Shown: one piece after another, positions 1 to 64,000 of the stretch | How the letters are laid out: the number at the start of each line of letters is the position of its first letter | Position numbering within the stretch: the first letter of the stretch is position 1 | Origin: Acidaminococcus massiliensis | GTDB taxonomy: Bacteria; Bacillota; Negativicutes; Acidaminococcales; Acidaminococcaceae | Assembly (NCBI RefSeq): GCF_900095825.1 | Contig: NZ_LT608315.1 | Coordinates: 1,352,311-1,416,310, forward strand | Direction: 5' to 3' | Length of the DNA: 64,000 nt | Program-made: the position numbers and the translations under genes | The notes under the pieces: generated by a model | What the model was told of the DNA's origin: nothing | The model's database searches: none | What the model saw: the letters and a program-made list of their open reading frames with translations, nothing else

Positions 1-798
1 ATGCCAATGCTGAAAAAACTCTTAGGCCTCACTTCCAAACCGGAGCCCATCCCGGAAATCGACGGGGTGGATACCTCCATGCTTCAGCCCGACCTGATTC
101 CCCGCCATGTGGCCATCATCATGGACGGCAACGGCCGGTGGGCCAGAGCCCAGGGAAAACCCCGGACCTTCGGCCATGCAGCCGGTGCCCGTACCCTGCG
201 GCGGATCGTGAAGTTTGCCGATCATCTGGGCATCAAGGCCCTCAGCGTCTACGCTTTTTCCACGGAAAACTGGAAAAGGCCGGTGACGGAAGTCCGGTTC
301 ATCATGGACCTTTTGTGTCAGTATCTTACCAGTGAACTGGAAGAATTCAATCAGTACAATGTGCGCATCCGCTTCATGGGATCCCGTGAAGGGCTGCCGG
401 CCATTGTCCAGGAAAAAATGGACCATGCCCTGGAAGTCACCCGTGACAATACGGGCATCATCCTCAACATTGCAATCAATTACGGCGGCCAGAAGGAAAT
501 GGTGGAGGCAGTGCGGGAAATCGCAGAAGCCGTCCGTCAGGGGAAGCTGGCTCCGGATGCTATAAATGAAACGACCATCGAAGAACACCTCTATACCCGA
601 GGGCTGCCGGCACCGGATCTCTTGATCCGCACCGGAGGAGACCTGCGGGTGAGCAATTTCATGCTCTGGCAGATCGCTTACGCGGAATTCTGGACTACGC
701 CTGTGTATTGGCCGGATTTTTCCGAGGAACTGCTGACGGAAGCGGTGTTCAGCTATGAAAAACGGGACCGCCGGTTCGGCGGCCTGAATCAGAAATAA
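1..798 (+). CDS. uppS: Isoprenyl transferase (undecaprenyl diphosphate synthase)
   Basis: Cis-prenyltransferase that condenses isopentenyl diphosphates onto farnesyl diphosphate to make the C55 lipid carrier for peptidoglycan and O-antigen. The catalytic signature IIMDGNGRWAR lies near residues 39-49 with the essential Asp. FSTENWKRP follows near residue 85, and the C-terminal RTGGDLRVSNF substrate-binding motif near residues 209-219. The 265-residue length fits the family. The ORF begins at base 1, so the true start may lie outside the window and no ribosome site can be checked. It heads a tight co-directional run with cdsA, dxr, rseP and ispG, the common bacterial arrangement. Confidence 0.95.
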   Translation: MPMLKKLLGLTSKPEPIPEIDGVDTSMLQPDLIPRHVAIIMDGNGRWARAQGKPRTFGHAAGARTLRRIVKFADHLGIKALSVYAFSTENWKRPVTEVRFIMDLLCQYLTSELEEFNQYNVRIRFMGSREGLPAIVQEKMDHALEVTRDNTGIILNIAINYGGQKEMVEAVREIAEAVRQGKLAPDAINETTIEEHLYTRGLPAPDLLIRTGGDLRVSNFMLWQIAYAEFWTTPVYWPDFSEELLTEAVFSYEKRDRRFGGLNQK

Positions 799-810
799 GA
801 GGCGGGGAAC

Positions 811-1641
811 ATGGGACAGAGAATACGGACGGCCATTGTGGCCATCCCCATAGCATTGTTTTTGATCAGAATGGGCGGCCTGCTGTTCGCTCTGGGAGTC
901 CTGATCCTAGGGCTGGTAGGCTTTTGGGAATACCGGAACATGCTCACCCGGGACGGGATCCGGGTGTACCAAGCTACAGGGATCCTGGGCATCGGGCTCC
1001 TGATTGCAGGAGCGGGCCTGGGAAAGCCGGAATGGCTGCTGCCCCTGACTACCCTGTTTTCTCTCCTGGTGATGCTGGAAGGGCTGTATTTCTATGCGGA
1101 AGGCCATTTTCCGGAAAATACCGGCCTCACCTGCATGGCCCTGGTGTACCTGGGCCTGCCTTTTGCCCATTTTATCCTGCTCCGGGAACTGACCGGCGGG
1201 ATGCACCCGGTACCCCTGTGGGGGGAAGTGAGCCTGGGAGAAGCCCTTTTGTGGACGGTGATGTTCGCTACCTGGGCCAGTGATACCTTCGCTTATTTTG
1301 GCGGGCGGGCTTTCGGGAAGACCAAGCTGCTCCCCAAAGTGAGCCCCAAGAAGACACGGGAAGGAGCCCTGTGCGGTTTTATCGGCTGCGTGGCGACGGT
1401 CTGGGCCCTGGGCAGCCTCTGGCTCCAGTATCCCCTGGTGCCGGTGCTGCTGCTGGGAGTGGGCATCGGTTTCTTCGCCCCTTTGGGGGACCTGGTGGAA
1501 AGCATCTTGAAGCGGTCCTGTGACATCAAAGATTCCGGCAATTTCTTCCCCGGCCATGGGGGCGTGCTGGACCGGTGTGACAGCCTGATCTTTTCCGTGC
1601 CTTTTGCCTACTATTTCATTACCCTGGTCCTTTTGGGCTGA
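811..1641 (+). CDS. cdsA: Phosphatidate cytidylyltransferase
   Basis: Integral membrane enzyme that makes CDP-diacylglycerol from phosphatidic acid and CTP, feeding phospholipid synthesis. It is a 276-residue polytopic protein. The family signature is visible in the C-terminal half: SDTFAYFGGRAFGKTKL, then SPKKTREG, then GDLVESILKR with KDSGNFFPGHGGVLDR. Hydrophobic stretches fill most of the first 120 residues. The gene starts 12 bases after uppS with a GGCGGGG-like ribosome site and ends 11 bases before dxr, so it is almost certainly co-transcribed with both. Confidence 0.95.
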   Translation: MGQRIRTAIVAIPIALFLIRMGGLLFALGVLILGLVGFWEYRNMLTRDGIRVYQATGILGIGLLIAGAGLGKPEWLLPLTTLFSLLVMLEGLYFYAEGHFPENTGLTCMALVYLGLPFAHFILLRELTGGMHPVPLWGEVSLGEALLWTVMFATWASDTFAYFGGRAFGKTKLLPKVSPKKTREGALCGFIGCVATVWALGSLWLQYPLVPVLLLGVGIGFFAPLGDLVESILKRSCDIKDSGNFFPGHGGVLDRCDSLIFSVPFAYYFITLVLLG

Positions 1642-1652
1642 AGGAGGTTTTT

Positions 1653-2807
1653 ATGAAGAAAATCGCAATCCTGGGATCTACAGGATCCATCGGCACCCAG
1701 ACCTTGGATGTGGTAGAGGCCAATCCGGAACGGCTCCAGGTGGCGGCGTTGGCTGCCCACAAGAATGATGTGCTGCTGGAAGCCCAGATCCGGAAATTCC
1801 ATCCTTCAGTGGCAGCTCTCTCCGATCCGGAGGCTGCCCAGCGGCTGCGCATCCGGTACCAGGGTCCCACGGAGATCCTCAGCGGTCCTGAAGGCGTCAT
1901 GGCGGTAGCCACGTGCTCGGAAGCGGATACGGTGCTGGGGGCTATGGTGGGCTATGCTGGGCTGCGGCCCACCCTGGCGGCCATCCAGGCCGGGAAAAAC
2001 ATTGCTTTGGCCAATAAGGAGACCTTGGTGGCGGCCGGGAGCCTAGTCATGGACGCTGTGAAAAAGGCGGGGGTCCAGCTGACTCCGGTGGACAGTGAAC
2101 ACAGTGCCATTTTCCAGTCCCTCCAGGGCAATGCCCACAAGGATCTGAAGCGGATCCTCCTGACTGCTTCTGGAGGGCCTTTCCGGGGAAAGAAACGGGA
2201 AGAACTCCAAAACGTGACGGTGGAGCAATGCCTGCACCATCCCACGTGGACCATGGGAACCAAGGTGACCATCGATTCTTCCACCCTTGCCAACAAGGGG
2301 CTGGAAGTGATCGAGGCCCACTGGCTCTTTGATGCTCCTTATGAAAAAATCGTTCCGGTGATCCATCCCCAGAGCATCGTCCACAGTTTGGTGGAATACA
2401 GTGACGGAGCGGTGATGGCCCAGCTGGGTGCGGCGGACATGAAGCTGCCCATCCAATATGCCCTCAGCTGGCCGGACCGCTGGCCGGTGGCTTTTGACCA
2501 GCTGGACCTGATGAAGGCCGGGCCCCTGACCTTTTATGAACCGGACACCGATCTGTTCCGGGCCCTTCCCTTGGCCATCCAAGCAGGGAAAACGGGGGGG
2601 ACCCTTCCCTGCACCTTCAATGCGGCCAACGAAGTGGCTGTAGCGGCATTCCTCCAGGGAAAGATTTCCTTCCTGGGGATCGCCGAACTGATCGAGAAAG
2701 TCCTGTCTGCCACGGTCCCGGTCCCGGTGGATTCCTATGGAACCATCGTAGAAGCGGATCGGAAAGCCCGGGAGCGGGCGGAAGCCTTTGTGCAGCAGGA
2801 ACAATAG
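1653..2807 (+). CDS. dxr: 1-deoxy-D-xylulose 5-phosphate reductoisomerase
   Basis: Second enzyme of the non-mevalonate (MEP) pathway: converts DXP to 2-C-methyl-D-erythritol 4-phosphate with NADPH. The N-terminal Rossmann motif GSTGSIGTQT (residues 8-17), ANKETLVAAG, the metal-binding PVDSEHSAIFQ and the flexible-loop/C-terminal block HPTWTMGTKVTIDSS are all present, and 384 residues is the usual length. A strong AAGGAGG site precedes the ATG. With ispG downstream and uppS upstream, the operon couples isoprenoid precursor synthesis to lipid-carrier synthesis. Confidence 0.97.
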   Translation: MKKIAILGSTGSIGTQTLDVVEANPERLQVAALAAHKNDVLLEAQIRKFHPSVAALSDPEAAQRLRIRYQGPTEILSGPEGVMAVATCSEADTVLGAMVGYAGLRPTLAAIQAGKNIALANKETLVAAGSLVMDAVKKAGVQLTPVDSEHSAIFQSLQGNAHKDLKRILLTASGGPFRGKKREELQNVTVEQCLHHPTWTMGTKVTIDSSTLANKGLEVIEAHWLFDAPYEKIVPVIHPQSIVHSLVEYSDGAVMAQLGAADMKLPIQYALSWPDRWPVAFDQLDLMKAGPLTFYEPDTDLFRALPLAIQAGKTGGTLPCTFNAANEVAVAAFLQGKISFLGIAELIEKVLSATVPVPVDSYGTIVEADRKARERAEAFVQQEQ

Positions 2808-2818
2808 GAGGATTTGCA

Positions 2819-3835
2819 TTGTTGACCATCTTAGCGGCCATTGTCTTGTTTGGCGTACTGATCACGGTCCATGAACTGGGCCATTTCCTGGCGGCCAAGG
2901 GTACCGGGATGCAGGTTACGGAATTTTCCATCGGATTCGGACCCAAGGTATTCCAGAAACAGGCGGGAGAAACCCTGTATTCCCTGCGGCTGGTCCCTCT
3001 GGGGGGCTACAACCGGATCACCGGGATGGAGCCGGGGGAGGCTGTGATGCCTCGGGGGTTCAACGGCCGGCCTATGTGGGCCCGGATGCTGGTGATCCTG
3101 GCAGGGCCCTGCATGAACTTTCTGCTGCCTTTCTTGATTTTCTTCGGGGTGTTCGCTGTGAAAGGACTGGCCCTGCCGGTGGATGAACCGGTGGTGGGGT
3201 CCCTGATGGAAGGGTATCCGGGGGCAGAAGCTGGGCTCCAGGTGGGAGACCGGCTGGTGAGCATCAATGGCCAGCCCCTGGAACGCTGGAACGAAATCAA
3301 CAGTCTGGTCCAGGAAAATGGACCGGCGGACAGCCGACTGGTGATCCAGCGGCAGGGAAAACAGCAGGCGCTGACCTTGAAGCCACGGTATGATGGGGAA
3401 TCCAAACGCTTCCTCATCGGGGTCCGGCCCCGGATCGAGCACCGTTCCCTTTCTGTTGGGGAAAGCCTGAAGACGGCGGCTCTTTCCGTGATCCGGATCA
3501 CCGGCGCCATGGTGGACGGGCTGCGGATGATGGCGACTGGGAAAGTCAGTGCGGAAATCGCCGGGCCCATCGGAGTGGCCCATATGGCCGGGGACGTGGC
3601 GGCCCAGGGCGCCGTTCCCTATTTGGAGTTCATGGCTTTCTTGAGCCTGAACTTGGCGGTGCTGAACCTGGTGCCCATCCCGGCCTTGGACGGAGGCCAG
3701 TTCCTGGTGCTGGTGGTGGAGGCGCTCCTGGGCCATGCCCTGGCTCCCCGGGCCAAGGAAATCATCCAGATGATCGGGGTGGCCTGCATCATCGCCCTGA
3801 CGGTTTTTGCCACCATGCATGATTTGCTGCAGTAG
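2819..3835 (+). CDS. rseP: Site-2 (RseP-type) membrane zinc metalloprotease
   Basis: Intramembrane protease that cleaves single-pass substrates such as anti-sigma factors and signal-peptide remnants. The zinc motif HELGH lies in the first transmembrane segment (about residues 18-22). A PDZ domain occupies about residues 125-200 (GAEAGLQVGDRLVSINGQ). The second metal motif NLVPIPALDGG is in a late membrane helix. Start is TTG with AGGAGG about seven bases upstream. At 338 residues it is the short single-PDZ form rather than the two-PDZ E. coli form. It sits between dxr and ispG, as in many Firmicutes. Confidence 0.93.
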   Translation: MLTILAAIVLFGVLITVHELGHFLAAKGTGMQVTEFSIGFGPKVFQKQAGETLYSLRLVPLGGYNRITGMEPGEAVMPRGFNGRPMWARMLVILAGPCMNFLLPFLIFFGVFAVKGLALPVDEPVVGSLMEGYPGAEAGLQVGDRLVSINGQPLERWNEINSLVQENGPADSRLVIQRQGKQQALTLKPRYDGESKRFLIGVRPRIEHRSLSVGESLKTAALSVIRITGAMVDGLRMMATGKVSAEIAGPIGVAHMAGDVAAQGAVPYLEFMAFLSLNLAVLNLVPIPALDGGQFLVLVVEALLGHALAPRAKEIIQMIGVACIIALTVFATMHDLLQ

Positions 3836-3851
3836 GAGGGAGACCACGACT

Positions 3852-4919
3852 ATGGAAAGAAGAAAGAGCCGGACTGTGACCATCGGGTCGGTAGCCATCG
3901 GAGGGAGAAATCCGGTGGCCGTCCAGTCCATGACCAACACCAAGACGGAAAATATCCCGGCCACGGTGGAGCAGATCCGCCGGCTGACGGACCGGGGCTG
4001 TGAACTCATCCGCTGTGCCGTCCCCACCCTGGAAGCAGCCCAGGCCCTGAAGGCAATCCGGGAACAGATTACCATCCCCCTGGTGGCAGATATCCATTTC
4101 GATTACCGGCTGGCCTTGGCGGCCTTGGAAAGCGGAGTGGATGCCCTGCGGCTGAATCCGGGGAACATCGGGGGGCGGGACCGGGTGGAAAAAGTGGTGG
4201 CCGCCGCACGGGAGCGGCAGGTGCCCATCCGGATCGGAGTGAATGCGGGATCCCTGCCCAAAGACCTGCTGGAGAAATATGGGCACCCTACAGCAGAAGC
4301 CCTGGTGGAAGCTGCCTGGCGGCATATTCATATTTTGGAAGAGATGGATTATAATAATATCGTCATTTCCCTGAAGGCCCATGATGTCCCTCTGACCCTA
4401 GGGGCCTACCGGCTCATGGCCCAAGAATGTGAGTATCCCCTCCACGTGGGGATCACTGAAGCCGGCACCATCCACAGCGGTCTCATCAAGAGTGCCGTGG
4501 GCATCGGTACCCTCCTGGCGGCGGGAATCGGGGACACCATCCGGGTCTCTCTCACTGGGGACCCCTTGGCGGAAATCGATGCCGGGTTCGAGATCCTGAA
4601 ATCCTTGGGCCTGCGCCAGCACGGACCTACCCTGGTCTCCTGCCCCACCTGCGGCAGGACCAGCGTGAGCCTGGAAAACATGGCCAGGGAGGTAGAAACC
4701 CGTCTGGCAGAGATCCCGGATCCCATTACCGTCGCGGTGATGGGCTGCGTGGTGAACGGACCGGGAGAAGCCCGGGAAGCCGATGTGGGCATCGCTGGAG
4801 GCAAAGGCGAAGGCCTGCTGTTCCGGAAGGGGAAAATCCTCCGGAAAGTGCCGGAAGACCGGCTGGTGAAAGAATTATTTGAAGAAATCCATAAGATACT
4901 AGACGAAAGGAAGTTGTAA
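3852..4919 (+). CDS. ispG: 4-hydroxy-3-methylbut-2-enyl diphosphate synthase (GcpE)
   Basis: Iron-sulfur enzyme of the MEP pathway that reduces MEcPP to HMBPP. The [4Fe-4S] cysteines are seen in SCPTCGRTS and GCVVNGPGEA near the C-terminus, and the N-terminal TIM barrel begins VTIGSVAIGGRNPVAVQSMT. The ATG at 3852 is chosen because an AGGAGGG site (3834-3840) precedes it; an in-frame ATG at 3807 lies inside rseP and has no such site. The result is 355 residues, the short two-domain bacterial form. Confidence 0.96.
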   Translation: MERRKSRTVTIGSVAIGGRNPVAVQSMTNTKTENIPATVEQIRRLTDRGCELIRCAVPTLEAAQALKAIREQITIPLVADIHFDYRLALAALESGVDALRLNPGNIGGRDRVEKVVAAARERQVPIRIGVNAGSLPKDLLEKYGHPTAEALVEAAWRHIHILEEMDYNNIVISLKAHDVPLTLGAYRLMAQECEYPLHVGITEAGTIHSGLIKSAVGIGTLLAAGIGDTIRVSLTGDPLAEIDAGFEILKSLGLRQHGPTLVSCPTCGRTSVSLENMAREVETRLAEIPDPITVAVMGCVVNGPGEAREADVGIAGGKGEGLLFRKGKILRKVPEDRLVKELFEEIHKILDERKL

Positions 4920-4921
4920 CC

Positions 4922-6637
4922 ATGCGTGTTTCCCAATTGTATGCACCCACTCTCAGAGAGGTACCGGCAGAAGCCGTCATTGAAAGCCATAAGCTGATGC
5001 TCCGGGCCGGATATATCCGGAAAGTAGCCGGCGGCCTCTACTCTTATCTGCCTCTGGCCTGGCGGAGCCTGCGGAAAATCGAAGAGATCATCCGGGAGGA
5101 AATGATCCCCACTGGAGCCCAGGAAATCATGATGCCCATTGTCCAGCCGGCGGAAATCTGGCAGGAAAGCGGCCGGTGGCCGGCTTACGGTGCAGAAATG
5201 TTCAAACTGAAGGATCGGCACGGCCGGGACTTCTGTCTGGGGCCCACCCATGAAGAATTGGTGACCACCCTGGTCCGGGATGACCTCCGGTCCTACCGGC
5301 AGCTGCCTGTGACCCTGTACCAGATCCAGAGCAAGTTCCGGGATGAAAAACGGCCCCGGTTCGGGCTCATGCGCAGCCGGGAATTCATCATGAAGGACGG
5401 TTATTCCTTTGACAAGGACGCAGCCGGCCTGGACAAATCCTACCAGGATCAGTACGATGCCTACGCCCGGATCTTCACCCGGTGCGGTCTGGATTACCGG
5501 CCTGTGGAAGCGGACAGCGGGGCCATCGGCGGTAAGGGCAGCCATGAATTCATGGCCCTGGCGGACAGCGGAGAAGCGGGGATCGTGTACTGCGATACCT
5601 GTGACTACGCCGCCGACGTGGAAAAGGCCGAATGTGCCGCTATCGAAGCCCCTGCCGAAGAAGCCCTGCCTCTGGAAAAGAAGGAAACCCCTGGCTGCAA
5701 TACCATCGAAGCGGTGTGCCATTTCCTGAAGGCTCCGGTGGAAAAAAGCGTGAAGGCCGTGGCCTTTGTCACCGACGAAGGGAAATTGGTGCTGTGCTTT
5801 GTCCGGGGGGACAAGGAAGTCAACGATACCAAAGTGGTGAATGCCGTGGGCTGCAACGAAGTGGATATGGCTCCCGATGATTTGATCCGGGAAGCTGGCA
5901 CGGTGCCTGGATTCATGGGGCCCGTCGGCCTTAATAAAGACAAGGCCGTCATCCTCATCGACCAGTCCGTGATGAACATGCACAATGTGTGCTGCGGTGC
6001 CAACGAAAAGGATGTCCACTATGTGAATGCGGAACCCTCCCGGGATTTCGTATATACCCAGGTAACGGACATCAGCACCGCTGTGGCCGGAGACAAATGC
6101 CCCCACTGCGAAGGGCACCTGAAGGAAGCCCGGGGCATCGAAGTGGGTCAGGTGTTCAAACTGAATACCAAGTACAGCGAAGCTCTACATGCCACCTATC
6201 TGGATGTGGACGGGAAGGAACATCCTCTGGTGATGGGCTGCTACGGCATCGGCGTGGGCCGGACCCTGGCGGCTGCCATTGAACAGCACCACGACAAGGA
6301 CGGGATCATCATGCCCAAGAACATCGCTCCCTATCAGGTGATGGTGCTGGCCATGAACGTGAAGGATGAAGAAAGCTGGCAGAAAGCCGTGGAAGTCCAC
6401 GATGCCCTGAACGCTGCCGGTATCGATACCCTGCTGGATGACCGGGATGAACGGGCCGGGGTGAAGTTCAAGGATGCGGACTTGATCGGCTGTCCGCTGC
6501 GGATTGTCATCGGGCCCAAGACCATGAAGCGGGGCGCTATGGAAACCAAGCTCCGGTGCAATGGAGAAATGACCGACGTGTCCTTCGAAGGAGACTGGAT
6601 CCAAGCCATCCGGGAGATTTTGGACAAGGCGCTGTAA
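4922..6637 (+). CDS. proS: Prolyl-tRNA synthetase
   Basis: Class II aminoacyl-tRNA synthetase that charges tRNA-Pro. At 571 residues it is the bacterial type with the editing insertion (about residues 230-390) between motifs 2 and 3. Visible blocks are LRAGYIRKVAGGLYSYLPL at the N-terminus, motif 2 FRDEKRPRFGLMRSREF, and motif 3 GIGVGRTLAAAIEQ. The C-terminal anticodon-binding domain follows. The ATG lies two bases after the ispG stop, so translation is probably coupled. A heptad-repeat element begins directly after the stop. Confidence 0.97.
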   Translation: MRVSQLYAPTLREVPAEAVIESHKLMLRAGYIRKVAGGLYSYLPLAWRSLRKIEEIIREEMIPTGAQEIMMPIVQPAEIWQESGRWPAYGAEMFKLKDRHGRDFCLGPTHEELVTTLVRDDLRSYRQLPVTLYQIQSKFRDEKRPRFGLMRSREFIMKDGYSFDKDAAGLDKSYQDQYDAYARIFTRCGLDYRPVEADSGAIGGKGSHEFMALADSGEAGIVYCDTCDYAADVEKAECAAIEAPAEEALPLEKKETPGCNTIEAVCHFLKAPVEKSVKAVAFVTDEGKLVLCFVRGDKEVNDTKVVNAVGCNEVDMAPDDLIREAGTVPGFMGPVGLNKDKAVILIDQSVMNMHNVCCGANEKDVHYVNAEPSRDFVYTQVTDISTAVAGDKCPHCEGHLKEARGIEVGQVFKLNTKYSEALHATYLDVDGKEHPLVMGCYGIGVGRTLAAAIEQHHDKDGIIMPKNIAPYQVMVLAMNVKDEESWQKAVEVHDALNAAGIDTLLDDRDERAGVKFKDADLIGCPLRIVIGPKTMKRGAMETKLRCNGEMTDVSFEGDWIQAIREILDKAL

Positions 6638-6639
6638 TA

Positions 6640-6779
6640 GGGTCACGGGTCGCGGGCCATGAGTCGCGGGCTTTGACCGCAATCTCCTGAGGATCCTGCT
6701 GCTTTGCAACAAAAGACAGAGCATGATTCTGCAGATGGGAAAAACGGCCTTCTGGTTCAATGGAACAATGCTCGCGACC
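6640..6779. repeat. Heptad-repeat element A (GGGTCGC family)
   Basis: Directly after proS the sequence runs in exact 7-base steps: GGGTCAC (6640), GGGTCGC (6647), GGGCCAT (6654), GAGTCGC (6661), GGGCTTT (6668). At the right end (about 6766-6779) the same heptads occur in inverse orientation, GCGACCC preceded by a GAGCATT complement. The roughly 90-base interior is non-coding. The layout, inverted heptad arrays around a short core, matches the element at 18351. No gene is seen in 6638-6873. Confidence 0.7.
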
Positions 6780-6796
6780 CAGGCTGCTTTCAGCAG

Positions 6797-6852
6797 CTGA
6801 CCGTTGACAGTTGACCGTTGACGGTTAAAAGGCAACAGTTGACAGTTGGCAA
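6797..6852. repeat. Heptad array, TTGACAG family
   Basis: Eight consecutive 7-base units in register from 6797: CTGACCG, TTGACAG, TTGACCG, TTGACGG, TTAAAAG, GCAACAG, TTGACAG, TTGGCAA. It lies between element A and the mgtC-like gene, with no coding potential. A two-unit inverted version of the same family is at 22565-22587. The exact 7-base phase separates it from random low complexity. Confidence 0.7.
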
Positions 6853-6873
6853 TCTAGGAAGGGAGGCAAAGGC

Positions 6874-7551
6874 ATGGATAACGGAATGCTGGCCCAGCTG
6901 ACGCTGCGGATCTTGATGGCTGCGTTCCTGGGCGGGCTCATCGGTCTGGAGCGGAGCAGCGGGGACCGGCCGGCAGGGCTCAGGACCCATGTGCTGGTGG
7001 CCACCGGATCCGCCCTCCTGATGGTGGTTTCCATTTATGGTATCGACGGCCATCCCCAGGCTCGTGATCCGTCCCGGATCGCTTCCCAGGTGGTCAGCGG
7101 CATTGGGTTCCTGGGGGCCGGGACCATTCTCCACGAAGGGCTGACGGTGAAAGGACTCACCACCGCCGCCAGCCTGTGGATCGTATCGGCCATCGGCCTC
7201 ACCGTGGGCTGCGGCATGCTGGCCCTGGGGATCTTCGCTACGGGGATCACCTTGGTGACCTTGATCCTGATCCGGGGACTGGAAAAAAAGGTGCTCCCAG
7301 CAGGGAAGGCCACCCGCTGCAACCTCCATGTGACCGTCAACAAGGATCCGGACAGCATGATCGAGGTCATGGGCTATCTCCAGGAACGGAATATCAAGAC
7401 CCGGATCCTGGGCATGCGGAACGATCCCCAGCGGAATGTGCTGGAAGTGGACCTGGCGGTGAAGATCGGTAAATATTACAATGCCAACGAAATCATCAGC
7501 GGGCTGAAGAATACCAAGGCGGTGCAGAAAGTCGTCTTGCAGGATGAATAA
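6874..7551 (+). CDS. MgtC/SapB-family membrane protein
   Basis: Inner-membrane protein of 225 residues. The N-terminal two thirds hold four or five hydrophobic helices with the family's conserved block (FLGGLIGLERSSGDRPAGLRTH, and GIGFLGAGTILH with VKGLTTAASLW). The last 75 residues form a soluble domain of the ACT-like type found in longer MgtC proteins. Family members are linked to magnesium limitation and to regulating ATP synthase or other transporters; the role here is unknown. GGGAGG precedes the ATG. It overlaps the frame upstream of polC by a few bases. Confidence 0.85.
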   Translation: MDNGMLAQLTLRILMAAFLGGLIGLERSSGDRPAGLRTHVLVATGSALLMVVSIYGIDGHPQARDPSRIASQVVSGIGFLGAGTILHEGLTVKGLTTAASLWIVSAIGLTVGCGMLALGIFATGITLVTLILIRGLEKKVLPAGKATRCNLHVTVNKDPDSMIEVMGYLQERNIKTRILGMRNDPQRNVLEVDLAVKIGKYYNANEIISGLKNTKAVQKVVLQDE

Positions 7552-7561
7552 TGAGGTTGGA

Positions 7562-10500
7562 ATGAATTCATGCTATAAAATCGTACCCAACAGGCATGTT
7601 TTCCTGGATTTCATGGTGACCCTGGACCTGAGTCCGGAACAGCGCCACTGTGTGGAAAACTTTCCCATCCGGTATGTGGAAGTGGACGAGGCCAGGAATA
7701 CCTGGAAAATTTCATATGATGCAGCAGCAACGCCTCTGGAGCAACAGGAACTGGCAGCGGTAGCCCAAAAGCTGGCCGCTGCCTGTTCTGTCGCTCAGGT
7801 GACCTTCGTGAATGTGCATGCAGACCAAGTGGCCGCTCCCTGCTTGGAGGATGAGGAAATCCCTTTGCCGGAAGAACCGGAAGAACCGGAAGAAGAAACG
7901 GCTTCGGAAGATGACTTTTTCCAGAGTGAGGAGTACCTGAAGGCCTTGGAAGCGGTCCAGGGAAATACGGACGCCGGGAAGAGCAAAGATGGGGTGGTCT
8001 ACGGCCGGAAGATCTCCAAAAAGGCCCGGACCATGGCAGAAGTAGTGGAAGAAGAGAACAATGTGGTGGTGGAGGGCACCGTGGTGGGCTTCGACCAGCG
8101 GGAACTGCGGACGGGGGCCGTCATGCTCACCATCAAGCTCACAGATGCCACGGAAGGGCTCTTTGTGAAGATCCTCTTCGGGGAACGGAACGAAGGCAAT
8201 GACTTGAAGAAGAATCAGAAGGAAGCGGCCGACCTCCAGGCCAAGATCCCGGAAGGCTCCCTGGTCAAAGTCCAGGGCAACATCACGGTGGATAAGTACG
8301 CCAATTCTGAACTGGTGATGGTGAATGTCAAAGGAATCATGAAGGAACCGGTGACCCGCCGGGAGGACCAGTCCGAAACCAAGCGGGTGGAGCTCCACTG
8401 CCACACCAAGATGAGCAAGATGGACGGGCTCACCCCCATCAAGGAACTGGTGGATACGGCGGTGCGCTGGGGCCACAAGGCCCTGGCCCTTACGGACCAC
8501 GGGGTGGTCCAGGCCTTCCCCTTTGCCTACGACGAAGCCAAGGCCCTGAAAGACAAGAACGGCTGGGAGCTGAAGCTGATTTATGGGACGGAAGGCTATC
8601 TCTGCCACAGTCGGGAGGACAAGAAGAACTATCACATCATCCTCCTGGCGAAAAACGTGGAAGGCCTCCGGAACCTGTACCGGCTGGTGTCCCTGTCCCA
8701 TTTGCAGTATTTCGGAGGCAAACCTAAGCGGCCCCGGCTCACCAAAGGGCTCCTGGATCAGTACCGGGCTGGGTTGATCATCGGGTCTGCCTGTGCTGCC
8801 GGGGAAGTGTACCGGGCCATCCTGGCCGGAGTTCCGGAAGAGGAACTGAAGGAAATCGCCTCCTATTATGATTATCTGGAAATCCAGCCTACCGGCAACA
8901 ACAACTACCTGATCCGGGATCCCCGGTTCCCGGAAATCAAAACGGTGGAAGACCTCCAGGCCATCAACAAAAAGATCTTGGCCCTGGGGGATGAACTGGG
9001 GAAACTCACTGTGGCCACCTGCGACGTCCACTTCCTGAATCCGGAAGACGCCCTGGCCCGGAAAATCCTCCAGGCGGGAATGGGCTATCCCGACGAAGAA
9101 CAGCCGCCTCTCTACTATCGGACCACCGAAGAGATGCTGGAAGAATTTTCCTATCTGGGAGACCGGGCCTATGAAGTGGTGGTGGAGAACTCCAACAAGA
9201 TCAGCGACCAGGTGGAGCACTTCAAGCCGGTGCCCGACCGGGACCAGCTGTATTCGCCCACCATCCCTGGGGCAAAGGAGAAGGTGGAATCCCTCAGCTA
9301 TGCCAAAGCCCACGAATGGTACGGCCCCAAGCTGCCGAAAATCGTGGAAGACCGGCTGAAGCAGGAACTTTCTTCCATCATCGGCAATGGGTTCTCGGTG
9401 CTCTACTACATTGCCCATCTGCTGGTGAAGAAATCCAACGACGATGGGTACATGGTGGGCTCCCGGGGATCCGTAGGATCTTCCTTTGTGGCCACCATGC
9501 TGAACATCACGGAAGTGAACCCTCTGGTGCCCCATTACCGGTGCCCTCACTGCTTCCATACGGAATTCTTCACCGACGGTTCTGTGGGGTCCGGGTTCGA
9601 CCTGCCGGAAAAGGACTGTCCTGAATGCGGGACTCCCATGATCCGGGACGGGCACAACATCCCGTTTGCCGTATTCTTGGGGTTCCACGGGGACAAGGTA
9701 CCGGATATCGACCTGAACTTCTCCGGGGAATACCAGCCCCGGGCCCACAAATACACGGAAGAACTGTTCGGCCGGGACAATGTGTTCCGGGCGGGCACCT
9801 TGGGGACCATCAAGGACAAGACCGCCTATGGGTATATCAAGAAGTATTATGAAACCCGGGGCGAACCCAAACGGACGGCCTTCATCGAAGGCCTGATCCC
9901 CAAACTGGCCGGGGTGAAACGGACCACCGGCCAGCATCCTGGGGGCATCGTGGTCATTCCCCGGAACCTGGATGTCCACTACATCACTCCGGTCTCTTAT
10001 CCTGCAGATGATCCCAGCTGCGGCACCATCACCACCCATTACGACTTCCACTCCATTGACGAACGGATCGTCAAGCTGGATATCCTGGGCCACGATGATC
10101 CCACGGTGATCAAGATGCTGGACCGGATGCTGGGAGAGGATTACTGCCGGAACATCCCCATCGGGGACAAAGATACCATGGAACTGTTCCTTTCCACCAA
10201 ATCCCTGGGAGTGACCCCGGAGCAGATCGGGACGGATGTGGCCACTTACGGGGTGCCGGAATGCGGCACCCGTTTCGTCCGGCAGATGATTTCCGACGTA
10301 AAGCCTAAGAACTTTTCCGACCTGCTGCGTATTTCTGGGTATTCCCATGGGACGGATGTGTGGCTGAACAATGCCCAGGATCTGATCAAGGCAGGGACTC
10401 CCACGGAAGATACCATTTCCACCCGGGATGACATCATGAACTGGCTGATCAACAAGGGCATGGAACCCAGCATGGCTTTCGGCATCATGGAATGGAGCCG

Positions 10501-11134
10501 GAAGGGAAAAGCGCATAAAAAGGGATTCAAGCCCGACCAGCTGGAGGCCTTTGAGAAGGCCCATATCCCGGATTTCTACATCAAGGCCTGTACCACCCTG
10601 CAGTATCTGTTCCCCAAGGCCCACGCGGTGGCCTATGTATTGTCCGCCTACCGGATCGCCTACTGCAAGGTGCACCATCCCAAGGAATTCTACGCGGCCT
10701 ACTTCACGGTCCGGGCTCCGCATTTCGACTATACCCTGGTCCATAAGGGCTTGGATTACATGAAGCAGTTCATCAAAAATGTGAATGCCCAGGGAACCAA
10801 AGCCTCTGTCAATGACAAGGATACGGCTACCTACATGGAACTGTGTGTGGAAATGCTGGAACGGGGGTTCTCTTTCGATAAGGTGGACCTGTATAAATCC
10901 GATGCCCATAAATTCCTGGTGACGGAAAAGGGCCTGCTGCCCCCGCTGGGTGCCATTGGCGGCATCGGGGGCGTGGCGGCGGAAGGAATCGTGGAAGCTC
11001 GGAAGAAAGGACCTTTCATTTCTCAGGAAGACCTGCGGAACCGAGCCAAGATCAGCACATCCAATGTGGAGATCTTGGACGAACTGGGGATCCTGGAAGG
11101 GATGCCCAAGACGGACCAGATCGAACTGTTTTAA
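7562..11134 (+). CDS. polC: PolC-type DNA polymerase III alpha subunit lacking the exonuclease insertion
   Basis: Replicative polymerase of the low-GC Gram-positive type. Order seen: N-terminal region (1-150), OB-fold (about 165-270), PHP domain (HCHTKMSKMDG, LTDHGVVQA), PolC zinc finger (YRCPHCFHTEF with DCPECGTPM), palm residues PDIDLNFSGEYQ and fingers. In classical PolC a 3'-5' exonuclease of about 170-200 residues interrupts PHP. Here the PHP chain runs straight through (LIYGTEGYLCHSREDKKNYH) and no DxETTG-type motif exists, so the protein is about 1190 rather than about 1440 residues. The ATG at 7562 has GAGG five bases upstream; the in-frame ATG at 7544 has no usable site. Confidence 0.93.
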   Translation: MNSCYKIVPNRHVFLDFMVTLDLSPEQRHCVENFPIRYVEVDEARNTWKISYDAAATPLEQQELAAVAQKLAAACSVAQVTFVNVHADQVAAPCLEDEEIPLPEEPEEPEEETASEDDFFQSEEYLKALEAVQGNTDAGKSKDGVVYGRKISKKARTMAEVVEEENNVVVEGTVVGFDQRELRTGAVMLTIKLTDATEGLFVKILFGERNEGNDLKKNQKEAADLQAKIPEGSLVKVQGNITVDKYANSELVMVNVKGIMKEPVTRREDQSETKRVELHCHTKMSKMDGLTPIKELVDTAVRWGHKALALTDHGVVQAFPFAYDEAKALKDKNGWELKLIYGTEGYLCHSREDKKNYHIILLAKNVEGLRNLYRLVSLSHLQYFGGKPKRPRLTKGLLDQYRAGLIIGSACAAGEVYRAILAGVPEEELKEIASYYDYLEIQPTGNNNYLIRDPRFPEIKTVEDLQAINKKILALGDELGKLTVATCDVHFLNPEDALARKILQAGMGYPDEEQPPLYYRTTEEMLEEFSYLGDRAYEVVVENSNKISDQVEHFKPVPDRDQLYSPTIPGAKEKVESLSYAKAHEWYGPKLPKIVEDRLKQELSSIIGNGFSVLYYIAHLLVKKSNDDGYMVGSRGSVGSSFVATMLNITEVNPLVPHYRCPHCFHTEFFTDGSVGSGFDLPEKDCPECGTPMIRDGHNIPFAVFLGFHGDKVPDIDLNFSGEYQPRAHKYTEELFGRDNVFRAGTLGTIKDKTAYGYIKKYYETRGEPKRTAFIEGLIPKLAGVKRTTGQHPGGIVVIPRNLDVHYITPVSYPADDPSCGTITTHYDFHSIDERIVKLDILGHDDPTVIKMLDRMLGEDYCRNIPIGDKDTMELFLSTKSLGVTPEQIGTDVATYGVPECGTRFVRQMISDVKPKNFSDLLRISGYSHGTDVWLNNAQDLIKAGTPTEDTISTRDDIMNWLINKGMEPSMAFGIMEWSRKGKAHKKGFKPDQLEAFEKAHIPDFYIKACTTLQYLFPKAHAVAYVLSAYRIAYCKVHHPKEFYAAYFTVRAPHFDYTLVHKGLDYMKQFIKNVNAQGTKASVNDKDTATYMELCVEMLERGFSFDKVDLYKSDAHKFLVTEKGLLPPLGAIGGIGGVAAEGIVEARKKGPFISQEDLRNRAKISTSNVEILDELGILEGMPKTDQIELF

Positions 11135-11185
11135 AGGGATTGCTGCACGTGTGAAAATCAAACATGTGCAGCAATCCCTTTTCCT
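11133..11185 (+). terminator. Intrinsic terminator after polC
   Basis: A 16-bp perfect stem (AAAGGGATTGCTGCAC and its complement ending at 11182), extended by a few more pairs, is followed by TTTT. It overlaps the polC stop codon. Confidence 0.9.
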
Positions 11186-11186
11186 C

Positions 11187-11215
11187 TTGACAAATCTCCC
11201 CTGACAGAGTATGAT
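11187..11215 (+). promoter_or_regulatory. Promoter of the copper-type ATPase gene
   Basis: TTGACA at 11187-11192 and TATGAT at 11210-11215 with an ideal 17-base spacer. Transcription would start near 11222, just before the inverted repeat at 11234. Confidence 0.85.
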
Positions 11216-11233
11216 ATGACCATAAAGAAAGGG

Positions 11234-11248
11234 TACCCTGGTAGGGTA
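11234..11248. promoter_or_regulatory. CsoR-like copper operator
   Basis: A perfect inverted repeat TACCCT-GGT-AGGGTA lies about 12-26 bases downstream of the predicted start point and upstream of a P-type ATPase gene. CsoR-family repressors recognise G/C-tract palindromes of the TACCC-N-GGGTA type in front of copA/copZ genes. The match in sequence and context supports copper derepression. No csoR gene is in the window. Confidence 0.7.
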
Positions 11249-11268
11249 TTAGAAAGAGAGGTCCCACC

Positions 11269-14079
11269 ATGAAACAATATATCGTAACGGGCATGACCTG
11301 TGCATCCTGTCAGGCACATGTAGAAAAAGCCGTAGCAGGCGTGCCCGGTGTCAAGAATGTATCTGTATCCCTCCTGACCAACAGCATGGGAGTGGAAGGG
11401 ACGGCTTCGGATGCAGAGATCATCAAGGCCGTAGAAGACGCAGGCTACGGAGCGTCCGTCAAGGGAGCGGCCCAGGCCAAGCAGGGCATGGCGGAAAAAC
11501 TGGCCGCCGATGAAGAGGCCCTGAAGGACCATGAGACACCCCGGCTCCGCCGCCGGCTGTTCACTTCCCTGGGGTTCCTGTTCGTGCTCATGTACATCAC
11601 CATGGGCCACAATATGCTGGGCTGGCCGGTGCCGTCCCTCCTGGACGGGAACCATCTGGGGCTGATGCTGACCCAGATGCTGCTGGCCATCATCGTCATG
11701 TACATCAATAAGGATTTCTACACCAGCGGGTTCAAGACCCTGTTCCATGGGGCACCCAACATGGATACCCTGGTGGCACTGGGGTCGTCCGTATCTTTTT
11801 TCTGGAGCCTGGCGGTATTCTATGATATTACGTTCCTGACGGCCCATGGGACGCCTTTTGCTGAACTCCACCACATGTATATGCACGACCTATATTTTGA
11901 GACCGCAGCCATGATCCCTTCTCTGATCACCCTGGGGAAGATGCTGGAGGCCATGAGCAAAGGACGGACCACTGATGCACTGAAGGGCCTTATGAAAATG
12001 GCCCCCAAGACAGCGGTGCTGATCCGGGACGGGAAAGAAGTCACCGTTTCCATCGATGATGTGCAGAAGGGGGACATCTTTGCCGTCCGTCCCGGGGAAA
12101 ACATCCCGGTAGACGGGGTGGTGGTGAAGGGCAATTCCGCCGTCAACGAAAGCGCCCTCACTGGGGAAAGCCTGCCGGTGGACAAGAAACCGGGGGACAA
12201 GGTCTCCACGGCCACCATCAATCAGTCTGGCTACCTGGAATGTGAAGCCACCCGGGTCGGGGAGGATACCACCCTGAGCCAGATCATCAAACTGGTCAGC
12301 GATGCGGCGGCTACCAAGGCTCCCATCGCCCGGATCGCTGATAAAGTCTCTGCCGTATTCGTGCCGGCCATCATCAGCATTGCTGTGCTCACCACCCTCG
12401 GCTGGCTGCTTGCCGGGGCTCCTCTGGGCTCTGCCATCGCTCGGGGCATCGCTGTCTTGGTCATCGCCTGTCCCTGCGCCTTAGGGCTGGCAACCCCTGT
12501 GGCCATCATGGTGGGCAGCGGCGTAGGGGCCAAGAACGGCATCCTATTCAAGACTTCCTCTTCTTTGGAAAATGCCGGGAAAGTGGCCGTCGTTGCCTTG
12601 GACAAGACCGGGACCATTACCAAAGGCCAGCCCAAAGTAACGGATGTGGTGCCGGCGGAAGGCTATACCCAGGAAAGCCTGCTCCAGCTGGCCTATGATC
12701 TGGAGCAGAAATCCGAACATCCCCTGGCCAGAGCTGTGGTGGAAGAAGCGGAAGCCAAAGGCCTCCAGGCGGAAACCGTGGATGATTTCCAGGCCCTGCC
12801 GGGGAATGGGCTCCAGGTGGTCCAGAAAGGGAAGAAACTCATCGGCGGCAGCCTGAGCTTCCTGAAGAGCCTGGGAGCTGTGGACAGCAGGTTGGAAGCC
12901 CAAGCTGCTGAACTGGCCGGCCAGGGCAAGACACCCCTGATCTTTGCCAAAGACGGGAAACTGGCGGGGATGATCGCTGTGGCCGACGTAATCAAGGAAG
13001 ATTCCGCCAAGGCCATCAAAGAACTCCAGAACATGGGGATCGAAGTGGTCATGGTCACCGGGGACAACCAGCGGACGGCTGAAACCATCGGCCGGCAGGC
13101 CGGGGTGGATAGAGTGGTGGCTGGCGTCCTGCCGGAAGGTAAAGAAGCGGTGATCCGGGAACTCCAGAAAGCCGGGGGCCTGGTGGCCATGGTGGGAGAC
13201 GGCATCAACGACGCACCGGCTCTGACCCGGGCAGACATCGGCATCGCCATCGGTGCCGGGGCGGATGTGGCCATCGATTCTGCCGACATCGTCCTGATGA
13301 ACAGCCGGCTTACGGATGTGTCTGCAGCTGTACGGCTGAGCCGGGGCACCGTGACCAATATCCACGAGAACCTGTTCTGGGCCTTCTTCTACAATGTAAT
13401 CTGCATCCCTTTGGCAGCCGGCCTGTTCAGCTATAAGATGAACCCCATGGTGGGAGCAGCTGCCATGAGCCTTTCCAGCTTCACCGTATGCATGAATGCC
13501 CTGCGGCTGAACCTGTTTAAGCTCCATGACGCCAGCCGTGACAAGAAACGGAAGAACCCGGCTGCAGCTGTGGTGGAAAAAGCGGACTTGGCACCTCAGC
13601 CCGCCGGCTGTCCGGTACCGGCAGTTGCCGGAACTCAGGTGACCTATCAGGTGAAGGGTATGATGTGTGCCCACTGCGAAGGCCGGGTGAAGAAAGCTTT
13701 GGAAGAGTTGGAAGGAGTGGTCAGCGCCAAAGCGGACCATACCGTCGGGACCGTGGTAGCCACGGTGACCAAGCCTCTGGACTATGCCCAGGTACAGCAG
13801 GCAGTGGCCAAAGCCGGCTATGAAGTGACCGGGGAAGAAAGAACAGCTGACGGAGAAAGTGACGGTACCACCGTGACCCTGAAAGTGAAGGGCATGATGT
13901 GCGCCCACTGTGAAGGCCGGGTAAAGAAAGCCCTGGAAGGACTGGAGGGGGTCACCAGCGCCAAAGCCGACCACAATTCCGGCACCGTGGAAGTCACCGA
14001 AACCCGGAATGTCCCAGAAAACGACTTCAAGAGCGCCATCCTGAAGGCGGGGTATGAATATGAGGGGATGGAAGCATAG
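11269..14079 (+). CDS. copA: Heavy-metal P1B-type ATPase, probably copper exporter, with tandem C-terminal HMA domains
   Basis: ATP-driven membrane exporter, probably for Cu(I). Order: N-terminal HMA domain (GMTCASC, residues 8-14), membrane helices, actuator TGES, ion-site CPC in [13 protein letters not shown], phosphorylation motif DKTGT, and GDGINDAP. After the last helix pair come two extra HMA domains, each with GMMCAHC, near residues 795-860 and 868-936. Metal-binding domains are normally N-terminal, so this C-terminal tandem is unusual; the two copies are highly similar, which suggests recent duplication. The CPC motif and CsoR-like operator favour copper or silver over zinc. Confidence 0.92.
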
Positions 14080-14101
14080 GATCGTCAGCCGACTGTTGAC
14101 C

Positions 14102-14134
14102 AAAGGGGCTGCCGCTTCGGCGGCAGCCCCTTTT
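14102..14134 (+). terminator. Intrinsic terminator after copA
   Basis: Stem AAGGGGCTGCCGC / GGCGGCAGCCCCTT with a TTC loop and a following T run. Confidence 0.9.
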
Positions 14135-14139
14135 CCCTC

Positions 14140-14177
14140 TTGACGAAAATTCGTTAACAACGGTATAATGGTTAACG
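14140..14177 (+). promoter_or_regulatory. Promoter framed by a CGTTAAC inverted repeat
   Basis: TTGACG (14140-14145), an 18-base spacer and TATAAT (14164-14169). Perfect heptamer arms CGTTAAC (14152-14158) and GTTAACG (14171-14177) enclose the -10 element, the position expected of a repressor operator. The regulator is unknown. Confidence 0.7.
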
Positions 14178-14212
14178 TAATACCCACTGAAAAAGGAGGA
14201 TGTCTTTGACTT

Positions 14213-14701
14213 ATGGCTTTGGAAAAAGGCGCAGTTGTAGATGGTATTGTCACCGGGATTACAAATTTTGGTGCATTTGTGTCATTGCCCGAAAATAAGG
14301 TTGGTCTGATTCACATTTCTGAGGTTTCCAATGTCTTCGTCAAAGATGTACATGATTTCCTCAAAGTTAAGGACAAAGTTACCGTCAAGGTGGTTTCCAT
14401 TGATGAAAAGGGGAAGATCGGTCTGTCCCTGAAAGCCCTGATGCCTCCGGCACCGGCACCGGAACGGAAACCGGCCGGGGAAAACCGGCATTTTGAAAAC
14501 AAGCATCTGGACAACAAACGGTTCGACGGAAAGAAGCGGTTTGAGAACAAACCCTTCCATGGAGCTCCCCGGGCACAGGGTCCTATGAGCTTTGAAGACA
14601 AACTTTCCAAGTTCCTGAAGGAAAGTGATGATCGTCTGCTGGATCTGAAACGGAATACGGAATCCAAACGGGGCGGCCGTGGTGCTCGCAGAGGAGATTG
14701 A
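14213..14701 (+). CDS. S1-domain RNA-binding protein (general stress protein 13 / CvfD-like)
   Basis: 162-residue protein with one S1 domain at residues 4-75 (GAVVDGIVTGITNFGAFVSL, GLIHISEVSNVFVKDV, KVKVVSIDEKGKIGLSLKA). A basic, low-complexity tail rich in Asn, Lys, Arg and Gly ends in KRGGRGARRGD. This matches the small Firmicutes S1 proteins that bind ribosomes or mRNA. The ATG follows AAGGAGGA by 12 bases. It has its own promoter and terminator, so it is monocistronic. The KHLDNKRFDGKK-type repeats in the tail suggest non-specific RNA binding. Confidence 0.85.
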   Translation: MALEKGAVVDGIVTGITNFGAFVSLPENKVGLIHISEVSNVFVKDVHDFLKVKDKVTVKVVSIDEKGKIGLSLKALMPPAPAPERKPAGENRHFENKHLDNKRFDGKKRFENKPFHGAPRAQGPMSFEDKLSKFLKESDDRLLDLKRNTESKRGGRGARRGD

Positions 14702-14707
14702 TGAACA

Positions 14708-14739
14708 CAAAAGGTACTTCCTCGGAAGTACCTTTTTTT
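14708..14739 (+). terminator. Intrinsic terminator after the S1 protein gene
   Basis: AAAAGGTACTTCC / GGAAGTACCTTTTTTT hairpin with a long T run, ending 18 bases before tilS. Confidence 0.9.
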
Positions 14740-14756
14740 AATTAGAAGGTGAAAGC

Positions 14757-15809
14757 GTGAGTATTTTAGAAGACAGCCTGCGGCATCTGGTGGCCGCGTC
14801 TCCCCTGTGGCAGCCTCCTGCTCCGGCAGTGGCGGCTTGCAGCGGAGGAGCGGATTCCCTGGCTCTCACCGATGCCATGGCCCGGCAGGGAGAGGAAGAT
14901 GGCGTGAGGATCCTGGTGGTCCATGTCCAGCATCATCTTCGGGGCGCCGAAGCAGAACGGGATGCGGCACTGGTGGAAGCCTACTGCCGGGAACATGGCC
15001 TGGACTTTCGGCGGATGGATGTAGAACCGGAAGCTCTGGCCCGGGAAGAGGGCCTTTCCCTAGAAGAAGCGGCCCGGAAGCTGCGGTACGAGGCTCTTGA
15101 AAAATGTCGGAAAGAAGCGGGAGCCAGTGGAATCTTCTTGGCTCATCACCAGGATGACCAGGCAGAGACCGTGCTCCTGAACCTGCTCCGGGGTGCCGGG
15201 ACCCGGGGAATGCGGGGCATGCTGCCTGTGAGCGGATATCTGGCCCGTCCTTTCTTGGAAATCACCCGGCGGGACACGGAAGCCTACTGTGGAGAACAGG
15301 GACTGGAGTACTGTTTGGACAGCACCAATGAAGATCTGACTTTGAAACGGAACTGGGTACGGAAGAAACTCCTTCCCCTCCTGGAAACCCAGAACCCTCG
15401 GATCCGAAAACAGCTGGCCCAGGCCGCCCGTCTGGCTGCCAGCGATGAGTCTTATCTGGAGGAACTGGCCGGCCGGTATCTCCGGGCCTATGGCCGGGAG
15501 GTCTTCGGCACCTTCGATGTGAAGGTGGAAAAAGAATTCGGGGAACTGCCCCTGGCCCTCCGGAGCCGGGTGATCCGGATCCTGGTCCGGAAAGCCGGCG
15601 GCGCCGAGCTGGGCTACGACCATGTGGAGAAAATCTTGGAAATGATTGCCCGGGGCGTAGGGAATAAAGCTCTGGATGTCCCTGGCAATGTCCGGCTGAT
15701 CTATCTGAACGGCCGGCTGATGGCCGGAAAGAACCAACGGTCCCGGGAAGCTGAGCGGGCCGACAAGTTAGCACAAAAGGAGCGTCAAAGAAATGAACGA
15801 AAAAATTGA
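14757..15809 (+). CDS. tilS: tRNA(Ile)-lysidine synthase, short form
   Basis: N-type ATP pyrophosphatase that converts C34 of the AUA-reading tRNA-Ile to lysidine. The PP-loop SGGADS sits at about residues 28-33, followed by LVVHVQHHLRG and AHHQDDQAETVLLNLLRG. GTG start preceded by GAAGGTGAAA. At 350 residues it lacks most of the C-terminal domains of the roughly 430-470-residue enzymes and ends in a charged tail that overlaps hpt by 17 bases. Short TilS forms are known in other bacteria, so it is probably functional. Order tilS-hpt-ftsH is conserved across Firmicutes. Confidence 0.92.
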   Translation: MSILEDSLRHLVAASPLWQPPAPAVAACSGGADSLALTDAMARQGEEDGVRILVVHVQHHLRGAEAERDAALVEAYCREHGLDFRRMDVEPEALAREEGLSLEEAARKLRYEALEKCRKEAGASGIFLAHHQDDQAETVLLNLLRGAGTRGMRGMLPVSGYLARPFLEITRRDTEAYCGEQGLEYCLDSTNEDLTLKRNWVRKKLLPLLETQNPRIRKQLAQAARLAASDESYLEELAGRYLRAYGREVFGTFDVKVEKEFGELPLALRSRVIRILVRKAGGAELGYDHVEKILEMIARGVGNKALDVPGNVRLIYLNGRLMAGKNQRSREAERADKLAQKERQRNERKN

Positions 15810-16332
15810 AAGAGTATTGATCGACGAGAAAACCCTGAAAGCCCGGATTGCCGAGATGGGCGCTGAAATCAGCCGGGATTATGCGGGAGAAGAACTGGTG
15901 GTCATCGGTCTGCTGAAAGGGGCCGCCTATTTCCTGACGGAATTGACCCAGCATATCACTGTGCCGGTGCGGATCGATTTCATCAAAGCCTCTTCTTATG
16001 GTTCCGGCACCAAATCCTCCGGCAAGGTGGATATCGATTATGATACCTCCCGGAATATCGCTGGCAAGAACATCCTCTTGGTGGACGATGTGATCGATAC
16101 GGGACTGACCCTGAAGGCCGTGGGTGAACTGTTCCACAATCGGAACCCCAAGAGCCTGAAAGTGGCCGCCATGCTGGATAAAAAAGAACGCCGGCTGGTG
16201 AAAGTGCTGCCGGATTACGCTGGGTTTGCCATCCCGGACGAATTCGTGGTGGGCTTTGGTCTGGATTATGATGAAGAATACCGGAACCTGCCCTACATCG
16301 GCATCCTGAAACGTTCCGTCTATGAAAAATAA
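15793..16332 (+). CDS. hpt: Hypoxanthine phosphoribosyltransferase
   Basis: Purine salvage: joins hypoxanthine or guanine to PRPP. 179 residues, the usual length. The PRPP loop [14 protein letters not shown] is at about residues 95-108, and the flexible-loop region around SSYGSG follows [19 protein letters not shown] precedes the ATG, which lies inside the tilS end, so translation is likely coupled. It is the middle gene of the widespread tilS-hpt-ftsH cluster. Confidence 0.95.
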
Positions 16333-16388
16333 TTCTCCATGTCTGCCTTCTCTCCGGAAGGGACTCCAGACAGGAAAGGAGCTCAAGT

Positions 16389-18326
16389 GTGAGTAAGTTT
16401 ATCCGCAATCTTGTGTTTTACCTGCTCATTGTCATCGTAGGGGTCTGGATCTATGACTACTACAATGCCTCCAGCACCCCCAAGAATGAGATGAGCTACA
16501 GCAACTTCATGAAGGAAGTCCAGCAGGATGAAGTGAAGAGTGTCACCATCGTGGACAATTCTGTGATCCGGGGCAAATTGAAGAACGGAGCAGAATTCAC
16601 CGCCATTGCGCCTCGGGATGAGAAACTGGTGGATACCCTCCGGGCCCGGGATGTGGAAATCAAAGCGGAGCTGCCTCCTCAGCCTTCCATGCTGAGCAAT
16701 CTGCTCACTTCCATCCTGCCCATGGTGGTCATCGTGATCCTCTGGTTCTTCATGATGAACAATGCCCAGGGTGGCGGCAGCCGGGTCATGAGCTTCGGCA
16801 AGAGCAAAGCCAAGCTCTACGGGGACGGCAAGAGCCGGGTCACCTTCAAGGATGTGGCCGGGGCTGACGAAGCCAAACAGGAACTGGAAGAAGTGGTGGA
16901 ATTCCTGAAGGCTCCCCAGAAGTACAACCAGCTGGGGGCCAAGATCCCCAAAGGGGTGCTGCTCTACGGACCTCCCGGCACCGGGAAGACCCTCCTGGCC
17001 AAAGCTGTGGCTGGGGAAGCGGGGGTGCCCTTCTTCAGTATCTCTGGTTCTGACTTCGTGGAAATGTTCGTGGGCGTGGGGGCATCCCGTGTCCGGGACC
17101 TGTTCGATCAGGCCAAGAAGAATGCGCCCTGTATCGTATTCATCGATGAAATCGATGCAGTGGGCCGCCAGAGAGGCGCCGGATTGGGCGGCGGCCATGA
17201 TGAACGGGAACAGACCTTGAACCAGCTGCTGGTGGAAATGGACGGCTTCGGGGCCAACGAAGGGATCATCATGATCGCAGCCACCAACCGGCCGGATATC
17301 CTGGATCCTGCCTTGCTGCGTCCGGGCCGTTTCGACCGGCAGATCGTGGTGGACAAGCCGGATATCCGGGGACGCCGGGCTATCCTGCGGGTCCATACCA
17401 AAGGGAAACCTATCGATCCTTCCGTGGATCTGGGAGTCATTGCCCGGCAGACACCGGGCTTTACCGGAGCTGATCTGGCCAACCTGGTGAACGAAGGAGC
17501 TCTGCTGGCGGCCCGGCACAACCAGGTGACCATTACCATGAGTGACCTGGAAGAAGCCGCGGAACGGGTGATGATGGGACCGGAGCGGAAGAGCAGAGTC
17601 ATTACCGATGAGGAAAAGAAACTGACCGCCTATCATGAAGGGGGCCATACCTTGGTGGGAATGCTCCTGGACCATACGGACCCGGTGCACAAAGTCACCA
17701 TTATCCCCAGAGGACGTGCGGGGGGCTATACCCTGAGCCTGCCTACGGAAGACCGGTATTATGCTACCCGCAGTGAGATGCTGGATCAGCTGAAGGTGCT
17801 CCTGGGGGGCCGGGTGGCGGAAGCCTTGGTACTCCATGAAATTTCCAGCGGTGCCAGCAGCGACCTCCAGCGGGCTACGGAACTGGCCCGGCGGATGACC
17901 TGCGAATACGGCATGAGTGAAGTGCTGGGGGCAGTGACCTTCGGCCATCGGCAGGAACAGGTATTCTTGGGACGGGATATCGGCCGGCAGAATGATTATA
18001 GTGAAAAAGTGGCAGCTCAGATCGATGGGGAAATCCGTCGGTTCATCGATGAAGCCTATGAAGGAACGGTGAAACTCCTTAATGACAACATTGACAAGCT
18101 GCGCTTGATCGCCCAGAACCTGATGGAACGGGAAACCCTGGAAGGCCATGAAATCCAGGAACTGCTGAAATACGGTCATATCCTGGAAAAAGGTGAAGTG
18201 CCGCCCCAGGAAGAACCGCAGAAACCTGAGGATGGGACTCCGGCCCCCATTGGTCCGGTCCCCGTGGAAGAACCGGCGGAAGCCCCTGTAGTGGCACCGG
18301 TTCCCAAAGAAGTGCCGCAGGCGTAG
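16389..18326 (+). CDS. ftsH: ATP-dependent zinc metalloprotease FtsH
   Basis: Membrane-anchored AAA+ protease for quality control of membrane and regulatory proteins. Two membrane helices (about residues 5-24 and 101-122) flank the small periplasmic domain. The AAA module has GPPGTGKT, Walker [12 protein letters not shown] and the SRH with [21 protein letters not shown]. The zinc site is HEGGH. The C-terminal tail is a Pro/Glu/Val-rich, probably disordered stretch of about 50 residues. GTG start with AAAGGAG upstream. 645 residues is typical. Confidence 0.96.
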
Positions 18327-18350
18327 GTGTCTGCCACTTGGCGGCAGACA

Positions 18351-18511
18351 GGGTCACGGGCCATGAGTCACGGGTCGCTGGCTTGTTCGGCGCATTGCGA
18401 AAGCTGCTGCTTTATAATCGGACAATGGATCCTCCTCTGAGGGATGGACAAGAAACGGGGGAGAAATTCCATCGGGGTCAGGCTCGCGACCCGCAACCCG
18501 CGGCTCGCGAC
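18351..18511. repeat. Heptad-repeat element B (GGGTCGC family)
   Basis: Left array in exact 7-base register: GGGTCAC (18351), GGGCCAT, GAGTCAC, GGGTCGC, TGGCTTG. The right array (about 18481-18511), read on the complementary strand, is AGGTCGC, GAGCCGC, GGGTTGC, GGGTCGC, GAGC. The core of about 95 bases is non-coding and shares short blocks (GCTGCTTT) with element A. It lies between ftsH and the terminator before birA. The inverted arrays could fold into a long imperfect stem. Confidence 0.7.
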
Positions 18512-18513
18512 CT

Positions 18514-18542
18514 GGGGTGCTGCTTCTGCAGCACCCCTTTTT
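18514..18542 (+). terminator. Intrinsic terminator downstream of ftsH
   Basis: GGGGTGCTGC-TTCT-GCAGCACCCC stem followed by TTTTT. It lies after heptad element B, so the element is in the ftsH 3' untranslated region. Confidence 0.88.
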
Positions 18543-18596
18543 CCAAGCAATTAGGTTAACATCTTTTCCCCAAAAGGGAACGAAAGGAAGACTGTC

Positions 18597-19592
18597 ATGC
18601 GTACTGAAATCCTGAAAATCCTGCGTGAAAAAGCTCCGGAACCGGTTTCCGGGGAAGAATTGGCCCGTACCCTGGGCATCACCCGGACGGCCATTTGGAA
18701 GCATATCCAGACTTTGAAAAAAGAGGGGTATGGCATCGAAGCCTATACGAAAAAGGGCTATGTGCTGACCTCCGTCCCAGACAAATTGCTGCCCTCAGAA
18801 ATCGCTGCCCGGCTCCATACTCGGTTCCTGGGCCATGCCATCTGCTATCAGGAAAGCGTCACCAGTTCCAATGAAGTATTGAAGAAACTGGCGGACAAGG
18901 ATGCAGCCGACGGGACTCTCTGTGTGGCCGAGGAACAGACGGGGGGCAAAGGAAGGCTCTCCCGGGGCTGGTTCAGCCCCAAGGGAAAGGGTCTATGGTT
19001 TTCCCTGCTGCTGAAACCCACTTTCCTGCCCCAGGAAGCGCCTAAGATGACTCTTTTGAGTGCCGTGGCGGTGGTCCGGGCCATCCGGGAGGTCTGCCAG
19101 GTGGATGCCCAGATCAAATGGCCCAATGATGTGCTGCTGAATGGGAAGAAATTGGTGGGGATCCTGACGGAAATGAGCGCGGAATTCGGCCATATCAATT
19201 ACCTGGTAGTGGGCATCGGCATCAATGTGTGCGTCCCTCGGGAGATGGTGCCGGAAGAGCTGCGGCCGGCGGCCATTTCCATTGCGGATGTGACAGGAAA
19301 GAAAGTGGACCGGGTGGCCCTTTTGGCCAAAGTTTTGGACTATATGGAAGCCTATTATGAGATTGCCTGCCGGGAAGGGTTCGGCCCGATCTTTGACCAG
19401 TGGCGGAAATATTCTATTACCCTGGGCAAACAGGTAAAGGTCATCGCTCCGGACAAGACCTATATCGGGACGGCACTGGATATCGATTCTACCGGAGCCC
19501 TCCAGGTGAAGAAAGAAGACGGCATGGTGGAAACTGTCCTGGCCGGAGACGTTTCCATCCGTCCGGCCCAAGGAAAGGGGAAATACGCATGA
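18597..19592 (+). CDS. birA: Biotin-protein ligase / biotin repressor BirA
   Basis: Bifunctional enzyme that activates biotin to biotinyl-AMP and attaches it to carboxylases and decarboxylases. The N-terminal winged helix (residues 1-65, SGEELARTLGITRTAIWKHI) makes it a likely transcriptional repressor. The ligase domain has the GRGR-type motif as GGKGRLSRGW and the substrate block IKWPNDVLLNGKKLVGIL; an SH3-like domain ends the 331 residues. GAAAGGAAG precedes the ATG. The stop overlaps the bioY start (ATGA). I found no convincing BirA operator upstream. Confidence 0.94.
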   Translation: MRTEILKILREKAPEPVSGEELARTLGITRTAIWKHIQTLKKEGYGIEAYTKKGYVLTSVPDKLLPSEIAARLHTRFLGHAICYQESVTSSNEVLKKLADKDAADGTLCVAEEQTGGKGRLSRGWFSPKGKGLWFSLLLKPTFLPQEAPKMTLLSAVAVVRAIREVCQVDAQIKWPNDVLLNGKKLVGILTEMSAEFGHINYLVVGIGINVCVPREMVPEELRPAAISIADVTGKKVDRVALLAKVLDYMEAYYEIACREGFGPIFDQWRKYSITLGKQVKVIAPDKTYIGTALDIDSTGALQVKKEDGMVETVLAGDVSIRPAQGKGKYA

Positions 19593-20149
19593 ACCGTACA
19601 CGGAATATGATGGGGGCAGCCCTCTTTACGGCACTCCTCATACTGAGTTCCTATGTGACCATTCCTGTGGGACCGGTGCCGGTGACCCTCCAGACCCTGA
19701 TGGTGCTCCTGGCCGGGTTCTTGCTGGGACCGGTCTGGGGACCGGCCAGCGTGCTGGTCTGGATGCTCTTGGGCTGTGTGGGCTTGCCGGTGTTCAATCA
19801 GGGCCAGGCAGGAATCGTGATGCTGGCAGGGCCCACCGGAGGCTTCATCCTCAGCTTCCCGGTAGTGGCCTGGCTGGCGGGGAAAGTCAGCCGTGGTTCC
19901 TGGGCCGGGGACAGCCTGGGGAAGAACTTCCTGGCCCTGGCCGGGGTGACGGTGGTGTGTTATCTCATCGGTGCCCTGGGCTTTCGGCTGAGCTTCGCCT
20001 TTTTCCTCCACAAGCCCATGACCTGGGAAAAGACTATGGTCCTTGCCGTGGCGCCTTTCCTGCCTCTTGACATCGTAAAGGCCTTCATCACCGCCTTCCT
20101 GGGCATCCGGATCCGCCGGGCCCTTAAGGCCGGGGGGATGTGGGAGTAA
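19589..20149 (+). CDS. bioY: Biotin transporter S-component BioY
   Basis: Substrate-binding membrane subunit of an ECF-type biotin importer. 186 residues with about six hydrophobic helices. The family block VTIPVGPVPVTLQTLMVLLAG is at residues 23-43, then GPTGGFILSFP and PLDIVKAFITAFLG near the end. The ATG overlaps the birA stop as ATGA, and AAGGAAAGGGG lies upstream. No ECF ATPase or T-subunit gene is in the window. Coupling with birA implies common biotin control. Confidence 0.93.
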   Translation: MNRTRNMMGAALFTALLILSSYVTIPVGPVPVTLQTLMVLLAGFLLGPVWGPASVLVWMLLGCVGLPVFNQGQAGIVMLAGPTGGFILSFPVVAWLAGKVSRGSWAGDSLGKNFLALAGVTVVCYLIGALGFRLSFAFFLHKPMTWEKTMVLAVAPFLPLDIVKAFITAFLGIRIRRALKAGGMWE

Positions 20150-20177
20150 GGGGGCACGTTCTATGTGCAACACTCCC

Positions 20178-20223
20178 GGTCTCATGAGCCGCATAGCGGC
20201 TCGAGGACTCACGACTCGAGACC
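20178..20223. repeat. Palindromic heptad remnant, GAGTCGC family
   Basis: GGTCTC at the left is mirrored by GAGACC at the right. Between them are a GAGCCGC-ATAG-CGGCTC hairpin and units such as GAGTCGT and GAGTCCT on the complementary strand. It resembles the ends of elements A and B without a core. A minimal relative, GGTCTCGAGAC, is at 29760. Confidence 0.5.
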
Positions 20224-20230
20224 TGAAAAA

Positions 20231-20262
20231 GGGGTTGTTGCCCAGGTGACAACCCCTCTTTT
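20231..20262 (+). terminator. Intrinsic terminator after bioY
   Basis: GGGGTTGT / ACAACCCC stem flanked by A and T runs, directly upstream of the coaX promoter. Confidence 0.8.
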
Positions 20263-20264
20263 CC

Positions 20265-20293
20265 TTGACAACTCCCCCCATTGCCCCTATAAT
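20265..20293 (+). promoter_or_regulatory. Promoter of coaX
   Basis: TTGACA (20265-20270), a 17-base spacer and TATAAT (20288-20293), close to a perfect housekeeping consensus. The start near 20300 leaves a leader of about 108 bases. Confidence 0.88.
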
Positions 20294-20327
20294 AAAGTCG
20301 TTTATGGACCGGACTTGGACGGAGAGA

Positions 20328-20383
20328 GAATGCCGGGAACCCTGCTGCAGGGTGTTCCTGTGGGATTCCCAGACCGGTCATTC
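20328..20383 (+). ncRNA. Structured leader RNA of coaX (candidate cis-regulator)
   Basis: The leader can fold as a three-way junction. P1 pairs GAATGCCGG (20328-20336) with CCGG-T-CATTC (20374-20383, one bulged base). P2 is a GAAC / GTTC plus CCTG / CAGG hairpin (20337-20357). P3 is TGGG-ATT-CCCA (20361-20371). An upstream GACCGG (20307-20312) is complementary to the 3' P1 strand CCGGTC (20374-20379), which would give two exclusive folds. No known riboswitch consensus was recognised. A ribosome site GGAGGG follows at 20398. Confidence 0.4.
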
Positions 20384-20408
20384 TAGAAACCGATTTGGAG
20401 GGTTCACC

Positions 20409-21179
20409 ATGTTAATGGTAATGGATGTTGGAAATACCAACATCGTGGTTGGAGTTCATGATGGCAAGACTTGGCAGGCCCACTGGAGGATTTCCAGCAG
20501 CCGTTCCCGGACTTCGGATGAATTCGGCATCATCCTGGGGAGCATGTTTGCCTACAGCGGAATGGATATGAAGGACATCGAGGATATCATCATTTCCACG
20601 GTAGTCCCTCCGCTCCTGGTTCCTCTGTGCAACATGTGCAAACGCTTTTTCAGCATCACTCCTTTTGTAGTCACCAGTGAAATCAATACGGGACTGAAGC
20701 TGGACTACGATGATCCTTCCCAGATCGGGGCGGACCGGATCGTGAATGCGGTGGCGGCCCACAACATGTACGGGGACAAGGGGAACCTGATCATCATCGA
20801 CTTCGGGACGGCCACCACATTCTGCGCTCTGACGCCAGCCGGAGAATATCTGGGGGGAGCCATTGCTCCAGGCATCGGCATTTCTACAGAAGCCCTGTTC
20901 CAGAAAGCAGCAAAGCTGCCCCGGATCGAACTGATCAAACCCCCAAAAGCCATCTGCCGGGACACCATCCATGCCATGCGGTCCGGGGTCATCTTCGGTT
21001 TCGTGGGGCAGATGGACGGTCTGATCACCCGGATGAAGAAGGAACTGGGAGGCCAGGCTTTTGTCATCGCTACCGGCGGCTTCGGCAAGCTCATGGCCAG
21101 CGAATCCGAATTGGTAGACGTAGTGGAACCTTTCCTGACCCTGGAAGGCCTGCGGATCTTGCATGAGATGAACAAATAA
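20409..21179 (+). CDS. coaX: Type III pantothenate kinase
   Basis: First step of coenzyme A synthesis: phosphorylates pantothenate. ASKHA-fold protein. The phosphate-binding MDVGNTNIVVGVHDG is at residues 4-18, GADRIVNAVAA near 105-115 and IIDFGTATTFCAL near 125-137. The ATG at 20409 is chosen over upstream in-frame codons because GGAGGG lies eight bases before it and the family's motif begins right after. 256 residues is typical. It stands alone behind a strong promoter and a structured leader. Confidence 0.95.
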   Translation: MLMVMDVGNTNIVVGVHDGKTWQAHWRISSSRSRTSDEFGIILGSMFAYSGMDMKDIEDIIISTVVPPLLVPLCNMCKRFFSITPFVVTSEINTGLKLDYDDPSQIGADRIVNAVAAHNMYGDKGNLIIIDFGTATTFCALTPAGEYLGGAIAPGIGISTEALFQKAAKLPRIELIKPPKAICRDTIHAMRSGVIFGFVGQMDGLITRMKKELGGQAFVIATGGFGKLMASESELVDVVEPFLTLEGLRILHEMNK

Positions 21180-21182
21180 TTT

Positions 21183-21530
21183 CGTCATACGTCAGACACC
21201 GATGGAAGCCAGCTTTGCTGGCATCAAGATAGGAGTTGCCAATAAGAGAGTAAAAAGGAATGCCGGTATTTTTGGCTTTGGATATACAGGTATTAATTTC
21301 TTCTTGTTTGCACGGTTTGAATAATGCAAGAAGAGATGAAGATGATGTATTCCTATAAAAAACTAAGTGTGTGGCAAAGTGCAATGAACTTAGCAGTATT
21401 AGTCTATCAACTTACTCAGATAACAAGCATTAAAGCCTAAAATGAACCATTCGTGCAAATAAGAATGAATCAATTAAAAGCCAGGAATCCAATCAGATTC
21501 CTGGCTTCCTTAAGCGTATGACGTATGACC
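21183..21530. repeat. Heptad-flanked element E (CGTCATA family)
   Basis: Left end: CGTCATA (21183), CGTCAGA (21190), CACCGAT. Right end: TATGACG (21517) and TATGACC (21524), which are the inverted heptads. Between them are about 320 AT-rich bases holding a truncated four-helix-bundle gene (21336-21440) and a perfect 12-bp hairpin AAGCCAGGAATC / GATTCCTGGCTT near the right end. The low GC content contrasts with the flanks. A relative with the same heptads is at 52177. Confidence 0.65.
21336..21440 (+). pseudogene. Truncated four-helix-bundle (23S rRNA IVP/S23-type) protein gene
   Basis: A 34-codon ORF reads SYKKLSVWQSAMNLAVLVYQ, the hallmark N-terminus of the 23S rRNA intervening-sequence protein family (four-helix bundle, about 115-125 residues in full copies). 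It diverges after LTQ and stops at 21438, so about three quarters of the protein is missing. No frame nearby restores the rest. It lies within the heptad-flanked element and is far more AT-rich than the host genes. Assignment rests on motif memory of the YKKLxVWQxAMxLA pattern. Confidence 0.65.
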
Positions 21531-21549
21531 TTCAAACGGAGAAAAGAAA

Positions 21550-22545
21550 ATGACAACTCAAACCCAACAAACGCTGCAAACCTTCCGCCCGCCCCAGACA
21601 ACTCCCATTGCCCTTGCCCCTATGGCCGGAGTTACGGATCTTCCTTTTCGGGTGATCTGCCGAGAGCTGGGGGCGGATTATACGGTTTCGGAAATGGTCA
21701 GCGCCAAGGCGCTGCTGTTCCGGAATCCCAAGACCTTTGCCATGCTGGAAGTGGATCCCCGGGAGCATCCGGTGGCCATCCAGCTGTTCGGTTCTGTACC
21801 GGAGGAACTGGCCCGGGGGGCAAAGATTGTGGCAGAACACGGGGCGGACATCATCGATTTCAATATGGGCTGTCCGGTGCATAAAATCGTGGCCAACGGG
21901 GAAGGGTCCGCCTTGATGAAAGATCCGGAACGGGCCTATGCCTGTCTGGCTGCCCTGGTAGATGCAGTGGATCTGCCAGTGACGGTGAAGTTCCGGGCCG
22001 GCTGGGATGAGGAACACCGGAACGCGGTAGAAATCGCCCAATTGGCGGAAAAGGCCGGGGTGGCGGCAGTGGCGGTCCACGGACGCACTCGGGGCCAGTT
22101 CTACAGCGGCAGGGCAGACTGGGACATTATCCGCCAGGTGAAGGAAGCGGTGTCCGTTCCCGTGCTGGGGAACGGGGACGTATTCAGTGCCCAGGACGCC
22201 CTAGACCTTTTGGAAGCTTCCCACTGTGACGGGATCATGATCGCTCGGGGCGCTCAGGGGAACCCTTGGATCTTCCGAGAGGTGAAGGCGGCCCTGGCAG
22301 GCCTCCCCATCCCCCCGGTGACCCTTGAGGAACGGTTCACCATGGTCCGGCGCCATCTCCGGGACCTCATCGCTTTCAAGGGAGAGAAGGTGGCCATCCG
22401 GGAAATGCGCCACCACGGAGCCTGCTATTTCACTGGTCTCCCTCATAGTGCCCGCTACCGGAACGTCATCAACCAGTGCTTGACCCGGGACGCCTTTGAA
22501 CAGGTATTGGAGGAATATGAGGGGGAATTGGAAAAGGGGGAGTGA
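21550..22545 (+). CDS. dusB: tRNA-dihydrouridine synthase (DusB-like)
   Basis: FMN enzyme that reduces uridines in the tRNA D-loop. TIM-barrel N-terminal region with LAPMAGVTDLPFR (residues 18-30), catalytic-cysteine block DFNMGCPVHKIV near 100-111, then VTVKFRAGWDEEH and GRTRGQFYSG, and a C-terminal helical domain. 331 residues fits DusB. The ATG follows GGAGAAAAGAAA. The gene is convergent with the serine hydrolase at 24170. The terminator they shared is now split by an IS element. Confidence 0.93.
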   Translation: MTTQTQQTLQTFRPPQTTPIALAPMAGVTDLPFRVICRELGADYTVSEMVSAKALLFRNPKTFAMLEVDPREHPVAIQLFGSVPEELARGAKIVAEHGADIIDFNMGCPVHKIVANGEGSALMKDPERAYACLAALVDAVDLPVTVKFRAGWDEEHRNAVEIAQLAEKAGVAAVAVHGRTRGQFYSGRADWDIIRQVKEAVSVPVLGNGDVFSAQDALDLLEASHCDGIMIARGAQGNPWIFREVKAALAGLPIPPVTLEERFTMVRRHLRDLIAFKGEKVAIREMRHHGACYFTGLPHSARYRNVINQCLTRDAFEQVLEEYEGELEKGE

Positions 22546-22564
22546 AGCAGGGCTTCACTCTCCC

Positions 22565-22587
22565 GTCAACGGCCGCTGACCGTTGAC
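22565..22587. repeat. Inverted heptad pair, TTGAC family
   Basis: GTCAACGG (22565-22572) and CCGTTGAC (22580-22587) form a perfect 8-bp inverted repeat with a 7-base spacer. The units match the TTGACAG heptads at 6797. It sits between dusB and its terminator. Confidence 0.55.
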
Positions 22588-22671
22588 AAAAAAGGGCTGT
22601 TGCGCTGCATGATGTGACCCCAAAAAGTTAGACCTTAGTAACGAGATGGTTTTTACTGTCTCGTTACTTTT

Positions 22672-23517
22672 TTATGCTGCCAGCAAAGAAAGCCTGTATT
22701 GAACAGGACTTTTCCAGCCCAGTTTTTCCTTGATCCTTTGTTCGTTATAGTATTTGATGTATCGTTCGATAGCGGCTTTTAGTTCTTCGTAGCTGTAGTA
22801 GATCACTCCATAATACATTTCCTGTTTCATTAAGCCGAAAAAGTTTTCCATTACAGCGTTATCATGACAGTTACCCTTTCGAGACATGCTCTGAAAAATT
22901 CGTTCTTTTTTTAGTTTCCTGGTATAGGCCTTCATTTGGTATGCCCAGCCCTGATCGGAGTGAAACGTTCTTCGATATGGACAATCAGCAGTAATTTCGA
23001 TTGCTTCAGCTTGAGCTTCCAGTATGCTTTCAGCCGAAGGACGTTTGGCTATTCCATAGCTGATGATTTCATCATCGAACATGTCCAGGAAAGGATCCAG
23101 ATAAAGCTTGTGCAGGGTCAGATGTCCCTGTGTATCTACTTCATAATATTTGAATTCTGAAGTATCGGTCGTAATCTTCTGATGTGGGATATTCGTCTCA
23201 AAACGACGATGTATTCTATTCGGAGCAATGGTCCCTACCTTACCCTTATAGGAACTGTATTTACGGCTTTTCCGGGTAAAGGATGTTACCTGAAGGCTCA
23301 GTTTCTGCATGATACGTTGAACTTTCTTCTTGTTCACGCAAATCCCTTGATTCTTCAGCTCACCGGTCATGCGCCGATATCCATAATCTTTATGCTGGCT
23401 GCGGATTTCCTGTATTTTGTCCTCTACTTCCTGGTCTGGATTCACGCGGTCAAACCGTTTCTGCCAGTACATATAGGTCGCTTTGGGCATTTGAGTATAG
23501 GAGAGAAGGTCTTTCAA
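22672..23517 (-). CDS. IS3-family transposase OrfB (DDE integrase domain), copy 1
   Basis: 281-residue catalytic protein. An N-terminal HTH_21-like region (IRSQHKDYGYRRMTGEL) is followed by the rve core with D in TTDTSEF, D in FHSDQGW and E in NAVMENFFG. The TTG start overlaps the orfA stop by one base each way. The frame is open upstream as far as the orfA slippery sequence, so the active product is likely an OrfAB fusion made by -1 frameshifting. Identical in sequence to copy 2. Confidence 0.93.
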   Translation of the reverse strand: MKDLLSYTQMPKATYMYWQKRFDRVNPDQEVEDKIQEIRSQHKDYGYRRMTGELKNQGICVNKKKVQRIMQKLSLQVTSFTRKSRKYSSYKGKVGTIAPNRIHRRFETNIPHQKITTDTSEFKYYEVDTQGHLTLHKLYLDPFLDMFDDEIISYGIAKRPSAESILEAQAEAIEITADCPYRRTFHSDQGWAYQMKAYTRKLKKERIFQSMSRKGNCHDNAVMENFFGLMKQEMYYGVIYYSYEELKAAIERYIKYYNEQRIKEKLGWKSPVQYRLSLLAA

Positions 23518-24092
23518 TTTGAATGATCTTCGGAGACTGGAGATGATTTTCGCAACTCTCTCATTTTTGCTTCGTCCTCTAAACGCAGTCTCCTCAGTTC
23601 TTTTAAAAAAGCATTCTCTATACGGAGTTTAAGATTTTCATCCTCTAACTCCTTGACATGTTCCACACTGATGTCGACCATCGGCTGCTGAACCTGGGTA
23701 TCTGTTTTTTTTGTTTGAGATTTGTTCAAAGTTCTCTTCCTGCCTTTTTTATATGACCGTAAAGCATCTGGTCCCGCAATTCTAAATTCATTGACCCATC
23801 TGGCAATCATTGATGGGTTGTTGATCCCTACTTGAATTGCTAGTTCCTGATATGAGATTTCATTTGTTAAGTAAGACTCTACCACAGAAAGTTTTTCTTT
23901 GAAAGAGTATATTTTTTGAGAGCGGGATCTTTTCAGTCCATCATCACCAAATGCCTTGTAAGCAGCAACCCACTTTAGCAGCTGGCTGCTACTTGCCATC
24001 CCATATTTACGTGAAATAGAAATACACCCTTCGTCACTGTTCAAATATTCCAGTACTATTTTTTTCTTAAATTCATAGCTGTGTTTTGCCAT
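23514..24092 (-). CDS. IS3-family transposase OrfA, copy 1
   Basis: 192-residue DNA-binding protein with two helix-turn-helix units (about 1-55 and 60-115), each followed by an aromatic-rich linker, and a leucine-heptad region near 135-165 (ENLKLRIENAFLKEL). The minus-strand sequence T TTA AAA G (around 23598-23606) in the orfA frame is a plausible -1 slippery site because the orfB frame stays open from there. It differs from copy 2 by one residue (Tyr versus His in the SxKKGRK segment). Confidence 0.9.
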   Translation of the reverse strand: MAKHSYEFKKKIVLEYLNSDEGCISISRKYGMASSSQLLKWVAAYKAFGDDGLKRSRSQKIYSFKEKLSVVESYLTNEISYQELAIQVGINNPSMIARWVNEFRIAGPDALRSYKKGRKRTLNKSQTKKTDTQVQQPMVDISVEHVKELEDENLKLRIENAFLKELRRLRLEDEAKMRELRKSSPVSEDHSN

Positions 24093-24169
24093 AAAAAACT
24101 GACCCCCAATTGTTAGATTTTTGGTCTAACAATTGGGGGTCAGCTCAGCAAGCAGCAGCCCCTTTTTTG

Positions 24170-25564
24170 TCAGAAAAACGCCTCGTCACAGATGGCATCC
24201 ATGATATTTTCTTCCCACACGTAGTGTCCGCTGAATTTTCCTTCGCTCCGGGGATCATCGTCCTCAGCCACCGCTTCCCCGTTCATCATGTAGAGGAATC
24301 CGTTCTTGGTGCCGGGCACTACAAAGAGGCCGGACAGCAGGCCGTAGGCTTCTCCGGTGTGGCCCCACAGATTTAGTGCATGGTCCTTCACCCCCCGGGA
24401 GGTGCCGTTCCCGAAAATGGGATACATGGCCAGCCCGTAGGCTTCGATGGATCCTCTGTTGGTATCCCCGTTCTGTTTGGCCGGATCATAGGTCCACTGG
24501 GTGGTCATCATTTCCCGCAGAGCTCCGGGTCGCAGTACTTGTTTCCCTCTGTATTTCCCATTGTTCAGGATCATTTGGAGGGCGTGGCCCAGTTCATCGT
24601 AAGAAATCCGCAGGCCTCCCTGGGGGGAGAAGAAGGTGGCGTTGGTACCGGGCTGGTAGTCCTCCAAGCTGTAGAAGGCATCCAGGTCCCGGTGGTCCGG
24701 GTTCTGTACCTTCACCTGGTCTTTGGGCGGCTGTTTTCCCTGGTAATCGTCGATCTGAGGAATCCAGGGCCCGTTTTCTTCCCACTTCCCATGGTTATTC
24801 TTCTGGTAGATCACTCCCAGATTCTTGAAGGCCCCCCTGGAAAGGTTCCCCACCGTGTAGTCACCTTTGATGTCCAGCTGTTTCAGGATGTGCTTCTTCT
24901 GGTACAGATCGAATCGCTCTCCGGTGACTTTTTCGATGATGGTACCCAAAAGCCCATAGTTGATATTGGAATACTTGAAGTATTCCCGGGGTGCCTGGCC
25001 GGCTGGGGCGAAATGGTCCCCGTTTTCATAGAATTTCCCGTCCCTCACGAAAAATTCCCGAACGGAATAGGAAGGTGGGATGGCATAGAGCTTCCCGTCC
25101 CGGAGACTGGAGGTATGGCTTAAAAGCATCCGGATAGTAATGGGGGTATCCGGATAGTTGGGGTTCCGCAGGGGGAACCCCAGGATTTCACTGACATCCT
25201 GATCCAGTCGGATCTTTCCCTCATCCACCAGCTGCATGATGGTAAAGCCGGTGAACATCTTGGAAACGGAGGCGGCCCGGAATCGGGTATCCGGGGTTAT
25301 GGGCAGGTCTTTCTGACCAGGCTTTTCCGCAAAATACCGGTGGCCGGCGAAATGGGTGTAGACTTTTTTTCCGTTCTTATACACTTCCGCTCCCAGCCCG
25401 GGCACATGGGTGCCTTCGTGGCCCACCATGGCATCCAGACGGGCCGTGAGGGCTTTGGCGTCCCGAGGATCCATGGCTTTTTTTGCCAGGGCACCCTGGG
25501 GAAGCAGGAAGGCAATACAAAGGCTCACTGTGGCTGCCCCTATGAGACAGTATTTCAAATCCAT
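24170..25564 (-). CDS. Secreted serine hydrolase, beta-lactamase/DD-peptidase (class C) family
   Basis: Penicillin-binding-type serine hydrolase, likely exported. A signal peptide (MDLKYCLIGAATVSLCIAFL, cleavage after a GALA region) starts the 464-residue protein. SVSK (SxxK nucleophile), YSN and HTG are the three active-site motifs in order. The ATG at 25564 is preceded by AGGAGG; a longer frame upstream has no such site. Substrate unknown: members include esterases, D-aminopeptidases and PBP4-like proteins. It is not evidence of resistance. It is divergent from the PepV gene. Confidence 0.85.
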   Translation of the reverse strand: MDLKYCLIGAATVSLCIAFLLPQGALAKKAMDPRDAKALTARLDAMVGHEGTHVPGLGAEVYKNGKKVYTHFAGHRYFAEKPGQKDLPITPDTRFRAASVSKMFTGFTIMQLVDEGKIRLDQDVSEILGFPLRNPNYPDTPITIRMLLSHTSSLRDGKLYAIPPSYSVREFFVRDGKFYENGDHFAPAGQAPREYFKYSNINYGLLGTIIEKVTGERFDLYQKKHILKQLDIKGDYTVGNLSRGAFKNLGVIYQKNNHGKWEENGPWIPQIDDYQGKQPPKDQVKVQNPDHRDLDAFYSLEDYQPGTNATFFSPQGGLRISYDELGHALQMILNNGKYRGKQVLRPGALREMMTTQWTYDPAKQNGDTNRGSIEAYGLAMYPIFGNGTSRGVKDHALNLWGHTGEAYGLLSGLFVVPGTKNGFLYMMNGEAVAEDDDPRSEGKFSGHYVWEENIMDAICDEAFF

Positions 25565-25659
25565 ACAGGAAACGACCTCCTTTTTTGGTATCAGATGACG
25601 GCAGGGGAAGGCGGCCTCTGGGGATCTGAGGCTGCCCGGTCTTGTCTCTTTCACGATCC

Positions 25660-25688
25660 ATTATACCTGTGAACAAAAAGCAGGTCAA
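25660..25688 (-). promoter_or_regulatory. Promoter of the serine hydrolase gene
   Basis: On the minus strand TTGACC (25688-25683), a 17-base spacer and TATAAT (25665-25660). Confidence 0.82.
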
Positions 25689-25767
25689 TATGTATACAGA
25701 ATACTATATAATGTTAAAATTTCCGACGAATTGATTGACAAGCAAAGGACGATGCGCTAGACTTAGA

Positions 25768-25882
25768 TTGACAAACTAAGAGGGATGCTGTTTCATTTTG
25801 TGTGGACTATCCCAATAGTCCAGCAAGCATCATGAGACCCAGCAAAGGTGCAAAGGGAGTAGTGCACCTTGCTGGGCTTTTT
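25768..25882 (+). promoter_or_regulatory. Leader with hairpin and terminator upstream of pepV (candidate attenuator or small RNA)
   Basis: A TTGACA (25768-25773) with a weak -10 begins a leader. It holds an 8-bp hairpin TGGACTAT-CCCA-ATAGTCCA (25803-25822), enclosed by GATGC / GCATC, then a strong terminator CCCAGCAAAGGTGCA / TGCACCTTGCTGGG with CTTTTT (25838-25882). CCAGCAA occurs twice (25820-25826 and in the terminator 5' arm), so the terminator 3' arm could pair with either copy. This is the geometry of an attenuator. It could instead be a free small RNA ending here. Confidence 0.45.
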
Positions 25883-25928
25883 CGTGTCCCGGCATTCCTG
25901 GAAGAGATGCAGCAAGGGAGGTTGTGCC

Positions 25929-27308
25929 ATGGAACTGGCAAAACTGGTGGAAAAAAATCGTGAGGCAATGGTCCGTACCCTGCAGGGGGCTGTCCGGATC
26001 AAAAGTGTACAGGAAGAAGCCCTTCCAGGGAAACCTTTTGGTCAAGGACCGGCCCGGTGCCTGGCCTATATGCTGGAAGAAGCGGAGAAAATGGGATTCC
26101 GTACCTGCAATGTGGACAATTATATGGGCTGGTGCGAATATGGGGAAGGGCCTGAAATGGTGGCCGTCCTAGGGCATCTGGATGTGGTCCCGGAGGGGGA
26201 CGGCTGGACCCGTGATCCCTACGGGGGAGAAACCGATGGGACCAATGTCTACGGACGGGGCACCATGGATGATAAAGGCCCTACCACGGCGGCCCTGTAT
26301 GCCTTAAAAGCCCTGAAAGACAGCGGCGTTCCCCTGAAGCGGCGGATCCGGATCCTATTCGGGACCAATGAAGAGACTGGCAGCCGGGATATGCAGCATT
26401 ATCTGGAACAAGGCGGAGAGATCCCTGTGTGCGGCTTCACTCCCGATGGGGAATATCCAGTGATCAATGGGGAAAAGGGCATCATCAATGTGACTTTTGA
26501 ACGGGAATATGATCAGACCGGTCCTCTGTTCTTAGAAGGAATCAAAGGCGGCTCAGCTTTTAACGTGGTGCCGGCGTTGGCTTCTGCCATCCTTCGGTGT
26601 GAACCGGCGGAAGGGATTCGGCTGCTGGAAAAATACGGGGAAAAAGATCCCAAAGTCCGGTGGGAAGTGATCCCAGAAGGTCTGAAAGTGACGGCCCAGG
26701 GTGTCCAGGCCCATGCCGCTTCTCCGGAAAAAGGGGAAAACGCCATCGGCCGTCTCCTGGCTGCTCTGGCACCGCTGCCTTTTGATCCTGCCCTCCATCG
26801 GGCCCTGTCTTTCCTGGGAGAGAAAATCGGCCTGGAAGTCCATGGGGAATCCTTGGGCATTTGCCTGGAAGATCCGGAATCGGGGAAACTTTCTCTTAAT
26901 ATGGGGGTCATCCAGGGAGATGCCGGGAAAATGACCCTGAAGATCAACTACCGGTATCCGGTGACCAAAAGCTATGGAGATTGTGCTCCCAAGCTGGATG
27001 CTCAGTTTGCGGACGCCGGTTTCCAGAAAGTCAGCGAAGCCCACAAAAAGGCCCTGTATGTGGACCCCAGGACAGATTACATCCAGACCCTGCTCCAGGT
27101 GTATGGAGAACTGACAGAATTTGCACCCAAGACCATCTGTATCGGGGGCGGAACCTATGCCAAGAGCATCCCCAATATCGTGGCCTTTGGGCCCATTTTC
27201 CCGGGGGATACGGTCCGGGAACATTTGCCCAATGAATATTGGGAAATCGATAAAATGGTGCTGAATGCCAGGATCTATGCGGAGGCTTTGTACCGGCTGG
27301 CAAAATAA
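25929..27308 (+). CDS. pepV: M20 dipeptidase, PepV/Sapep type
   Basis: Zinc aminopeptidase-like dipeptidase that splits dipeptides in the cytoplasm. Metal and catalytic blocks: GHLDVVPEGDGWTRDPYGG (residues 98-116), YGRGTMDDKGPT (about 120-131) and GTNEETGSRDM. The lid domain covers about residues 180-360. The ATG at 25929 has AGGGAGG upstream; an in-frame upstream extension lies in the leader hairpin. 459 residues is normal. Followed by a dipeptide epimerase and a DUF819 membrane protein, it suggests use of peptidoglycan-derived or D/L-mixed dipeptides. Confidence 0.9.
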   Translation: MELAKLVEKNREAMVRTLQGAVRIKSVQEEALPGKPFGQGPARCLAYMLEEAEKMGFRTCNVDNYMGWCEYGEGPEMVAVLGHLDVVPEGDGWTRDPYGGETDGTNVYGRGTMDDKGPTTAALYALKALKDSGVPLKRRIRILFGTNEETGSRDMQHYLEQGGEIPVCGFTPDGEYPVINGEKGIINVTFEREYDQTGPLFLEGIKGGSAFNVVPALASAILRCEPAEGIRLLEKYGEKDPKVRWEVIPEGLKVTAQGVQAHAASPEKGENAIGRLLAALAPLPFDPALHRALSFLGEKIGLEVHGESLGICLEDPESGKLSLNMGVIQGDAGKMTLKINYRYPVTKSYGDCAPKLDAQFADAGFQKVSEAHKKALYVDPRTDYIQTLLQVYGELTEFAPKTICIGGGTYAKSIPNIVAFGPIFPGDTVREHLPNEYWEIDKMVLNARIYAEALYRLAK

Positions 27309-27401
27309 AAGGCTTTCAGCTGTCAATGGGCAGCGGCCCAAGAAAGACGGTGCAGCCGGCTCTGGACGAGTCAATAAGTGTATATCAAGGAGGGAAAGCC
27401 G

Positions 27402-28496
27402 ATGAAAATTACCAAAGTGCGTCTGGGGAAGATCTCTGTCCCCCTGCGGGTGCCGTTCAAGACGGCTCTGCGCCAGGTGAACAGTGTGGAGGATGTAATC
27501 GTGGAGATCCATACGGATACCGGTGAAGTGGGGTTCGGAGAAGCGCCTCCCACCGGGGCCATCACCGGGGATACCACCGGGGCCATCCTAGGAGCTTTCC
27601 AGGATCATATCACCAAGACCCTGGTGGGCCGTGATGTGGATGCTTTTGAAGACATCACCCGGGCAGTCCAGGACTGCATCGTGAAAAATACCAGCGCCAA
27701 AGCCGCAGCGGATATTGCATTGTGGGATCTCTATGGCAAAAAGTATGGGATCCCGGTGTACAAGATGCTGGGAGGGGCCCGGAACAAAATTGTCACCGAC
27801 ATTACCATCAGTGTGAACCCGCCGGAAGAAATGGCCCGGGACGCGGTGGATGCCATCCGGCGGGGTTATGATACCCTGAAGGTGAAGGTGGGCATCGATC
27901 CCTCCCTGGATGTGGCCCGGCTGGCTGCCGTCCGGAAGGCTGCGGGACCGGATGTGCGGATCCGCATCGATGCCAACCAGGCCTGGAGCCCCAAACAGGC
28001 AGTACGCCTGTTGAACCAGATGCAGGATAAGGGCCTGGACATCGAACTGGTGGAGCAGCCGGTGAAGGCCCATGATGTGGAAGGGCTGAAATATGTGACC
28101 GAGCGGTCCTATGTGCCGGTACTGGCCGATGAAGCGGTGTTTTCTGTGGAAGATGCCCTGAAGATCGTCCAGATGCAGGCTGCGGACCTGATCAACATCA
28201 AACTGATGAAATGTGGAGGTCTGACCAATGCCCTGAAGATTGCTGCCCTGGCGGAAGTGTGCGGGGTGGAATGCATGATCGGCTGCATGCTGGAAGCCAA
28301 GGTCAGCGTCAATGCGGCGGTCCATCTGGCCTGTGCCCGGAAGGTCATCACCCGGGTGGATCTGGACGGACCAGTGCTCTGTTCGGAGGACCCGGTGGAA
28401 GGGGGCGCCCTGTTCAACGAAAAGGAAATCACCGTCAGCGATGCGCCAGGGCTGGGTGTCACCGGGATCCGGGGCATCCGGTATCTGGACGACTAA
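27402..28496 (+). CDS. Dipeptide epimerase (L-Ala-D/L-Glu epimerase type), enolase superfamily
   Basis: Muconate-lactonising-subgroup enzyme that racemises the second residue of a dipeptide. Catalytic KxK appears as LKVKVG (about residues 161-166). Metal ligands lie in RIDANQAW, ELVEQPV and ADEAVFS, and the second base lysine in NIKLMKCGG. 364 residues. The ATG has AAGGAGGG upstream. Known members take L-Ala-D-Glu from peptidoglycan turnover; substrate here is inferred from PepV next door, which could then split the epimerised dipeptide. Confidence 0.88.
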   Translation: MKITKVRLGKISVPLRVPFKTALRQVNSVEDVIVEIHTDTGEVGFGEAPPTGAITGDTTGAILGAFQDHITKTLVGRDVDAFEDITRAVQDCIVKNTSAKAAADIALWDLYGKKYGIPVYKMLGGARNKIVTDITISVNPPEEMARDAVDAIRRGYDTLKVKVGIDPSLDVARLAAVRKAAGPDVRIRIDANQAWSPKQAVRLLNQMQDKGLDIELVEQPVKAHDVEGLKYVTERSYVPVLADEAVFSVEDALKIVQMQAADLINIKLMKCGGLTNALKIAALAEVCGVECMIGCMLEAKVSVNAAVHLACARKVITRVDLDGPVLCSEDPVEGGALFNEKEITVSDAPGLGVTGIRGIRYLDD

Positions 28497-28529
28497 CCTC
28501 TTCACGGGGAAAAGAAAGGGGAGATTTCT

Positions 28530-29711
28530 ATGGTCATCACCAACGGTTTTACCTACATTGCGTTCCTGATGTGCCTGGCAGGAGTGCTGCTGGCCTTGGA
28601 AAAATATACCAAGTGGAAGATCTTCAACCTGGTTCCGCCTTTGGTATGGATCTATGTATTGAACATGATCTTCTGCACCATGGGCCTGTACCATTCCAAA
28701 GAGGTTTCCGCAGCCTACAAAGCGCTGAAGAATAATTTGCTGTATGCTATGATCTTTGTGATGCTGCTGCGTTGTGACTTTCGGAAACTGGCCAAATTAG
28801 GCGGCCGGATGGTTGCTATCTTCTTAGGCTGCTCGGTAACTTTGTTCATCGGTTTTGTGGTGGGCTATCCCATTTTCAAAAGTTCCCTGGGCCATGATAC
28901 CTGGGGCGCCGTAGCGGCTCTCTATGCTTCCTGGGTGGGCGGTTCCGCCAATATGGCGGCCATGCAGGCGGCTCTGCCGGTGGATGCAGGTGCCTACAGC
29001 TGTGCCCTGGCGCTGGATACGGTGTGCTATTCCGTCTGGATCGCCCTGCTGCTCCTTATGGTGAAGCATGCAGACAAATGGAACAACTCGGTGCAGGCCG
29101 ATACCTCCAAGCTCCAGGCCGTAGCCGATGCGGCGGCTGCAGAAGTGGCTAAGGAAAAGAAAAGGGCAACAGCGGCGGATTGGATCTTCCTGATCGGCAT
29201 TTCTCTGATCGTGTCCGCCCTTTCCCAGAGTGTGGGGACTTCCCTCAATACCCTGCTGAAGGGGGTAGGCCTGGCCATGTTCGACAAAGGTACCATGACC
29301 ACCGTATTCGTCACCGTCCTGGGCCTTGTGTGCGCTATGAGCCCGCTGGGGAAGGTGCCGGCGGTGGAAGAACTGTCCAGTGTCTATCTGTATGCGGTGG
29401 TTTCCCTCTTGGCTTCTACGGCATCCGTTACAGATCTTTTGAGTGCTCCCATGTGGGTAGTCTACGGGTTCTTCATCTTGGCAGTCCATGTGATCGGGAT
29501 GTATGTGCTCTCTAAACTCTTCCACTGGGATCTGTGCATGGTGTCCACTGCTTCCCTGGCCAATATCGGCGGGGCCGCTTCGGCACCCATTGTGGCTTCG
29601 GCCTACAACGAATCCTATGCCGGCATCGGGGTCCTGATGGGGGTCCTGGGGGCGGCCATCGGGAATTTTGCCGGGCTGCTCTGCGGGTATGTTTTGAAAA
29701 TGATGGCGTAA
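28530..29711 (+). CDS. DUF819 family membrane protein
   Basis: 393-residue polytopic protein with about ten hydrophobic helices in two halves around a charged linker (about residues 190-215, KLQAVADAAAAEVAKEKKR). The DUF819 hallmark GGSANMAAMQAALPVDAGAYS lies near residues 135-155 and a repeat-like GGAASAPIVASAYNESYAGIGVLMG near the end. The inverted-repeat architecture resembles secondary transporters. Lying 33 bases after the epimerase, it is a candidate importer for its dipeptide or product; that is inference. Confidence 0.85.
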   Translation: MVITNGFTYIAFLMCLAGVLLALEKYTKWKIFNLVPPLVWIYVLNMIFCTMGLYHSKEVSAAYKALKNNLLYAMIFVMLLRCDFRKLAKLGGRMVAIFLGCSVTLFIGFVVGYPIFKSSLGHDTWGAVAALYASWVGGSANMAAMQAALPVDAGAYSCALALDTVCYSVWIALLLLMVKHADKWNNSVQADTSKLQAVADAAAAEVAKEKKRATAADWIFLIGISLIVSALSQSVGTSLNTLLKGVGLAMFDKGTMTTVFVTVLGLVCAMSPLGKVPAVEELSSVYLYAVVSLLASTASVTDLLSAPMWVVYGFFILAVHVIGMYVLSKLFHWDLCMVSTASLANIGGAASAPIVASAYNESYAGIGVLMGVLGAAIGNFAGLLCGYVLKMMA

Positions 29712-29722
29712 TTGGTATAATG

Positions 29723-29757
29723 AAAGGGACTGTTGTATGAGCAACAGCCCCTTTTTT
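29723..29757 (+). terminator. Intrinsic terminator after the DUF819 gene
   Basis: GGGACTGTTG-TATGAG-CAACAGCCCC stem followed by TTTTTT. Confidence 0.9.
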
Positions 29758-29759
29758 GA

Positions 29760-29799
29760 GGTCTCGAGACGGGGTGCTGCACAGAACGTGCAGCACCCT
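29760..29799 (+). terminator. Palindrome GGTCTCGAGAC and second hairpin
   Basis: A perfect palindrome GTCTCGAGAC (29761-29770) abuts GGGGTGCTGCAC / GTGCAGCACCC without a T run. It may be a second, weak terminator plus a minimal heptad-repeat remnant. Confidence 0.45.
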
Positions 29800-29827
29800 C
29801 ACAATCACACCAAAGGAGCATAGGAAT

Positions 29828-30148
29828 ATGGACAAACGGACCCTTTACATTACCGGAGAAGCACGGACCAATATGGACAATGCCATCACCAAGATCTATG
29901 GGGTGTTCTATATGGCTTTCGAAGTGGTGGAGGAGACCGGAGAAATCGTTGATGTAGACTGCAATGCCACCCTGAAGCTGACCCGGAGTTTCATCCGGAA
30001 ACTCTTCCTCTGCCATTCCATCCTGGAGGAATCCCAGTTCTTGGAACAGGAAGTGGCCCAACGGTATTTCGGTTCTTCAGGGAAAGCCATCCTAGCCGCT
30101 TACCGGGATGCCCGGCAGCATTACCGGCAGATCGTGGGGAAATCTTAA
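29828..30148 (+). CDS. DUF3870 domain protein
   Basis: 106-residue cytoplasmic protein of unknown function. It begins YITGEARTNMDNAITKIYG and contains EVVEETGEIVDVDCNATLKLT and the C-terminal RYFGSSGKAILAAYRDA, all matching the small DUF3870 family seen in anaerobic Firmicutes. The ATG has AAAGGAGC about 12 bases upstream. It is bracketed by hairpins on both sides, so it is probably monocistronic. Members are sometimes near amino-acid metabolism genes; here the next gene is a glutamine synthetase. Confidence 0.8.
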   Translation: MDKRTLYITGEARTNMDNAITKIYGVFYMAFEVVEETGEIVDVDCNATLKLTRSFIRKLFLCHSILEESQFLEQEVAQRYFGSSGKAILAAYRDARQHYRQIVGKS

Positions 30149-30184
30149 AAGGGGTGTTGCATGTTCTGTGCAGCATCCTCTTTT
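30147..30184 (+). terminator. Intrinsic terminator after the DUF3870 gene
   Basis: AAAAGGGGTGTTGC / GTGCAGCATCCTCTTTT hairpin overlapping the stop codon. Confidence 0.75.
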
Positions 30185-30342
30185 ACTGTACTAAAGTTCG
30201 GGAAAACTCATTTATGTAACCTTTTTATCAGTAAAGAATGGAAAAAACATCTTACAAAAGACATAAAATCGAACGATAGAAAAATACCATATAAAAATAT
30301 TCGAAAAAAGTCCATTTTCCTCTAGGCGATGGAAAAGTTTTG

Positions 30343-30351
30343 TGCTATAAT
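30343..30351 (+). promoter_or_regulatory. Extended -10 promoter of the glutamine synthetase gene
   Basis: TGCTATAAT gives an extended -10 (TATAAT at 30346-30351) with no good -35. The identical TGTGCTATAATA string precedes recD2 and the prophage SOS gene. Confidence 0.7.
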
Positions 30352-30374
30352 AAACCACGTAATCGAAGAGAAAA

Positions 30375-30452
30375 GGATACAGGTTTTGCAAAGGCAAGAG
30401 CAAAGGGACCTGCGGCAGGATCTGCCAAAGTCCCAGTCAAAGCCAGGTATTC
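30375..30452 (+). ncRNA. Structured leader of the glutamine synthetase gene (candidate riboswitch)
   Basis: The transcript of about 125 nt before the ATG folds as nested stems: GGATAC (30375) with GTATTC (30447), GGC (30393) with GCC (30442), GGGAC (30405) with GTCCC (30430), and an apical GGCAG-GAT-CTGCC hairpin (30414-30426). Purine-rich internal loops (AAGAGCAAA opposite AGTCAAA) look like a ligand-binding aptamer. It superficially recalls the c-di-GMP-I core but lacks its conserved loop. No terminator is seen, so control would act at translation. Confidence 0.4.
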
Positions 30453-30481
30453 AAAAAGAGCTATCGAGGGGAAAGGGGTAC

Positions 30482-32386
30482 ATGATTATGTACGAAAAAG
30501 ATTTGCTTTACGTGATTAAACCCAGCGAATTAACACCGGAAACCTTACGCGTTTTACTCAGCCAACATCCTGAGATTAAATTTGTGTCCTTCATGGGCAT
30601 TGACTTTGCAGGCAACGATACGGATGAAAAAGTTCCCATCAGTGCCCTGCTGGACGATATGGAAACCATGCTCTACAGCCATACGGCACAGACCGACGGT
30701 TCTTCCGTGGTGCTGCCTGGGGTTGCTTCCCTGAACGACGCCCGAGTGGACATGGTAGCAGATCTGTCCGTGAATTGGTTCGTGGACTACAACCTGGACC
30801 ACATCGACCCGGAAACCGGTAAGCTGGTGGGGACCCTGCGTGTACCCTGCTTCCTGAAGCACAACGGGGAATTCGTAGATTCCCGGTATCTGCTGAAGAG
30901 CGCTCTGGAATATGTGGGAGATGAAATCCTGAAGGCCATGAAGGCAGAAGGTAAAGTCCCTGGCTTGGCTTTCGATCCGGCCGATGTGGAAAAAGTCACT
31001 TCTACCAGTGCTACGGAACTGGAATTCTGGGTCAAGACTCCGACGGAAGATGTTTCCACCGAAGCCCTGTCTTCTTCCCAGATCATGCAGGAACAGTACT
31101 GGGCACGGACCCGGGGCAATGTCCGGACCGCTCTGGAACAGGCTGTTGAACTGCTGGGCTATTACGGCCTGGAACCGGAAATGGGCCACAAAGAAGTGGG
31201 CGGTGTCCGGGGCCAGCTGGATGCCAACGGGAATATGACCCACGTCAATGAACAGCTGGAAATCGACTGGAAATATTCCAACGGCCTCCAGGCTGCTGAT
31301 AATGAAATCCTGGTCCGCACCTTGGTGAAGGAAGTCTTCCGTGCCAACGGCCTGGAAGTCTCCTTCTTGGCAAAACCCATCGTAGGGGTTGCCGGCAGCG
31401 GGGAACACACCCATGTGGGCCTGGGCTGCATCACCAAGGACGGCAAATTCTACAACCTGATGAGCCCGGCTGATATGACCAAAGATTTCCTGTCCGCTGT
31501 AGGCTATGGTGCTCTGATGGGGATCCTGAAGAACTATGAAGTCCTGAACCCCATCGTATCCTGCACCACCGACGCTTTCAAACGGCTGAAACCCGGGTTC
31601 GAAGCTCCTATCTGCATCGTGACCTCCCTGGGCAAATCTCCGGATGTCCCCTCCCGGAACCGTACCATCCTGGCCGGCCTGATCCGCGATTTGGACAACC
31701 CCAAGGCCACCCGGTTCGAAATGCGTGCTCCCAACCCCTTCACCAATACCTATATGGCACTGGCCGGCTTCTACCTGGCTGCCCTGGATGGCATCAAAGC
31801 AGCCCTGGGTTCTGGCAAGAGCACCGATGAACTGTGTGCAGAATTGTCCAAGGAAGCTGGAGAAGAAGGGTTCTACCTGGAAAAAGACAGACAGTACCGT
31901 TCTGAAAACGATGTGTTCGAAGACTATACCGAAGATGAACGGAACAAATACTTCGGTGCTCCTCCTGCAACGGTTTGGGAAAACTGCAAAGCTTTCAAGA
32001 AGTACCCGGAAAAAGTTGCCGTGCTTACCGCCGGCGATGTCATCAAACCAGTCTACCTGGAATCTTTCAAGACCGGCGCTCTGATCCGTTGGCAGACGGA
32101 ACTGCTGAAACACATCATCCCCGACTACCGGACCAAGGTGGTCGCCATGAAACCGGTGGCCAGCGAAAGCAGTACTGCCTGGGACGATGGTATGTGGCAG
32201 AGAGTCCAGGAACTGCGGGTCCAGATTGCCAAAGATACGGATACCAGTACCAGCCTGTTCACCCAGATCGGCAAGGCCTTTGCTGACGGAGACTTTGACA
32301 AGGCTTCCGACCTGCAAAAGACCTTGGACGCCAAGATGGAAGAACTGGAAGGTCTGTATACGGACTACAAGAACAATATCCTGTAA
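30482..32386 (+). CDS. Glutamine synthetase, long GSI-like form
   Basis: ATP-dependent ligation of glutamate and ammonia. A GS beta-grasp-like N-terminus is followed by the catalytic domain: TELEFWVKT (metal-binding Glu), GSGEHTHVGLG (His), PSRNRTI and ATRFEMRAPNPFTNTYMALAG. About 635 residues, much longer than the 440-470 of GSI; the C-terminal 170 residues are helical and end in a coiled-coil-like stretch. The ATG at 30482 has AAAGGGG upstream; a second in-frame ATG at 30488 is possible. It stands alone, controlled by its leader. Confidence 0.85.
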   Translation: MIMYEKDLLYVIKPSELTPETLRVLLSQHPEIKFVSFMGIDFAGNDTDEKVPISALLDDMETMLYSHTAQTDGSSVVLPGVASLNDARVDMVADLSVNWFVDYNLDHIDPETGKLVGTLRVPCFLKHNGEFVDSRYLLKSALEYVGDEILKAMKAEGKVPGLAFDPADVEKVTSTSATELEFWVKTPTEDVSTEALSSSQIMQEQYWARTRGNVRTALEQAVELLGYYGLEPEMGHKEVGGVRGQLDANGNMTHVNEQLEIDWKYSNGLQAADNEILVRTLVKEVFRANGLEVSFLAKPIVGVAGSGEHTHVGLGCITKDGKFYNLMSPADMTKDFLSAVGYGALMGILKNYEVLNPIVSCTTDAFKRLKPGFEAPICIVTSLGKSPDVPSRNRTILAGLIRDLDNPKATRFEMRAPNPFTNTYMALAGFYLAALDGIKAALGSGKSTDELCAELSKEAGEEGFYLEKDRQYRSENDVFEDYTEDERNKYFGAPPATVWENCKAFKKYPEKVAVLTAGDVIKPVYLESFKTGALIRWQTELLKHIIPDYRTKVVAMKPVASESSTAWDDGMWQRVQELRVQIAKDTDTSTSLFTQIGKAFADGDFDKASDLQKTLDAKMEELEGLYTDYKNNIL

Positions 32387-32413
32387 GAAACATGAAAAGG
32401 AGGCTGCCGCGCT

Positions 32414-32998
32414 GTGCAACGCAAGACCTTTGGTCTCCTGCTGGCGCTCCTGCTTCTTTTCCTGATGCCCTTGACTGGGAAGGCTGCTGCCGTGAAACCG
32501 GTGGCAGTCTTCGGGTCTAAGGGACAGAAGGTGGAAGAAGTACAAGCTATGTTGTCCAAATTGCACTACTACACTGGCGATATAGATGGAGAGTTCGGAA
32601 AAGGGACACAGATCGCTGTAAAAAAATTCCAACAGAAGAACAGGAAACCCCAAACGGGGGATGTGACCTGGTCGATTTACAATTTAATGAGCAAACAGAG
32701 TGGCCTGAGTTTTGGTCATTTCCGGAAAACCTGGATCATGGAAACCACGGGATACAGTCCGTCGGATCCGGGGGTCACAGGTGTCACCTATACAGGCGCC
32801 ATGATGCGCCGGGGTGTGGTGGCGGTGGATCCGGTGATCATCCCTTTGGGCACAAGGATGTACATAATGGGCTATGGCGAAGGAATTGCCTGTGATATTG
32901 GTTCAGCCATCAAGGGCAATAAGATCGACCTGGCATTTGACAACCGCGGACAGGCGCTGGAATGGGGCCGTCGGCGGGTACGTGTGTATATACTGTAA
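32414..32998 (+). CDS. Exported peptidoglycan-binding and 3D-domain protein
   Basis: 194-residue secreted cell-wall protein. Signal peptide (residues 1-25, LLLALLLLFLMPLTGKAAA). PG_binding_1 domain (about 33-85, GQKVEEVQAMLSKLHYYTGDIDG). C-terminal 3D domain with TGYSPSD, DPVIIPLGTRMYI and the three aspartates ending in DLAFDNR. 3D domains belong to the double-psi barrel fold of lytic transglycosylases and Rpf/Sps proteins, so it probably cleaves or binds glycan. GTG start with AAAGGAGG upstream, 27 bases after the glutamine synthetase. Confidence 0.87.
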   Translation: MQRKTFGLLLALLLLFLMPLTGKAAAVKPVAVFGSKGQKVEEVQAMLSKLHYYTGDIDGEFGKGTQIAVKKFQQKNRKPQTGDVTWSIYNLMSKQSGLSFGHFRKTWIMETTGYSPSDPGVTGVTYTGAMMRRGVVAVDPVIIPLGTRMYIMGYGEGIACDIGSAIKGNKIDLAFDNRGQALEWGRRRVRVYIL

Positions 32999-33037
32999 AA
33001 CGCAGGAATCATGGCAGAAAGAAAAGGAGTGAAGGTC

Positions 33038-33478
33038 TTGCTGACAGCAAAGGAGATCCCCGGTTGGATGGCCCGGAAATTCGAAGAGAACACATTCATG
33101 AAACTGGCAGACGTAAAACTGGAAAAGGTAGAATGCGGGTACTGTGAACTGAGTATGGACGCAGATCCGGAACACAAGCACGGCAACCGGTATGGCGTGA
33201 TCCACGGAGGCGCGCTCTTTACCTTGGCAGATACGGCCATGGGCGCAGTGGGCTACAGCATCGGCTGCAAGGTGGTCACCCTTTCCAGTTCCATCAACTT
33301 CCTCAGCAATACCAGTGCAAAAGAGAAAGTATGGGCCAAGGCTTCCCTGATCCATGCCGGACGTTCTACGGTGGTGACACGGGTCATGATCTACGACCAT
33401 ACCGGGAAAGAAATGGCTGACGTGACAGGGACCATGTTTGTCATCGGTCATTTTGACGAAATACCCAAAAAGTGGTAA
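33038..33478 (+). CDS. PaaI-type hotdog thioesterase
   Basis: Hotdog-fold acyl-CoA thioesterase of about 146 residues. HKHGNRYGVIHGGALFTLADTAMG holds the family HGG..D/E motif, and SSINFLSNTSAKEKVWAKA the strand region. TTG at 33038 is preferred because AAAAGGAG lies eight bases upstream; the in-frame ATG at 33011 has only a weak site. It lies 60 bases before an acyl-CoA dehydrogenase, which suggests release of an acyl or aryl-CoA pool, but the substrate is unknown. Confidence 0.85.
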   Translation: MLTAKEIPGWMARKFEENTFMKLADVKLEKVECGYCELSMDADPEHKHGNRYGVIHGGALFTLADTAMGAVGYSIGCKVVTLSSSINFLSNTSAKEKVWAKASLIHAGRSTVVTRVMIYDHTGKEMADVTGTMFVIGHFDEIPKKW

Positions 33479-33537
33479 AATATTCCTACATTTTAGGCTT
33501 TACATCGAGAATAAAACCATAAAACAGGAGGAACCTT

Positions 33538-34671
33538 ATGGATTTCGCATTAACCGATGAGCAGTTGGATTTGCAGGCGATGGTGAAAGATTTCGTTGAC
33601 AAGGAAATCGTTCCCTACACGGAAGAAATGGACCGGGAAAACCATGCAAGACCGGAAATTTTCCAAAAGGCGGGGGATATGGGCCTGCTGAATTTGGTTG
33701 TTCCTGAAGAATATGGCGGCCCCGGACTGGACAGCATTACCATTGCGACCATCTATGAAGAACTGGGCAAGGGCTGTGCCGGTATCGCCACCTCCATTGC
33801 CGCCAACGCCCTGGCTTCCTACCCCATTTTGCTGGCTGGCAATGAGGAACAGAAAAAATACCAGTGCGACCTGCTGAATGCGGGCAAACTGGCTGCTTTT
33901 GCTCTGACGGAACCGAGCGCCGGATCCGATGCAGGGGCAGTAGCCACCAAAGCCGTGAAAGACGGGGACCATTACGTCCTGAACGGGAACAAGGTATTCA
34001 TCACCAACGGGGGCATCGCCGACAGCTTCCTGGTGTTCGCCAATACCCGGAAAACCGGCGGGATCCGCGGGCTGACGGCCTTTATCGTACCGAAAGGAAC
34101 GCCCGGTTTCAGTGTGGGCCGGAAAGAAGATAAGATGGGCATCCGTCCTTCCAATACCTGTGAGCTGATTTTGGAAGATGTGGTGGTTCCGGAATCCATG
34201 CGGGTAGGCCGGGAAGGCCAGGGCTTCCGCATCGCCATGAACACCTTGGACAGCGCCCGTCCTTTCGTGGCAGCTGTGGCCGTAGGTCTGGCCCAGTCCT
34301 GCCTGGATATTGCGGCCCATTATGCTCGGGAAAGAAGACAGTTCGGTCAGCCCATCGCTTCCTTCCAGATGGTCCAGGCCATGATTGCCGATATGGCTAT
34401 GAAAGTGGAAACCGCCCGGCTGATGGTCCACAAGGCCTGCTGGATGCGTGACCAGGGCATGGAATTCGGTAAGGAAGCTGCCATGAGCAAATGCTTCGCT
34501 TCCGATGTGGCCATGGAAGTGGCTACCGATGCGGTACAGATCATGGGCGGCTATGGCTGCATGAAAGATTATCCCATGGAAAAGAAAATGCGGGATGCCA
34601 AGATCCTCCAGATCTACGAAGGCACCAACCAGATCCAGCGGATGGTCATTGCAAACAAGATTTTATACTGA
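33538..34671 (+). CDS. Short-chain acyl-CoA dehydrogenase (butyryl-CoA dehydrogenase type)
   Basis: FAD enzyme of 377 residues that interconverts butyryl-CoA and crotonyl-CoA. FAD/substrate blocks: FALTEPSAGSDAGAV (residues 120-134), FITNGG, and ARERRQFGQPIASFQ. The catalytic glutamate is in YEGTNQIQRMV near the C-terminus. CAGGAGG precedes the ATG. In glutamate fermenters of this family the crotonyl-CoA made from glutamate is disproportionated to butyrate and acetate. No etfAB genes are next to it here. Confidence 0.93.
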   Translation: MDFALTDEQLDLQAMVKDFVDKEIVPYTEEMDRENHARPEIFQKAGDMGLLNLVVPEEYGGPGLDSITIATIYEELGKGCAGIATSIAANALASYPILLAGNEEQKKYQCDLLNAGKLAAFALTEPSAGSDAGAVATKAVKDGDHYVLNGNKVFITNGGIADSFLVFANTRKTGGIRGLTAFIVPKGTPGFSVGRKEDKMGIRPSNTCELILEDVVVPESMRVGREGQGFRIAMNTLDSARPFVAAVAVGLAQSCLDIAAHYARERRQFGQPIASFQMVQAMIADMAMKVETARLMVHKACWMRDQGMEFGKEAAMSKCFASDVAMEVATDAVQIMGGYGCMKDYPMEKKMRDAKILQIYEGTNQIQRMVIANKILY

Positions 34672-34675
34672 GGAT

Positions 34676-34747
34676 AAGGGGTTGCTGCGCAGGCAGCAGC
34701 CCCTTTAGTCGCAACAGGGGGTGTGAATTTTTTCACACCCCCTGTTT
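34676..34747 (+). terminator. Two consecutive terminators after the acyl-CoA dehydrogenase
   Basis: First: GGGGTTGCTGC / GCAGCAGCCCC (34678-34703). Second: a perfect AACAGGGGGTGTGA / TCACACCCCCTGTT stem with an ATTTTT loop (34712-34746). The second is symmetric and could act both ways. Confidence 0.85.
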
Positions 34748-34773
34748 CTGCTGTAATTTTCTGAATACAGCGG

Positions 34774-34802
34774 TTGTCAAGGCGGGGAAAATATCATATA
34801 AT
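34774..34802 (+). promoter_or_regulatory. Promoter of pckA
   Basis: TTGTCA (34774-34779), 17-base spacer, TATAAT (34797-34802). Leader of about 65 bases with AGGAGAG before the ATG. Confidence 0.82.
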
Positions 34803-34874
34803 GTTCTATGTATACAAAAATGCGGCTCCTCCGTCTTTGGAGTCCAATAGAGGGATATAGGAGAGAAAAAACAA

Positions 34875-36434
34875 ATGATCAGTGCTGGATTGTTAGCCGA
34901 AGCGAAAGAAACTGTAAGGGATTTGAGCGTTCGAGAATTGATCGAAGAAGCCATCCGCAACGGGGAAGGGACTTTTTCTGACCGGGGCGCCCTGCGGGTG
35001 ACCACCGGGACCCATACGGGCCGTTCTCCTAAGGATAAATTCATTGTGGATACTCCGCTGACCCATGATGTGGTGAACTGGAACAACAATCAGCCCTGCA
35101 GCCAAGAAACCTTTGACCGGCTGTACGCCAAATGCGAACAGTACATCAAGACCCACCGTGTCTATGTGAAGAATGTGAAGGCCGGGGCTGATCCCAAATA
35201 CCAGATCCGGGTGAAATTCATCAATGAAATGGCTTGGCAGACGGTGTTCGTCAGCCAGTTGTTCATCAAGACTGATGAACCCAGCACCGTCCAGGAAGAC
35301 TTCACAGTGATTTCCCTGCCCAGCGTGGAAGCGGACCCGGCTGTGGACCATACTCATTCGGAAACTTTCATCATCCTGAATTTCGATAAGAAAGTAGTCC
35401 TGATCGGCGGCGGCATGTATGCCGGAGAACTGAAGAAATCCATCTTCTCCGTGATGAACTACCTGCTGCCTCTCCAGGATATCCTGACCATGCACTGCTC
35501 CTGCAACGAAGGGAAGAAGGGAGATGTGGCCCTGTTCTTCGGTCTGTCCGGCACCGGCAAGACCACCCTGTCTGCAGATCCTCAGCGTGCCCTGATCGGG
35601 GATGATGAACACGGCTGGGGGGACAACGGCGTATTCAACATCGAGGGGGGCTGCTATGCCAAATGCATCGACCTGACGGAAGACAGCCAGCCAGAAATCT
35701 ACCGGGCGGTCCGGTTCGGCGCCGTCATGGAAAATGTGGTGGTGGATCCCAAGAACGGGGTACCTGATTTCTCCGACAGCAGCATTACAGAAAACACCCG
35801 GGTGGCTTATCCCCTGGACTATATCCCCAACGCCAAGCTGCCCAGCATGGCCGGCCATCCCAAAAACATCATTTTCCTGACAGCAGATGCCTTCGGGGTG
35901 CTGCCTCCCATTTCCAAACTGACCAAGGAACAGGCCATGTACCATTATCTCACCGGCTATACCAGCAAAGTGGCTGGGACGGAACGGGGGATCACTGAAC
36001 CCCAGGCTACCTTCTCCACTGCTTTTGGAGCGCCTTTCCTGCCCCTGCCTCCGCTGACCTACGCCAAGCTCCTGGGCGAACGGATCGCTAAGCATGAGAC
36101 CAATGTGTATTTGGTGAACACTGGTTGGAGCGGCGGCCCTTACGGAGTGGGCAAACGGATGAAGCTGGCCTATACCCGTGCCATGATCCATGCAGCACTG
36201 GATGGAGAACTGGGCAAAGAAGGTTGGACCACCATGCCTCTGTTTGGGGTTTCCATTCCCAAATCCTGCCCCAATGTGCCCAGCAGCGTGCTGAATCCTC
36301 GGAGCACTTGGGAAGACAAGGCTGCCTATGATGAAACGGCCCGGAAATTGGCTCGCCTGTTCCAGGAAAACTTCAAGAAATTCCAGGGCGAAGTGACGGA
36401 AGATATCGCTTCCGCCGGCCCGGTGGCGGAATAA
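34875..36434 (+). CDS. pckA: Phosphoenolpyruvate carboxykinase (ATP)
   Basis: Interconverts oxaloacetate plus ATP with PEP, CO2 and ADP; in anaerobes it may run toward oxaloacetate. 519 residues. The substrate loop is [10 protein letters not shown], the P-loop [13 protein letters not shown] near residues 228-240, and the metal/kinase-2 motif [11 protein letters not shown] follows. The adenine-binding block [14 protein letters not shown] is also seen. It has its own promoter and a double terminator, so it is monocistronic. Confidence 0.96.
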
Positions 36435-36435
36435 G

Positions 36436-36492
36436 CGGTTTCTGCAGCGCAGAAACCGGAGGGTGTTGCCATTATGCAACACCCTTTTTTTA
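36436..36492 (+). terminator. Double hairpin terminator after pckA
   Basis: GGTTTCTGC / GCAGAAACC (36436-36458) is followed by GGGTGTTGC-CATTAT-GCAACACCC and TTTTTTT (36460-36492). Confidence 0.88.
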
Positions 36493-36536
36493 TGTTATAA
36501 TTATTAATTGCAATCAATGGGAAGGGCGGTGAAGGT

Positions 36537-37013
36537 ATGACAGCTGTCTATTGTCCGGATCCAGGAGCTACGGAAGCACTGGGACGCCGGCTGGGGAGCC
36601 TGTGCCGGGAGGGGGATGTTTTCCTCCTGGAAGGGGATCTGGGAACGGGGAAGACCTGTCTGGTGACGGCCGCTGCGGCGGCACTGGGGGTGGATCCCCA
36701 GGATGTGACTTCTCCTACGTTTTCTCTGATGAATGTCTACCACGGCAGCAGGCTGAGCATCAAGCATTTCGATCTGTACCGGATCAACTGGCCGGAAGAA
36801 CTGGAAGATATCGGATTTTCCGAATATGCCGGCGGAGATGGTGTGACTTTCATCGAGTGGGCGGAACTGTTCCCGGAATACATGCCGGAAGAGAATCTGG
36901 AACTGAAATTTACCCGCCAGGGAGAGGGGCGGCAGGTTGAGCTGTGCCCCCATGGCGGGCGGTATGAAGAATTGGCCCGGGCTCTCATGGCCCAGAAGGG
37001 CCGGGAAGGTTGA
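36537..37013 (+). CDS. tsaE: tRNA threonylcarbamoyladenosine biosynthesis ATPase TsaE
   Basis: P-loop ATPase that cycles the TsaB-TsaD complex making t6A37 in ANN-decoding tRNAs. 158 residues. Walker A GDLGTGKTCL is at about residues 36-45, then VTSPTFSLMNVYHG and KHFDLYRINWPEELEDIGF with the catalytic aspartate, and FIEWAEL. It starts the t6A operon tsaE-tsaB-rimI-tsaD behind the pckA terminator. A TATAAT-like sequence (36495) may be the -10. Confidence 0.94.
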   Translation: MTAVYCPDPGATEALGRRLGSLCREGDVFLLEGDLGTGKTCLVTAAAAALGVDPQDVTSPTFSLMNVYHGSRLSIKHFDLYRINWPEELEDIGFSEYAGGDGVTFIEWAELFPEYMPEENLELKFTRQGEGRQVELCPHGGRYEELARALMAQKGREG

Positions 37014-37017
37014 AAAC

Positions 37018-37719
37018 GTGCTGACATTGGGAATCGATACGGCGACCCGGGTTTGTTCCGTGGCCGTCTGTGACAACAATAAAATCTTGGGGAGCTTGGA
37101 AGTGAATGTGGGGCTGACCCATTCGGAAGGGCTGGTTCCCCAGCTGGAAACCTTGCTGAAATTGGCCCGGGTGGAAAAAGAGCAGCTGGAACTCATTGCA
37201 GTGAGCCGGGGCCCCGGTTCCTTTACCGGACTGCGGATCGGTATGGCCACCGCAGAAGCCATGGCCTATGCCTTGGATCTGCCCCTGGTGGCCGTGGATA
37301 CCCTGGAAGCCATCGCCTATAACCTGCCGGTGGCGGGGGTGCGCCTGATCCCTGTGCTGGATGCCCAGAAGGGAAACCTGTATGTGGGCAGCTACCGTTG
37401 GGAAAAAGACCGTCTGGTGGAAACAGAACCGGTGCGGATCGCGGCTGCCCAGGATTTGGCCGCCCAGCTCCAGGCAGGGGAGGGACCGGCCATCTTGATG
37501 GGAGAATGCCATCGGGTGCCCGGGACGGATAACTGCGGCCAGGTGACCTTGGCCCCGGAAAGTGCCCGTCTGCCCAGAGGTTCTTCGGCAGCTATCCTGG
37601 GAGCTGCCCAGTATGTGCCGGGGGGAGATCTCCATGCCTATTTCGGGATGGATCCTTTCTACATCCGGCGGTCGGAAGCGGAGGAACTATGGGAAAAAAG
37701 ACATCCGGAAGGACGGTAA
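37018..37719 (+). CDS. tsaB: tRNA threonylcarbamoyladenosine biosynthesis protein TsaB
   Basis: Inactive ASKHA paralogue of TsaD that dimerises with it in t6A synthesis. LGIDTATRVCSVAV opens the protein, SRGPGSFTGLRIGMATAEAMA follows near residues 62-82, and the C-terminal lobe is degenerate as in all TsaB. The start is GTG at 37018, four bases after the tsaE stop, with GGAAGG upstream. 233 residues. It overlaps rimI by 31 bases. Confidence 0.94.
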   Translation: MLTLGIDTATRVCSVAVCDNNKILGSLEVNVGLTHSEGLVPQLETLLKLARVEKEQLELIAVSRGPGSFTGLRIGMATAEAMAYALDLPLVAVDTLEAIAYNLPVAGVRLIPVLDAQKGNLYVGSYRWEKDRLVETEPVRIAAAQDLAAQLQAGEGPAILMGECHRVPGTDNCGQVTLAPESARLPRGSSAAILGAAQYVPGGDLHAYFGMDPFYIRRSEAEELWEKRHPEGR

Positions 37720-38144
37720 GATCCCTTTCTCCGGGAGACCTGGATTGGCTGCTGCCCCTGGATGCCGGATCTTTTGCGGAGCCTTGGACACGGGGGACTT
37801 GGGAGGACGAATTGGAAGGCCGGCTGAGCCATTATATTGCCCTCTTGGAGGACGGACAGCCGGTGGCATTCGGAGGCTTTTGGCTGGTAGCCGGCGAAGC
37901 CCAGGTCATGCGGTTGGCAGTGGATCCCCGGCGCCGGGGAGAAAAACTGGGGCTGTCCCTCTTGGAAGCCATGCTGGCGGAAGCCGTCCGGCTGGAAGCG
38001 GTGGAAATGACCCTGGAAGTCCGGGAAGGGAATCTCCCTGCCCGCCGGACCTATGACCACGTGGGCTTTCAGGAATGCGGCCGGCGTGAGGGGTATTACG
38101 GAGACAACGGGGAAGCGGCCATCCTGATGCGCCGGGACCTGTGA
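37689..38144 (+). CDS. rimI: Ribosomal-protein-alanine N-acetyltransferase RimI
   Basis: GNAT-fold enzyme, 151 residues, that acetylates the N-terminus of ribosomal protein S18 and probably others. Acetyl-CoA loop RLAVDPRRRGEKLGLSLLEAM is at about residues 76-96, followed by LEVREGNLPARRTYDHVGFQ. The ATG lies within tsaB with AGCGGAGGAA upstream, so translation is coupled. The tsaB-rimI-tsaD order is common in bacteria. Confidence 0.93.
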   Translation: MGKKTSGRTVRSLSPGDLDWLLPLDAGSFAEPWTRGTWEDELEGRLSHYIALLEDGQPVAFGGFWLVAGEAQVMRLAVDPRRRGEKLGLSLLEAMLAEAVRLEAVEMTLEVREGNLPARRTYDHVGFQECGRREGYYGDNGEAAILMRRDL

Positions 38145-38156
38145 AACGAGGAGATT

Positions 38157-39176
38157 ATGACGGAAAAAGCAATCAACATTTTGGGAATCGAAAGCAGCTG
38201 TGACGAGACTGCTGCAGCGGTGGTCCGGAATGGACGGGAAGTCCTGTCCAACGTGGTGTCCACCCAGATCCTGGTCCATCGGAAATTCGGGGGTGTGGTG
38301 CCGGAAATCGCTTCCCGGAAACATATCGAACATGTGATGCCGGTGATCCACAAAGCCCTGACCGATGCCGGACTGACCCTTCAGGAAGTGGATGCCATTG
38401 CGGTGACCTACGGACCGGGGCTGGTGGGAGCGCTCCTGGTAGGCCTCAGCGCCGCTAAGGGCTTGGCCCTGGGCAGCGGGAAACCCCTGATCGGGGTGAA
38501 TCACTTGGAAGGCCATGTATTTGCCAATTTCCTGGCTGATCCGGAACTGGAGCCTCCCTTTTTGGCTCTGGTGGTCAGTGGAGGCCATACTTCCCTTTTG
38601 GTGGTGGAAGATTACAATACCTTCCGGCTCTTGGGCCAGACCCGGGACGATGCGGCCGGGGAAGCTTTTGACAAAATCGCCCGGTTCATGGGGCTGCCTT
38701 ACCCGGGAGGACCGGAAATCGAACGGCTGGCCAAGAATGGGGATCCAGCGGCAGTGGATTTTCCCAGGCCTCTTTTACCTGGTTGCTTTGATTTCAGTTT
38801 TAGCGGCCTGAAAAGTGCCGTCATCAACTACATCCATACGGAAGAACAGCGGCAAAGCGGCTTCCGCCGGGAAGATGCGGCGGCTTCTTTCCAGCAGGCC
38901 ATCGTAGATGTGTTGGTGAAACGGAGCCAGGAAGCCATCCGGGCTACAGGCTTGAAAAAGATTGTCCTGGCCGGAGGGGTTTCGGCCAACCGGCATCTCC
39001 AGGAAGCACTAGCCGAAGGGGCCAGGGCAGCCGGAGCGGAACTGGTCCATCCCACCCCCATCCTCTGCACGGACAATGCAGTGATGATCGGGGTGAGGGG
39101 GTATTACCAGTACCTGCACCAAGATTTTGCCAGCCTGGACTTGAATGCGGATCCCAGCCTGAAGTTGGGGGAATGA
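38157..39176 (+). CDS. tsaD: tRNA N6-adenosine threonylcarbamoyltransferase TsaD
   Basis: Iron-binding ASKHA enzyme that transfers threonylcarbamoyl to A37. LGIESSCDETAAAVV opens it. The metal histidines lie in ASRKHIEHVMPVI and the substrate-site histidine region in NHLEGHVFANF. DDAAGEAFDKIARFMGLPYPGGP and LAGGVSANRHL are also present. 339 residues is standard. Last gene of the t6A operon; its terminator is now interrupted by the second IS copy. Confidence 0.96.
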   Translation: MTEKAINILGIESSCDETAAAVVRNGREVLSNVVSTQILVHRKFGGVVPEIASRKHIEHVMPVIHKALTDAGLTLQEVDAIAVTYGPGLVGALLVGLSAAKGLALGSGKPLIGVNHLEGHVFANFLADPELEPPFLALVVSGGHTSLLVVEDYNTFRLLGQTRDDAAGEAFDKIARFMGLPYPGGPEIERLAKNGDPAAVDFPRPLLPGCFDFSFSGLKSAVINYIHTEEQRQSGFRREDAAASFQQAIVDVLVKRSQEAIRATGLKKIVLAGGVSANRHLQEALAEGARAAGAELVHPTPILCTDNAVMIGVRGYYQYLHQDFASLDLNADPSLKLGE

Positions 39177-39256
39177 AAAAGAGGATGTTGCCACTGATGT
39201 GACCCCAAAAAGTTAGACCTTAGTAACGAGATGGTTTTTACTGTCTCGTTACTTTT

Positions 39257-40102
39257 TTATGCTGCCAGCAAAGAAAGCCTGTATTGAACAGGACTTTTCC
39301 AGCCCAGTTTTTCCTTGATCCTTTGTTCGTTATAGTATTTGATGTATCGTTCGATAGCGGCTTTTAGTTCTTCGTAGCTGTAGTAGATCACTCCATAATA
39401 CATTTCCTGTTTCATTAAGCCGAAAAAGTTTTCCATTACAGCGTTATCATGACAGTTACCCTTTCGAGACATGCTCTGAAAAATTCGTTCTTTTTTTAGT
39501 TTCCTGGTATAGGCCTTCATTTGGTATGCCCAGCCCTGATCGGAGTGAAACGTTCTTCGATATGGACAATCAGCAGTAATTTCGATTGCTTCAGCTTGAG
39601 CTTCCAGTATGCTTTCAGCCGAAGGACGTTTGGCTATTCCATAGCTGATGATTTCATCATCGAACATGTCCAGGAAAGGATCCAGATAAAGCTTGTGCAG
39701 GGTCAGATGTCCCTGTGTATCTACTTCATAATATTTGAATTCTGAAGTATCGGTCGTAATCTTCTGATGTGGGATATTCGTCTCAAAACGACGATGTATT
39801 CTATTCGGAGCAATGGTCCCTACCTTACCCTTATAGGAACTGTATTTACGGCTTTTCCGGGTAAAGGATGTTACCTGAAGGCTCAGTTTCTGCATGATAC
39901 GTTGAACTTTCTTCTTGTTCACGCAAATCCCTTGATTCTTCAGCTCACCGGTCATGCGCCGATATCCATAATCTTTATGCTGGCTGCGGATTTCCTGTAT
40001 TTTGTCCTCTACTTCCTGGTCTGGATTCACGCGGTCAAACCGTTTCTGCCAGTACATATAGGTCGCTTTGGGCATTTGAGTATAGGAGAGAAGGTCTTTC
40101 AA
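39257..40102 (-). CDS. IS3-family transposase OrfB (DDE integrase domain), copy 2
   Basis: Protein identical to the OrfB of copy 1 over all 281 residues, with the same TTG start overlapping the orfA stop and the same three acidic residues (TTDTSEF, FHSDQGW, NAVMENFFG). The intact frame suggests an active element. Confidence 0.93.
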   Translation of the reverse strand: MKDLLSYTQMPKATYMYWQKRFDRVNPDQEVEDKIQEIRSQHKDYGYRRMTGELKNQGICVNKKKVQRIMQKLSLQVTSFTRKSRKYSSYKGKVGTIAPNRIHRRFETNIPHQKITTDTSEFKYYEVDTQGHLTLHKLYLDPFLDMFDDEIISYGIAKRPSAESILEAQAEAIEITADCPYRRTFHSDQGWAYQMKAYTRKLKKERIFQSMSRKGNCHDNAVMENFFGLMKQEMYYGVIYYSYEELKAAIERYIKYYNEQRIKEKLGWKSPVQYRLSLLAA

Positions 40103-40677
40103 TTTGAATGATCTTCGGAGACTGGAGATGATTTTCGCAACTCTCTCATTTTTGCTTCGTCCTCTAAACGCAGTCTCCTCAGTTCTTTTAAAAAAGCATT
40201 CTCTATACGGAGTTTAAGATTTTCATCCTCTAACTCCTTGACATGTTCCACACTGATGTCGACCATCGGCTGCTGAACCTGGGTATCTGTTTTTTTGGTT
40301 TGAGATTTGTTCAAAGTTCTCTTCCTGCCTTTTTTATGTGACCGTAAAGCATCTGGTCCCGCAATTCTAAATTCATTGACCCATCTGGCAATCATTGATG
40401 GGTTGTTGATCCCTACTTGAATTGCTAGTTCCTGATATGAGATTTCATTTGTTAAGTAAGACTCTACCACAGAAAGTTTTTCTTTGAAAGAGTATATTTT
40501 TTGAGAGCGGGATCTTTTCAGTCCATCATCACCAAATGCCTTGTAAGCAGCAACCCACTTTAGCAGCTGGCTGCTACTTGCCATCCCATATTTACGTGAA
40601 ATAGAAATACACCCTTCGTCACTGTTCAAATATTCCAGTACTATTTTTTTCTTAAATTCATAGCTGTGTTTTGCCAT
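40099..40677 (-). CDS. IS3-family transposase OrfA, copy 2
   Basis: 192 residues, differing from copy 1 by a single Tyr-to-His change in SHKKGRK. Two helix-turn-helix modules and a leucine-rich coiled segment. The 19-bp hairpin lies upstream, between the IS end and its ATG, and could hide the start from transcripts entering from outside. Confidence 0.9.
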   Translation of the reverse strand: MAKHSYEFKKKIVLEYLNSDEGCISISRKYGMASSSQLLKWVAAYKAFGDDGLKRSRSQKIYSFKEKLSVVESYLTNEISYQELAIQVGINNPSMIARWVNEFRIAGPDALRSHKKGRKRTLNKSQTKKTDTQVQQPMVDISVEHVKELEDENLKLRIENAFLKELRRLRLEDEAKMRELRKSSPVSEDHSN

Positions 40678-40757
40678 AAAAAACTGACCCCCAATTGTTA
40701 GATTTTTGGTCTAACAATTGGGGGTCAGCTCACACGCCGCGTGCAACATCCTCTTTT

Positions 40758-41537
40758 TCATTCTTTCTCTTTTTTGATCTGGGTCAGGTACCGGTACATG
40801 GTGGCTTGGGAACAGTGGAGGGCTTCCGCTGCTTTAGGGACGGCTCCCTTCAGCAGGAAGAAACCTTTTTGCTCCAGGCCCCGGGTCAGTTCCAGTTTCT
40901 TCTTCTGGGTCATTTTGACTGGTTCTGGTGAAGCAGCCAGGTCCTGCCGGAAGACGCTGTCCAGCAGGATATCCAGGGAACTGCCGGCTTCTGCAGGGGC
41001 TTCCGCCTCCTGGGAGGGAGCCGGCTCGGCTGTGGCGGCAAAAGAAGAAGCCGGCTCTGGGGTCTTGGGAACGGGCGGTTCCCCTCTGTCTTCCAGATCC
41101 ATGGTATGGAGATCAGTATAGGAAAAGAAGCTGGGTTCTGCATTGATGTACTGATCTGGATGGCAAAGGCTGTAGACCTTGGAAGAAAGGGCTCGGTACC
41201 GGGAATCATCGAAATTGATGCACAGGAGGCCGATCAGGCTCCCGTCCTTGTCTTTGAGGAACATGCTGGAACAGCGGAGCAGATGGCCATTGGCAGAAAC
41301 CCCTTGATAGTTCAGCTTCCAGTTTTCCTTTTCATAACTTTTTTGGGCCAGCATCTCCCGGGCGGCCTTCGTCATCTGGGCGCCTACGGTCCGGCCGGTG
41401 ATGTGGCCGTTGGCAATGGCAACCACACAGGGCGTATCCTGTTTCATATCATAGAGGACGATTTCATAATCCGGCCCTAGGGTCAGACTTAAGAATTCTA
41501 CAAGCAGGGTGAATTTCCTCAGCTGGAAGGGTGACAT
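40758..41537 (-). CDS. YheO-like PAS-domain transcriptional regulator
   Basis: 259-residue regulator. The N-terminal PAS_6/YheO domain covers about residues 5-120 (SLTLGPDYEIVLYDM, GLLCINFDDSRY). A long Pro/Glu/Ala-rich linker of about 60 residues is unusual. The C-terminal DauR-type helix-turn-helix (KGAVPKAAEALHCSQATMYRYL) ends the protein. The second of two adjacent ATGs is chosen for its six-base spacing from AAAGGAG. It is divergent from the tryptophanase-like lyase with about 380 AT-rich bases between, so it probably controls it. Confidence 0.85.
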   Translation of the reverse strand: MSPFQLRKFTLLVEFLSLTLGPDYEIVLYDMKQDTPCVVAIANGHITGRTVGAQMTKAAREMLAQKSYEKENWKLNYQGVSANGHLLRCSSMFLKDKDGSLIGLLCINFDDSRYRALSSKVYSLCHPDQYINAEPSFFSYTDLHTMDLEDRGEPPVPKTPEPASSFAATAEPAPSQEAEAPAEAGSSLDILLDSVFRQDLAASPEPVKMTQKKKLELTRGLEQKGFFLLKGAVPKAAEALHCSQATMYRYLTQIKKEKE

Positions 41538-41703
41538 CATGAGCTCCTTTCTCATTTTGTTTAAGACCTTATTTATTTTATTTTACTATGGATTCCGTGA
41601 AAATTCAATGAAGTAATAAAAATATATCAAAAAATCATCAAATAATAAATCTTCCTCTAAAAATAAGAAATAATAAAAAAATAAAAAATATACAAGAAAA
41701 GTG

Positions 41704-41732
41704 TTGACAAATTTCTGATAAAAAGGTATCAT
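41704..41732 (+). promoter_or_regulatory. Promoter of the tryptophanase-like gene
   Basis: TTGACA (41704-41709), 17-base spacer, TATCAT (41727-41732). It lies in the AT-rich divergent region (41556-41919), otherwise without a supported gene. Start near 41739 leaves a leader of about 180 nt. Confidence 0.8.
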
Positions 41733-41836
41733 AAACATGCAATCAGGAAATGAATAAGAAAATAAACTCAATAAATAATAATTAATTATCACACCCTGAT
41801 TGTGCCAAACAGATACTGACCGCTCATCGTTATTTG

Positions 41837-41914
41837 ATGCTCTGTGGAGAAGCTGCGATAACCGGGGTGTCTCGTATAATTTATCGGGTGGCGACACCCA
41901 ATTATAGGAGGTAA
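41837..41914 (+). promoter_or_regulatory. Leader hairpin and short uORF before the lyase gene
   Basis: GGGTGTC (41865-41871) and GACACCC (41893-41899) form a perfect 7-bp stem just upstream of the AGGAGG site. A 25-codon ORF from ATG 41837 ends exactly at that site (TAA at 41912). It has no clear ribosome site and no Trp codon, so a TnaC-like role is not supported; coupling through the hairpin remains possible. Confidence 0.3.
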
Positions 41915-41919
41915 ATTTT

Positions 41920-43569
41920 ATGAAAACGTATCCACTGAACGTCCCTGCTCCTCATCATTACACTTTCGCTGTACGTGATATCCCTGATGTCACCGTTGAA
42001 CAGCGGGAACGCGCCCTGAAGGCAACCCACTACAATGAATTCGCTTTCCCTGCCGGCATGCTGACTGTTGATATGCTGTCCGACTCCGGCACCACGGCTA
42101 TGACCAACCAACAGTGGGCCAGCCTGTTCCTGGGCGATGAAGCATATGGACGGAACACCGGGTACTATGTGCTGCTGGATACGTTCCGGGATATCTTCGA
42201 ACGGGGCGGAGAAAAGAACTGGAAGAAGATCATCGACCTGGTCCGCACCGACTGCCGGGACGTGGAAAAAATGATGGATGAAGTCTATCTGTGCGAATAT
42301 GAAGGCGGCCTGTTCAACGGCGGCGCTGCACAGATGGAACGGCCCAACAGCTTCATCATCCAACAGGGCCGTGCTGCTGAATCCGTCCTGATGGAAATCG
42401 TCCGGAAGATTTTGGCCAAACGCCATCCGGGCAAAGTGTTCACCATTCCTTCCAACGGCCACTTCGATACCACTGAAGGAAACATCAAACAAATGGGCTC
42501 CATCCCCCGGAACCTGTATCATAAGGAAATCCTGTACGAAGTCCCCGAAGGCGGCAAATACGCAAAGAACCCGTTCAAAGGGAACATGGACATCGAAAAA
42601 CTGGAACAGCTGATCCAGGGCGTAGGTCCGGAAAACATCCCTCTGATCTTCACCTGCATCACCAACAACCCCATCTGCGGACAGCCTGTTTCCATGGGCA
42701 ACATCAAAGAAATCAACCGGGTTGCCCACAAATACAACATTCCTCTGGTATTCGACGTGGCAAGATGGGCAGAAAACTGCTACTTCATCAAGATGAACGA
42801 AGAAGGCTATCAGGACAAATCCATTGCAGAAATCGCTTCCGAAATGTTCTCCTACTGTGATGCCTTCACCATGTCCGCTAAAAAAGACGGTCATGCCAAC
42901 ATGGGCGGCATGCTGGCCTTCCGCGACAGAGGACTGTTCTGGAAGAACTTCTCCGACTTCAACGAAGACGGCTCCATCAAGACCGACGTGGGTGTTCTGC
43001 TGAAAGTGAAACAGATCTCCTGCTACGGGAACGATTCCTACGGCGGCATGAGCGGCCGGGATATCATGGCTCTGGCAGTAGGCCTGTATGAATCCTGCGA
43101 CTTCAACTACATGCATGAACGGGTACAGCAGTGTGAATACCTGGCCCAGGGCTTCTACAAAGCTGGTGTCAAAGGGGTTGTGCTGCCGGCCGGCGGTCAT
43201 GCTGTGTACATCAACATGGATGAATTCTTCGACGGCAAACGGGATCATACCACCTTCGCTGGGGAAGGCTTCTCCCTGGAACTGATCCGCCGCTACGGTA
43301 TCCGGGTTTCCGAACTGGGCGACTATTCTATGGAATATGACCTGAAGACTCCGGAACAGCAGGCTGAATTGGCCAACGTGGTACGGTTCGCCATCGACCG
43401 CAGCCGTCTGACCCAGGAACACCTGGACTATGTCATCGCAGCTGTGAAGGCACTGTACGAAGACCGGGCAAGCATCCCCAACATGCGCATCGTCTGGGGC
43501 CACAAACTGCCTATGCGTCACTTCCACGCCTTCCTGGAACCCTATGCTCCTTCTGAAGACCAAAAATAA
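41920..43569 (+). CDS. Tryptophanase / tyrosine phenol-lyase family beta-eliminating lyase
   Basis: PLP enzyme that splits an aromatic amino acid into pyruvate, ammonia and indole or phenol. The PLP lysine lies in TMSAKKDGHANMGG (compare SAKKDAMVPMGG in tryptophanase). DVARWAENCYFIKMNEEGY and LTVDMLSDSGTTAM match the family. At 549 residues it is about 75 longer than E. coli TnaA, mainly in an extended region near 85-125 and inserts around 330-360. Tryptophan is favoured because an NSS-type symporter follows, as with TnaT, but tyrosine cannot be excluded. Confidence 0.83.
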   Translation: MKTYPLNVPAPHHYTFAVRDIPDVTVEQRERALKATHYNEFAFPAGMLTVDMLSDSGTTAMTNQQWASLFLGDEAYGRNTGYYVLLDTFRDIFERGGEKNWKKIIDLVRTDCRDVEKMMDEVYLCEYEGGLFNGGAAQMERPNSFIIQQGRAAESVLMEIVRKILAKRHPGKVFTIPSNGHFDTTEGNIKQMGSIPRNLYHKEILYEVPEGGKYAKNPFKGNMDIEKLEQLIQGVGPENIPLIFTCITNNPICGQPVSMGNIKEINRVAHKYNIPLVFDVARWAENCYFIKMNEEGYQDKSIAEIASEMFSYCDAFTMSAKKDGHANMGGMLAFRDRGLFWKNFSDFNEDGSIKTDVGVLLKVKQISCYGNDSYGGMSGRDIMALAVGLYESCDFNYMHERVQQCEYLAQGFYKAGVKGVVLPAGGHAVYINMDEFFDGKRDHTTFAGEGFSLELIRRYGIRVSELGDYSMEYDLKTPEQQAELANVVRFAIDRSRLTQEHLDYVIAAVKALYEDRASIPNMRIVWGHKLPMRHFHAFLEPYAPSEDQK

Positions 43570-43626
43570 GAAATAGGCAACTCCAAAAAGAAGGAACGCC
43601 TTACACGCTTCTTTATCCACTGGCTC

Positions 43627-43664
43627 AGGAGCGATTCCTTACCCCCTAAGGAATCGCTCCTTTC
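43627..43664 (+). terminator. Intrinsic terminator after the lyase gene
   Basis: AGGAGCGATTCCTTA-CCCCC-TAAGGAATCGCTCCT followed by TTCTT. Perfect 15-bp stem. Confidence 0.9.
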
Positions 43665-43707
43665 TTAATTGTTTTCGTTTTCTTTCATTTCAAATTATTT
43701 CGCAAAA

Positions 43708-43716
43708 TGCTATAAT
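43708..43716 (+). promoter_or_regulatory. Extended -10 promoter of the symporter gene
   Basis: TGCTATAAT with TATAAT at 43711-43716, 29 bases before the ATG. No convincing -35. Confidence 0.65.
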
Positions 43717-43744
43717 ATTTTTATTGTCCTCCAGGAGGAGAAAA

Positions 43745-45115
43745 ATGAACGAAGAAACTACTACTATGACCGGACAAATTGCTGCTGAAGAACAACGGGA
43801 CGGATTTCAGTCCAAGTGGGGATTTATCTTAGCCTGTATCGGCTCTGCCGTGGGCATGGGGAACATCTGGCGCTTTCCCGTCATGGTGTCGAAATACGGC
43901 GGGATGACTTTCCTGATTCCCTTTTTCTTTTTTGTCATCCTGATCGCCGCCACCGGCGTCATCGAAGAAATGTCTTTTGGACGGATTGCCAAAGCCGGCC
44001 CCATCGGAGCTTTTGGTACAGCCACGGAGTTGCGCTGGCAGGACCGGAAAAAAGGGGAATGGATCGGCATGATTCCCGTGCTGGGTTCTTTAGCCTTGGC
44101 CATCGGCTACACCTGTGTGGTGGGCTGGGTGGTGAAATACACCTATCTGGCCTTTACCGGAGGTCTTTCGGCAATGGGACAGGACCTGCCCCAAATCGCC
44201 GGGCTGTTTGAAGCCACTGCTACTTCTTTCGGCAATAATTTCTGGCTGATCGTGGCCTGCCTGGGTTCCTTCCTGATCATGGGGATGGGGGTTGCCAGCG
44301 GCATCGAAAAAGCGAACAAGATCATGATGCCGGCTCTCTTCGCCATGTTCCTGTTCCTGCTCTGCTATGTGTTCATCCTGGATGGAGCGGAAGGCGGGTA
44401 TCGGGATATCTTCACCTTCAACCCGGAAGGCTTGAAGAATCCTTTTGTGTGGGTCTATGCGTTCGGCCAGGCTTTCTTTACCCTGTCCATTGCCGGCAGC
44501 GGCACGGTCATCTACGGATCCTATCTCAGCGATAAGGAAGACGTGGTGGGAGCTGCCAAATATGTGGCTTTCTTCAATCTGCTGTCCGCTATGCTGGCCG
44601 CCTGCGTCATCATCCCGGCCATGGCCATCACCGGAGAAAAGCTCTCTTCCGGCGGCCCCGGCCTGATGTTCATCCATCTGATCCCTGTTTTCAACGGCAT
44701 GCCCGCAGGCCGTCTCGTGGTCATCATCTTCTTTATCTGTGTACTCTTTGCAGGGGTCAGCTCCCTGGTGAACCTGTATGAGGCTCCGGTGGCCACCCTG
44801 CAGGAACAGTTCGGCTTCAAGCGGATGCCGGCCGTAGCCACCATCGGTGTGCTGGGCTGCGTATCTGCTCTCCTGATCCAAGGCATCGTCTCCGAATGGA
44901 TGGACGTGGTCTCCATTTACATCTGTCCTTTGGGAGCGGTCCTGGCCGGTGTGATGTTCTACTGGGTCGGCGGGAAGGAATTTGTCCTGAAAGCCGTCAA
45001 CACCGGGCGCGAAAAACCCATCGGTGCCTGGTTCTATCCTTTGGGGAAATATGTATTCTGTATCATTGCCATCGCTGCCCTGGTCATTGGGGCGGCCCTG
45101 GGAGGAATCGGCTAA
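43745..45115 (+). CDS. Sodium:neurotransmitter symporter (NSS) family amino-acid transporter
   Basis: 456-residue Na+-coupled symporter with 11-12 membrane helices. The helix 1 signature GFILACIGSAVGMGNIWRFP (residues 23-42) holds the sodium and substrate site, and helix 6 gives FTLSIAGSGTVIYGSY. The ATG at 43745 has AGGAGG seven bases upstream. Placement after a tryptophanase-type lyase parallels the TnaT tryptophan symporter, so aromatic amino-acid uptake is likely. Confidence 0.9.
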   Translation: MNEETTTMTGQIAAEEQRDGFQSKWGFILACIGSAVGMGNIWRFPVMVSKYGGMTFLIPFFFFVILIAATGVIEEMSFGRIAKAGPIGAFGTATELRWQDRKKGEWIGMIPVLGSLALAIGYTCVVGWVVKYTYLAFTGGLSAMGQDLPQIAGLFEATATSFGNNFWLIVACLGSFLIMGMGVASGIEKANKIMMPALFAMFLFLLCYVFILDGAEGGYRDIFTFNPEGLKNPFVWVYAFGQAFFTLSIAGSGTVIYGSYLSDKEDVVGAAKYVAFFNLLSAMLAACVIIPAMAITGEKLSSGGPGLMFIHLIPVFNGMPAGRLVVIIFFICVLFAGVSSLVNLYEAPVATLQEQFGFKRMPAVATIGVLGCVSALLIQGIVSEWMDVVSIYICPLGAVLAGVMFYWVGGKEFVLKAVNTGREKPIGAWFYPLGKYVFCIIAIAALVIGAALGGIG

Positions 45116-45131
45116 GACGGATCGTCCGGAG

Positions 45132-45166
45132 AAAAGGGGTGCTGCACGTTTTGTGCAGCGCCCCTT
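45132..45166 (+). terminator. Intrinsic terminator after the symporter gene
   Basis: AAAAGGGGTGCTGCAC / GTGCAGCGCCCCTT hairpin. Confidence 0.8.
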
Positions 45167-45248
45167 AGCTGTTGCAGGGACAGCAGCTCTGTTCTATTCC
45201 CCTGTATTATCAGAATATTACCTGTTTTAAATTGGGATAAGTTCTGAT

Positions 45249-45276
45249 TTGGCATTGGTGTAAAAAGTGATATAAT
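45249..45276 (+). promoter_or_regulatory. Promoter of pta
   Basis: TTGGCA (45249-45254), 16-base spacer, TATAAT (45271-45276). The leader carries GGGGCGCC near 45291. Confidence 0.75.
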
Positions 45277-45338
45277 ATAGGCTGTGAAAAGGGGCGCCGT
45301 GCGCCAGCCTTTTAATACTTGGGTAGGAGTGATATGGA

Positions 45339-46352
45339 ATGGCATTTATGGACGAACTGAAGGCTCGTGTTAAACCTGCACAAAAGGTGATTGTGCTGCC
45401 GGAAAACGACAGTGACAGAGCACTGAAGGCTGCTGCTATCGTTACGAAGGAAGGTTTTGCTAAAATCGTGCTGGTAGGGGATCCTGCTAAACTGCAGAAG
45501 GATGCAGAACGTCTGGGCATCAGCTTTGACGGTGTAAAGATCGTCAACCCTGCAACCTATGAAAAAATGGACGAACTGTGTGCTTACTTCGCAGAACGGA
45601 GAAAGAAAAAGGGCATGACCGTGGAAAAAGCACGGGAAATCATGCTGAAAGATACCACTTTCTTTGGCGCCGGCCTGCTGGCCATGGGCGATGCTGACGG
45701 CGTTGTTTCCGGTTCCACCCGGACTTCCGCCGATACCATCAAAGCTGGGCTGCAGGTTGTGGGTGTGAAACCCGGCAACAAGACTGTATGCAGCGGCTTC
45801 ATCGTGCTCAGCGACAAAGAAAACCTGGGCGATCATGGCAAGCTGGTGTTCGGTGACTGCGGCGTCATCATCGAACCGACTGCTGAACAGCTGGCCGATA
45901 TCGCTGTAAGCTGTGCTGAACGGGCCAAGACCACCCTGGAAATCGCAGAACCGAAAGTGGCTCTGCTGTGCTATTCCACCAAAGGATCCGGCTCCGGCGA
46001 AGAAGTGGACAAAGTGAAGGAAGCTGTTGAAATCCTGAAATCCCGGAACGTGGACTTCGCATTTGACGGCGAACTCCAGGCTGATGCCGCCCTGGTTCCT
46101 GAAGTGGGCGAACGGAAGGCTCCTGGCTCCAAAGTGGCTGGCCATGCCAACGTACTGATTTTCCCGAACCTGTGCGCTGCCAACATCGGCTACAAGCTGG
46201 TTGAACGGTTCAGCGGTGCTACCTGCCTTGGGCCTCTGGTACAGGGTTTGGCAAAACCTGTCCTGGACCTGAGCCGCGGCTGCTCCACCCAGGACGTGGT
46301 GGACGTAGTGGCAGTCTGCGCCAGCGACGCCATTGCTGCTGAAGGAAAGTAA
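45339..46352 (+). CDS. pta: Phosphate acetyltransferase
   Basis: Converts acetyl-CoA and phosphate to acetyl phosphate, the first step of ATP-yielding acetate formation. 337 residues, short Pta without the regulatory N-terminal domains. The family blocks VLPENDSDRALKAAAIV, GLLAMGDADGVVSGSTRTSADTIKAGLQ, LLCYSTKGSGSG and FPNLCAANIGYKLVERF are present. It could accept butyryl-CoA as some relatives do. No acetate kinase gene is nearby. Confidence 0.92.
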   Translation: MAFMDELKARVKPAQKVIVLPENDSDRALKAAAIVTKEGFAKIVLVGDPAKLQKDAERLGISFDGVKIVNPATYEKMDELCAYFAERRKKKGMTVEKAREIMLKDTTFFGAGLLAMGDADGVVSGSTRTSADTIKAGLQVVGVKPGNKTVCSGFIVLSDKENLGDHGKLVFGDCGVIIEPTAEQLADIAVSCAERAKTTLEIAEPKVALLCYSTKGSGSGEEVDKVKEAVEILKSRNVDFAFDGELQADAALVPEVGERKAPGSKVAGHANVLIFPNLCAANIGYKLVERFSGATCLGPLVQGLAKPVLDLSRGCSTQDVVDVVAVCASDAIAAEGK

Positions 46353-46363
46353 TTTACGTATAA

Positions 46364-46408
46364 AAAAGAAGAGGCTGCTGCAGGAGCACCAGCCTCTTCT
46401 ATTTTTTT
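46364..46408. terminator. Bidirectional terminator between pta and the convergent gene
   Basis: AGAAGAGGCTG / CCAGCCTCTTCT stem with A run before and T run after; it overlaps the stop of the minus-strand gene at 46407. Confidence 0.85.
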
Positions 46409-46961
46409 ATTCCAGCGATTCAAAATAGGAGAAACGCCAGCCTTTCAGGGTCTTCACATAGGGGAAGATGGTCTTTTTGGTTTCCACCACATTGGTCTTG
46501 CCATGGACCGGATCTTCCATGATGGGTGTGGAAATCTCCAGGTTGATACGGGTGGGGGAGACTCGGACGATGTTGATGGTGGATGTCCCTTTCCGAGGGT
46601 CTAGGGCCTTGGCGCTGGGTGCCACATACAGCCGTCCGTCAAATTCCCGGTACATCCGGCTGTCGCTGATGATGAATCCGGCCAGGGCTTCGGTGAAGCA
46701 TTCGTTGACCCGGGTCTTCAGGGCCAGCATGGTGGGATAGTCCTTGTCAGCCACCGTGTAGTAGATCATATACCCGGTGTCTTTTTTCTCTTTGCCGTCG
46801 GTTTCCAGAGGATGGTGTTCGAACCACTCGTAAACGGTATTGGCTTCCTGGAAAGCCTGAGCCACTTCCTGATCCGTGGGAGCTTCCGGAGAAGCAAAGG
46901 CCGTCAGGGCCGCCGTCAGTACCAGGATGGCGGATAAAAATAAAGAACGTACGATTTTCAT
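46407..46961 (-). CDS. Secreted protein, possibly IseA-like
   Basis: 184-residue exported protein of uncertain function. Signal peptide MKIVRSLFLSAILVLTAALT with cleavage after AFA. The mature part (EANTVYEWFEHHPLE, YPTMLALKTRVNECFTEALAGF, REFDGRLYVAP) resembles the small IseA family of DL-endopeptidase inhibitors in order and secondary-structure pattern, but identity is low by eye. The ATG at 46961 has AGAAGGAGAG upstream. If IseA-like, it would restrain cell-wall hydrolases; the call is tentative. Confidence 0.6.
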   Translation of the reverse strand: MKIVRSLFLSAILVLTAALTAFASPEAPTDQEVAQAFQEANTVYEWFEHHPLETDGKEKKDTGYMIYYTVADKDYPTMLALKTRVNECFTEALAGFIISDSRMYREFDGRLYVAPSAKALDPRKGTSTINIVRVSPTRINLEISTPIMEDPVHGKTNVVETKKTIFPYVKTLKGWRFSYFESLE

Positions 46962-47104
46962 GGACGCACTCTCCTTCTGTTTGATTCTTTTATTGTACCA
47001 TAATTTGGCAGGATGTGGTATCATCTTCCTTGTAGGCGCGGCACCGTCACTTTAGACGGGGAGCAGCTCACGCTGAATGATACATAAGGAGTGTGGATCC
47101 AGCT

Positions 47105-47752
47105 ATGAAATATCAGGCGGTGATCTTTGATCTGGATGGGACCCTGCTGGATACCCTGACGGATCTGTGGAATGCTGTGAATGCAGCTTGCAAAAAATAC
47201 GGCTGTGCCCCCCGGACCCGGCTGCAGGTACGACGGGCCCTGGGCAACGGACTGGAACGGCTGCTGCGGCTCTCTCTACCCGAAGATATGGAGGAGAACC
47301 GTTTCCAAGCGGCTTTCCAGTTTTTTCGGGGATATTATTTGAAACACTGCGATGAAGAGACCCGGCCCTATGAGGGGATCCCGGAACTGCTCCGGAAGCT
47401 GCAGCAGAAGGGCATACGGCTGGCCATCGTCTCCAACAAGGCGCATCCGGCGGTACGGGAGCTCCGGGATCGGTATTTTCCGGAAACCATGCAGGTGGCC
47501 ATTGGAGAAAGCGTGGAGATCCGGCGGAAACCGGCACCGGATACGGTGTTCAAGGCCTTGGAGGAACTGGGGATCCCCAAAGAGCAGGCGGTGTATGTGG
47601 GGGATTCGGAAGTAGATAAAAAAACGGCGGACAATGCCGGGATGGACTGTTTCCTGGTCACTTGGGGCTTCCGGGACCGGGATGAACTGGCAGCTCTGGA
47701 GCCTGCGGCTCTCATCGACCGGCCGGAACAGATCTTGGAGAAGGTAGTGTAA
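47105..47752 (+). CDS. HAD-superfamily phosphatase, phosphoglycolate phosphatase-like
   Basis: 215-residue HAD hydrolase with catalytic DLDGTLLDT at residues 9-17, motif II LAIVSNKAH, and motif III/IV in KPAPDTVFKAL and YVGDSEVDKKTADNAGM. The alpha-helical cap covers about residues 20-85, as in Gph. Likely salvages 2-phosphoglycolate or another small phosphoester. The ATG at 47105 is preferred by comparison with the family; a GTG at 47093 lies closer to AAGGAG and is an alternative. Confidence 0.87.
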   Translation: MKYQAVIFDLDGTLLDTLTDLWNAVNAACKKYGCAPRTRLQVRRALGNGLERLLRLSLPEDMEENRFQAAFQFFRGYYLKHCDEETRPYEGIPELLRKLQQKGIRLAIVSNKAHPAVRELRDRYFPETMQVAIGESVEIRRKPAPDTVFKALEELGIPKEQAVYVGDSEVDKKTADNAGMDCFLVTWGFRDRDELAALEPAALIDRPEQILEKVV

Positions 47753-47801
47753 AAAGGGGCTGTTGCCTGTGTGAAAACCACACAGGTGCAACAGCCTCTT
47801 A
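47751..47801. terminator. Bidirectional terminator between HAD and pentapeptide genes
   Basis: AAGGGGCTGTTGC-CTGTGTG and CACACAGGTGCAACAGCCTCTT form a stem of about 20 bp, serving both convergent genes. Confidence 0.88.
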
Positions 47802-48548
47802 TCATTTCCTATATGCCAGTTCCAAATCTGTGCTGGAGAACTGGGTCCCTTCCAGGTTGGCGTGGCTGAGATCCGCATCATCCAAATTGGCGTTGGTCAA
47901 TACGGCTTTGCTCAGATTGCTGCCCTCTAGGGTGGAACTCATGAGATTGGCATTCTTAAAAACGGCTTCCGGCAGGCTGGCCCGACGGAGACGGGCGTTG
48001 TACAGGTTGGCGGAAGTGAAGTTGGCACCTCGGAGCTGGGTGCCGAAGAACCAGCTCCGTGCCAGGTTGGCAGAAAAGAAATTGGCCATGGCTCCGTTGG
48101 CATAGTCAAAATTGCTTTCCCGCAGGTCCGCTGTATACAGATTGGCGAAGGTCAAAAGAGCATGGGAGAAACTGGTCCGGTAGGCGGTGGCTCCCACCAG
48201 GGAGCTGCGGTTCAGCACCGTATGGGAAAAATTCGCGTTGGACAGGTCCGCTCCTTCTAAATCAGAACCGGCCATATAGGCATTGCGGAAGTTGGCCTTC
48301 TGGAGATTGGTTTCCTTCAAGTTGGCATTTTCCAGGATGGCATTGGTCAGGTTGGCATAGCTCAGGTCCGCGCCCTGGAGATCGGCTCCGGTCAGATCCG
48401 CGTCCCGCAGATAGGCTCCCCGCAGATCCCCTCCCGGGCAGGAACGGGTGGCCAGGAGCTGGTCTACATCGCTTTGCTGGTAGGCAAGGGCCGGCAGGGC
48501 CGTGGAAACCACCAGCAGGGCAGTGAGAAAATATTTTTTTCCAAACAT
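47802..48548 (-). CDS. Exported pentapeptide-repeat protein
   Basis: 248 residues: a signal peptide (MFGKKYFLTALLVVSTALPA, cleavage near ALA-YQ), then about 38 tandem A(D/N)LxX repeats from residue 40 to the end, forming a right-handed quadrilateral beta-helix. Most described pentapeptide proteins that mimic DNA are cytoplasmic; the signal peptide makes a gyrase role unlikely. Function unknown. The minus-strand ATG is preceded by AGGAGGC. It follows the HAD gene at 48553 by four bases, so they are likely co-transcribed. Confidence 0.88.
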   Translation of the reverse strand: MFGKKYFLTALLVVSTALPALAYQQSDVDQLLATRSCPGGDLRGAYLRDADLTGADLQGADLSYANLTNAILENANLKETNLQKANFRNAYMAGSDLEGADLSNANFSHTVLNRSSLVGATAYRTSFSHALLTFANLYTADLRESNFDYANGAMANFFSANLARSWFFGTQLRGANFTSANLYNARLRRASLPEAVFKNANLMSSTLEGSNLSKAVLTNANLDDADLSHANLEGTQFSSTDLELAYRK

Positions 48549-48552
48549 GGTC

Positions 48553-49242
48553 TTATGCCTCCTCCAGGATGGCAGAAAGGTCCCGGGGATCTTCCGGCAG
48601 TTCCGGGATGATTTTCCAGGGGTGATAGGCTTCCAGCCGCTCCAGCGTGTAGGAAGAACCCTTCAGGACGATCAGGCTCCGGACGCCGATGGCCTGGGCA
48701 CAGGTGATGTCGTGAGGGGTGTCTCCAATGACGATGAGCTGCTCTGGGGTCACAGCAGGATCCGCTTTCCGGACTTTCTCCCATAGGGCCTGGGAAAGGT
48801 CATCCCGGAATTCACTGATTTCCCCAAAGGCGCTGTGGGCATAGTCGAATTCCTTTTCGATGCCGAAATATCGGAGCTTGGCATGGGCTGCCACTTCACA
48901 GTTCCCGGTAAGCAGCAGGGAAGTGGTCCCGGGATCCTTTCGGATCCATTCCAAAGTTTCCTGCACATGGGGAAGCAGGCGGCCGTGTTTTTCCACCAGG
49001 GAAGCCGGCAGCTTCTGGCCATAGGCTTCCAGCATGTGGGATACTTCTTCCGGGCTGCAATGGCCTTGGATCCCTTCGATGGCTTTGCGGGCGATGAAGG
49101 TGTCCGTCCGTCCGGCCATGCCGTAAGTGAATTCGAAATTGTCCAGGCCGTACAGTTCGTTGATGGTGGCTTTCATGGCGGCGACCCCGGCATAATTGGT
49201 CAGGAGCAGGGTCCCGTCGATGTCCCAACAGATGTATTTCAT
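48553..49242 (-). CDS. HAD-superfamily hydrolase
   Basis: 229-residue HAD phosphatase. Motif I WDIDGTLLLTNYAG (residues 5-18), motif II LLLTGN, motif III lysine around FEKEFDYAHSAFGE, motif IV IVIGDTPHDITCAQAIG. The cap holds GRTDTFIARKAIEG, typical of the beta-phosphoglucomutase-like subgroup acting as a phosphatase. The ATG at 49242 is favoured by AAAGGAAG upstream. It probably forms an operon with the pentapeptide gene. Substrate unknown. Confidence 0.85.
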   Translation of the reverse strand: MKYICWDIDGTLLLTNYAGVAAMKATINELYGLDNFEFTYGMAGRTDTFIARKAIEGIQGHCSPEEVSHMLEAYGQKLPASLVEKHGRLLPHVQETLEWIRKDPGTTSLLLTGNCEVAAHAKLRYFGIEKEFDYAHSAFGEISEFRDDLSQALWEKVRKADPAVTPEQLIVIGDTPHDITCAQAIGVRSLIVLKGSSYTLERLEAYHPWKIIPELPEDPRDLSAILEEA

Positions 49243-49271
49243 GATGTCATTCTTCCTTTGACTGTAAAAGA

Positions 49272-49325
49272 AGCTGTGAAACAAGGACCGGCAGACAGGC
49301 CCGGCAGGGTTTCACAGCTCGTTTT
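49272..49325 (-). terminator. Terminator downstream of the SpeD-like gene
   Basis: Perfect 11-bp stem AGCTGTGAAAC (49272-49282) / GTTTCACAGCT (49309-49319); T-rich on both sides. A second palindrome CTTCCAG-TGTCC / GGACAG-CTGGAAG is at about 49355-49382. Confidence 0.6.
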
Positions 49326-49400
49326 TCCTTCATGTCCAGAGCCAGCTGTGCCGGCTTCCAGTGTCCAGGGGACAGCTGGAAGCTGCCTGCTGGCATCCCT

Positions 49401-49865
49401 TCATTCCCGGTTCTTCTTCCAGGTCATGAATTTCTTCAGCTTGGCACCGGCATTCTTGGCCCGCCGCATGGTCTTGACCATCTTTTTCCGCTGTGGCTTC
49501 ATATCTTTGATGGAACCATAGTCGCCCCGTTTCAGGGTGGTGAGCTTGGTCTGGTCAGGGCCGAATTCCTGGCGCAGGAAAACGGCCACCTGTTCCGGAC
49601 TGGCCGCGCTTTCCAGGGTGAAGACGTCGGCTTCTACATAGCCATAAGTGGGGAATACATGGAGAAAAATATGGCCATTGGTACACAGCATGACAAAACA
49701 GAAATCGTCTCCTTCGTCATTTTCTGTGGAATACAGGGCCAATTCCTTCAGGCTGAACCTTTCAGCAGCTTCTTCCAGTACATCTCGGATCTTTTCTTTA
49801 TCGAATACGATCTCTTCCGCACAGCGGTACATGTCCAGTGCTGCCTGGGTACCTTTTCCAATCAC
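49401..49865 (-). CDS. S-adenosylmethionine decarboxylase (SpeD)-like protein lacking catalytic residues
   Basis: 154-residue relative of bacterial class 1b AdoMet decarboxylase. The region CTNGHIFLHVFPTYGYVEADVFT aligns with the SpeD active-site block ([24 protein letters not shown]). The Glu-Ser pair that self-cleaves to make the pyruvoyl cofactor is Asn-Gly here, and the active-site Cys after DVFT is Leu; only the His is kept. It therefore cannot process in the usual way. The C-terminal 45 residues are very basic (KPQRKKMVKTMRRAKNAGAK), suggesting nucleic-acid binding. GTG start; the exact start is unsure. Confidence 0.7.
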   Translation of the reverse strand: MIGKGTQAALDMYRCAEEIVFDKEKIRDVLEEAAERFSLKELALYSTENDEGDDFCFVMLCTNGHIFLHVFPTYGYVEADVFTLESAASPEQVAVFLRQEFGPDQTKLTTLKRGDYGSIKDMKPQRKKMVKTMRRAKNAGAKLKKFMTWKKNRE

Positions 49866-49964
49866 GTAGTGTTCACATCCTTTGGATATCTCGATTTTCG
49901 TTCAATTTCAGCTTCCTTATTATACCTTACTTCAATAGAGACTGTCAAAAAAAACGGAAAACTG

Positions 49965-49991
49965 TGCTATAATAAATAAAACATATGTTCA
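49965..49991 (+). promoter_or_regulatory. recD2 promoter with a degenerate LexA-like box
   Basis: Extended -10 TGCTATAAT (TATAAT at 49968-49973). Directly after it, AAAAC-ATAT-GTTCA (49978-49991) matches 11 of 14 positions of the palindrome CGAAC-ATAT-GTTCG at 53464. It may be a weak LexA site; the prophage copy is the perfect one. Confidence 0.5.
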
Positions 49992-50007
49992 GGAGGAGCA
50001 GTGGGGC

Positions 50008-52173
50008 ATGTCCGGACCAGTATCTATTGAACTTACCATCAAGAATATCGTTTTCCAGGCCGCGGAAGGGACGTTCAGTGTATTCCGGGGAGAAAACCCG
50101 GAAGTGGGGACGGTTTCCGTAGTCTACAAGGGACAGGCTCCTTTTGCCGGAGAACAAGTACGGCTTTCGGGAAGCTGGGGGGAACATCCCCGGTTCGGCC
50201 GGCAGTTCCAAGCCCAAAGCTGGGAAGCTATCCAGCCCAAGGGAACAGAAGGCTTGGTGAAGATGCTGGGCAGCGGGGTCCTAAAGGGCGTGGGACCGGC
50301 CATGGCCCAACGGATCGTGGATCAGTTTGGGGAAGATACCCTGAAGATCTTGGAAAAATCCCCGGAACGGCTGCGGGAAGTCTCCGGGATTGGAAAAAAG
50401 AAGGCAGAGGCCATTGTGGCTTCCTATGGGGAACTGAAAGACAGCCGGGAACTGGTATTTTTCCTGGAAAGCCACGGGATCAGCGGAAATTACGCTCCCC
50501 GGATCCAGGCTCTGTACGGGAATACGGCGGTGACTCGGATCAGCAACAATCCTTACTGCCTGGCAGAAGACGTGGATGGCATTGGATTTCGGACGGCGGA
50601 TGCCCTGGCCCGGAACCTGGGGGTGGATGAACATGCTGAGGACCGGATCCGGGCTGGAATCCACTATACCTTGCTTCAGGGAGCCAGCCAGGGCCATACC
50701 TGTGTACCTGACCGCTGGCTGGTGACTTTGGCAGCCAAGATCCTCCAGGTGGATCCTTTGGAAGTGGAACAGGTGTTCCAGCAGCTCTTGAAGGACAATC
50801 TGCTCCGGACGGAGGATGTGGGGGACCATGTATGTGTGTACCCGGAATACCTTTATCGGGCGGAAGAAGGGGCGGCACGGCGGCTGCTGGCCCTCCGGGA
50901 CAATGTGAATGCCCTGTGGAAGGTGGATTACCAGAAAATCATCCGGGAATGGGAAAGGGACGAGCGAATCCAGCTGGCCCCGGAACAGGCAGAAGCGGTG
51001 AAGGCTTCTGTGGACCATGGGGTATTCGTACTCACCGGGGGACCCGGTACCGGGAAGACCACTGTCATCAAGGGGATCCTTTCAGTGATGGAACAAGCCG
51101 GGTGCAAGATCCTCCTGGCGGCCCCCACGGGACGGGCGGCCAAACGGCTGGCAGAAAGTGCCGGAAAGCCAGCGCTCACTGTCCACCGGCTGCTGGAATA
51201 CACCCCTAACGGAGAAGGAGATTCCTTCTGGGGACGGGATGAGGACAATCCCCTGGAAGCGGACGCAGTCATTGTGGACGAAGCTTCCATGATGGACATC
51301 GTGCTCATGTACAACCTGCTGAAAGCGCTGCCCTTGGGCTGCCGGCTGATCTTGGTGGGGGATGTGGACCAGCTGCCCAGCGTGGGGCCTGGCTCCGTGC
51401 TCCAGGACATCATCCGCAGCGGTACTATGCCCATCGTCCGGCTGGAAAATGTGTTCCGCCAGGCAGAGCTGAGCCCCATCGTCCGGAATGCCCACCGGAT
51501 CAACCAGGGCATGATGCCCCAGTGGGAAGGAGAAAATGATTTCAGTTTCCGGGAATTTGCCACGGAAGAGGAAACCATGCACTATATTGTGGACCTTTAT
51601 GCCCACCTGTCCCGGACCCAGCCCCAGGACAGCCTCCAGGTGCTCACCCCCATGCACAAGAACCTGTGCGGAGTGGAGAATCTGAATAACCTGCTCCAAG
51701 CCCGGATGAATCCCCCGGATCCGGAAAAACAGGAGTACCGGGGCAGTTTCCTGCTGCTCCGGGAAGGGGACAAGGTGATGCAGATCCGGAACAATTATGA
51801 GAAGAACGTATTCAACGGGGATATCGGCCGGATCCAGAGCATCCAGGGGGCCTATGTGACGGTAGACTTCCCGGACCGGGCAGAAGGGGAAGCGGTGACC
51901 TATGAGGGAGCGGAAGTCTCTGATCTGCGGCTGGCCTATGCCATGAGCGTCCACAAATCTCAGGGCAGTGAATATGGGGCGGTCATCATGCCTCTGGTAT
52001 TGAGCCACTACATCCTGCTCCAACGGAACCTGTTCTACACCGCCATTACCCGGGCCAAAAAGCAGGTATACCTGGCCGGCAGCAAAAGGGCCCTGCGCAT
52101 GGCTGTGGAAAACGATAAGACCCGGAAACGGTACAGCCTGCTGGCGGAACGGCTGAAAAGATACAGTGAATAA
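50008..52173 (+). CDS. recD2: ATP-dependent RecD-like DNA helicase (RecD2)
   Basis: 721-residue SF1B 5'-3' helicase for DNA repair. The N-terminal region has the OB-like and HhH units (GSGVLKGVGPAMAQRIV, VSGIGKKKAEAIV) characteristic of RecD2. Walker A GGPGTGKTT at about residues 345-353, Walker B VDEASMMD, GDVDQLPSVGPG, and late motifs SVHKSQGSEY and FYTAITRAKK. AGGAGGAGCA precedes the ATG. It acts without RecB or RecC. A degenerate LexA-like site in its promoter suggests damage control. Confidence 0.94.
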   Translation: MSGPVSIELTIKNIVFQAAEGTFSVFRGENPEVGTVSVVYKGQAPFAGEQVRLSGSWGEHPRFGRQFQAQSWEAIQPKGTEGLVKMLGSGVLKGVGPAMAQRIVDQFGEDTLKILEKSPERLREVSGIGKKKAEAIVASYGELKDSRELVFFLESHGISGNYAPRIQALYGNTAVTRISNNPYCLAEDVDGIGFRTADALARNLGVDEHAEDRIRAGIHYTLLQGASQGHTCVPDRWLVTLAAKILQVDPLEVEQVFQQLLKDNLLRTEDVGDHVCVYPEYLYRAEEGAARRLLALRDNVNALWKVDYQKIIREWERDERIQLAPEQAEAVKASVDHGVFVLTGGPGTGKTTVIKGILSVMEQAGCKILLAAPTGRAAKRLAESAGKPALTVHRLLEYTPNGEGDSFWGRDEDNPLEADAVIVDEASMMDIVLMYNLLKALPLGCRLILVGDVDQLPSVGPGSVLQDIIRSGTMPIVRLENVFRQAELSPIVRNAHRINQGMMPQWEGENDFSFREFATEEETMHYIVDLYAHLSRTQPQDSLQVLTPMHKNLCGVENLNNLLQARMNPPDPEKQEYRGSFLLLREGDKVMQIRNNYEKNVFNGDIGRIQSIQGAYVTVDFPDRAEGEAVTYEGAEVSDLRLAYAMSVHKSQGSEYGAVIMPLVLSHYILLQRNLFYTAITRAKKQVYLAGSKRALRMAVENDKTRKRYSLLAERLKRYSE

Positions 52174-52176
52174 AGA

Positions 52177-52307
52177 AGTCAGACACGGACCAAAGGGCTT
52201 TGAGATGTCAGATTCCATAGAGAACGAAGCAAAGCCGAAGCCAATGCTGATTGCCGACAAAGCTGACTTCTGAAAGCCTCCACAGGAGGTGGGTCTGACG
52301 TCTGATA
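52177..52307. repeat. Heptad-flanked element G (CGTCAGA family)
   Basis: Left AGTCAGA (52177) and CACGGAC; right TCTGACG (52294) and TCTGATA (52301), i.e. the inverted CGTCAGA heptads. The core is about 110 bases with a 22-codon ORF (52205-52273) lacking support. It matches element E at 21183 in heptads and in the GTCAGACAC left border. It lies in the recD2-comF gap. Confidence 0.55.
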
Positions 52308-52331
52308 CCTGTTCATTTCCGGAGGTGCTCT

Positions 52332-52913
52332 ATGCTGTCATTCATCCTTGCCCTGCTCCACTCCCTGTTCTACCCCCATTCCTGTCCGGGCTGCGGAGAA
52401 GAAGTGCGGGGGAAAGGGGTCCTCTGCGATCCCTGCCGGAGGGGAATCTGGCATCCCCGCTCCTTCCAGCCCCTCAGCCTGGATTGTCCCCACCTGGATG
52501 GACTGTTCTTCCTGATGGACTATGCGGGGGGCATCCAGAAAGCCTTGCAGATGGCCAAGTTCCGGGGAAGGGAGGACCTGCTGCCCCGGTTGGCGGAAGA
52601 ATGGAGGCAGGGGGTTCTCCGGGAACAAAGATTCCACTGGCATCTGGTGCCGGAAATCCGGCTGGCAGCCACCGGCATCCCTACGGACCCGGTGCGGAAG
52701 AAACAGCGAGGATACGACCTGCCGGAAGAAATCTTCCGGCCCTGGTGCCGACAGGAAGGGTACCTTTGGGAAAACCTGCTGATCCGGAACCGGAGCACCC
52801 GGCCCCAGTACGGCCTGACTCCGGAAGAGCGGAAAAAGAACATCAAAGGATGCTTCACCCTGGCCCGGCAGGAAAATCTGCCGGACATCGTGCTGCTCTG
52901 CGAGCAAAGATGA
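52332..52913 (+). pseudogene. comF: ComF-family phosphoribosyltransferase, C-terminus cut off by the prophage
   Basis: Competence-associated ComF has an N-terminal zinc ribbon and a PRTase domain. Here CPGCGEEV and LCDPCRRG give the zinc ligands and PVRKKQRGYDLPEEIF with RNRSTRPQYGLTPEERKKNIKG match the family core. The gene ends PDIVLLCEQR, exactly where family members continue with the DDxxTTG PRPP loop and 30-40 further residues. Sequence after about 52900 is AT-rich and phage-like, so the gene is truncated at the junction. The missing 3' end should lie at the far element border. Confidence 0.82.
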
Positions 52914-53440
52914 TTGAGATTGATACAAAATTTTGAATGGTGTGCATAGCTGAAAAGCCCATATATAGCAAGGTTTCCGTCTAGGTCGGCAAGGGGCTGT
53001 TCTTTTTTGCTCCAATATTGAGTGGAATTTCAAGGCGAAAGAAAATATTACGAGCAGTAAAATGAATACGGTGATAACGATAGCTTTTTTATTGTTAACG
53101 TCATTTTTCGACTGGTGAAGGCTAAGCTGCACGTCAGTACATTCTAAGTAGATGTCTGCAGACAGGAGCTGGATGTTATCAAAAAATAACGCCTGTTAGA
53201 ATGTCTTAAAAAAGAGGTTCTGGCGGGCGTTATTGATTCACATAGAAAATAAGTCTACAACTATCAAAAAAGTAACAAACAAACTTGTGTTTATTAAAGC
53301 ATAGATTCAATTTGATAGAGAAAGCTCTGAGAAATAAATTTGTATAGAACAAGATATAGTGCGGGATTATCTCCATTTCTGATGAAAGAGTTTGCAGTTC
53401 GAAAAATTGACCTAAAAATACCACTGCTAAAAATCTCATC
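52914..53440. other. AT-rich prophage border without a supported gene
   Basis: No convincing coding sequence. It holds AATAACGCC / GGCGTTATT inverted repeats (about 53183-53236). A minus-strand stretch from 53132 downward encodes a hydrophobic segment (KAIVITVFILLLVIFSFALK) that runs into the junction; it could be the remains of a small membrane protein gene, but the frame has no clear start site. Expected location of the attachment site and border repeats. Confidence 0.5.
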
Positions 53441-53443
53441 TTG

Positions 53444-53477
53444 TGCTATAATAATTTCATAAACGAACATATGTTCG
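53444..53477 (+). promoter_or_regulatory. Prophage promoter with a perfect SOS (LexA) box
   Basis: Extended -10 TGCTATAAT (TATAAT 53447-53452) is followed by CGAACATATGTTCG (53464-53477), a perfect palindrome matching the Gram-positive LexA/DinR box CGAAC-N4-GTTCG. It overlaps the expected transcription start, a standard repressor position. Confidence 0.85.
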
Positions 53478-53512
53478 ATACAAAACAAAGACAATCCAAG
53501 GGGGTAGGCTAC

Positions 53513-53707
53513 ATGGGAAAAGTAAGAAAGCACATTAGAAACCTGCACGATGGTACTGAGGATGGAGAAAGAATCTTTGACGCCATCGTGGAAGAAGGAA
53601 GGGTGACCATCGAGCTGAAGAACAGTAAGAAACAGCTTGTCCAGGTTCCTTGGGAAGATATCGTAACCCAGGTGGATGCAGTGAGAAATAGAAATTCCAG
53701 AAAATAG
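53513..53707 (+). CDS. Small SOS-controlled prophage protein, function unknown
   Basis: 64-residue basic protein (MGKVRKHIRNLHDGTEDGER, then IVEEGRVTIELKNSKKQLVQ and VPWEDIV). AAGGGGG precedes the ATG. The only direct clue is the perfect LexA box upstream and a strong terminator right after, so it is the sole gene of an SOS-induced unit. A role as antirepressor or inducer is a guess from context. No family was recognised. Confidence 0.7.
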   Translation: MGKVRKHIRNLHDGTEDGERIFDAIVEEGRVTIELKNSKKQLVQVPWEDIVTQVDAVRNRNSRK

Positions 53708-53747
53708 AAGTTACCTGTGCAGTCCTATTCTTTATACGGAGCTGTCA

Positions 53748-53799
53748 AACGGAGCTATCTACTTTGACCGAAAGGTCATGTAGATGGCTCCGTTTTTTT
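53748..53799 (+). terminator. Strong intrinsic terminator after the SOS gene
   Basis: ACGGAGCTATCTAC...GACC-GAAA-GGTC...GTAGAT.GCTCCGT with TTTTTTT. GNRA-type loop. Confidence 0.92.
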
Positions 53800-54025
53800 G
53801 TTTCAGCAAGTTCAAAATGTAACTTGTTGAAACAAGAAAGTACAGCCAGATTCCCGGCTCAAGGTTCATTCCCGGACGCGGGAGTGCCCAGAGCGGCGAG
53901 CCGGGCCCTATATACCGTCAGCCTACTGGGGTGGTTGACCATGGAAGCGGAGATGCATTTTATGGTCAATAAAGACAGGCTGCCTGTGTGGATCTTCGCT
54001 TCGCATTTTGCGAAGGAGTCCGCAC
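53800..54025. other. Non-coding gap before the sigma-like gene
   Basis: No supported gene. TTGACCAT (about 53935) and ATGGTCAA (about 53963) form an 8-bp inverted repeat, and CTTCGC / GCGAAGG (about 53994-54017) a hairpin just before the sigma-like gene's ribosome site. A GC-rich patch (GCCCAGAGCGGCGAGCCGGGC region, about 53886) could be structured RNA. Confidence 0.35.
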
Positions 54026-54601
54026 ATGGCCAATCAAGAGAAAACCAGAGTCAAACAGCAGTATTTTATTCCCCTGGAAGTAAAGGAGGGAACCATTATC
54101 ACGAAGGAATATGAAGACGCACCACGAAAATGGTGGAAAATTGGGAACAGGAAGGTTTATGCCATTCTGGTCCAGGTTACCAAAGAGCAGTATGAAGCCT
54201 ACATGCGGCCGGAGTGGAAGGAAGACAAACGGCAGCAGCGGGTAGTTGAAAAACGCCGGAGACGGGAAATGGCCCAGGCGGAACATCGGGAGGACAAGAC
54301 CGTCCAGGGCTGGGATACAGCAGTTTCTTTTGAACAGCTGTGTGAAACGGAATATGGATTTCCGGAGGAAACCGGACAGGAGAGTCTGGACGAAATTCTG
54401 GAAAAAGAGGAGCTGCTGGCAGCACTCCGGCGGGAACTGGCCAAGCTGGAAGCGCTGGACCGGATTATCTTGCAGATGGCCATGAATGGGCTCAGTGAAG
54501 CATCCATCGGCCACAAAGTGGGACTTTCCCAAAAGGGGGTCAATAAAAGGAAGCATCGGCTGCTGGAACAGCTCCGGGAGCAGCTGAAGGACTATCGGTA
54601 A
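54026..54601 (+). CDS. Phage sigma-70 region 4-like regulatory protein
   Basis: 191-residue protein. The N-terminal half (YFIPLEVKEGTIITKEYEDA, KWWKIGNRKVYAILVQVTKE) resembles phage proteins often annotated as sigma factors. The C-terminal 70 residues are a region-4 helix-turn-helix: ELLAALRRELAKLEALDRII, then MAMNGLSEASIGHKVGLSQKGVNKRKHRLLEQLR. No region 2 is visible, so it is not a full sigma factor; it may redirect RNA polymerase as a late-gene regulator. AAGGAG precedes the ATG. The bipartite motif at 54653 begins 50 bases after its stop. Confidence 0.75.
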   Translation: MANQEKTRVKQQYFIPLEVKEGTIITKEYEDAPRKWWKIGNRKVYAILVQVTKEQYEAYMRPEWKEDKRQQRVVEKRRRREMAQAEHREDKTVQGWDTAVSFEQLCETEYGFPEETGQESLDEILEKEELLAALRRELAKLEALDRIILQMAMNGLSEASIGHKVGLSQKGVNKRKHRLLEQLREQLKDYR

Positions 54602-54652
54602 CGGGAACGAAAAAAACCGGCTGGGAAATTTCTGGCCGGATTTCTAAAAATG

Positions 54653-54683
54653 GGTACTTATCATCAGAGTACTTGTCCTGTTA
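54653..54683 (+). promoter_or_regulatory. Bipartite prophage motif, site 1
   Basis: GGTACTTATC, then 11 bases, then TGTCCTGTTA, repeated with exact spacing at 60155-60185. It lies upstream of the operon starting at 54729. Candidate promoter or operator for the prophage regulator. Confidence 0.55.
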
Positions 54684-54728
54684 TGGGTGAAGGGCAAAAC
54701 AAGAAGCCCCTGGAAAGGAGGACGTGCC

Positions 54729-54914
54729 ATGGAAAATGGACAAATGCTGAGAAACCGAAGGCAGGACCTGGACCGGGAGCTGGTAGGGGTGCTGATGAAA
54801 ATCAGCGACACAGCGGAACGGGCTGCTCGGAATCTTATGATCCTGCACATGAAGAGAAAATCGAAAGGAGTCAATCTTAATGAAAGAGGAAACGTTGGTC
54901 AAATTATCCGTTGA
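54729..54914 (+). CDS. Small prophage protein, unknown
   Basis: 61 residues, charged and helical (RNRRQDLDRELVGVLMKISD, TAERAARNLMILHMKRKSKG). AAAGGAGG precedes the ATG by seven bases. It overlaps the next gene by 35 bases in another frame. No family recognised; it heads the replication operon. Confidence 0.6.
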   Translation: MENGQMLRNRRQDLDRELVGVLMKISDTAERAARNLMILHMKRKSKGVNLNERGNVGQIIR

Positions 54915-55191
54915 ACTGGAAACCTGTGGAAAAGCCCTGCTGAAGATTGCGGAAGCCATGAAGTTCAAGGAGGAAGCTCCGGCTCTGGAACCTCCAAAGA
55001 ATGAGGTGGTTCCTAAAAAACTCACCTTGGAAGAGGTGCGGAAGGTAGCGGCAGATAAATCCCGTCAGGGATTCACAGATGAAGTCCGTGGGCTGATCCA
55101 GAAGTATGGGGCCGACAAGCTGTCCAGTATGGAGCCGGAGAAGTATGAGGCCTTTTTGAAAGACCTGGAGGTGATGGGCCATGCCGGGTAA
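54880..55191 (+). CDS. Phage protein sometimes annotated rRNA biogenesis Rrp5-like
   Basis: 103 residues. An N-terminal helix (LVKLSVELETCGKALLKIAEAM), a Pro-rich linker, then LTLEEVRKVAADKSRQGFTDEVRGLIQKYG and LSSMEPEKYEAFLKDLEVM. The C-terminal half resembles small phage proteins next to recombination and SSB genes. AAAGGAG precedes the ATG. It overlaps the DUF2800 gene by 11 bases. Actual function unknown; likely an accessory to DNA replication or recombination. Confidence 0.65.
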   Translation: MKEETLVKLSVELETCGKALLKIAEAMKFKEEAPALEPPKNEVVPKKLTLEEVRKVAADKSRQGFTDEVRGLIQKYGADKLSSMEPEKYEAFLKDLEVMGHAG

Positions 55192-56329
55192 CCATGCGGT
55201 GCTCTCTGCTTCGTCCAGTTACCGCTGGCTGGCCTGTCCCCCTTCGGCCCTGGAATGTGCCAAGCTGCCGGATGTGCAAAGCGAATTTGCCCGGCAGGGA
55301 ACGGAGGCCCATGCGCTTTGCGAATATAAGGTGAAGAAGGCGCTGGGGCAGAAAGAAAAGGACCCCACCAAGACCCTGACCTATTTTGATGAAGAAATGA
55401 CCGAATGCACCGATGCCTATGCCCAGTTTGTGCTGGAGAGCCTAGCGGCGGCCAAAACCGTCTGTAAGGATCCTCTGGTTCTGGTGGAACAGCGAGTGGA
55501 TTTTTCACGGTGGGTGCTGGAAGGGTTTGGTACTGGGGACTGCTTGATTGTGGCGGATGACATACTGACTGTCATTGACTACAAACACGGGTTGGGAGTG
55601 CTGGTGGAAGCGGAGAAAAATCCCCAGATGATGTGCTATGCCTTGGGGGCTTTGGATCTTTTTGATGGAATCTACGATATCCAGAAAGTCTCCATGACCA
55701 TCTTCCAGCCAAGGCGGGAAAACGTCAGTACCTACACCATGCCCAAGGAAGAATTGCTTCAATGGGCGGAAACGGTGCTGAAGCCCACTGCAGACCTGGC
55801 GGCTAAGGGAGAAGGAGAATACAAGGCTGGTGACCACTGCCGGTTCTGCAAGATACGGGCTACCTGCCGGAAACGGGCCGAGTATAACCTGGAGCTGGCC
55901 AAGTACGACTTTGCCATGCCCTCCACTCTGGCAGATACAGAAATGGAAGCCATCCTGGCCAAAGCTGATGAACTGGTGAACTGGGTCGGGGACGTGAAAG
56001 ATTATGCCCTACAGCAGGCTCTTTCCGGCAAGACCTGGGCCGGGTGGAAAGTAGTGGAAGGCCGGTCCAACCGGAGGTACGTTAATGAAGAAGCGGTTGC
56101 CGCCAAAGTGGAAGGGGCAGGATATTCTCCCTATGAGAAGAAACTTCTGGGGATTACGGCCTTGACCAAACTACTGGGAAAGAGACGGTTTGATGAACTT
56201 CTGACCGATTTGATTGAGAAACCTCAGGGCAAGCCGGTCCTGGTCCCGGAAACGGACAAACGGCCGGCCATGCATACGGCGGCTGATGATTTTTCTAAGG
56301 AAATTGAAGGAGGAAACAAGAATGTCTAA
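55181..56329 (+). CDS. DUF2800 protein, Cas4/RecB-like nuclease
   Basis: 382-residue PD-(D/E)XK nuclease-like protein of phage replication modules. GTEAHALCEYKVKKAL is the leading helix. ILTVIDYKHGLGV gives the D..xxK active site with an upstream Glu. Four cysteines, WLACPPSALEC at the N-terminus and HCRFCKIRATCRKRAE near residue 220, suggest an iron-sulfur cluster like Cas4/AddB nucleases. It overlaps the DUF2815 gene by eight bases. Probably works with the DUF2815 SSB-like protein in recombination. Confidence 0.85.
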   Translation: MPGNHAVLSASSSYRWLACPPSALECAKLPDVQSEFARQGTEAHALCEYKVKKALGQKEKDPTKTLTYFDEEMTECTDAYAQFVLESLAAAKTVCKDPLVLVEQRVDFSRWVLEGFGTGDCLIVADDILTVIDYKHGLGVLVEAEKNPQMMCYALGALDLFDGIYDIQKVSMTIFQPRRENVSTYTMPKEELLQWAETVLKPTADLAAKGEGEYKAGDHCRFCKIRATCRKRAEYNLELAKYDFAMPSTLADTEMEAILAKADELVNWVGDVKDYALQQALSGKTWAGWKVVEGRSNRRYVNEEAVAAKVEGAGYSPYEKKLLGITALTKLLGKRRFDELLTDLIEKPQGKPVLVPETDKRPAMHTAADDFSKEIEGGNKNV

Positions 56330-56888
56330 GAATTATGTGAATCCGTGCAAAGTAATCACCGGAGTGAATACCCGTTGGAGTTATGCCAATGTGTGGGAAC
56401 CCAAATCCATCAATGGGGGAACGCCCAAATACAGTGTCAGCCTGATCATCCCCAAATCCGACACCAAGACGGTGGAAAAGGTCCGGGCTGCTATTAAGGC
56501 TGCCTACCAGGAAGGGGAAGGGAAACTGAAAGGGAACAGCCGGGTAGTCCCGACCCTGGAAGCCATCAAGACCCCGCTCCGGGATGGGGATCTGGAACGG
56601 CCTGGAGATGATGCCTACAAGGATAGCTTCTTTATCAATGCCAACTCTGCCACCCAGCCGGGCATTGTGGATGCCAACTGCCAGCACATTCTGGAACGCT
56701 CTGAAGTGTATTCCGGGGTGTATGGCCGCGCCTCCATCAGCTTTTATGCTTTCAACAGTAATGGGAATAAAGGCATCGCCTGCAGCCTGAACAACCTGCA
56801 GAAGATCCGGGACGGAGAGCCTCTGGGCGGCAAGCCTCGGGCAGAGGACGACTTTGCCACGGCGGATGATGAGGATTTTCTTGGGTAA
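56322..56888 (+). CDS. DUF2815 protein, phage ssDNA-binding protein
   Basis: 188 residues with an OB-fold-like core (SYANVWEPKSINGGTPKYSV, SLIIPKSDTKTVEKVRAAIK, FFINANSATQPGIVDANCQH) and an acidic tail ending ATADDEDFLG, as in SSB proteins that recruit partners through their C-terminus. The ATG at 56322 has AAGGAGG upstream and lies inside the end of the DUF2800 gene. Phage homologues bind ssDNA during replication. Confidence 0.85.
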   Translation: MSKNYVNPCKVITGVNTRWSYANVWEPKSINGGTPKYSVSLIIPKSDTKTVEKVRAAIKAAYQEGEGKLKGNSRVVPTLEAIKTPLRDGDLERPGDDAYKDSFFINANSATQPGIVDANCQHILERSEVYSGVYGRASISFYAFNSNGNKGIACSLNNLQKIRDGEPLGGKPRAEDDFATADDEDFLG

Positions 56889-56951
56889 GCGGATAGAAGA
56901 ACGGAAGGTGGCAGGATTCCAACTGCCACCTTTTTCTATAAGGAGAAAGGT

Positions 56952-58940
56952 ATGAAAACTCTTTCGTTGGATCTGGAAACCTATAGCGATGTGAACCTGG
57001 CCAAGTGCGGCGTGTACAAGTATGCGGAATCCCCAGCCTTTGAAATCCTCCTTTTTGGGTATGCGGTGGATGGGGGAGCGGTGCAGGTCATCGACCTGAC
57101 TCAGGGAGAAAACATTCCGGAAGAAATTCTGTATGCCCTCACCGATGATACTGTCACCAAGTGGGCTTTCAATGCCAATTTCGAGCGCGTGTGTCTCTCC
57201 CGGTACCTTACCGATTTGGAGCGGAGCATGGACCCCTTCCAGGATCAGCATCCTCTGTCTCAAGAATGTGCCCGGTTCTTGAGTCCTGCAGGGTGGAAGT
57301 GCTCCATGGTCTGGTCCGCCTATATGGGGCTGCCTCTTTCCTTGGAAGGAGTAGGGGCCGTACTGAATCTGGACAATCAAAAAATGAAGGAAGGGCGGGA
57401 GCTGATTCGGTATTTCTGCGTTCCCTGCAAAGAAACCAGGATCAACGGCGGCCGGACCAGGAACCTTCCTCGACATGCCCTGGATAAATGGAACCTGTTC
57501 AAAAGTTATAACAAGCGGGACGTAGAAGTGGAAATGGCCATCCAGCAGCGATTGCAAAAGTACCCGGTGCCGGAACAGGTATGGGAGGAATACCATTTGG
57601 ATCAGGAGATCAACGACAGGGGAATTGCCATTGACCTGGAACTGGCCAAACAAGCAGTGAACCTGGATGCCAAAAGCAGGGAAAGCCTGATGGCAGCCCT
57701 GAAGGAACGGACTGGCCTGGAGAACCCAAATTCTGTTATCCAGATGTTGGAATGGTTGGAACAGCATGGCTTAAAGACGGATTCCCTGGGAAAGAAAAAT
57801 GTCCTGGAACTATTGAAAACGGCCCAGGAACCCTTGCGGAGTGTACTGCTTCTGCGGCAGAAGTTGGCCAAATCCTCGGTGAAGAAATATCAAGCTATGG
57901 AAATGACGGCTTGTAAGGATGGACGGGCCAGAGGTATGTTTCAGTTTTATGGAGCCAATAGGACCGGCCGGTTTGCCGGCCGGCATATCCAATTGCAAAA
58001 TCTTCCCCAGAACCATCTGCCGGACCTTTCCGAAGCCCGGGAGCTGGTACGCCAGGGAAACTATGAAGCCCTGGATCTTCTCTACGATTCCATTCCCGAT
58101 GTGCTGTCCCAGCTGATCCGGACGGCTTTTGTGCCCAGGCCGGGGATGAAGTTTGTGGTTTCGGACTTCTCGGCTATCGAGGCACGGGTCATTTCCTGGC
58201 TGGCGGGGGAAAGGTGGAAATCTGAGGCTTTTGCGGCCGGAAAGGATATCTACTGTTCTACGGCCAGCCAGATGTTTGGAGTGCCCGTTGTAAAACATGG
58301 CATAAATGGGGACCTTCGCCAGAAAGGGAAAATCGCAGAACTGGCCTGTGGCTACGGCGGGTCCGTTGGGGCATTAAAGGCCATGGGAGCCATCGAAATT
58401 GGTATCCCGGAAGAGGAACTGGGCCCCCTGGTCCAGTCCTGGCGCTCGGCTAATCCGCACATCGTCGATTTCTGGTGGCAGGTGGATGGGGCGGTGAAGA
58501 CTGCCGTTAAGCAGAGAATCCCTGCTTGGGTGAACAACATCCGTTTTTTTTGCCAGAGCGGTATGCTATTCATCGAACTGCCCAGCGGCCGGCGGCTTTC
58601 CTATGTAAAGCCTCGGATCGGGGAGAATCAATTCGGTGGAGAATCCGTGACCTATGAGGGCATTGGGGCCACTAAGAAATGGGAACGATTGGAAAGCTAC
58701 GGACCAAAGTTCGTGGAAAACATCGTCCAGGGAACAGCCAGGGATATCCTTTGCTACGCCATGCAGACCCTCCGGCACTGTGCTATTGTTGGACATGTCC
58801 ATGATGAACTGATCATCGAGTGCAGTAGGGATGTCAGTGTAGATGCCGTCTGTGAGCAGATGAGCCGGACCCCATCTTGGGCGGAGGGGCTGGTGCTTCG
58901 GGCAGATGGGTATGAGTGTGAATTTTATCAGAAAGACTGA
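56952..58940 (+). CDS. Phage family-A DNA polymerase
   Basis: 662-residue polymerase with an N-terminal DnaQ-like 3'-5' exonuclease (SLDLETYSD, residues 4-12; FNANFERVCL). The polymerase domain shows motif A VVSDFSAIEARVISWLAGE, motif B around GDLRQKGKIAELACGYGGS and motif C VGHVHDELIIE. This is the T7/SPO2-type enzyme of phages and ICEs, without a 5' nuclease. AAGGAG precedes the ATG. It ends the left replication operon; a strong terminator and an antisense cassette follow. Confidence 0.93.
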   Translation: MKTLSLDLETYSDVNLAKCGVYKYAESPAFEILLFGYAVDGGAVQVIDLTQGENIPEEILYALTDDTVTKWAFNANFERVCLSRYLTDLERSMDPFQDQHPLSQECARFLSPAGWKCSMVWSAYMGLPLSLEGVGAVLNLDNQKMKEGRELIRYFCVPCKETRINGGRTRNLPRHALDKWNLFKSYNKRDVEVEMAIQQRLQKYPVPEQVWEEYHLDQEINDRGIAIDLELAKQAVNLDAKSRESLMAALKERTGLENPNSVIQMLEWLEQHGLKTDSLGKKNVLELLKTAQEPLRSVLLLRQKLAKSSVKKYQAMEMTACKDGRARGMFQFYGANRTGRFAGRHIQLQNLPQNHLPDLSEARELVRQGNYEALDLLYDSIPDVLSQLIRTAFVPRPGMKFVVSDFSAIEARVISWLAGERWKSEAFAAGKDIYCSTASQMFGVPVVKHGINGDLRQKGKIAELACGYGGSVGALKAMGAIEIGIPEEELGPLVQSWRSANPHIVDFWWQVDGAVKTAVKQRIPAWVNNIRFFCQSGMLFIELPSGRRLSYVKPRIGENQFGGESVTYEGIGATKKWERLESYGPKFVENIVQGTARDILCYAMQTLRHCAIVGHVHDELIIECSRDVSVDAVCEQMSRTPSWAEGLVLRADGYECEFYQKD

Positions 58941-58949
58941 AAAATAATA

Positions 58950-58993
58950 AGAAGCGGCCGCAAGGAAACCATTTTTCTTGTGGCCGCTTCTTA
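58950..58993. terminator. Bidirectional terminator between the polymerase gene and the antisense gene
   Basis: AAGAAGCGGCCGCAAG / CTTGTGGCCGCTTCTT stem with a T-rich loop; A and T runs on both sides serve both convergent genes. Confidence 0.88.
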
Positions 58994-58995
58994 TT

Positions 58996-59712
58996 TCAGT
59001 TATCTTTGTTTACCTGTTTCTTCTTCGTTTCATAGAGTGCGATTTGGTCAGGGGATAGGAACTCCGCCAGGCTTAAGGCCGGCAAGGGAGTACCGAATAT
59101 CCAGGAAAGGCTTCGAATGAAATTCACGGTCTCAACTGACCGGTCAAAATATTTTACTTCTTCATCCAGAACGGACGGGTTGCAGTAGGCATTAAATCTT
59201 TCTCGTAAGTAGTTCCGGAGCCTTTCTTTGTCGGAAAAATTTTTCTGCATCTGGAGCTTGAAATAATTGATGGATTTCTTTTTGCTGATTTTGCATTTTC
59301 TGGTATGAAAAGAATAGGAAAAAGTAAGGAGACTGGAATCAGCGGTTTTCTCTGAAACGGCTTCTAACCGGAAACAGAGGGCAGGGTCCGTGGTATCGAC
59401 TTCTTCGAGATGGACCGTTTCATATCCTCTATGAAGGGCATAAAAGAAGGCCAGTATTCCCTTGAGCCCAGGTTCATAGAAGATAAAGTGATCATACGAT
59501 CTAAGATTCCGCCCTTTATATTTCAGGCGGTACCATTCGCCACCAGATAAATCAAATTGAAATTTCAAGACATCCTGGGTTTCAAAATCAAGGTTGCAGT
59601 CAGGGACTTTTGCTTCCTTTGCAAAAAATAAGTCATCCGGAATATGCTGCAGCGACTCATCCATCTTTTCATCCCGAAAAGATTCAGAGGGATGGACTTT
59701 CTGTTTTTCCAT
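58996..59712 (-). CDS. Unrecognised 238-residue protein in an antisense prophage cassette
   Basis: I do not recognise a family. The protein is soluble, rich in Lys, Phe, Asp and Tyr, without signal or membrane segments. Segments: FDLSGGEWYRLKYKGRNLRS, YDHFIFYEPGLKGILAFFYA, RLEAVSEKTADSSLLTFSYS, then a basic middle KCKISKKKSINYFKLQMQKN that could bind nucleic acid, and a helical C-terminus. The ATG at 59712 follows AGGAGG by 12 bases. It has its own promoter, is AT-rich compared with its neighbours, and runs opposite to the replication genes: the profile of phage cargo (moron) genes, many of which are defence or anti-defence. A structured RNA is encoded just upstream. Confidence 0.75.
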   Translation of the reverse strand: MEKQKVHPSESFRDEKMDESLQHIPDDLFFAKEAKVPDCNLDFETQDVLKFQFDLSGGEWYRLKYKGRNLRSYDHFIFYEPGLKGILAFFYALHRGYETVHLEEVDTTDPALCFRLEAVSEKTADSSLLTFSYSFHTRKCKISKKKSINYFKLQMQKNFSDKERLRNYLRERFNAYCNPSVLDEEVKYFDRSVETVNFIRSLSWIFGTPLPALSLAEFLSPDQIALYETKKKQVNKDN

Positions 59713-59775
59713 ATTGGTGATACGCCTCCTAAAACAGGAAATCATCAGGCCGAAAAGGCTCTTTTCCATAACAAT

Positions 59776-59804
59776 ATCATAGCGAAGCCAATCCGAAAAG
59801 ACAA
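59776..59804 (-). promoter_or_regulatory. Promoter of the antisense cargo gene
   Basis: On the minus strand TTGTCT (59804-59799), 17-base spacer, TATGAT (59781-59776), about 60 bases before the ATG. Confidence 0.7.
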
Positions 59805-59862
59805 TCCAAGATTCTGCTCAAAATTTTCTTTTTTACGGAAAAAAATTAAAACAAATGGAGAA

Positions 59863-60102
59863 AACTGGGTATGCAAATTATCACATACCCAGTTCTGTTA
59901 TGCAGGAAAAGAAAGTACTCTTCTCTGGTGGCGGCTACCTTCACCAACCGGCTCCGGCGCCGATTCTATTCTGGACAGTAATCCGCCTGACGGAAAAGCT
60001 GCAACCTGATATAGATTACTGCTAATCCGCGACGGAAGTCACCGCTCCGCAAAGTGCCGGAAAGAGCGCTGCCCTAAAGCCTAGAAAGAAGAGTACTTTG
60101 GA
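59863..60102 (-). ncRNA. Structured prophage RNA of about 240 nt (novel candidate)
   Basis: Minus-strand RNA with its own promoter at 60137-60109. A perfect 13-bp helix (AAAGTACTCTTCT at 60099-60087 with AGAAGAGTACTTT at 59924-59912) closes a domain of about 160 nt. Internal helices include GATTACTG / CAGTAATC (59976-59983 with 60014-60021) and a TGGTG / CACCA hairpin (59926-59946). After the closing helix an 11-bp hairpin AACTGGGTATG / CATACCCAGTT (59863-59894) with a U-rich tail can terminate it. The GC-rich domain stands out from AT-rich flanks. No coding frame crosses it and no known RNA family was recognised. Confidence 0.6.
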
Positions 60103-60108
60103 ACTGTA

Positions 60109-60137
60109 ATTCTATCAGAGAGCCGAAGAACCGTCAA
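60109..60137 (-). promoter_or_regulatory. Promoter of the structured RNA
   Basis: On the minus strand TTGACG (60137-60132), 17-base spacer, TAGAAT (60114-60109). Transcription would start near 60102, two or three bases before the 13-bp closing helix. Confidence 0.75.
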
Positions 60138-60154
60138 TTAATTTTTGCTTTTCT

Positions 60155-60185
60155 GGTACTTATCCCAGCGGATTCTGTCCTGTTA
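60155..60185 (+). promoter_or_regulatory. Bipartite prophage motif, site 2
   Basis: GGTACTTATC-N11-TGTCCTGTTA, the same halves and spacing as at 54653, followed in both by an (A/G)GGT and a purine-rich AGGG. It is 80 bases before the ATG of the second replication operon. Confidence 0.55.
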
Positions 60186-60265
60186 CAGGTAGAGAAGGGA
60201 ATCTTCTCAAGTCCATGTAGCGGGATTGGAATCTGCTATTTATTTTTTGAAGGAGTGATAACGCC

Positions 60266-60496
60266 ATGTTTTATGTGAAGGAACCGATTACGGACAATAT
60301 GGAATTTCAGATGGAAATCACGGACAAGAATGTGTTCTGCCGGTGTCCGGTTTGCGGGAAGGAAGTGCCGGTAAACCTGGAAAAAGTCTTGGGCAAAGGG
60401 AAAGGGGACTTGTTCGGGACAGCCATCTTGTGTGAAGACTGTTCCCGGGAACTGATGGAGGTGGGCCATGGAGATGGATCAAAAGCGGAATGCTGA
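60266..60496 (+). CDS. Small zinc-ribbon prophage protein
   Basis: 76 residues with CRCPVCGKEV and LCEDCSREL, two CxxC pairs of a zinc ribbon spaced by about 30 residues. AAGGAG precedes the ATG. It overlaps the DUF4406 gene by 29 bases. No function known; first gene of the second replication operon. Confidence 0.7.
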   Translation: MFYVKEPITDNMEFQMEITDKNVFCRCPVCGKEVPVNLEKVLGKGKGDLFGTAILCEDCSRELMEVGHGDGSKAEC

Positions 60497-60866
60497 ACAT
60501 TATCCGGATCCCACGGCTTATCAGGCCATCCGGAATACAGAACCGCCCAGGTTTCCTTTTCGACCGGTAGTGTACGTTTGTTCACCTTATGCGGGAGACG
60601 TGGAAAGAAATGTCCTGCGGGCTCGACGTTGCTGCCGGTATGCCGCAGACCATGGGTGCATCCCCCTGGCACCCCATCTGTTCCTGCCCCAGTTCCTGGA
60701 TGAAAAGACGGAACGGAATCTGGCCCTATTCATGGGGATTGCACTTTTGTCCAAATGTGCCGAGCTCTGGATCTTTGGCGAGAATATTTCCCAAGGAATG
60801 GAACTGGAGATCCGTTATGCCCAGAAAAAGGGAAAGCCTATCAAGTATATCAGCGAGGTGATCTAG
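60468..60866 (+). CDS. DUF4406 protein, nucleoside 2-deoxyribosyltransferase-like
   Basis: 132 residues. VVYVCSPYAGDVERNVLRAR and ALFMGIALLSKCAELWIFGE, with SQGMELEIRYAQKKGKPIKY, are the hallmarks of DUF4406, a Rossmann-like family related to nucleoside 2-deoxyribosyltransferases and common in phages. The Glu in SQGMELEI aligns with the catalytic one. The ATG has GGAGGTGGGCC upstream. It could act in nucleotide modification or salvage; unproven. Confidence 0.85.
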   Translation: MEMDQKRNAEHYPDPTAYQAIRNTEPPRFPFRPVVYVCSPYAGDVERNVLRARRCCRYAADHGCIPLAPHLFLPQFLDEKTERNLALFMGIALLSKCAELWIFGENISQGMELEIRYAQKKGKPIKYISEVI

Positions 60867-63110
60867 GTGAAATTTACGTTATTTACGGCATCCTGTACGG
60901 GGGTAGAATCCAACTGCCGGTATCCTCAGAAACAGGAAATCCAAAATGCTCAGGACCTAAAAGCGGCGGCTCAATTTGACCATGTTTGCGCGGCCTATAA
61001 AAACAGCTACCGGAGTCGGGATAACTTCCTTTGGTCCGATGTGGCCGTCATGGATTGCGACAATGACCATACGGAAAATCCTGGAGAGTGGGTGACGGGA
61101 GAGAAGTTCCTTGCCATGCTGCCGGGGGTAGCCGTGGCCATTGTCCCTTCCCGGAATAACGAAAAAGCCAAAGACGGACGGAAAGCCAGGCCTCGGTTTC
61201 ATGCCTATTTTCCCATTCCGAAACTCCAGGATGAAAAAGCCTATTCCATCTTGAAGCAGGAAATTCGGGAGCAGTTTTCCTTCTTCGATGAAGCAGCCCT
61301 GGATTCTGCCCGGTTTCTCTATGGAAGCCCAACAGAATCCGTTCAGTGGCAGGAGGGGGAAGAATCCATTCTGGCCATTTTCCAATCTTCCCGGCAGGAA
61401 GGCTCCATTCCCCAAGGCCAGCGAAACAATACCATGAGCCGTTTTGCCGGACGCATTGTCAAACGGTATGGAGATTCGGAACGAGCCTACTCCATATTTT
61501 TGGAAGAAGCCAACAAATGCAACCCTCCCCTGGAGGCAGAAGAACTGAACAAAATCTGGCAGAGTGCCTTGCGGTTTGGGAAGAAAATCGCGGCCCAGGA
61601 AGGCTATGTTAGCCCGGATCAGTACAATCAGGATTTTGGCCAGGGGGAAAGCCTGCGGCCCAGTGACTATTCGGATATTGGTCAAGCCAAGGTGCTCCTG
61701 CGGGAATACGGCAATGAACTGCGGTATACGGAAGAAGCTGACTTTATCCGGTATAACGGGGTGTATTGGATGGAATCCCGGCAGGCAGCTGTGGGGGCAG
61801 TGGAAGAATTTCTTGATTTACAGCTGGCCGATGCAACGGACCAAGGGGAACAGGCTGTTCGGGAACTGGTCCAGCTGGGGCTGCCTCAAGAGGTAGTCCG
61901 GAAAGGTGGAAGGCCCCTGGAAAAGATCATTGAAGTGGGCCAGCAGAAGGCCTATGCAGGGTATCTAGCTGCAGAAGCCTACCGAACCTTTGTGATGAAG
62001 CGACGGGATATCCGGTATATCCTGTCGGCACTCCAGGCTCTGAAACCCATGATCCTGCTCCCCATCCAGTCCCTGGATGCTGATGAATTTCTTCTGAATA
62101 CCCCTTCGGCCACCTATGACCTGCGGCAAGGGATGAAAGGCGGCCGGGAACACCGGGCAGAAGATTTCATGACCAAGTGTACGGCTGTGGATCCGGGGGA
62201 TGCAGGCCGGGAAATTTGGGAAAAAGCCTTGGGGGCATTCTTCACCCATGACCAGGACCTGATTCAATATGCCCAGAAAATCAGCGGGCTCATGGCCATT
62301 GGGAAAGTGTATGTGGAAGCTCTGGTGATTGCCTATGGGGATGGGCGGAACGGGAAATCTACATACTGGAATTCCATTGCCCGGGTATTGGGGACCTACT
62401 GCGGTGGCATCTCGGCAGACGCCCTGACCGCCAACGGCAAGCGAAATATCCGGCCGGAAATGGCAGAACTCAAGGGAAAACGGATGGTGATCGCGGCAGA
62501 AATGGAAGAAGGGGTGCGGCTTTCTACTTCTGTGTTGAAGCAAATCTGTTCCACCGATGAAGTGGGCGGAGAGAAAAAATACAAGGCGCCCTTCCAATTT
62601 GTCCCCTCCCATACCATCGTTCTCTATACCAACCACCTGCCCAGGGTGGGAGCAAGCGACGAAGGGACCTGGCGCAGGCTGATCGTCATTCCGTTTACGG
62701 CACAATTTACCGGGAAAAGTGAAGTGAAAAACTACACGGACTACCTTGTGGAGAAAGCCGGCCCGGCCATCCTCCAATGGATCATTGAAGGGGCCCAGAG
62801 AGTCATCGAGAAGGACTACCATCTGGATCCTCCTCAATGTGTCCGGGAGGCCATTGAAAAATATCGGGGACAGAATGATTGGCTCCATCATTTCCTGGAC
62901 GACTGCTGCGAACTGGCGCCTAGTTTCCAAGAAAAATCCGGGGAGCTGTATGGAGCTTATCGGGCGTACTGTCAACAGATGAATGAATACACCCGGAGTA
63001 CGTCCGATTTTTATGCTGCCCTGGAAAATGCAGGCTTTGCACGTAGGCGTACCAAAGTGGGGCGGTTTGTTACCGGATTGCAGTTAAAAGCAAGTGATTT
63101 TTTGGAATAA
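60867..63110 (+). CDS. Phage/plasmid primase-helicase (P4/D5 family, VapE-related)
   Basis: 747-residue replication initiator. The N-terminal primase-like part has VAVMDCDNDHTENPGEW with an acidic DxD, and RPRFHAYFPIPKL (AEP-type). A D5 N-terminal region spans about 330-480. SF3 helicase follows: Walker A AYGDGRNGKST (about residues 490-500), Walker B region KRMVIAAEMEEG and sensor FVPSHTIVLYTNHLPRV. GTG start, abutting the DUF4406 stop. It should unwind and prime the element's origin. Confidence 0.9.
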   Translation: MKFTLFTASCTGVESNCRYPQKQEIQNAQDLKAAAQFDHVCAAYKNSYRSRDNFLWSDVAVMDCDNDHTENPGEWVTGEKFLAMLPGVAVAIVPSRNNEKAKDGRKARPRFHAYFPIPKLQDEKAYSILKQEIREQFSFFDEAALDSARFLYGSPTESVQWQEGEESILAIFQSSRQEGSIPQGQRNNTMSRFAGRIVKRYGDSERAYSIFLEEANKCNPPLEAEELNKIWQSALRFGKKIAAQEGYVSPDQYNQDFGQGESLRPSDYSDIGQAKVLLREYGNELRYTEEADFIRYNGVYWMESRQAAVGAVEEFLDLQLADATDQGEQAVRELVQLGLPQEVVRKGGRPLEKIIEVGQQKAYAGYLAAEAYRTFVMKRRDIRYILSALQALKPMILLPIQSLDADEFLLNTPSATYDLRQGMKGGREHRAEDFMTKCTAVDPGDAGREIWEKALGAFFTHDQDLIQYAQKISGLMAIGKVYVEALVIAYGDGRNGKSTYWNSIARVLGTYCGGISADALTANGKRNIRPEMAELKGKRMVIAAEMEEGVRLSTSVLKQICSTDEVGGEKKYKAPFQFVPSHTIVLYTNHLPRVGASDEGTWRRLIVIPFTAQFTGKSEVKNYTDYLVEKAGPAILQWIIEGAQRVIEKDYHLDPPQCVREAIEKYRGQNDWLHHFLDDCCELAPSFQEKSGELYGAYRAYCQQMNEYTRSTSDFYAALENAGFARRRTKVGRFVTGLQLKASDFLE

Positions 63111-63118
63111 AAAGCCAT

Positions 63119-63223
63119 GGTGTCACTCAATGACAGTCTCTCCTATAATTCTCCTTTAGGACTGAAAAAATGAAAAAAAGCCTATAGAGAAAGTTTAAGA
63201 ATAGACCGTCATAGAGTGACACC
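63119..63223. repeat. 21-bp inverted repeat around a 63-base spacer
   Basis: The arms at 63119-63139 (GGTGTCACTCAATGACAGTC...) and 63203-63223 pair at 19 of 21 positions. The spacer is AT-rich with a TATAAT (63144-63149). It fills the gap between the primase-helicase and nuclease genes. Candidate origin, operator or RNA switch. Confidence 0.6.
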
Positions 63224-63248
63224 GGGGAAAACATCGAGGTGATGAAAG

Positions 63249-63557
63249 TTGCGGGAACGTACCCTGGAATTGAAACTTGTGAAGGAAACCCGGAAACGGG
63301 GCGGTGTGGCTCTAAAGTTTGTTTCTCCCTCCTTTTCCGGCATGCCGGACCGATTGGTCCTCTTGCCCCATCAGGTGATGGGATTTGTGGAAGTGAAGGC
63401 ACCAGGAGAGAAGCCAAGGCCGCTGCAAAAAAGCCGGCATGCCATGCTTCGAGAGATGGGATTTCCGGTGTTTGTTCTGGACCATTCGGATAAAATACCA
63501 GTCATCCTGGATCAAATCACTCACGCTCAGGATGGGAAAGGAGGTGAGGCCCAATGA
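63249..63557 (+). CDS. VRR-NUC domain nuclease
   Basis: 102-residue stand-alone PD-(D/E)XK nuclease of the VRR-NUC family. The active site GMPDRLVLLPHQVMGFVEVK gives D..E.K, preceded by KFVSPSFS. TTG start with GAGGTGATG upstream. Its stop overlaps the start of the SNF2 helicase gene (ATGA). VRR-NUC and SNF2 pairs are typical of this phage replication module. Confidence 0.88.
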   Translation: MRERTLELKLVKETRKRGGVALKFVSPSFSGMPDRLVLLPHQVMGFVEVKAPGEKPRPLQKSRHAMLREMGFPVFVLDHSDKIPVILDQITHAQDGKGGEAQ

Positions 63558-64000
63558 AGTTCATACCCCACGAGTATCAGACATATGCCATCGAGTACAT
63601 CAAAAGCCACCCGGTGACAGCGCTCCTGCTGGATATGGGCTTAGGTTAGGCAAGACAGTGACCACCCTGACTGCCATCCGGGACCTGATGTACGATTCCT
63701 TCGAAGTTCACCGGGTGTTGGTTGTAGCACCTCTCCGGGTAGCCCGGGACACTTGGCCGGAGGAGATTCGGAAATGGGACCACTTGAAAGATCTCACCTG
63801 CAGTATCGTGGTGGGGACTGTGACGGAACGAAGACGGGCTCTCCAGAAACCGGCGGAGATTTACATTGTGAACCGGGAAAATCTGGTGTGGCTTTGGAAA
63901 AACTGCCGGCTGGATTTTGATATGGTGGTCCTGGACGAGTTGTCCAGTTTCAAGAACCAGCAATCCCAACGATTCAAAGCCATGAAGGCCCTGCGGCCTA
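63554..64000 (+). pseudogene. SNF2-family helicase, frameshifted in Walker A, cut by window end
   Basis: The ATG overlaps the VRR-NUC stop. It reads MKFIPHEYQTYAIEYIKSHP then ALLLDMGLG and stops at TAG 63647. A tandem duplication TTAGGTTAGG (63641-63650) causes this: removing one TTAGG gives DMGLGKTVTTLTAIRD and an open frame to 64000 with VLVVAPLRVARDTWPEEI and the DExH-like VVLDELSSFKN. So Walker A (GLGKT) is broken. This is a disabling 5-bp insertion, a phase switch or a sequencing error. Confidence 0.85.

Follow-up and report, generated by a model that had tools for sequence, protein, structure and literature searches.

In a 64,000-nucleotide stretch of the Acidaminococcus massiliensis genome (termed here the window), the spacer between coaX (type III pantothenate kinase, 20409-21179, plus strand; PF03309, E = 1.8e-73) and dus (tRNA-dihydrouridine synthase, 21550-22545, plus strand; PF01207, E = 1.6e-99) contains a 346-bp feature with heptad ends (21184-21529), both neighbouring genes lying outside it. 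The left end consists of a plus-strand array of two units, GTCATAC GTCAGAC (21184-21197), followed on the same strand by the inner motif ACCGATGGA (21198-21206) and by the hairpin GCCAGC-TTT-GCTGGC (21208-21222). The inner motif is a degenerate form of the GCCnnnGGA motif counted in 79 arms of the genus, in which GCCGATGGA is the commonest version. The right end is arranged as a mirror image, with a hairpin AGCCAGGAATC-CAATCA-GATTCCTGGCT (21479-21506, plus strand), an inner motif that reads GCTTAAGGA on the minus strand (21507-21515), and an inverted minus-strand array (21516-21529) reading GTATGAC GTATGAC on the plus strand and GTCATAC GTCATAC on the minus strand. The two arms, GTCATACGTCAGACACCGATGGAAGCCAG and GTCATACGTCATACGCTTAAGGAAGCCAG, give a 29-nt inverted alignment whose score was reached in none of 5000 shuffles, and the flanking of a coding fragment by heptads, as claimed in the original prediction, is thereby confirmed. 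The single heptad CGTCATA is not enriched in the window (4 occurrences against 2.95 expected).

The AT-rich interior of the feature carries, on the plus strand, a 34-codon remnant of an IVP/S23 gene (21336-21440; PF05635), translated as MKMMYSYKKLSVWQSAMNLAVLVYQLTQITSIKA*. Its assignment to the N-terminus of this family, likewise predicted from the sequence, is upheld by a match to profile positions 1-21 of PF05635 (E = 0.0033, 18.1 bits, below the curated cut-off) and by identity at 15 of 25 residues with the N-terminus of an intact IVP protein encoded in the same genome (locus L023). Family sequence is kept in approximately the first 25 residues of the remnant and the rest of the IVP gene is absent. 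Only two units are left in each arm, whereas less damaged copies in the genus have a modal four plus GCC, so that the copy in the window is a decayed one. We consider the feature to be probably what remains, after decay and deletion of the gene, of a small and apparently mobile element whose ends are mirrored 7-base arrays. A phage collection searched by DNA gave no match. Further heptad sequences were noticed in the window: an array pair at 6642-6848 whose subtypes do not match (GTCGCGG on the left side, GTCAACG on the right), which may be two elements that abut or have recombined; a short terminator-adjacent remnant of the GTCTCGA GTCGTGA type at 20178-20226, between coaX and the gene ending at 20149; and, downstream of dus at 22565-22587, a minimal inverted pair (GTCAACGGCC GCTGACCGTTGAC) reduced to nearly the arms only.

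The genome containing the window (G000, 2.67 Mb, of which 2.46 Mb were covered by the array scan) carries exactly two genes above the PF05635 cut-off of 33.8 bits, L022 (135.9 bits) and L023 (130.7 bits). Full-length copies with intact arrays, which the original prediction proposed to look for, were found at both, the genes being enclosed by inverted arrays of GTCTCAC units at L022 and of GTCACTG units at L023. Across the 2.46 Mb, GTC arrays number 148 at period 7 versus 21-78 at other periods, and inverted pairs face inward in 28 cases versus 3, 3 and 3 for the other orientations. The unit subtypes GTCNGRA, GTCTCGR, GTCACTG, GTCGCGR, GTCAACG, GTCTCAC and GTCATAC coexist in this single genome. 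At least seven MITE-like copies of about 232 bp without a gene have both ends of the 760-bp GTCACTG element of L023 and have in common with it about 110 bp of subterminal sequence from its left part; gene-less copies with the ends of a gene-bearing element, as in MITEs, are thus present, as are terminal inverted repeats of the kind found in 23S rRNA intervening sequences (IVS). Gene-less derivatives far outnumber intact copies.

The arms follow a common plan. Four GTCNNNN units followed by GCCNNNGGA form the commonest arm (43 of the 79 genus arms), making five units the modal array in the genus. After the inner motif, 90% of the 79 arms have a hairpin versus 3% in shuffles, and at the outer end of the array 75% of arms abut a hairpin stem of 9 bp or more versus 1.3% of random sites. 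In the intact layout of the genus, an outer hairpin, usually a host terminator, is followed by an array of about five units, an inner hairpin and the IVP/S23 gene, after which these parts recur in mirror image. By gene calls made with a simple longest-ORF heuristic, 13 of 27 elements lie between convergent genes, 13 between tandem genes and 1 between divergent genes, so that divergent promoters are avoided and placement is mostly downstream of genes. A small ORF, possibly cargo, was seen beside a one-sided heptad array at G000:C4:263366-263817 and is absent from the congener G001.

Comparison with congeners revealed that these elements are abundant in a few genomes and vary in position. The pattern GTCN4GTCN4GTCN4GCCN3GGA has 44 matches in G000, 90 in G001, 61 in G004 and 70 in G008, with none for the reversed control in any of the four, and 0-1 in each of the family's 55 remaining genomes. 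When G000 was compared to 400 kb of G001, about ten orthologous spacers were filled in one genome and empty in the other. At the coaX-dus spacer itself, G001 and G004 carry an element of another unit (GTCAACG/GTCAGCG) with a similar inner layout, G005 carries a fragment with a GTCGC-like piece, and G002, G003, G006, G007 and G008 have a terminator only. Empty sites, a further point of the original prediction, therefore exist both at this spacer and among the G000/G001 orthologous spacers; the outgroup state at coaX-dus is accordingly empty, which supports insertion rather than loss. Filled and empty sites compared side by side gave no recognisable target-site duplication, and their flanking hairpins differ. 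Mobility itself we infer, at the level of sequence comparison, from presence and absence between species together with near-identical dispersed copies.

Two spacers hold intact but different elements in sister species. The pyk spacer is occupied by L023 (GTCACTG) in G000 and by L128 (GTCGGAA) in G004, whose IVP proteins are 61% identical and whose flanks are 89-92% identical, and the L022 spacer holds L022, L139 and L141 in G000, G001 and G003 respectively, with IVP proteins 40-44% identical. The presence of different IVP elements at one site indicates insertion hot spots or element replacement; vertical inheritance with very fast change in place could produce the same picture. An IVP gene was not detectable in G008, a 99% complete genome, despite its 70 array ends, a situation that gene loss after amplification would explain.

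The association between arrays and IVP genes is not confined to the genus. Arrays of other units accompany the IVP genes of viral contigs and of further genera in the family, and our main test was a scan of 80 loci from many phyla, selected by their IVP gene. Arrays of 7 nt, arrays of 8 nt or inverted arms were found beside the gene at 65 of 74 loci (88%) versus 11 of 69 distal windows (16%). A period-7 score of at least 15/21 was obtained in 54.5% of flank windows versus 5.5% of distal windows, whereas other periods reached 0-9% of flank windows, with the exception of the multiple 14 and with a weak signal at 8. As a stricter control, intergenic segments from elsewhere in these 80 loci showed the period-7 signal in 16% (12/73), some of these positives being probably gene-less copies nearby. 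The left arm aligned in inverted orientation to its own right arm with a score of at least 13 at 54% of loci versus 0.85% for arms of mismatched loci, and no comparison of distal pairs reached 15; similarity of the left and right unit profiles was 5.5 of 7 versus 3.4 for mismatched loci. The array unit thus differs between loci and matches between the two sides of one locus. Gene-less arrays of the locus's own unit were counted elsewhere in the genomes of L240 (35), L204 (36), L161 (127) and L198 (89), versus 2, 0, 14 and 0 with reversed controls, overlapping matches being counted throughout; in the genomes of L168, L164, L183 and L222 the shared pattern yielded few or no excess matches.

Full-length genes without arrays, which the original prediction named as its refutation, turned out to be infrequent: the automated criterion returned 9 of 74 loci, several of them with degenerate arrays by eye, to which homologues of the Avd type from diversity-generating retroelements (DGRs) are to be added. 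There is good support for a widespread class of elements with heptad ends whose gene is the stand-alone S23/IVP gene. The proposed partnership between protein and arrays thus stands insofar as intact genes lie between inverted arrays in the genome, the family, viral contigs and other phyla; that IVP moves or maintains the arrays is our best current inference.

A very large number of bacterial genomes carry S23/IVP genes ('four helix bundle protein'), whose function, to our knowledge, has been unsettled since the 1990s, and we know of no catalytic residue in the family. In a set of 29 sequences (A2), 13 columns are invariant, including W11, Y22, Q39, R42, S46, N50-G54, G72, S73 and E76. An AlphaFold2 model of the L023 protein (pLDDT 96) predicts the S23/IVP four-helix-bundle fold, with a TM score of 0.92 to PDB entry 2GSC, and also matches 2RLD, Avd (4DWL) and the Avd chains of DGR reverse transcriptase complexes (8UB7-8UBE). 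Entries 2GSC and 2RLD contain five chains each, and 2GSC, by its title as cited in PMC10053308, was published as a five-bundle assembly. Similarity between IVP proteins correlates weakly with similarity between their units (Mantel r = 0.13, p < 0.01), a correlation to which base composition could partly contribute.

From these elements a mechanism may be proposed, and we find it somewhat likelier than its competitors taken together that an IVP ring reads the heptads and drives movement of the element, of which the window would hold a decayed copy. The protein would assemble into a ring whose five four-helix bundles have an Avd-related fold. This ring would recognise the repeated units, probably in single-stranded form as DNA or RNA, and bring both ends of the element together, whereupon copies would be excised, or else copied, and then joined beside terminator hairpins. 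The moving itself would be done by host replication or repair enzymes or by another enzyme in trans, and gene-less copies could likewise be mobilised in trans. Terminators would be the preferred targets, and an Avd-like pentameric ring would bind the heptads and drive the movement. Units of 8 nt are seen at L126, L134, L145 and L152, and small perfect hairpins stand between the repeat units of the L133, L139 and L141 arrays (e.g. AGTGAAGT-hairpin-AGTGAAGT). Tolerance of both 7- and 8-nt units and of such interruptions suggests reading in single strands, since a duplex reader of fixed phase would not easily allow octads or hairpin-interrupted arrays. The modal five units of the genus speak for a ring that would read units in single strands and the free length of arrays outside the genus speaks against it: arrays elsewhere are not fixed at five and can be long (e.g. 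L196, L205, L222). A strict five-unit array matching a pentamer, modal in the genus as four plus GCC, was rejected on these lengths. The weak correlation between protein and unit similarity is compatible with the ring-reading model. A broader formulation, in which a mobile class of many phyla lacking both a transposase and a reverse transcriptase of its own relies on a non-catalytic pentameric IVP ring that reads tandem 7-nt units in single-stranded DNA or RNA at both ends and steers host enzymes to terminator hairpins, we advance tentatively, as a possibility a little short of even.

Several observations count against a mobile element driven by IVP, namely the lack of a known catalytic residue or enzyme, the lack of a recognised target-site duplication, the different IVP elements that sister species can carry at one site, the apparent absence of Coxiella S23p production in vivo (PMC4990558) and above all G008, the main awkward fact for the model. 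No moving enzyme of the heptad elements was found. A reverse transcriptase acting in trans, by analogy with Avd, was rejected as an obligatory partner, the RVT_1 profile being undetected in the heptad-rich genomes G000 and G001, and so was a Y1 transposase, as Y1_Tnp is undetected in G004 despite its 61 array ends; G000 has only a partial match of 25.9 bits to Y1_Tnp, and Y1 genes are present in G001 and G008. It is conceivable, with perhaps a quarter of our credence, that the IVP gene merely travels with the element or serves its maintenance, encoding for instance an RNA chaperone or a factor for element stability, and that the heptad ends are recognised, and the element moved, by an unrelated enzyme whose gene lies elsewhere. 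Such a role would suit a protein with no known catalytic site, the 70 ends of G008 and the excess of gene-less over intact copies; it fits less well with IVP being the only protein gene that recurs inside arms across phyla, in loci chosen by that gene, and with the finding that neither of the two enzyme families which would best serve hairpin ends or an Avd partner is obligatory.

We regard as improbable a second explanation, that the elements are regulatory or terminator modules selected by the host, similar to BIMEs and spread by recombination, with IVP regulating rather than moving them. Their terminator-like inner hairpins and their position after genes, beside terminators, would agree with this, as would the naming of similar tandem-heptanucleotide families of Geobacter metallireducens (GGGACCG x4 and MTYCTGA x5, the class-3 sites being drawn as folded pairs) as global regulatory elements (PMC2700814); however, presence and absence differ among congeners at many loci, position is not conserved beyond close relatives and a single genome holds several heptad subtypes. 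That the arrays are simple-sequence repeats of the host generated by slippage, into or beside which IVP genes insert, is very improbable, for although unit number varies, arrays can be long and heptanucleotide repeats have been reported with no connection to IVP (PMC4679880, PMC4692102), the arrays are inverted with one unit common to both sides, gene-less copies and the intact element have internal non-repeat sequence in common, the excess of period 7 lies close to the IVP gene, and empty orthologous sites, where slippage is refuted, generally have neither arrays nor gene.

An element moved with the help of its IVP protein, the reading that we prefer, has points in common with several known systems. 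Like the heptad elements, the 23S rRNA IVS of Coxiella and Leptospira have S23/IVP as sole ORF, inverted repeats at their ends and a length of several hundred bp; they are called selfish elements in PMC4990558, where terminal inverted repeats are ascribed to them and where a 1993 proposal of their mobility by Ralph and McClelland is cited. Unlike these IVS, the heptad elements are intergenic, as between coaX and dus in the window, end in 7-nt units and have many gene-less copies. An identity with rRNA-embedded IVS was rejected, as the flanks of 60 IVP loci gave no rRNA hit in an Rfam search at the gathering threshold, a search that partial rRNA could escape. The Avd proteins of DGRs resemble IVP in their four-helix-bundle fold and pentameric state (4DWL, 8UB7-8UBE) and are related to PF05635, whereas the Avd-like loci L138 and L146 have reverse transcriptase matches within about 1 kb and no heptad arms by the automated criterion, and the heptad-rich G000 and G001 have no detected reverse transcriptase. 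With MITEs and REP/REPIN-RAYT systems the elements have in common that they are short, intergenic and rich in hairpins, with gene-less copies beside a rare gene-bearing one; they differ in having tandem 7-nt arrays as ends and, as gene, a helical bundle of no known catalytic activity, and they differ from REP/REPIN-RAYT and IS200/IS605 in carrying no Y1 transposase, none being detected in G004. Tandem 7-nt units also make them similar to reported heptamer repeats, such as TAACTGA in Beggiatoaceae, Cyanobacteria and Bacteroidetes (PMC4679880). A term search of PMC4679880 and PMC2700814 returned no link between such repeats and IVP, and none of the open-access literature searched was found to describe heptad arrays beside IVP genes. 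A class of heptad-ended elements with IVP as its gene, new as far as that literature goes, is in our view well supported.

By tying S23/IVP to heptad ends, gene-less derivatives and empty sites, these data turn an orphan protein family into a defined class of mobile elements and give its protein a direct candidate binding target in the arrays. The class may be a common source of the scattered heptamer-repeat reports and of the IVS in rRNA genes, and its pairing of heptads with IVP suggests a source for the Avd protein of DGRs.

Two minor observations concern neighbouring sequences. In G001 (G001:C1:655142-657288), an acyltransferase gene beside pyk has the opposite orientation to that in G000 and G004 and the inverted stretch ends near the position of a heptad arm, possibly an inversion between heptad arms. 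In the window, an IS3-like insertion sequence with two ORFs occurs twice (22672-24092 and 39257-40677) with equal ORF sizes, and rve and HTH_21 domains are present in the copy at 22672-24092.

Follow-up and report, generated by a model that had tools for sequence, protein, structure and literature searches.

Does the antisense stretch between the polymerase gene and the primase operon of this prophage hold one module, in which a structured RNA works together with the protein encoded beside it, or two separate pieces of phage cargo? The window (the whole stretch of 64,000 nt that was analyzed) belongs to a 2.67 Mb genome, and its phage replication module, at 56952-63110, consists of a DNA polymerase gene (polA) followed by a short operon that closes with a large primase/helicase-type gene. 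An RNA unit and a protein gene lie on the minus strand between the polymerase and the next gene, where the initial annotation had placed them. The nearest relative with the same features, G001 (one contig of 2,329,769 bases), which we take to be Acidaminococcus fermentans, contributes two prophage loci, L131 and L132; its prophage matches viral record 646311901. The features discussed below are:

59862..60102, minus strand: RNA unit, with a predicted start near 60102 and an end past the terminator hairpin (from fold z-score, homologues and covariation)
60109..60137, minus strand: sigma-70-type promoter of the RNA, TTGACG-17-TAGAAT (same architecture and distance in six of six family members)
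59912..60099, minus strand: P1-closed structured core (consensus structure)
60099-60086 with 59912-59925, minus strand: helix P1 (both-side changes at 6 of 15 pairs in six sequences)
60085-60082 with 59965-59968, minus strand: start of the P2 arm (both-side changes at 3 of the 4 entry pairs in six sequences)
59964-59959 with 59947-59952, minus strand: helix P3 with loop GCCGGA (both-side changes at 2 of 6 pairs in six sequences)
59946-59938 with 59926-59934, minus strand: helix P4 (consensus structure)
59863..59894, minus strand: terminator-like hairpin, AACTGGGTATG-loop-CATACCCAGTT, then a T-rich stretch (sequence; compensatory change relative to L132)
58999..59712, minus strand: 238-residue orphan protein gene, a separate neighbouring accessory gene with its stop codon at 58996-58998 (dN/dS; pattern of presence in L131 and L132)
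59776..59804, minus strand: promoter-like site for the protein gene, TTGTCT-17-TATGAT (by itself no better than chance)

The RNA unit has the elements that had been read into it. Its closing helix consists of 13 Watson-Crick pairs (60099-60087 with 59912-59924) and one further G-U pair, and the additional long-range pairing is reflected in a minimum free energy of -103.5 kcal/mol, compared with a mean of -72.6 for shuffled sequences (z = -6.6, with none of 200 shuffles folding as well). The predicted architecture, a closing helix P1 with arms P2-P4 around a four-way junction, is one folded domain without repeated units. The terminator-like hairpin is likewise present, and in L132 a C-G pair is replaced by A-U, a compensatory change. 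Of the region described as AT-rich, the protein gene (42% GC) and its leader (36%) fit that description, the window as a whole having 54%, whereas the RNA (50%) scarcely does. The promoter of the RNA stands at 60137-60109 on the minus strand; a promoter scan by itself finds no more sites here than chance would give (2, with 1.8 expected), and the weight of this promoter comes from its conservation in relatives.

To find these relatives we used covariance models. A model built from the two Acidaminococcus sequences recovers a shorter, 129-nt relative in G101, a genome from another Negativicutes family, at E = 5e-11 per genome (covariance E-values here and below are rough, coming from a short calibration), and a nucleotide search with the G101 sequence recovers G105 and G114. 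Conversely, a model built from G101, G105 and G114 only finds the window RNA with 42 bits (E = 1e-7 over 144 kb), L132 with 44 bits and a further member in G253 with 110 bits. Because recovery is reciprocal the homology of the family is firm, and the 13-bp closing helix does have covarying homologues, as the initial annotation had asked. The family set comprises six distinct sequences: the window, L132, G101, G105, G114 and G253.

Beyond this set the searches give little. A third covariance model yields no new members in 398 genomes sampled from the phylum, and among viral contigs the sole copies are the ones matching the window, G101 and G105. A DNA similarity search of phage and plasmid collections returns nothing above chance, a 14-base P1 pattern has only chance matches in viral contigs, and a 17-base pattern has chance matches in genome contigs of unrelated phyla. 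Rfam scans of the window and its relatives at permissive E-values assign no family to the RNA, which is present as one copy per locus and at most two per genome. By these searches the family is absent from Rfam 15, narrow and rare. One covariance match, in G006, has a low score, lies inside an unrelated regulator gene and is taken as chance, and the viral contig L279 matches a pattern but not the covariance model. A weaker match to the RNA model (35-38 bits) was seen at L259:8326-8456 in G043, from the same family as the window; it may be a degenerate member or chance, and is left out of the set because it has no promoter.

Is the fold itself maintained? In the six-sequence alignment 19 of 50 pairs are changed on both sides, compared with 9.3 ± 2.0 in shuffles (0 of 500 as high) and 1-4 in slid controls, and cells with both sides changed number 32, compared with 11.5 ± 2.7 in shuffles and 1-5 in slid controls. 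The alignment used for the pair counts was fitted to the covariance model, a step that favours the structure, but the slid controls still fall far below the observed values. Standard pairs make up 93% of the cells, and in P1 the compensatory changes are plain on inspection (GUACUCUUCU/AGAAGAGUAC versus GCACUUUCCU/AGGAAAGUGC). Covariation in excess of both shuffled and slid controls indicates that the fold of P1 with P2, P3 and P4 around the four-way junction is under selection; the members in G101 and G105, which lie inside a phage gene, could also be under coding selection. On the predicted strand the cells contain 23 G-U and only 2 A-C combinations. Since an A-C would be a G-U on the opposite strand, this asymmetry marks the minus strand of the window as the working strand, acting single-stranded.

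The promoter is conserved as well. All six loci have a -35 element of the TTGACN or TTGATT type, a constant 17-nt spacer and a -10 hexamer (TAGAAT, TAAAAT, AATACT, TATACT, TATAAT and CATACT), ending 5-7 nt upstream of the RNA model, and these promoters rank first to third among approximately 2600-3100 positions per locus. In a comparison of the window with L132 the hexamers are conserved, but the spacer and the upstream sequence are unrelated. Because promoters are not part of the covariance models, they provide independent evidence for a transcription start near 60102. Homologues and covariation thus support the earlier proposal that the phage cargo includes a structured RNA with an independent gene on the minus strand. 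As far as sequence comparison can tell, the RNA is a member of a Negativicutes structured-RNA family outside Rfam, encoded on the minus strand and selected for its fold at unrelated sites.

What would such an RNA do? The best explanation, and one that we consider probable, is that 60137-59862 on the minus strand is a self-contained structured sRNA gene, accessory (moron) cargo of a temperate phage, whose product acts in trans and probably binds a protein. With its own sigma-70-type promoter and terminator, the unit would be transcribed in the lysogen, and the transcript would fold into a stable RNA with its two ends paired. This RNA would then act in trans on a protein of the host or the phage, to which it would bind as an inhibitor, decoy or scaffold. 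The benefit may be that the lysogen is protected or that the host is controlled. Protein binding is likelier than base-pairing silencing, since conservation falls on the shape and the GGA hairpin loop of P3 and not on a long unpaired guide. The RNA adds a covariation-supported family, not in Rfam 15, to what Negativicutes phages carry. Whether it stands free or lies antisense within a phage effector-type gene, its promoter geometry is the same, which makes it a concrete and testable case of a mobile cargo RNA, one whose action may be directed at other phages or pass between phage and host.

The genomic contexts of the family members bear on the alternatives. The RNA is intergenic after polA in the window, in a second prophage of the same genome (prophage B) and in L132; it is intergenic on a small contig in G114, and in G253 it lies within a chromosomal gene cluster, flanked on one side by two type I-F-like CRISPR repeats and on the other by a HipA_C kinase gene. 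The repeats of G253 (L258:7900-8300, upstream of the RNA) are 60 nt apart, match Rfam CRISPR-DR4 with 33 bits and occur nowhere else in that genome; after the RNA come a half repeat and a T run, followed by the kinase gene. In G101 and G105 the RNA is antisense and in frame within an orthologous giant phage gene, directly after domains that differ between the two: the domain in G101 has a weak similarity to a PBECR3 nuclease that stays below the cut-off (E = 0.015), and no domain is called in G105. Phage proteins in which PBECR is one of several domains have been described as polyvalent and as probably entering the host by injection (PMC5512222). No neighbour recurs at every locus; what the loci have in common is the RNA unit together with its promoter.

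Where the RNA lies antisense within an effector-type gene, this placement suggests that it may regulate or counter that effector. In the most direct form of this idea the RNA would pair in cis with the giant phage gene and silence it, and its free copies would act in trans against related incoming phages. The antisense placement in both G101 and G105, each with its own promoter, speaks for such a regulator, but no complementary gene is found in the genome of the window (the only matches are its two RNA genes themselves), those proteins of the window's prophage that were scanned against Pfam include no PBECR or similar gene product, and it is the helices that are conserved, not an open seed. 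We regard antisense regulation as unlikely, and favour protein binding over it because there is no second long match in the RNA's own genome.

The link between RNA and protein can be judged within the genus, where four prophage loci have the same site in common: the window's prophage (A), prophage B, L131 and L132. Both RNA and protein are present in A and in the decayed prophage B. In L131 the protein is kept and the sequence jumps from window position 59834 to 60140, leaving no RNA, whereas in L132 it jumps from 58947 to 59863, so that the protein is absent and the RNA directly follows polA; two other small genes with signal-peptide-like starts adjoin it there. Since the RNA is missing in L131 and the protein in L132, this is a cargo site at which the two are gained and lost independently. 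A cassette, in which the RNA neutralises or guides the 238-residue protein as in type III toxin-antitoxin systems or as RCd22 does with AbiF, is therefore decidedly unlikely, even though both prophages of the window's genome have the RNA immediately before the protein gene and on its strand, G001 has RNA and protein in one cell (in two prophages), and in G253 the RNA and the HipA_C kinase gene that comes after it point the same way. The two units have separate promoters, none of the genomes of the distant RNA loci (G101, G105, G114 and G253) yields a relative of the protein, and neither part matches the known RNA-guided, type III toxin-antitoxin or AbiF families. The initial annotation had taken RNA and protein as a single module and asked whether they always travel together; they do not, the RNA occurring without the protein in L132, G101, G105, G114 and G253 and the protein without the RNA in L131, and that first reading is corrected to two independent cargo pieces.

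The protein gene (59712-58999) has the strong ribosome site described for it, AGGAGG, and the promoter-like site at 59804-59776, and the basic segment is confirmed as TRKCKISKKK. A dN/dS of 0.25-0.27 among its three copies indicates that it is a real gene. It is as unrecognised as had been said: there is no Pfam or PADLOC match and no known toxin or defence family, no relative rises above noise in the rest of the class, and the two AlphaFold models have a mean pLDDT of 39-41, so that the fold is not trustworthy. It is a separate accessory gene in the same cargo site downstream of polA.

Besides the window's prophage, two Acidaminococcus prophages carry the RNA, and both look decayed. Prophage B (L133 and L282) is heavily decayed into many short colinear pieces, with polA, protein, RNA and the next gene retained as one 3.6-kb block. 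The 552 bp around the RNA are identical between prophages A and B, which suggests recent recombination, and we do not count the 100% identity of the RNA as selection for that reason. Relative to the window, the RNA body of L132 is 97% identical and the adjacent polA 86%.

Very unlikely, in our estimate, is that the RNA confers immunity against phage-injected effector proteins. The copy antisense inside the giant effector-type gene would in that case protect the producer, and free copies transferred to prophages or chromosomes would bind the effector and protect their carriers from superinfecting phages.

A mobile palindromic DNA element without RNA function, comparable to the Rickettsia palindromic elements that insert in frame into genes, would account for the long terminal inverted repeats, the unrelated insertion sites and the open reading frame that runs through the element in both G101 and G105. 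It would not account for the strand asymmetry of wobble pairs (23 versus 2), for a promoter kept in six of six loci, for the compensatory change in the terminator hairpin of L132 or for the low copy number given above, and we consider it highly improbable. A CsrA/RsmA sponge, whose GGA hairpin loops would titrate CsrA, has next to no probability: the P3 hexaloop ends in GGA in six of six sequences and csrA is present in G101, G105, G114 and G253, but the A normally found two bases ahead of GGA is missing from the loops and, unlike in hosts of CsrB/RsmZ-type sponges, csrA is absent from both RNA-carrying Acidaminococcus genomes (the window's host G000, 99.99% complete, and G001, one contig, 99%), so that this cannot be the common function and is rejected for Acidaminococcus.

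Returning to the reading as a trans-acting structured sRNA, its working mode would by analogy be most like that of prophage accessory sRNAs. DicF, IsrK, svsR and the Pas sRNAs of E. coli and Salmonella are also trans-acting, prophage-carried accessory genes with their own promoters, but they are mostly base-pairing RNAs (PMC5069750, PMC4825925, PMC12803456, PMC13192938), whereas here the whole P1-closed fold is conserved, the phylum is another and no Rfam sequence relation is found. The cassette idea has its closest full analogue in RCd22-AbiF, from a prophage of Clostridioides difficile (PMC12373285; abiF motif RF03085). There too, an RNA of approximately 100-240 nt is carried by a phage, has a promoter and a terminator to itself and immediately precedes a protein gene in the same orientation. 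However, permissive Rfam scans of the window and relatives give no RF03085, the Pfam scan does not place the protein in Abi_2/AbiD/F, RNA and protein are separable in contrast to the fixed linkage there, and each unit has its own promoter-like site whereas RCd22 and abiF are co-transcribed (PMC12373285). Since the motif, the Abi_2 protein and the fixed linkage, which are the defining features, are lacking, we class the RNA as a phage accessory structured RNA, a new RNA family, and not as part of a toxin-antitoxin or defence module. Type III toxin-antitoxin systems differ in having a tandem-repeat antitoxin RNA, which is absent here, as are a Pfam or PADLOC toxin match and a maintained RNA-protein linkage. 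RNA anti-CRISPRs (Racrs) are also small phage-encoded RNAs, and the G253 copy adjoins type I-F-like repeats, but Racrs mimic CRISPR repeats (PMC10651486) and no such repeat is found within our RNA, those of G253 being confined to that locus and outside the RNA. With 6S RNA it shares a length of approximately 190 nt and paired ends, but it has a four-way junction instead of one long rod with a central bubble; 6S was rejected because this RNA does not match RF00013, the only 6S found in the genome being the host's own chromosomal gene (76.6 bits).

Some minor observations concern the surrounding prophages. Between the convergent polA and protein genes of the window, 58948-58993 forms a 20-bp hairpin with T-rich ends that is likely a shared terminator; weak Rfam matches of this segment to plant microRNAs are chance. 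The polA of the sister prophage in G001 (L131:15210-18125) encodes 971 aa instead of 662, with approximately 310 aa inserted at the point matching window 58346-58349; the insert starts with CIAEGQLVLTDHGLIPIEKV, ends with VHNC and looks like an intein. Near the right end of the window's prophage (L281:4248-8918) are two radical SAM genes with small unknown genes between and after them, possibly peptide-modifying cargo, and an amidoligase_2 gene lies between the replication and packaging genes of the prophage (L280:4962-5870).
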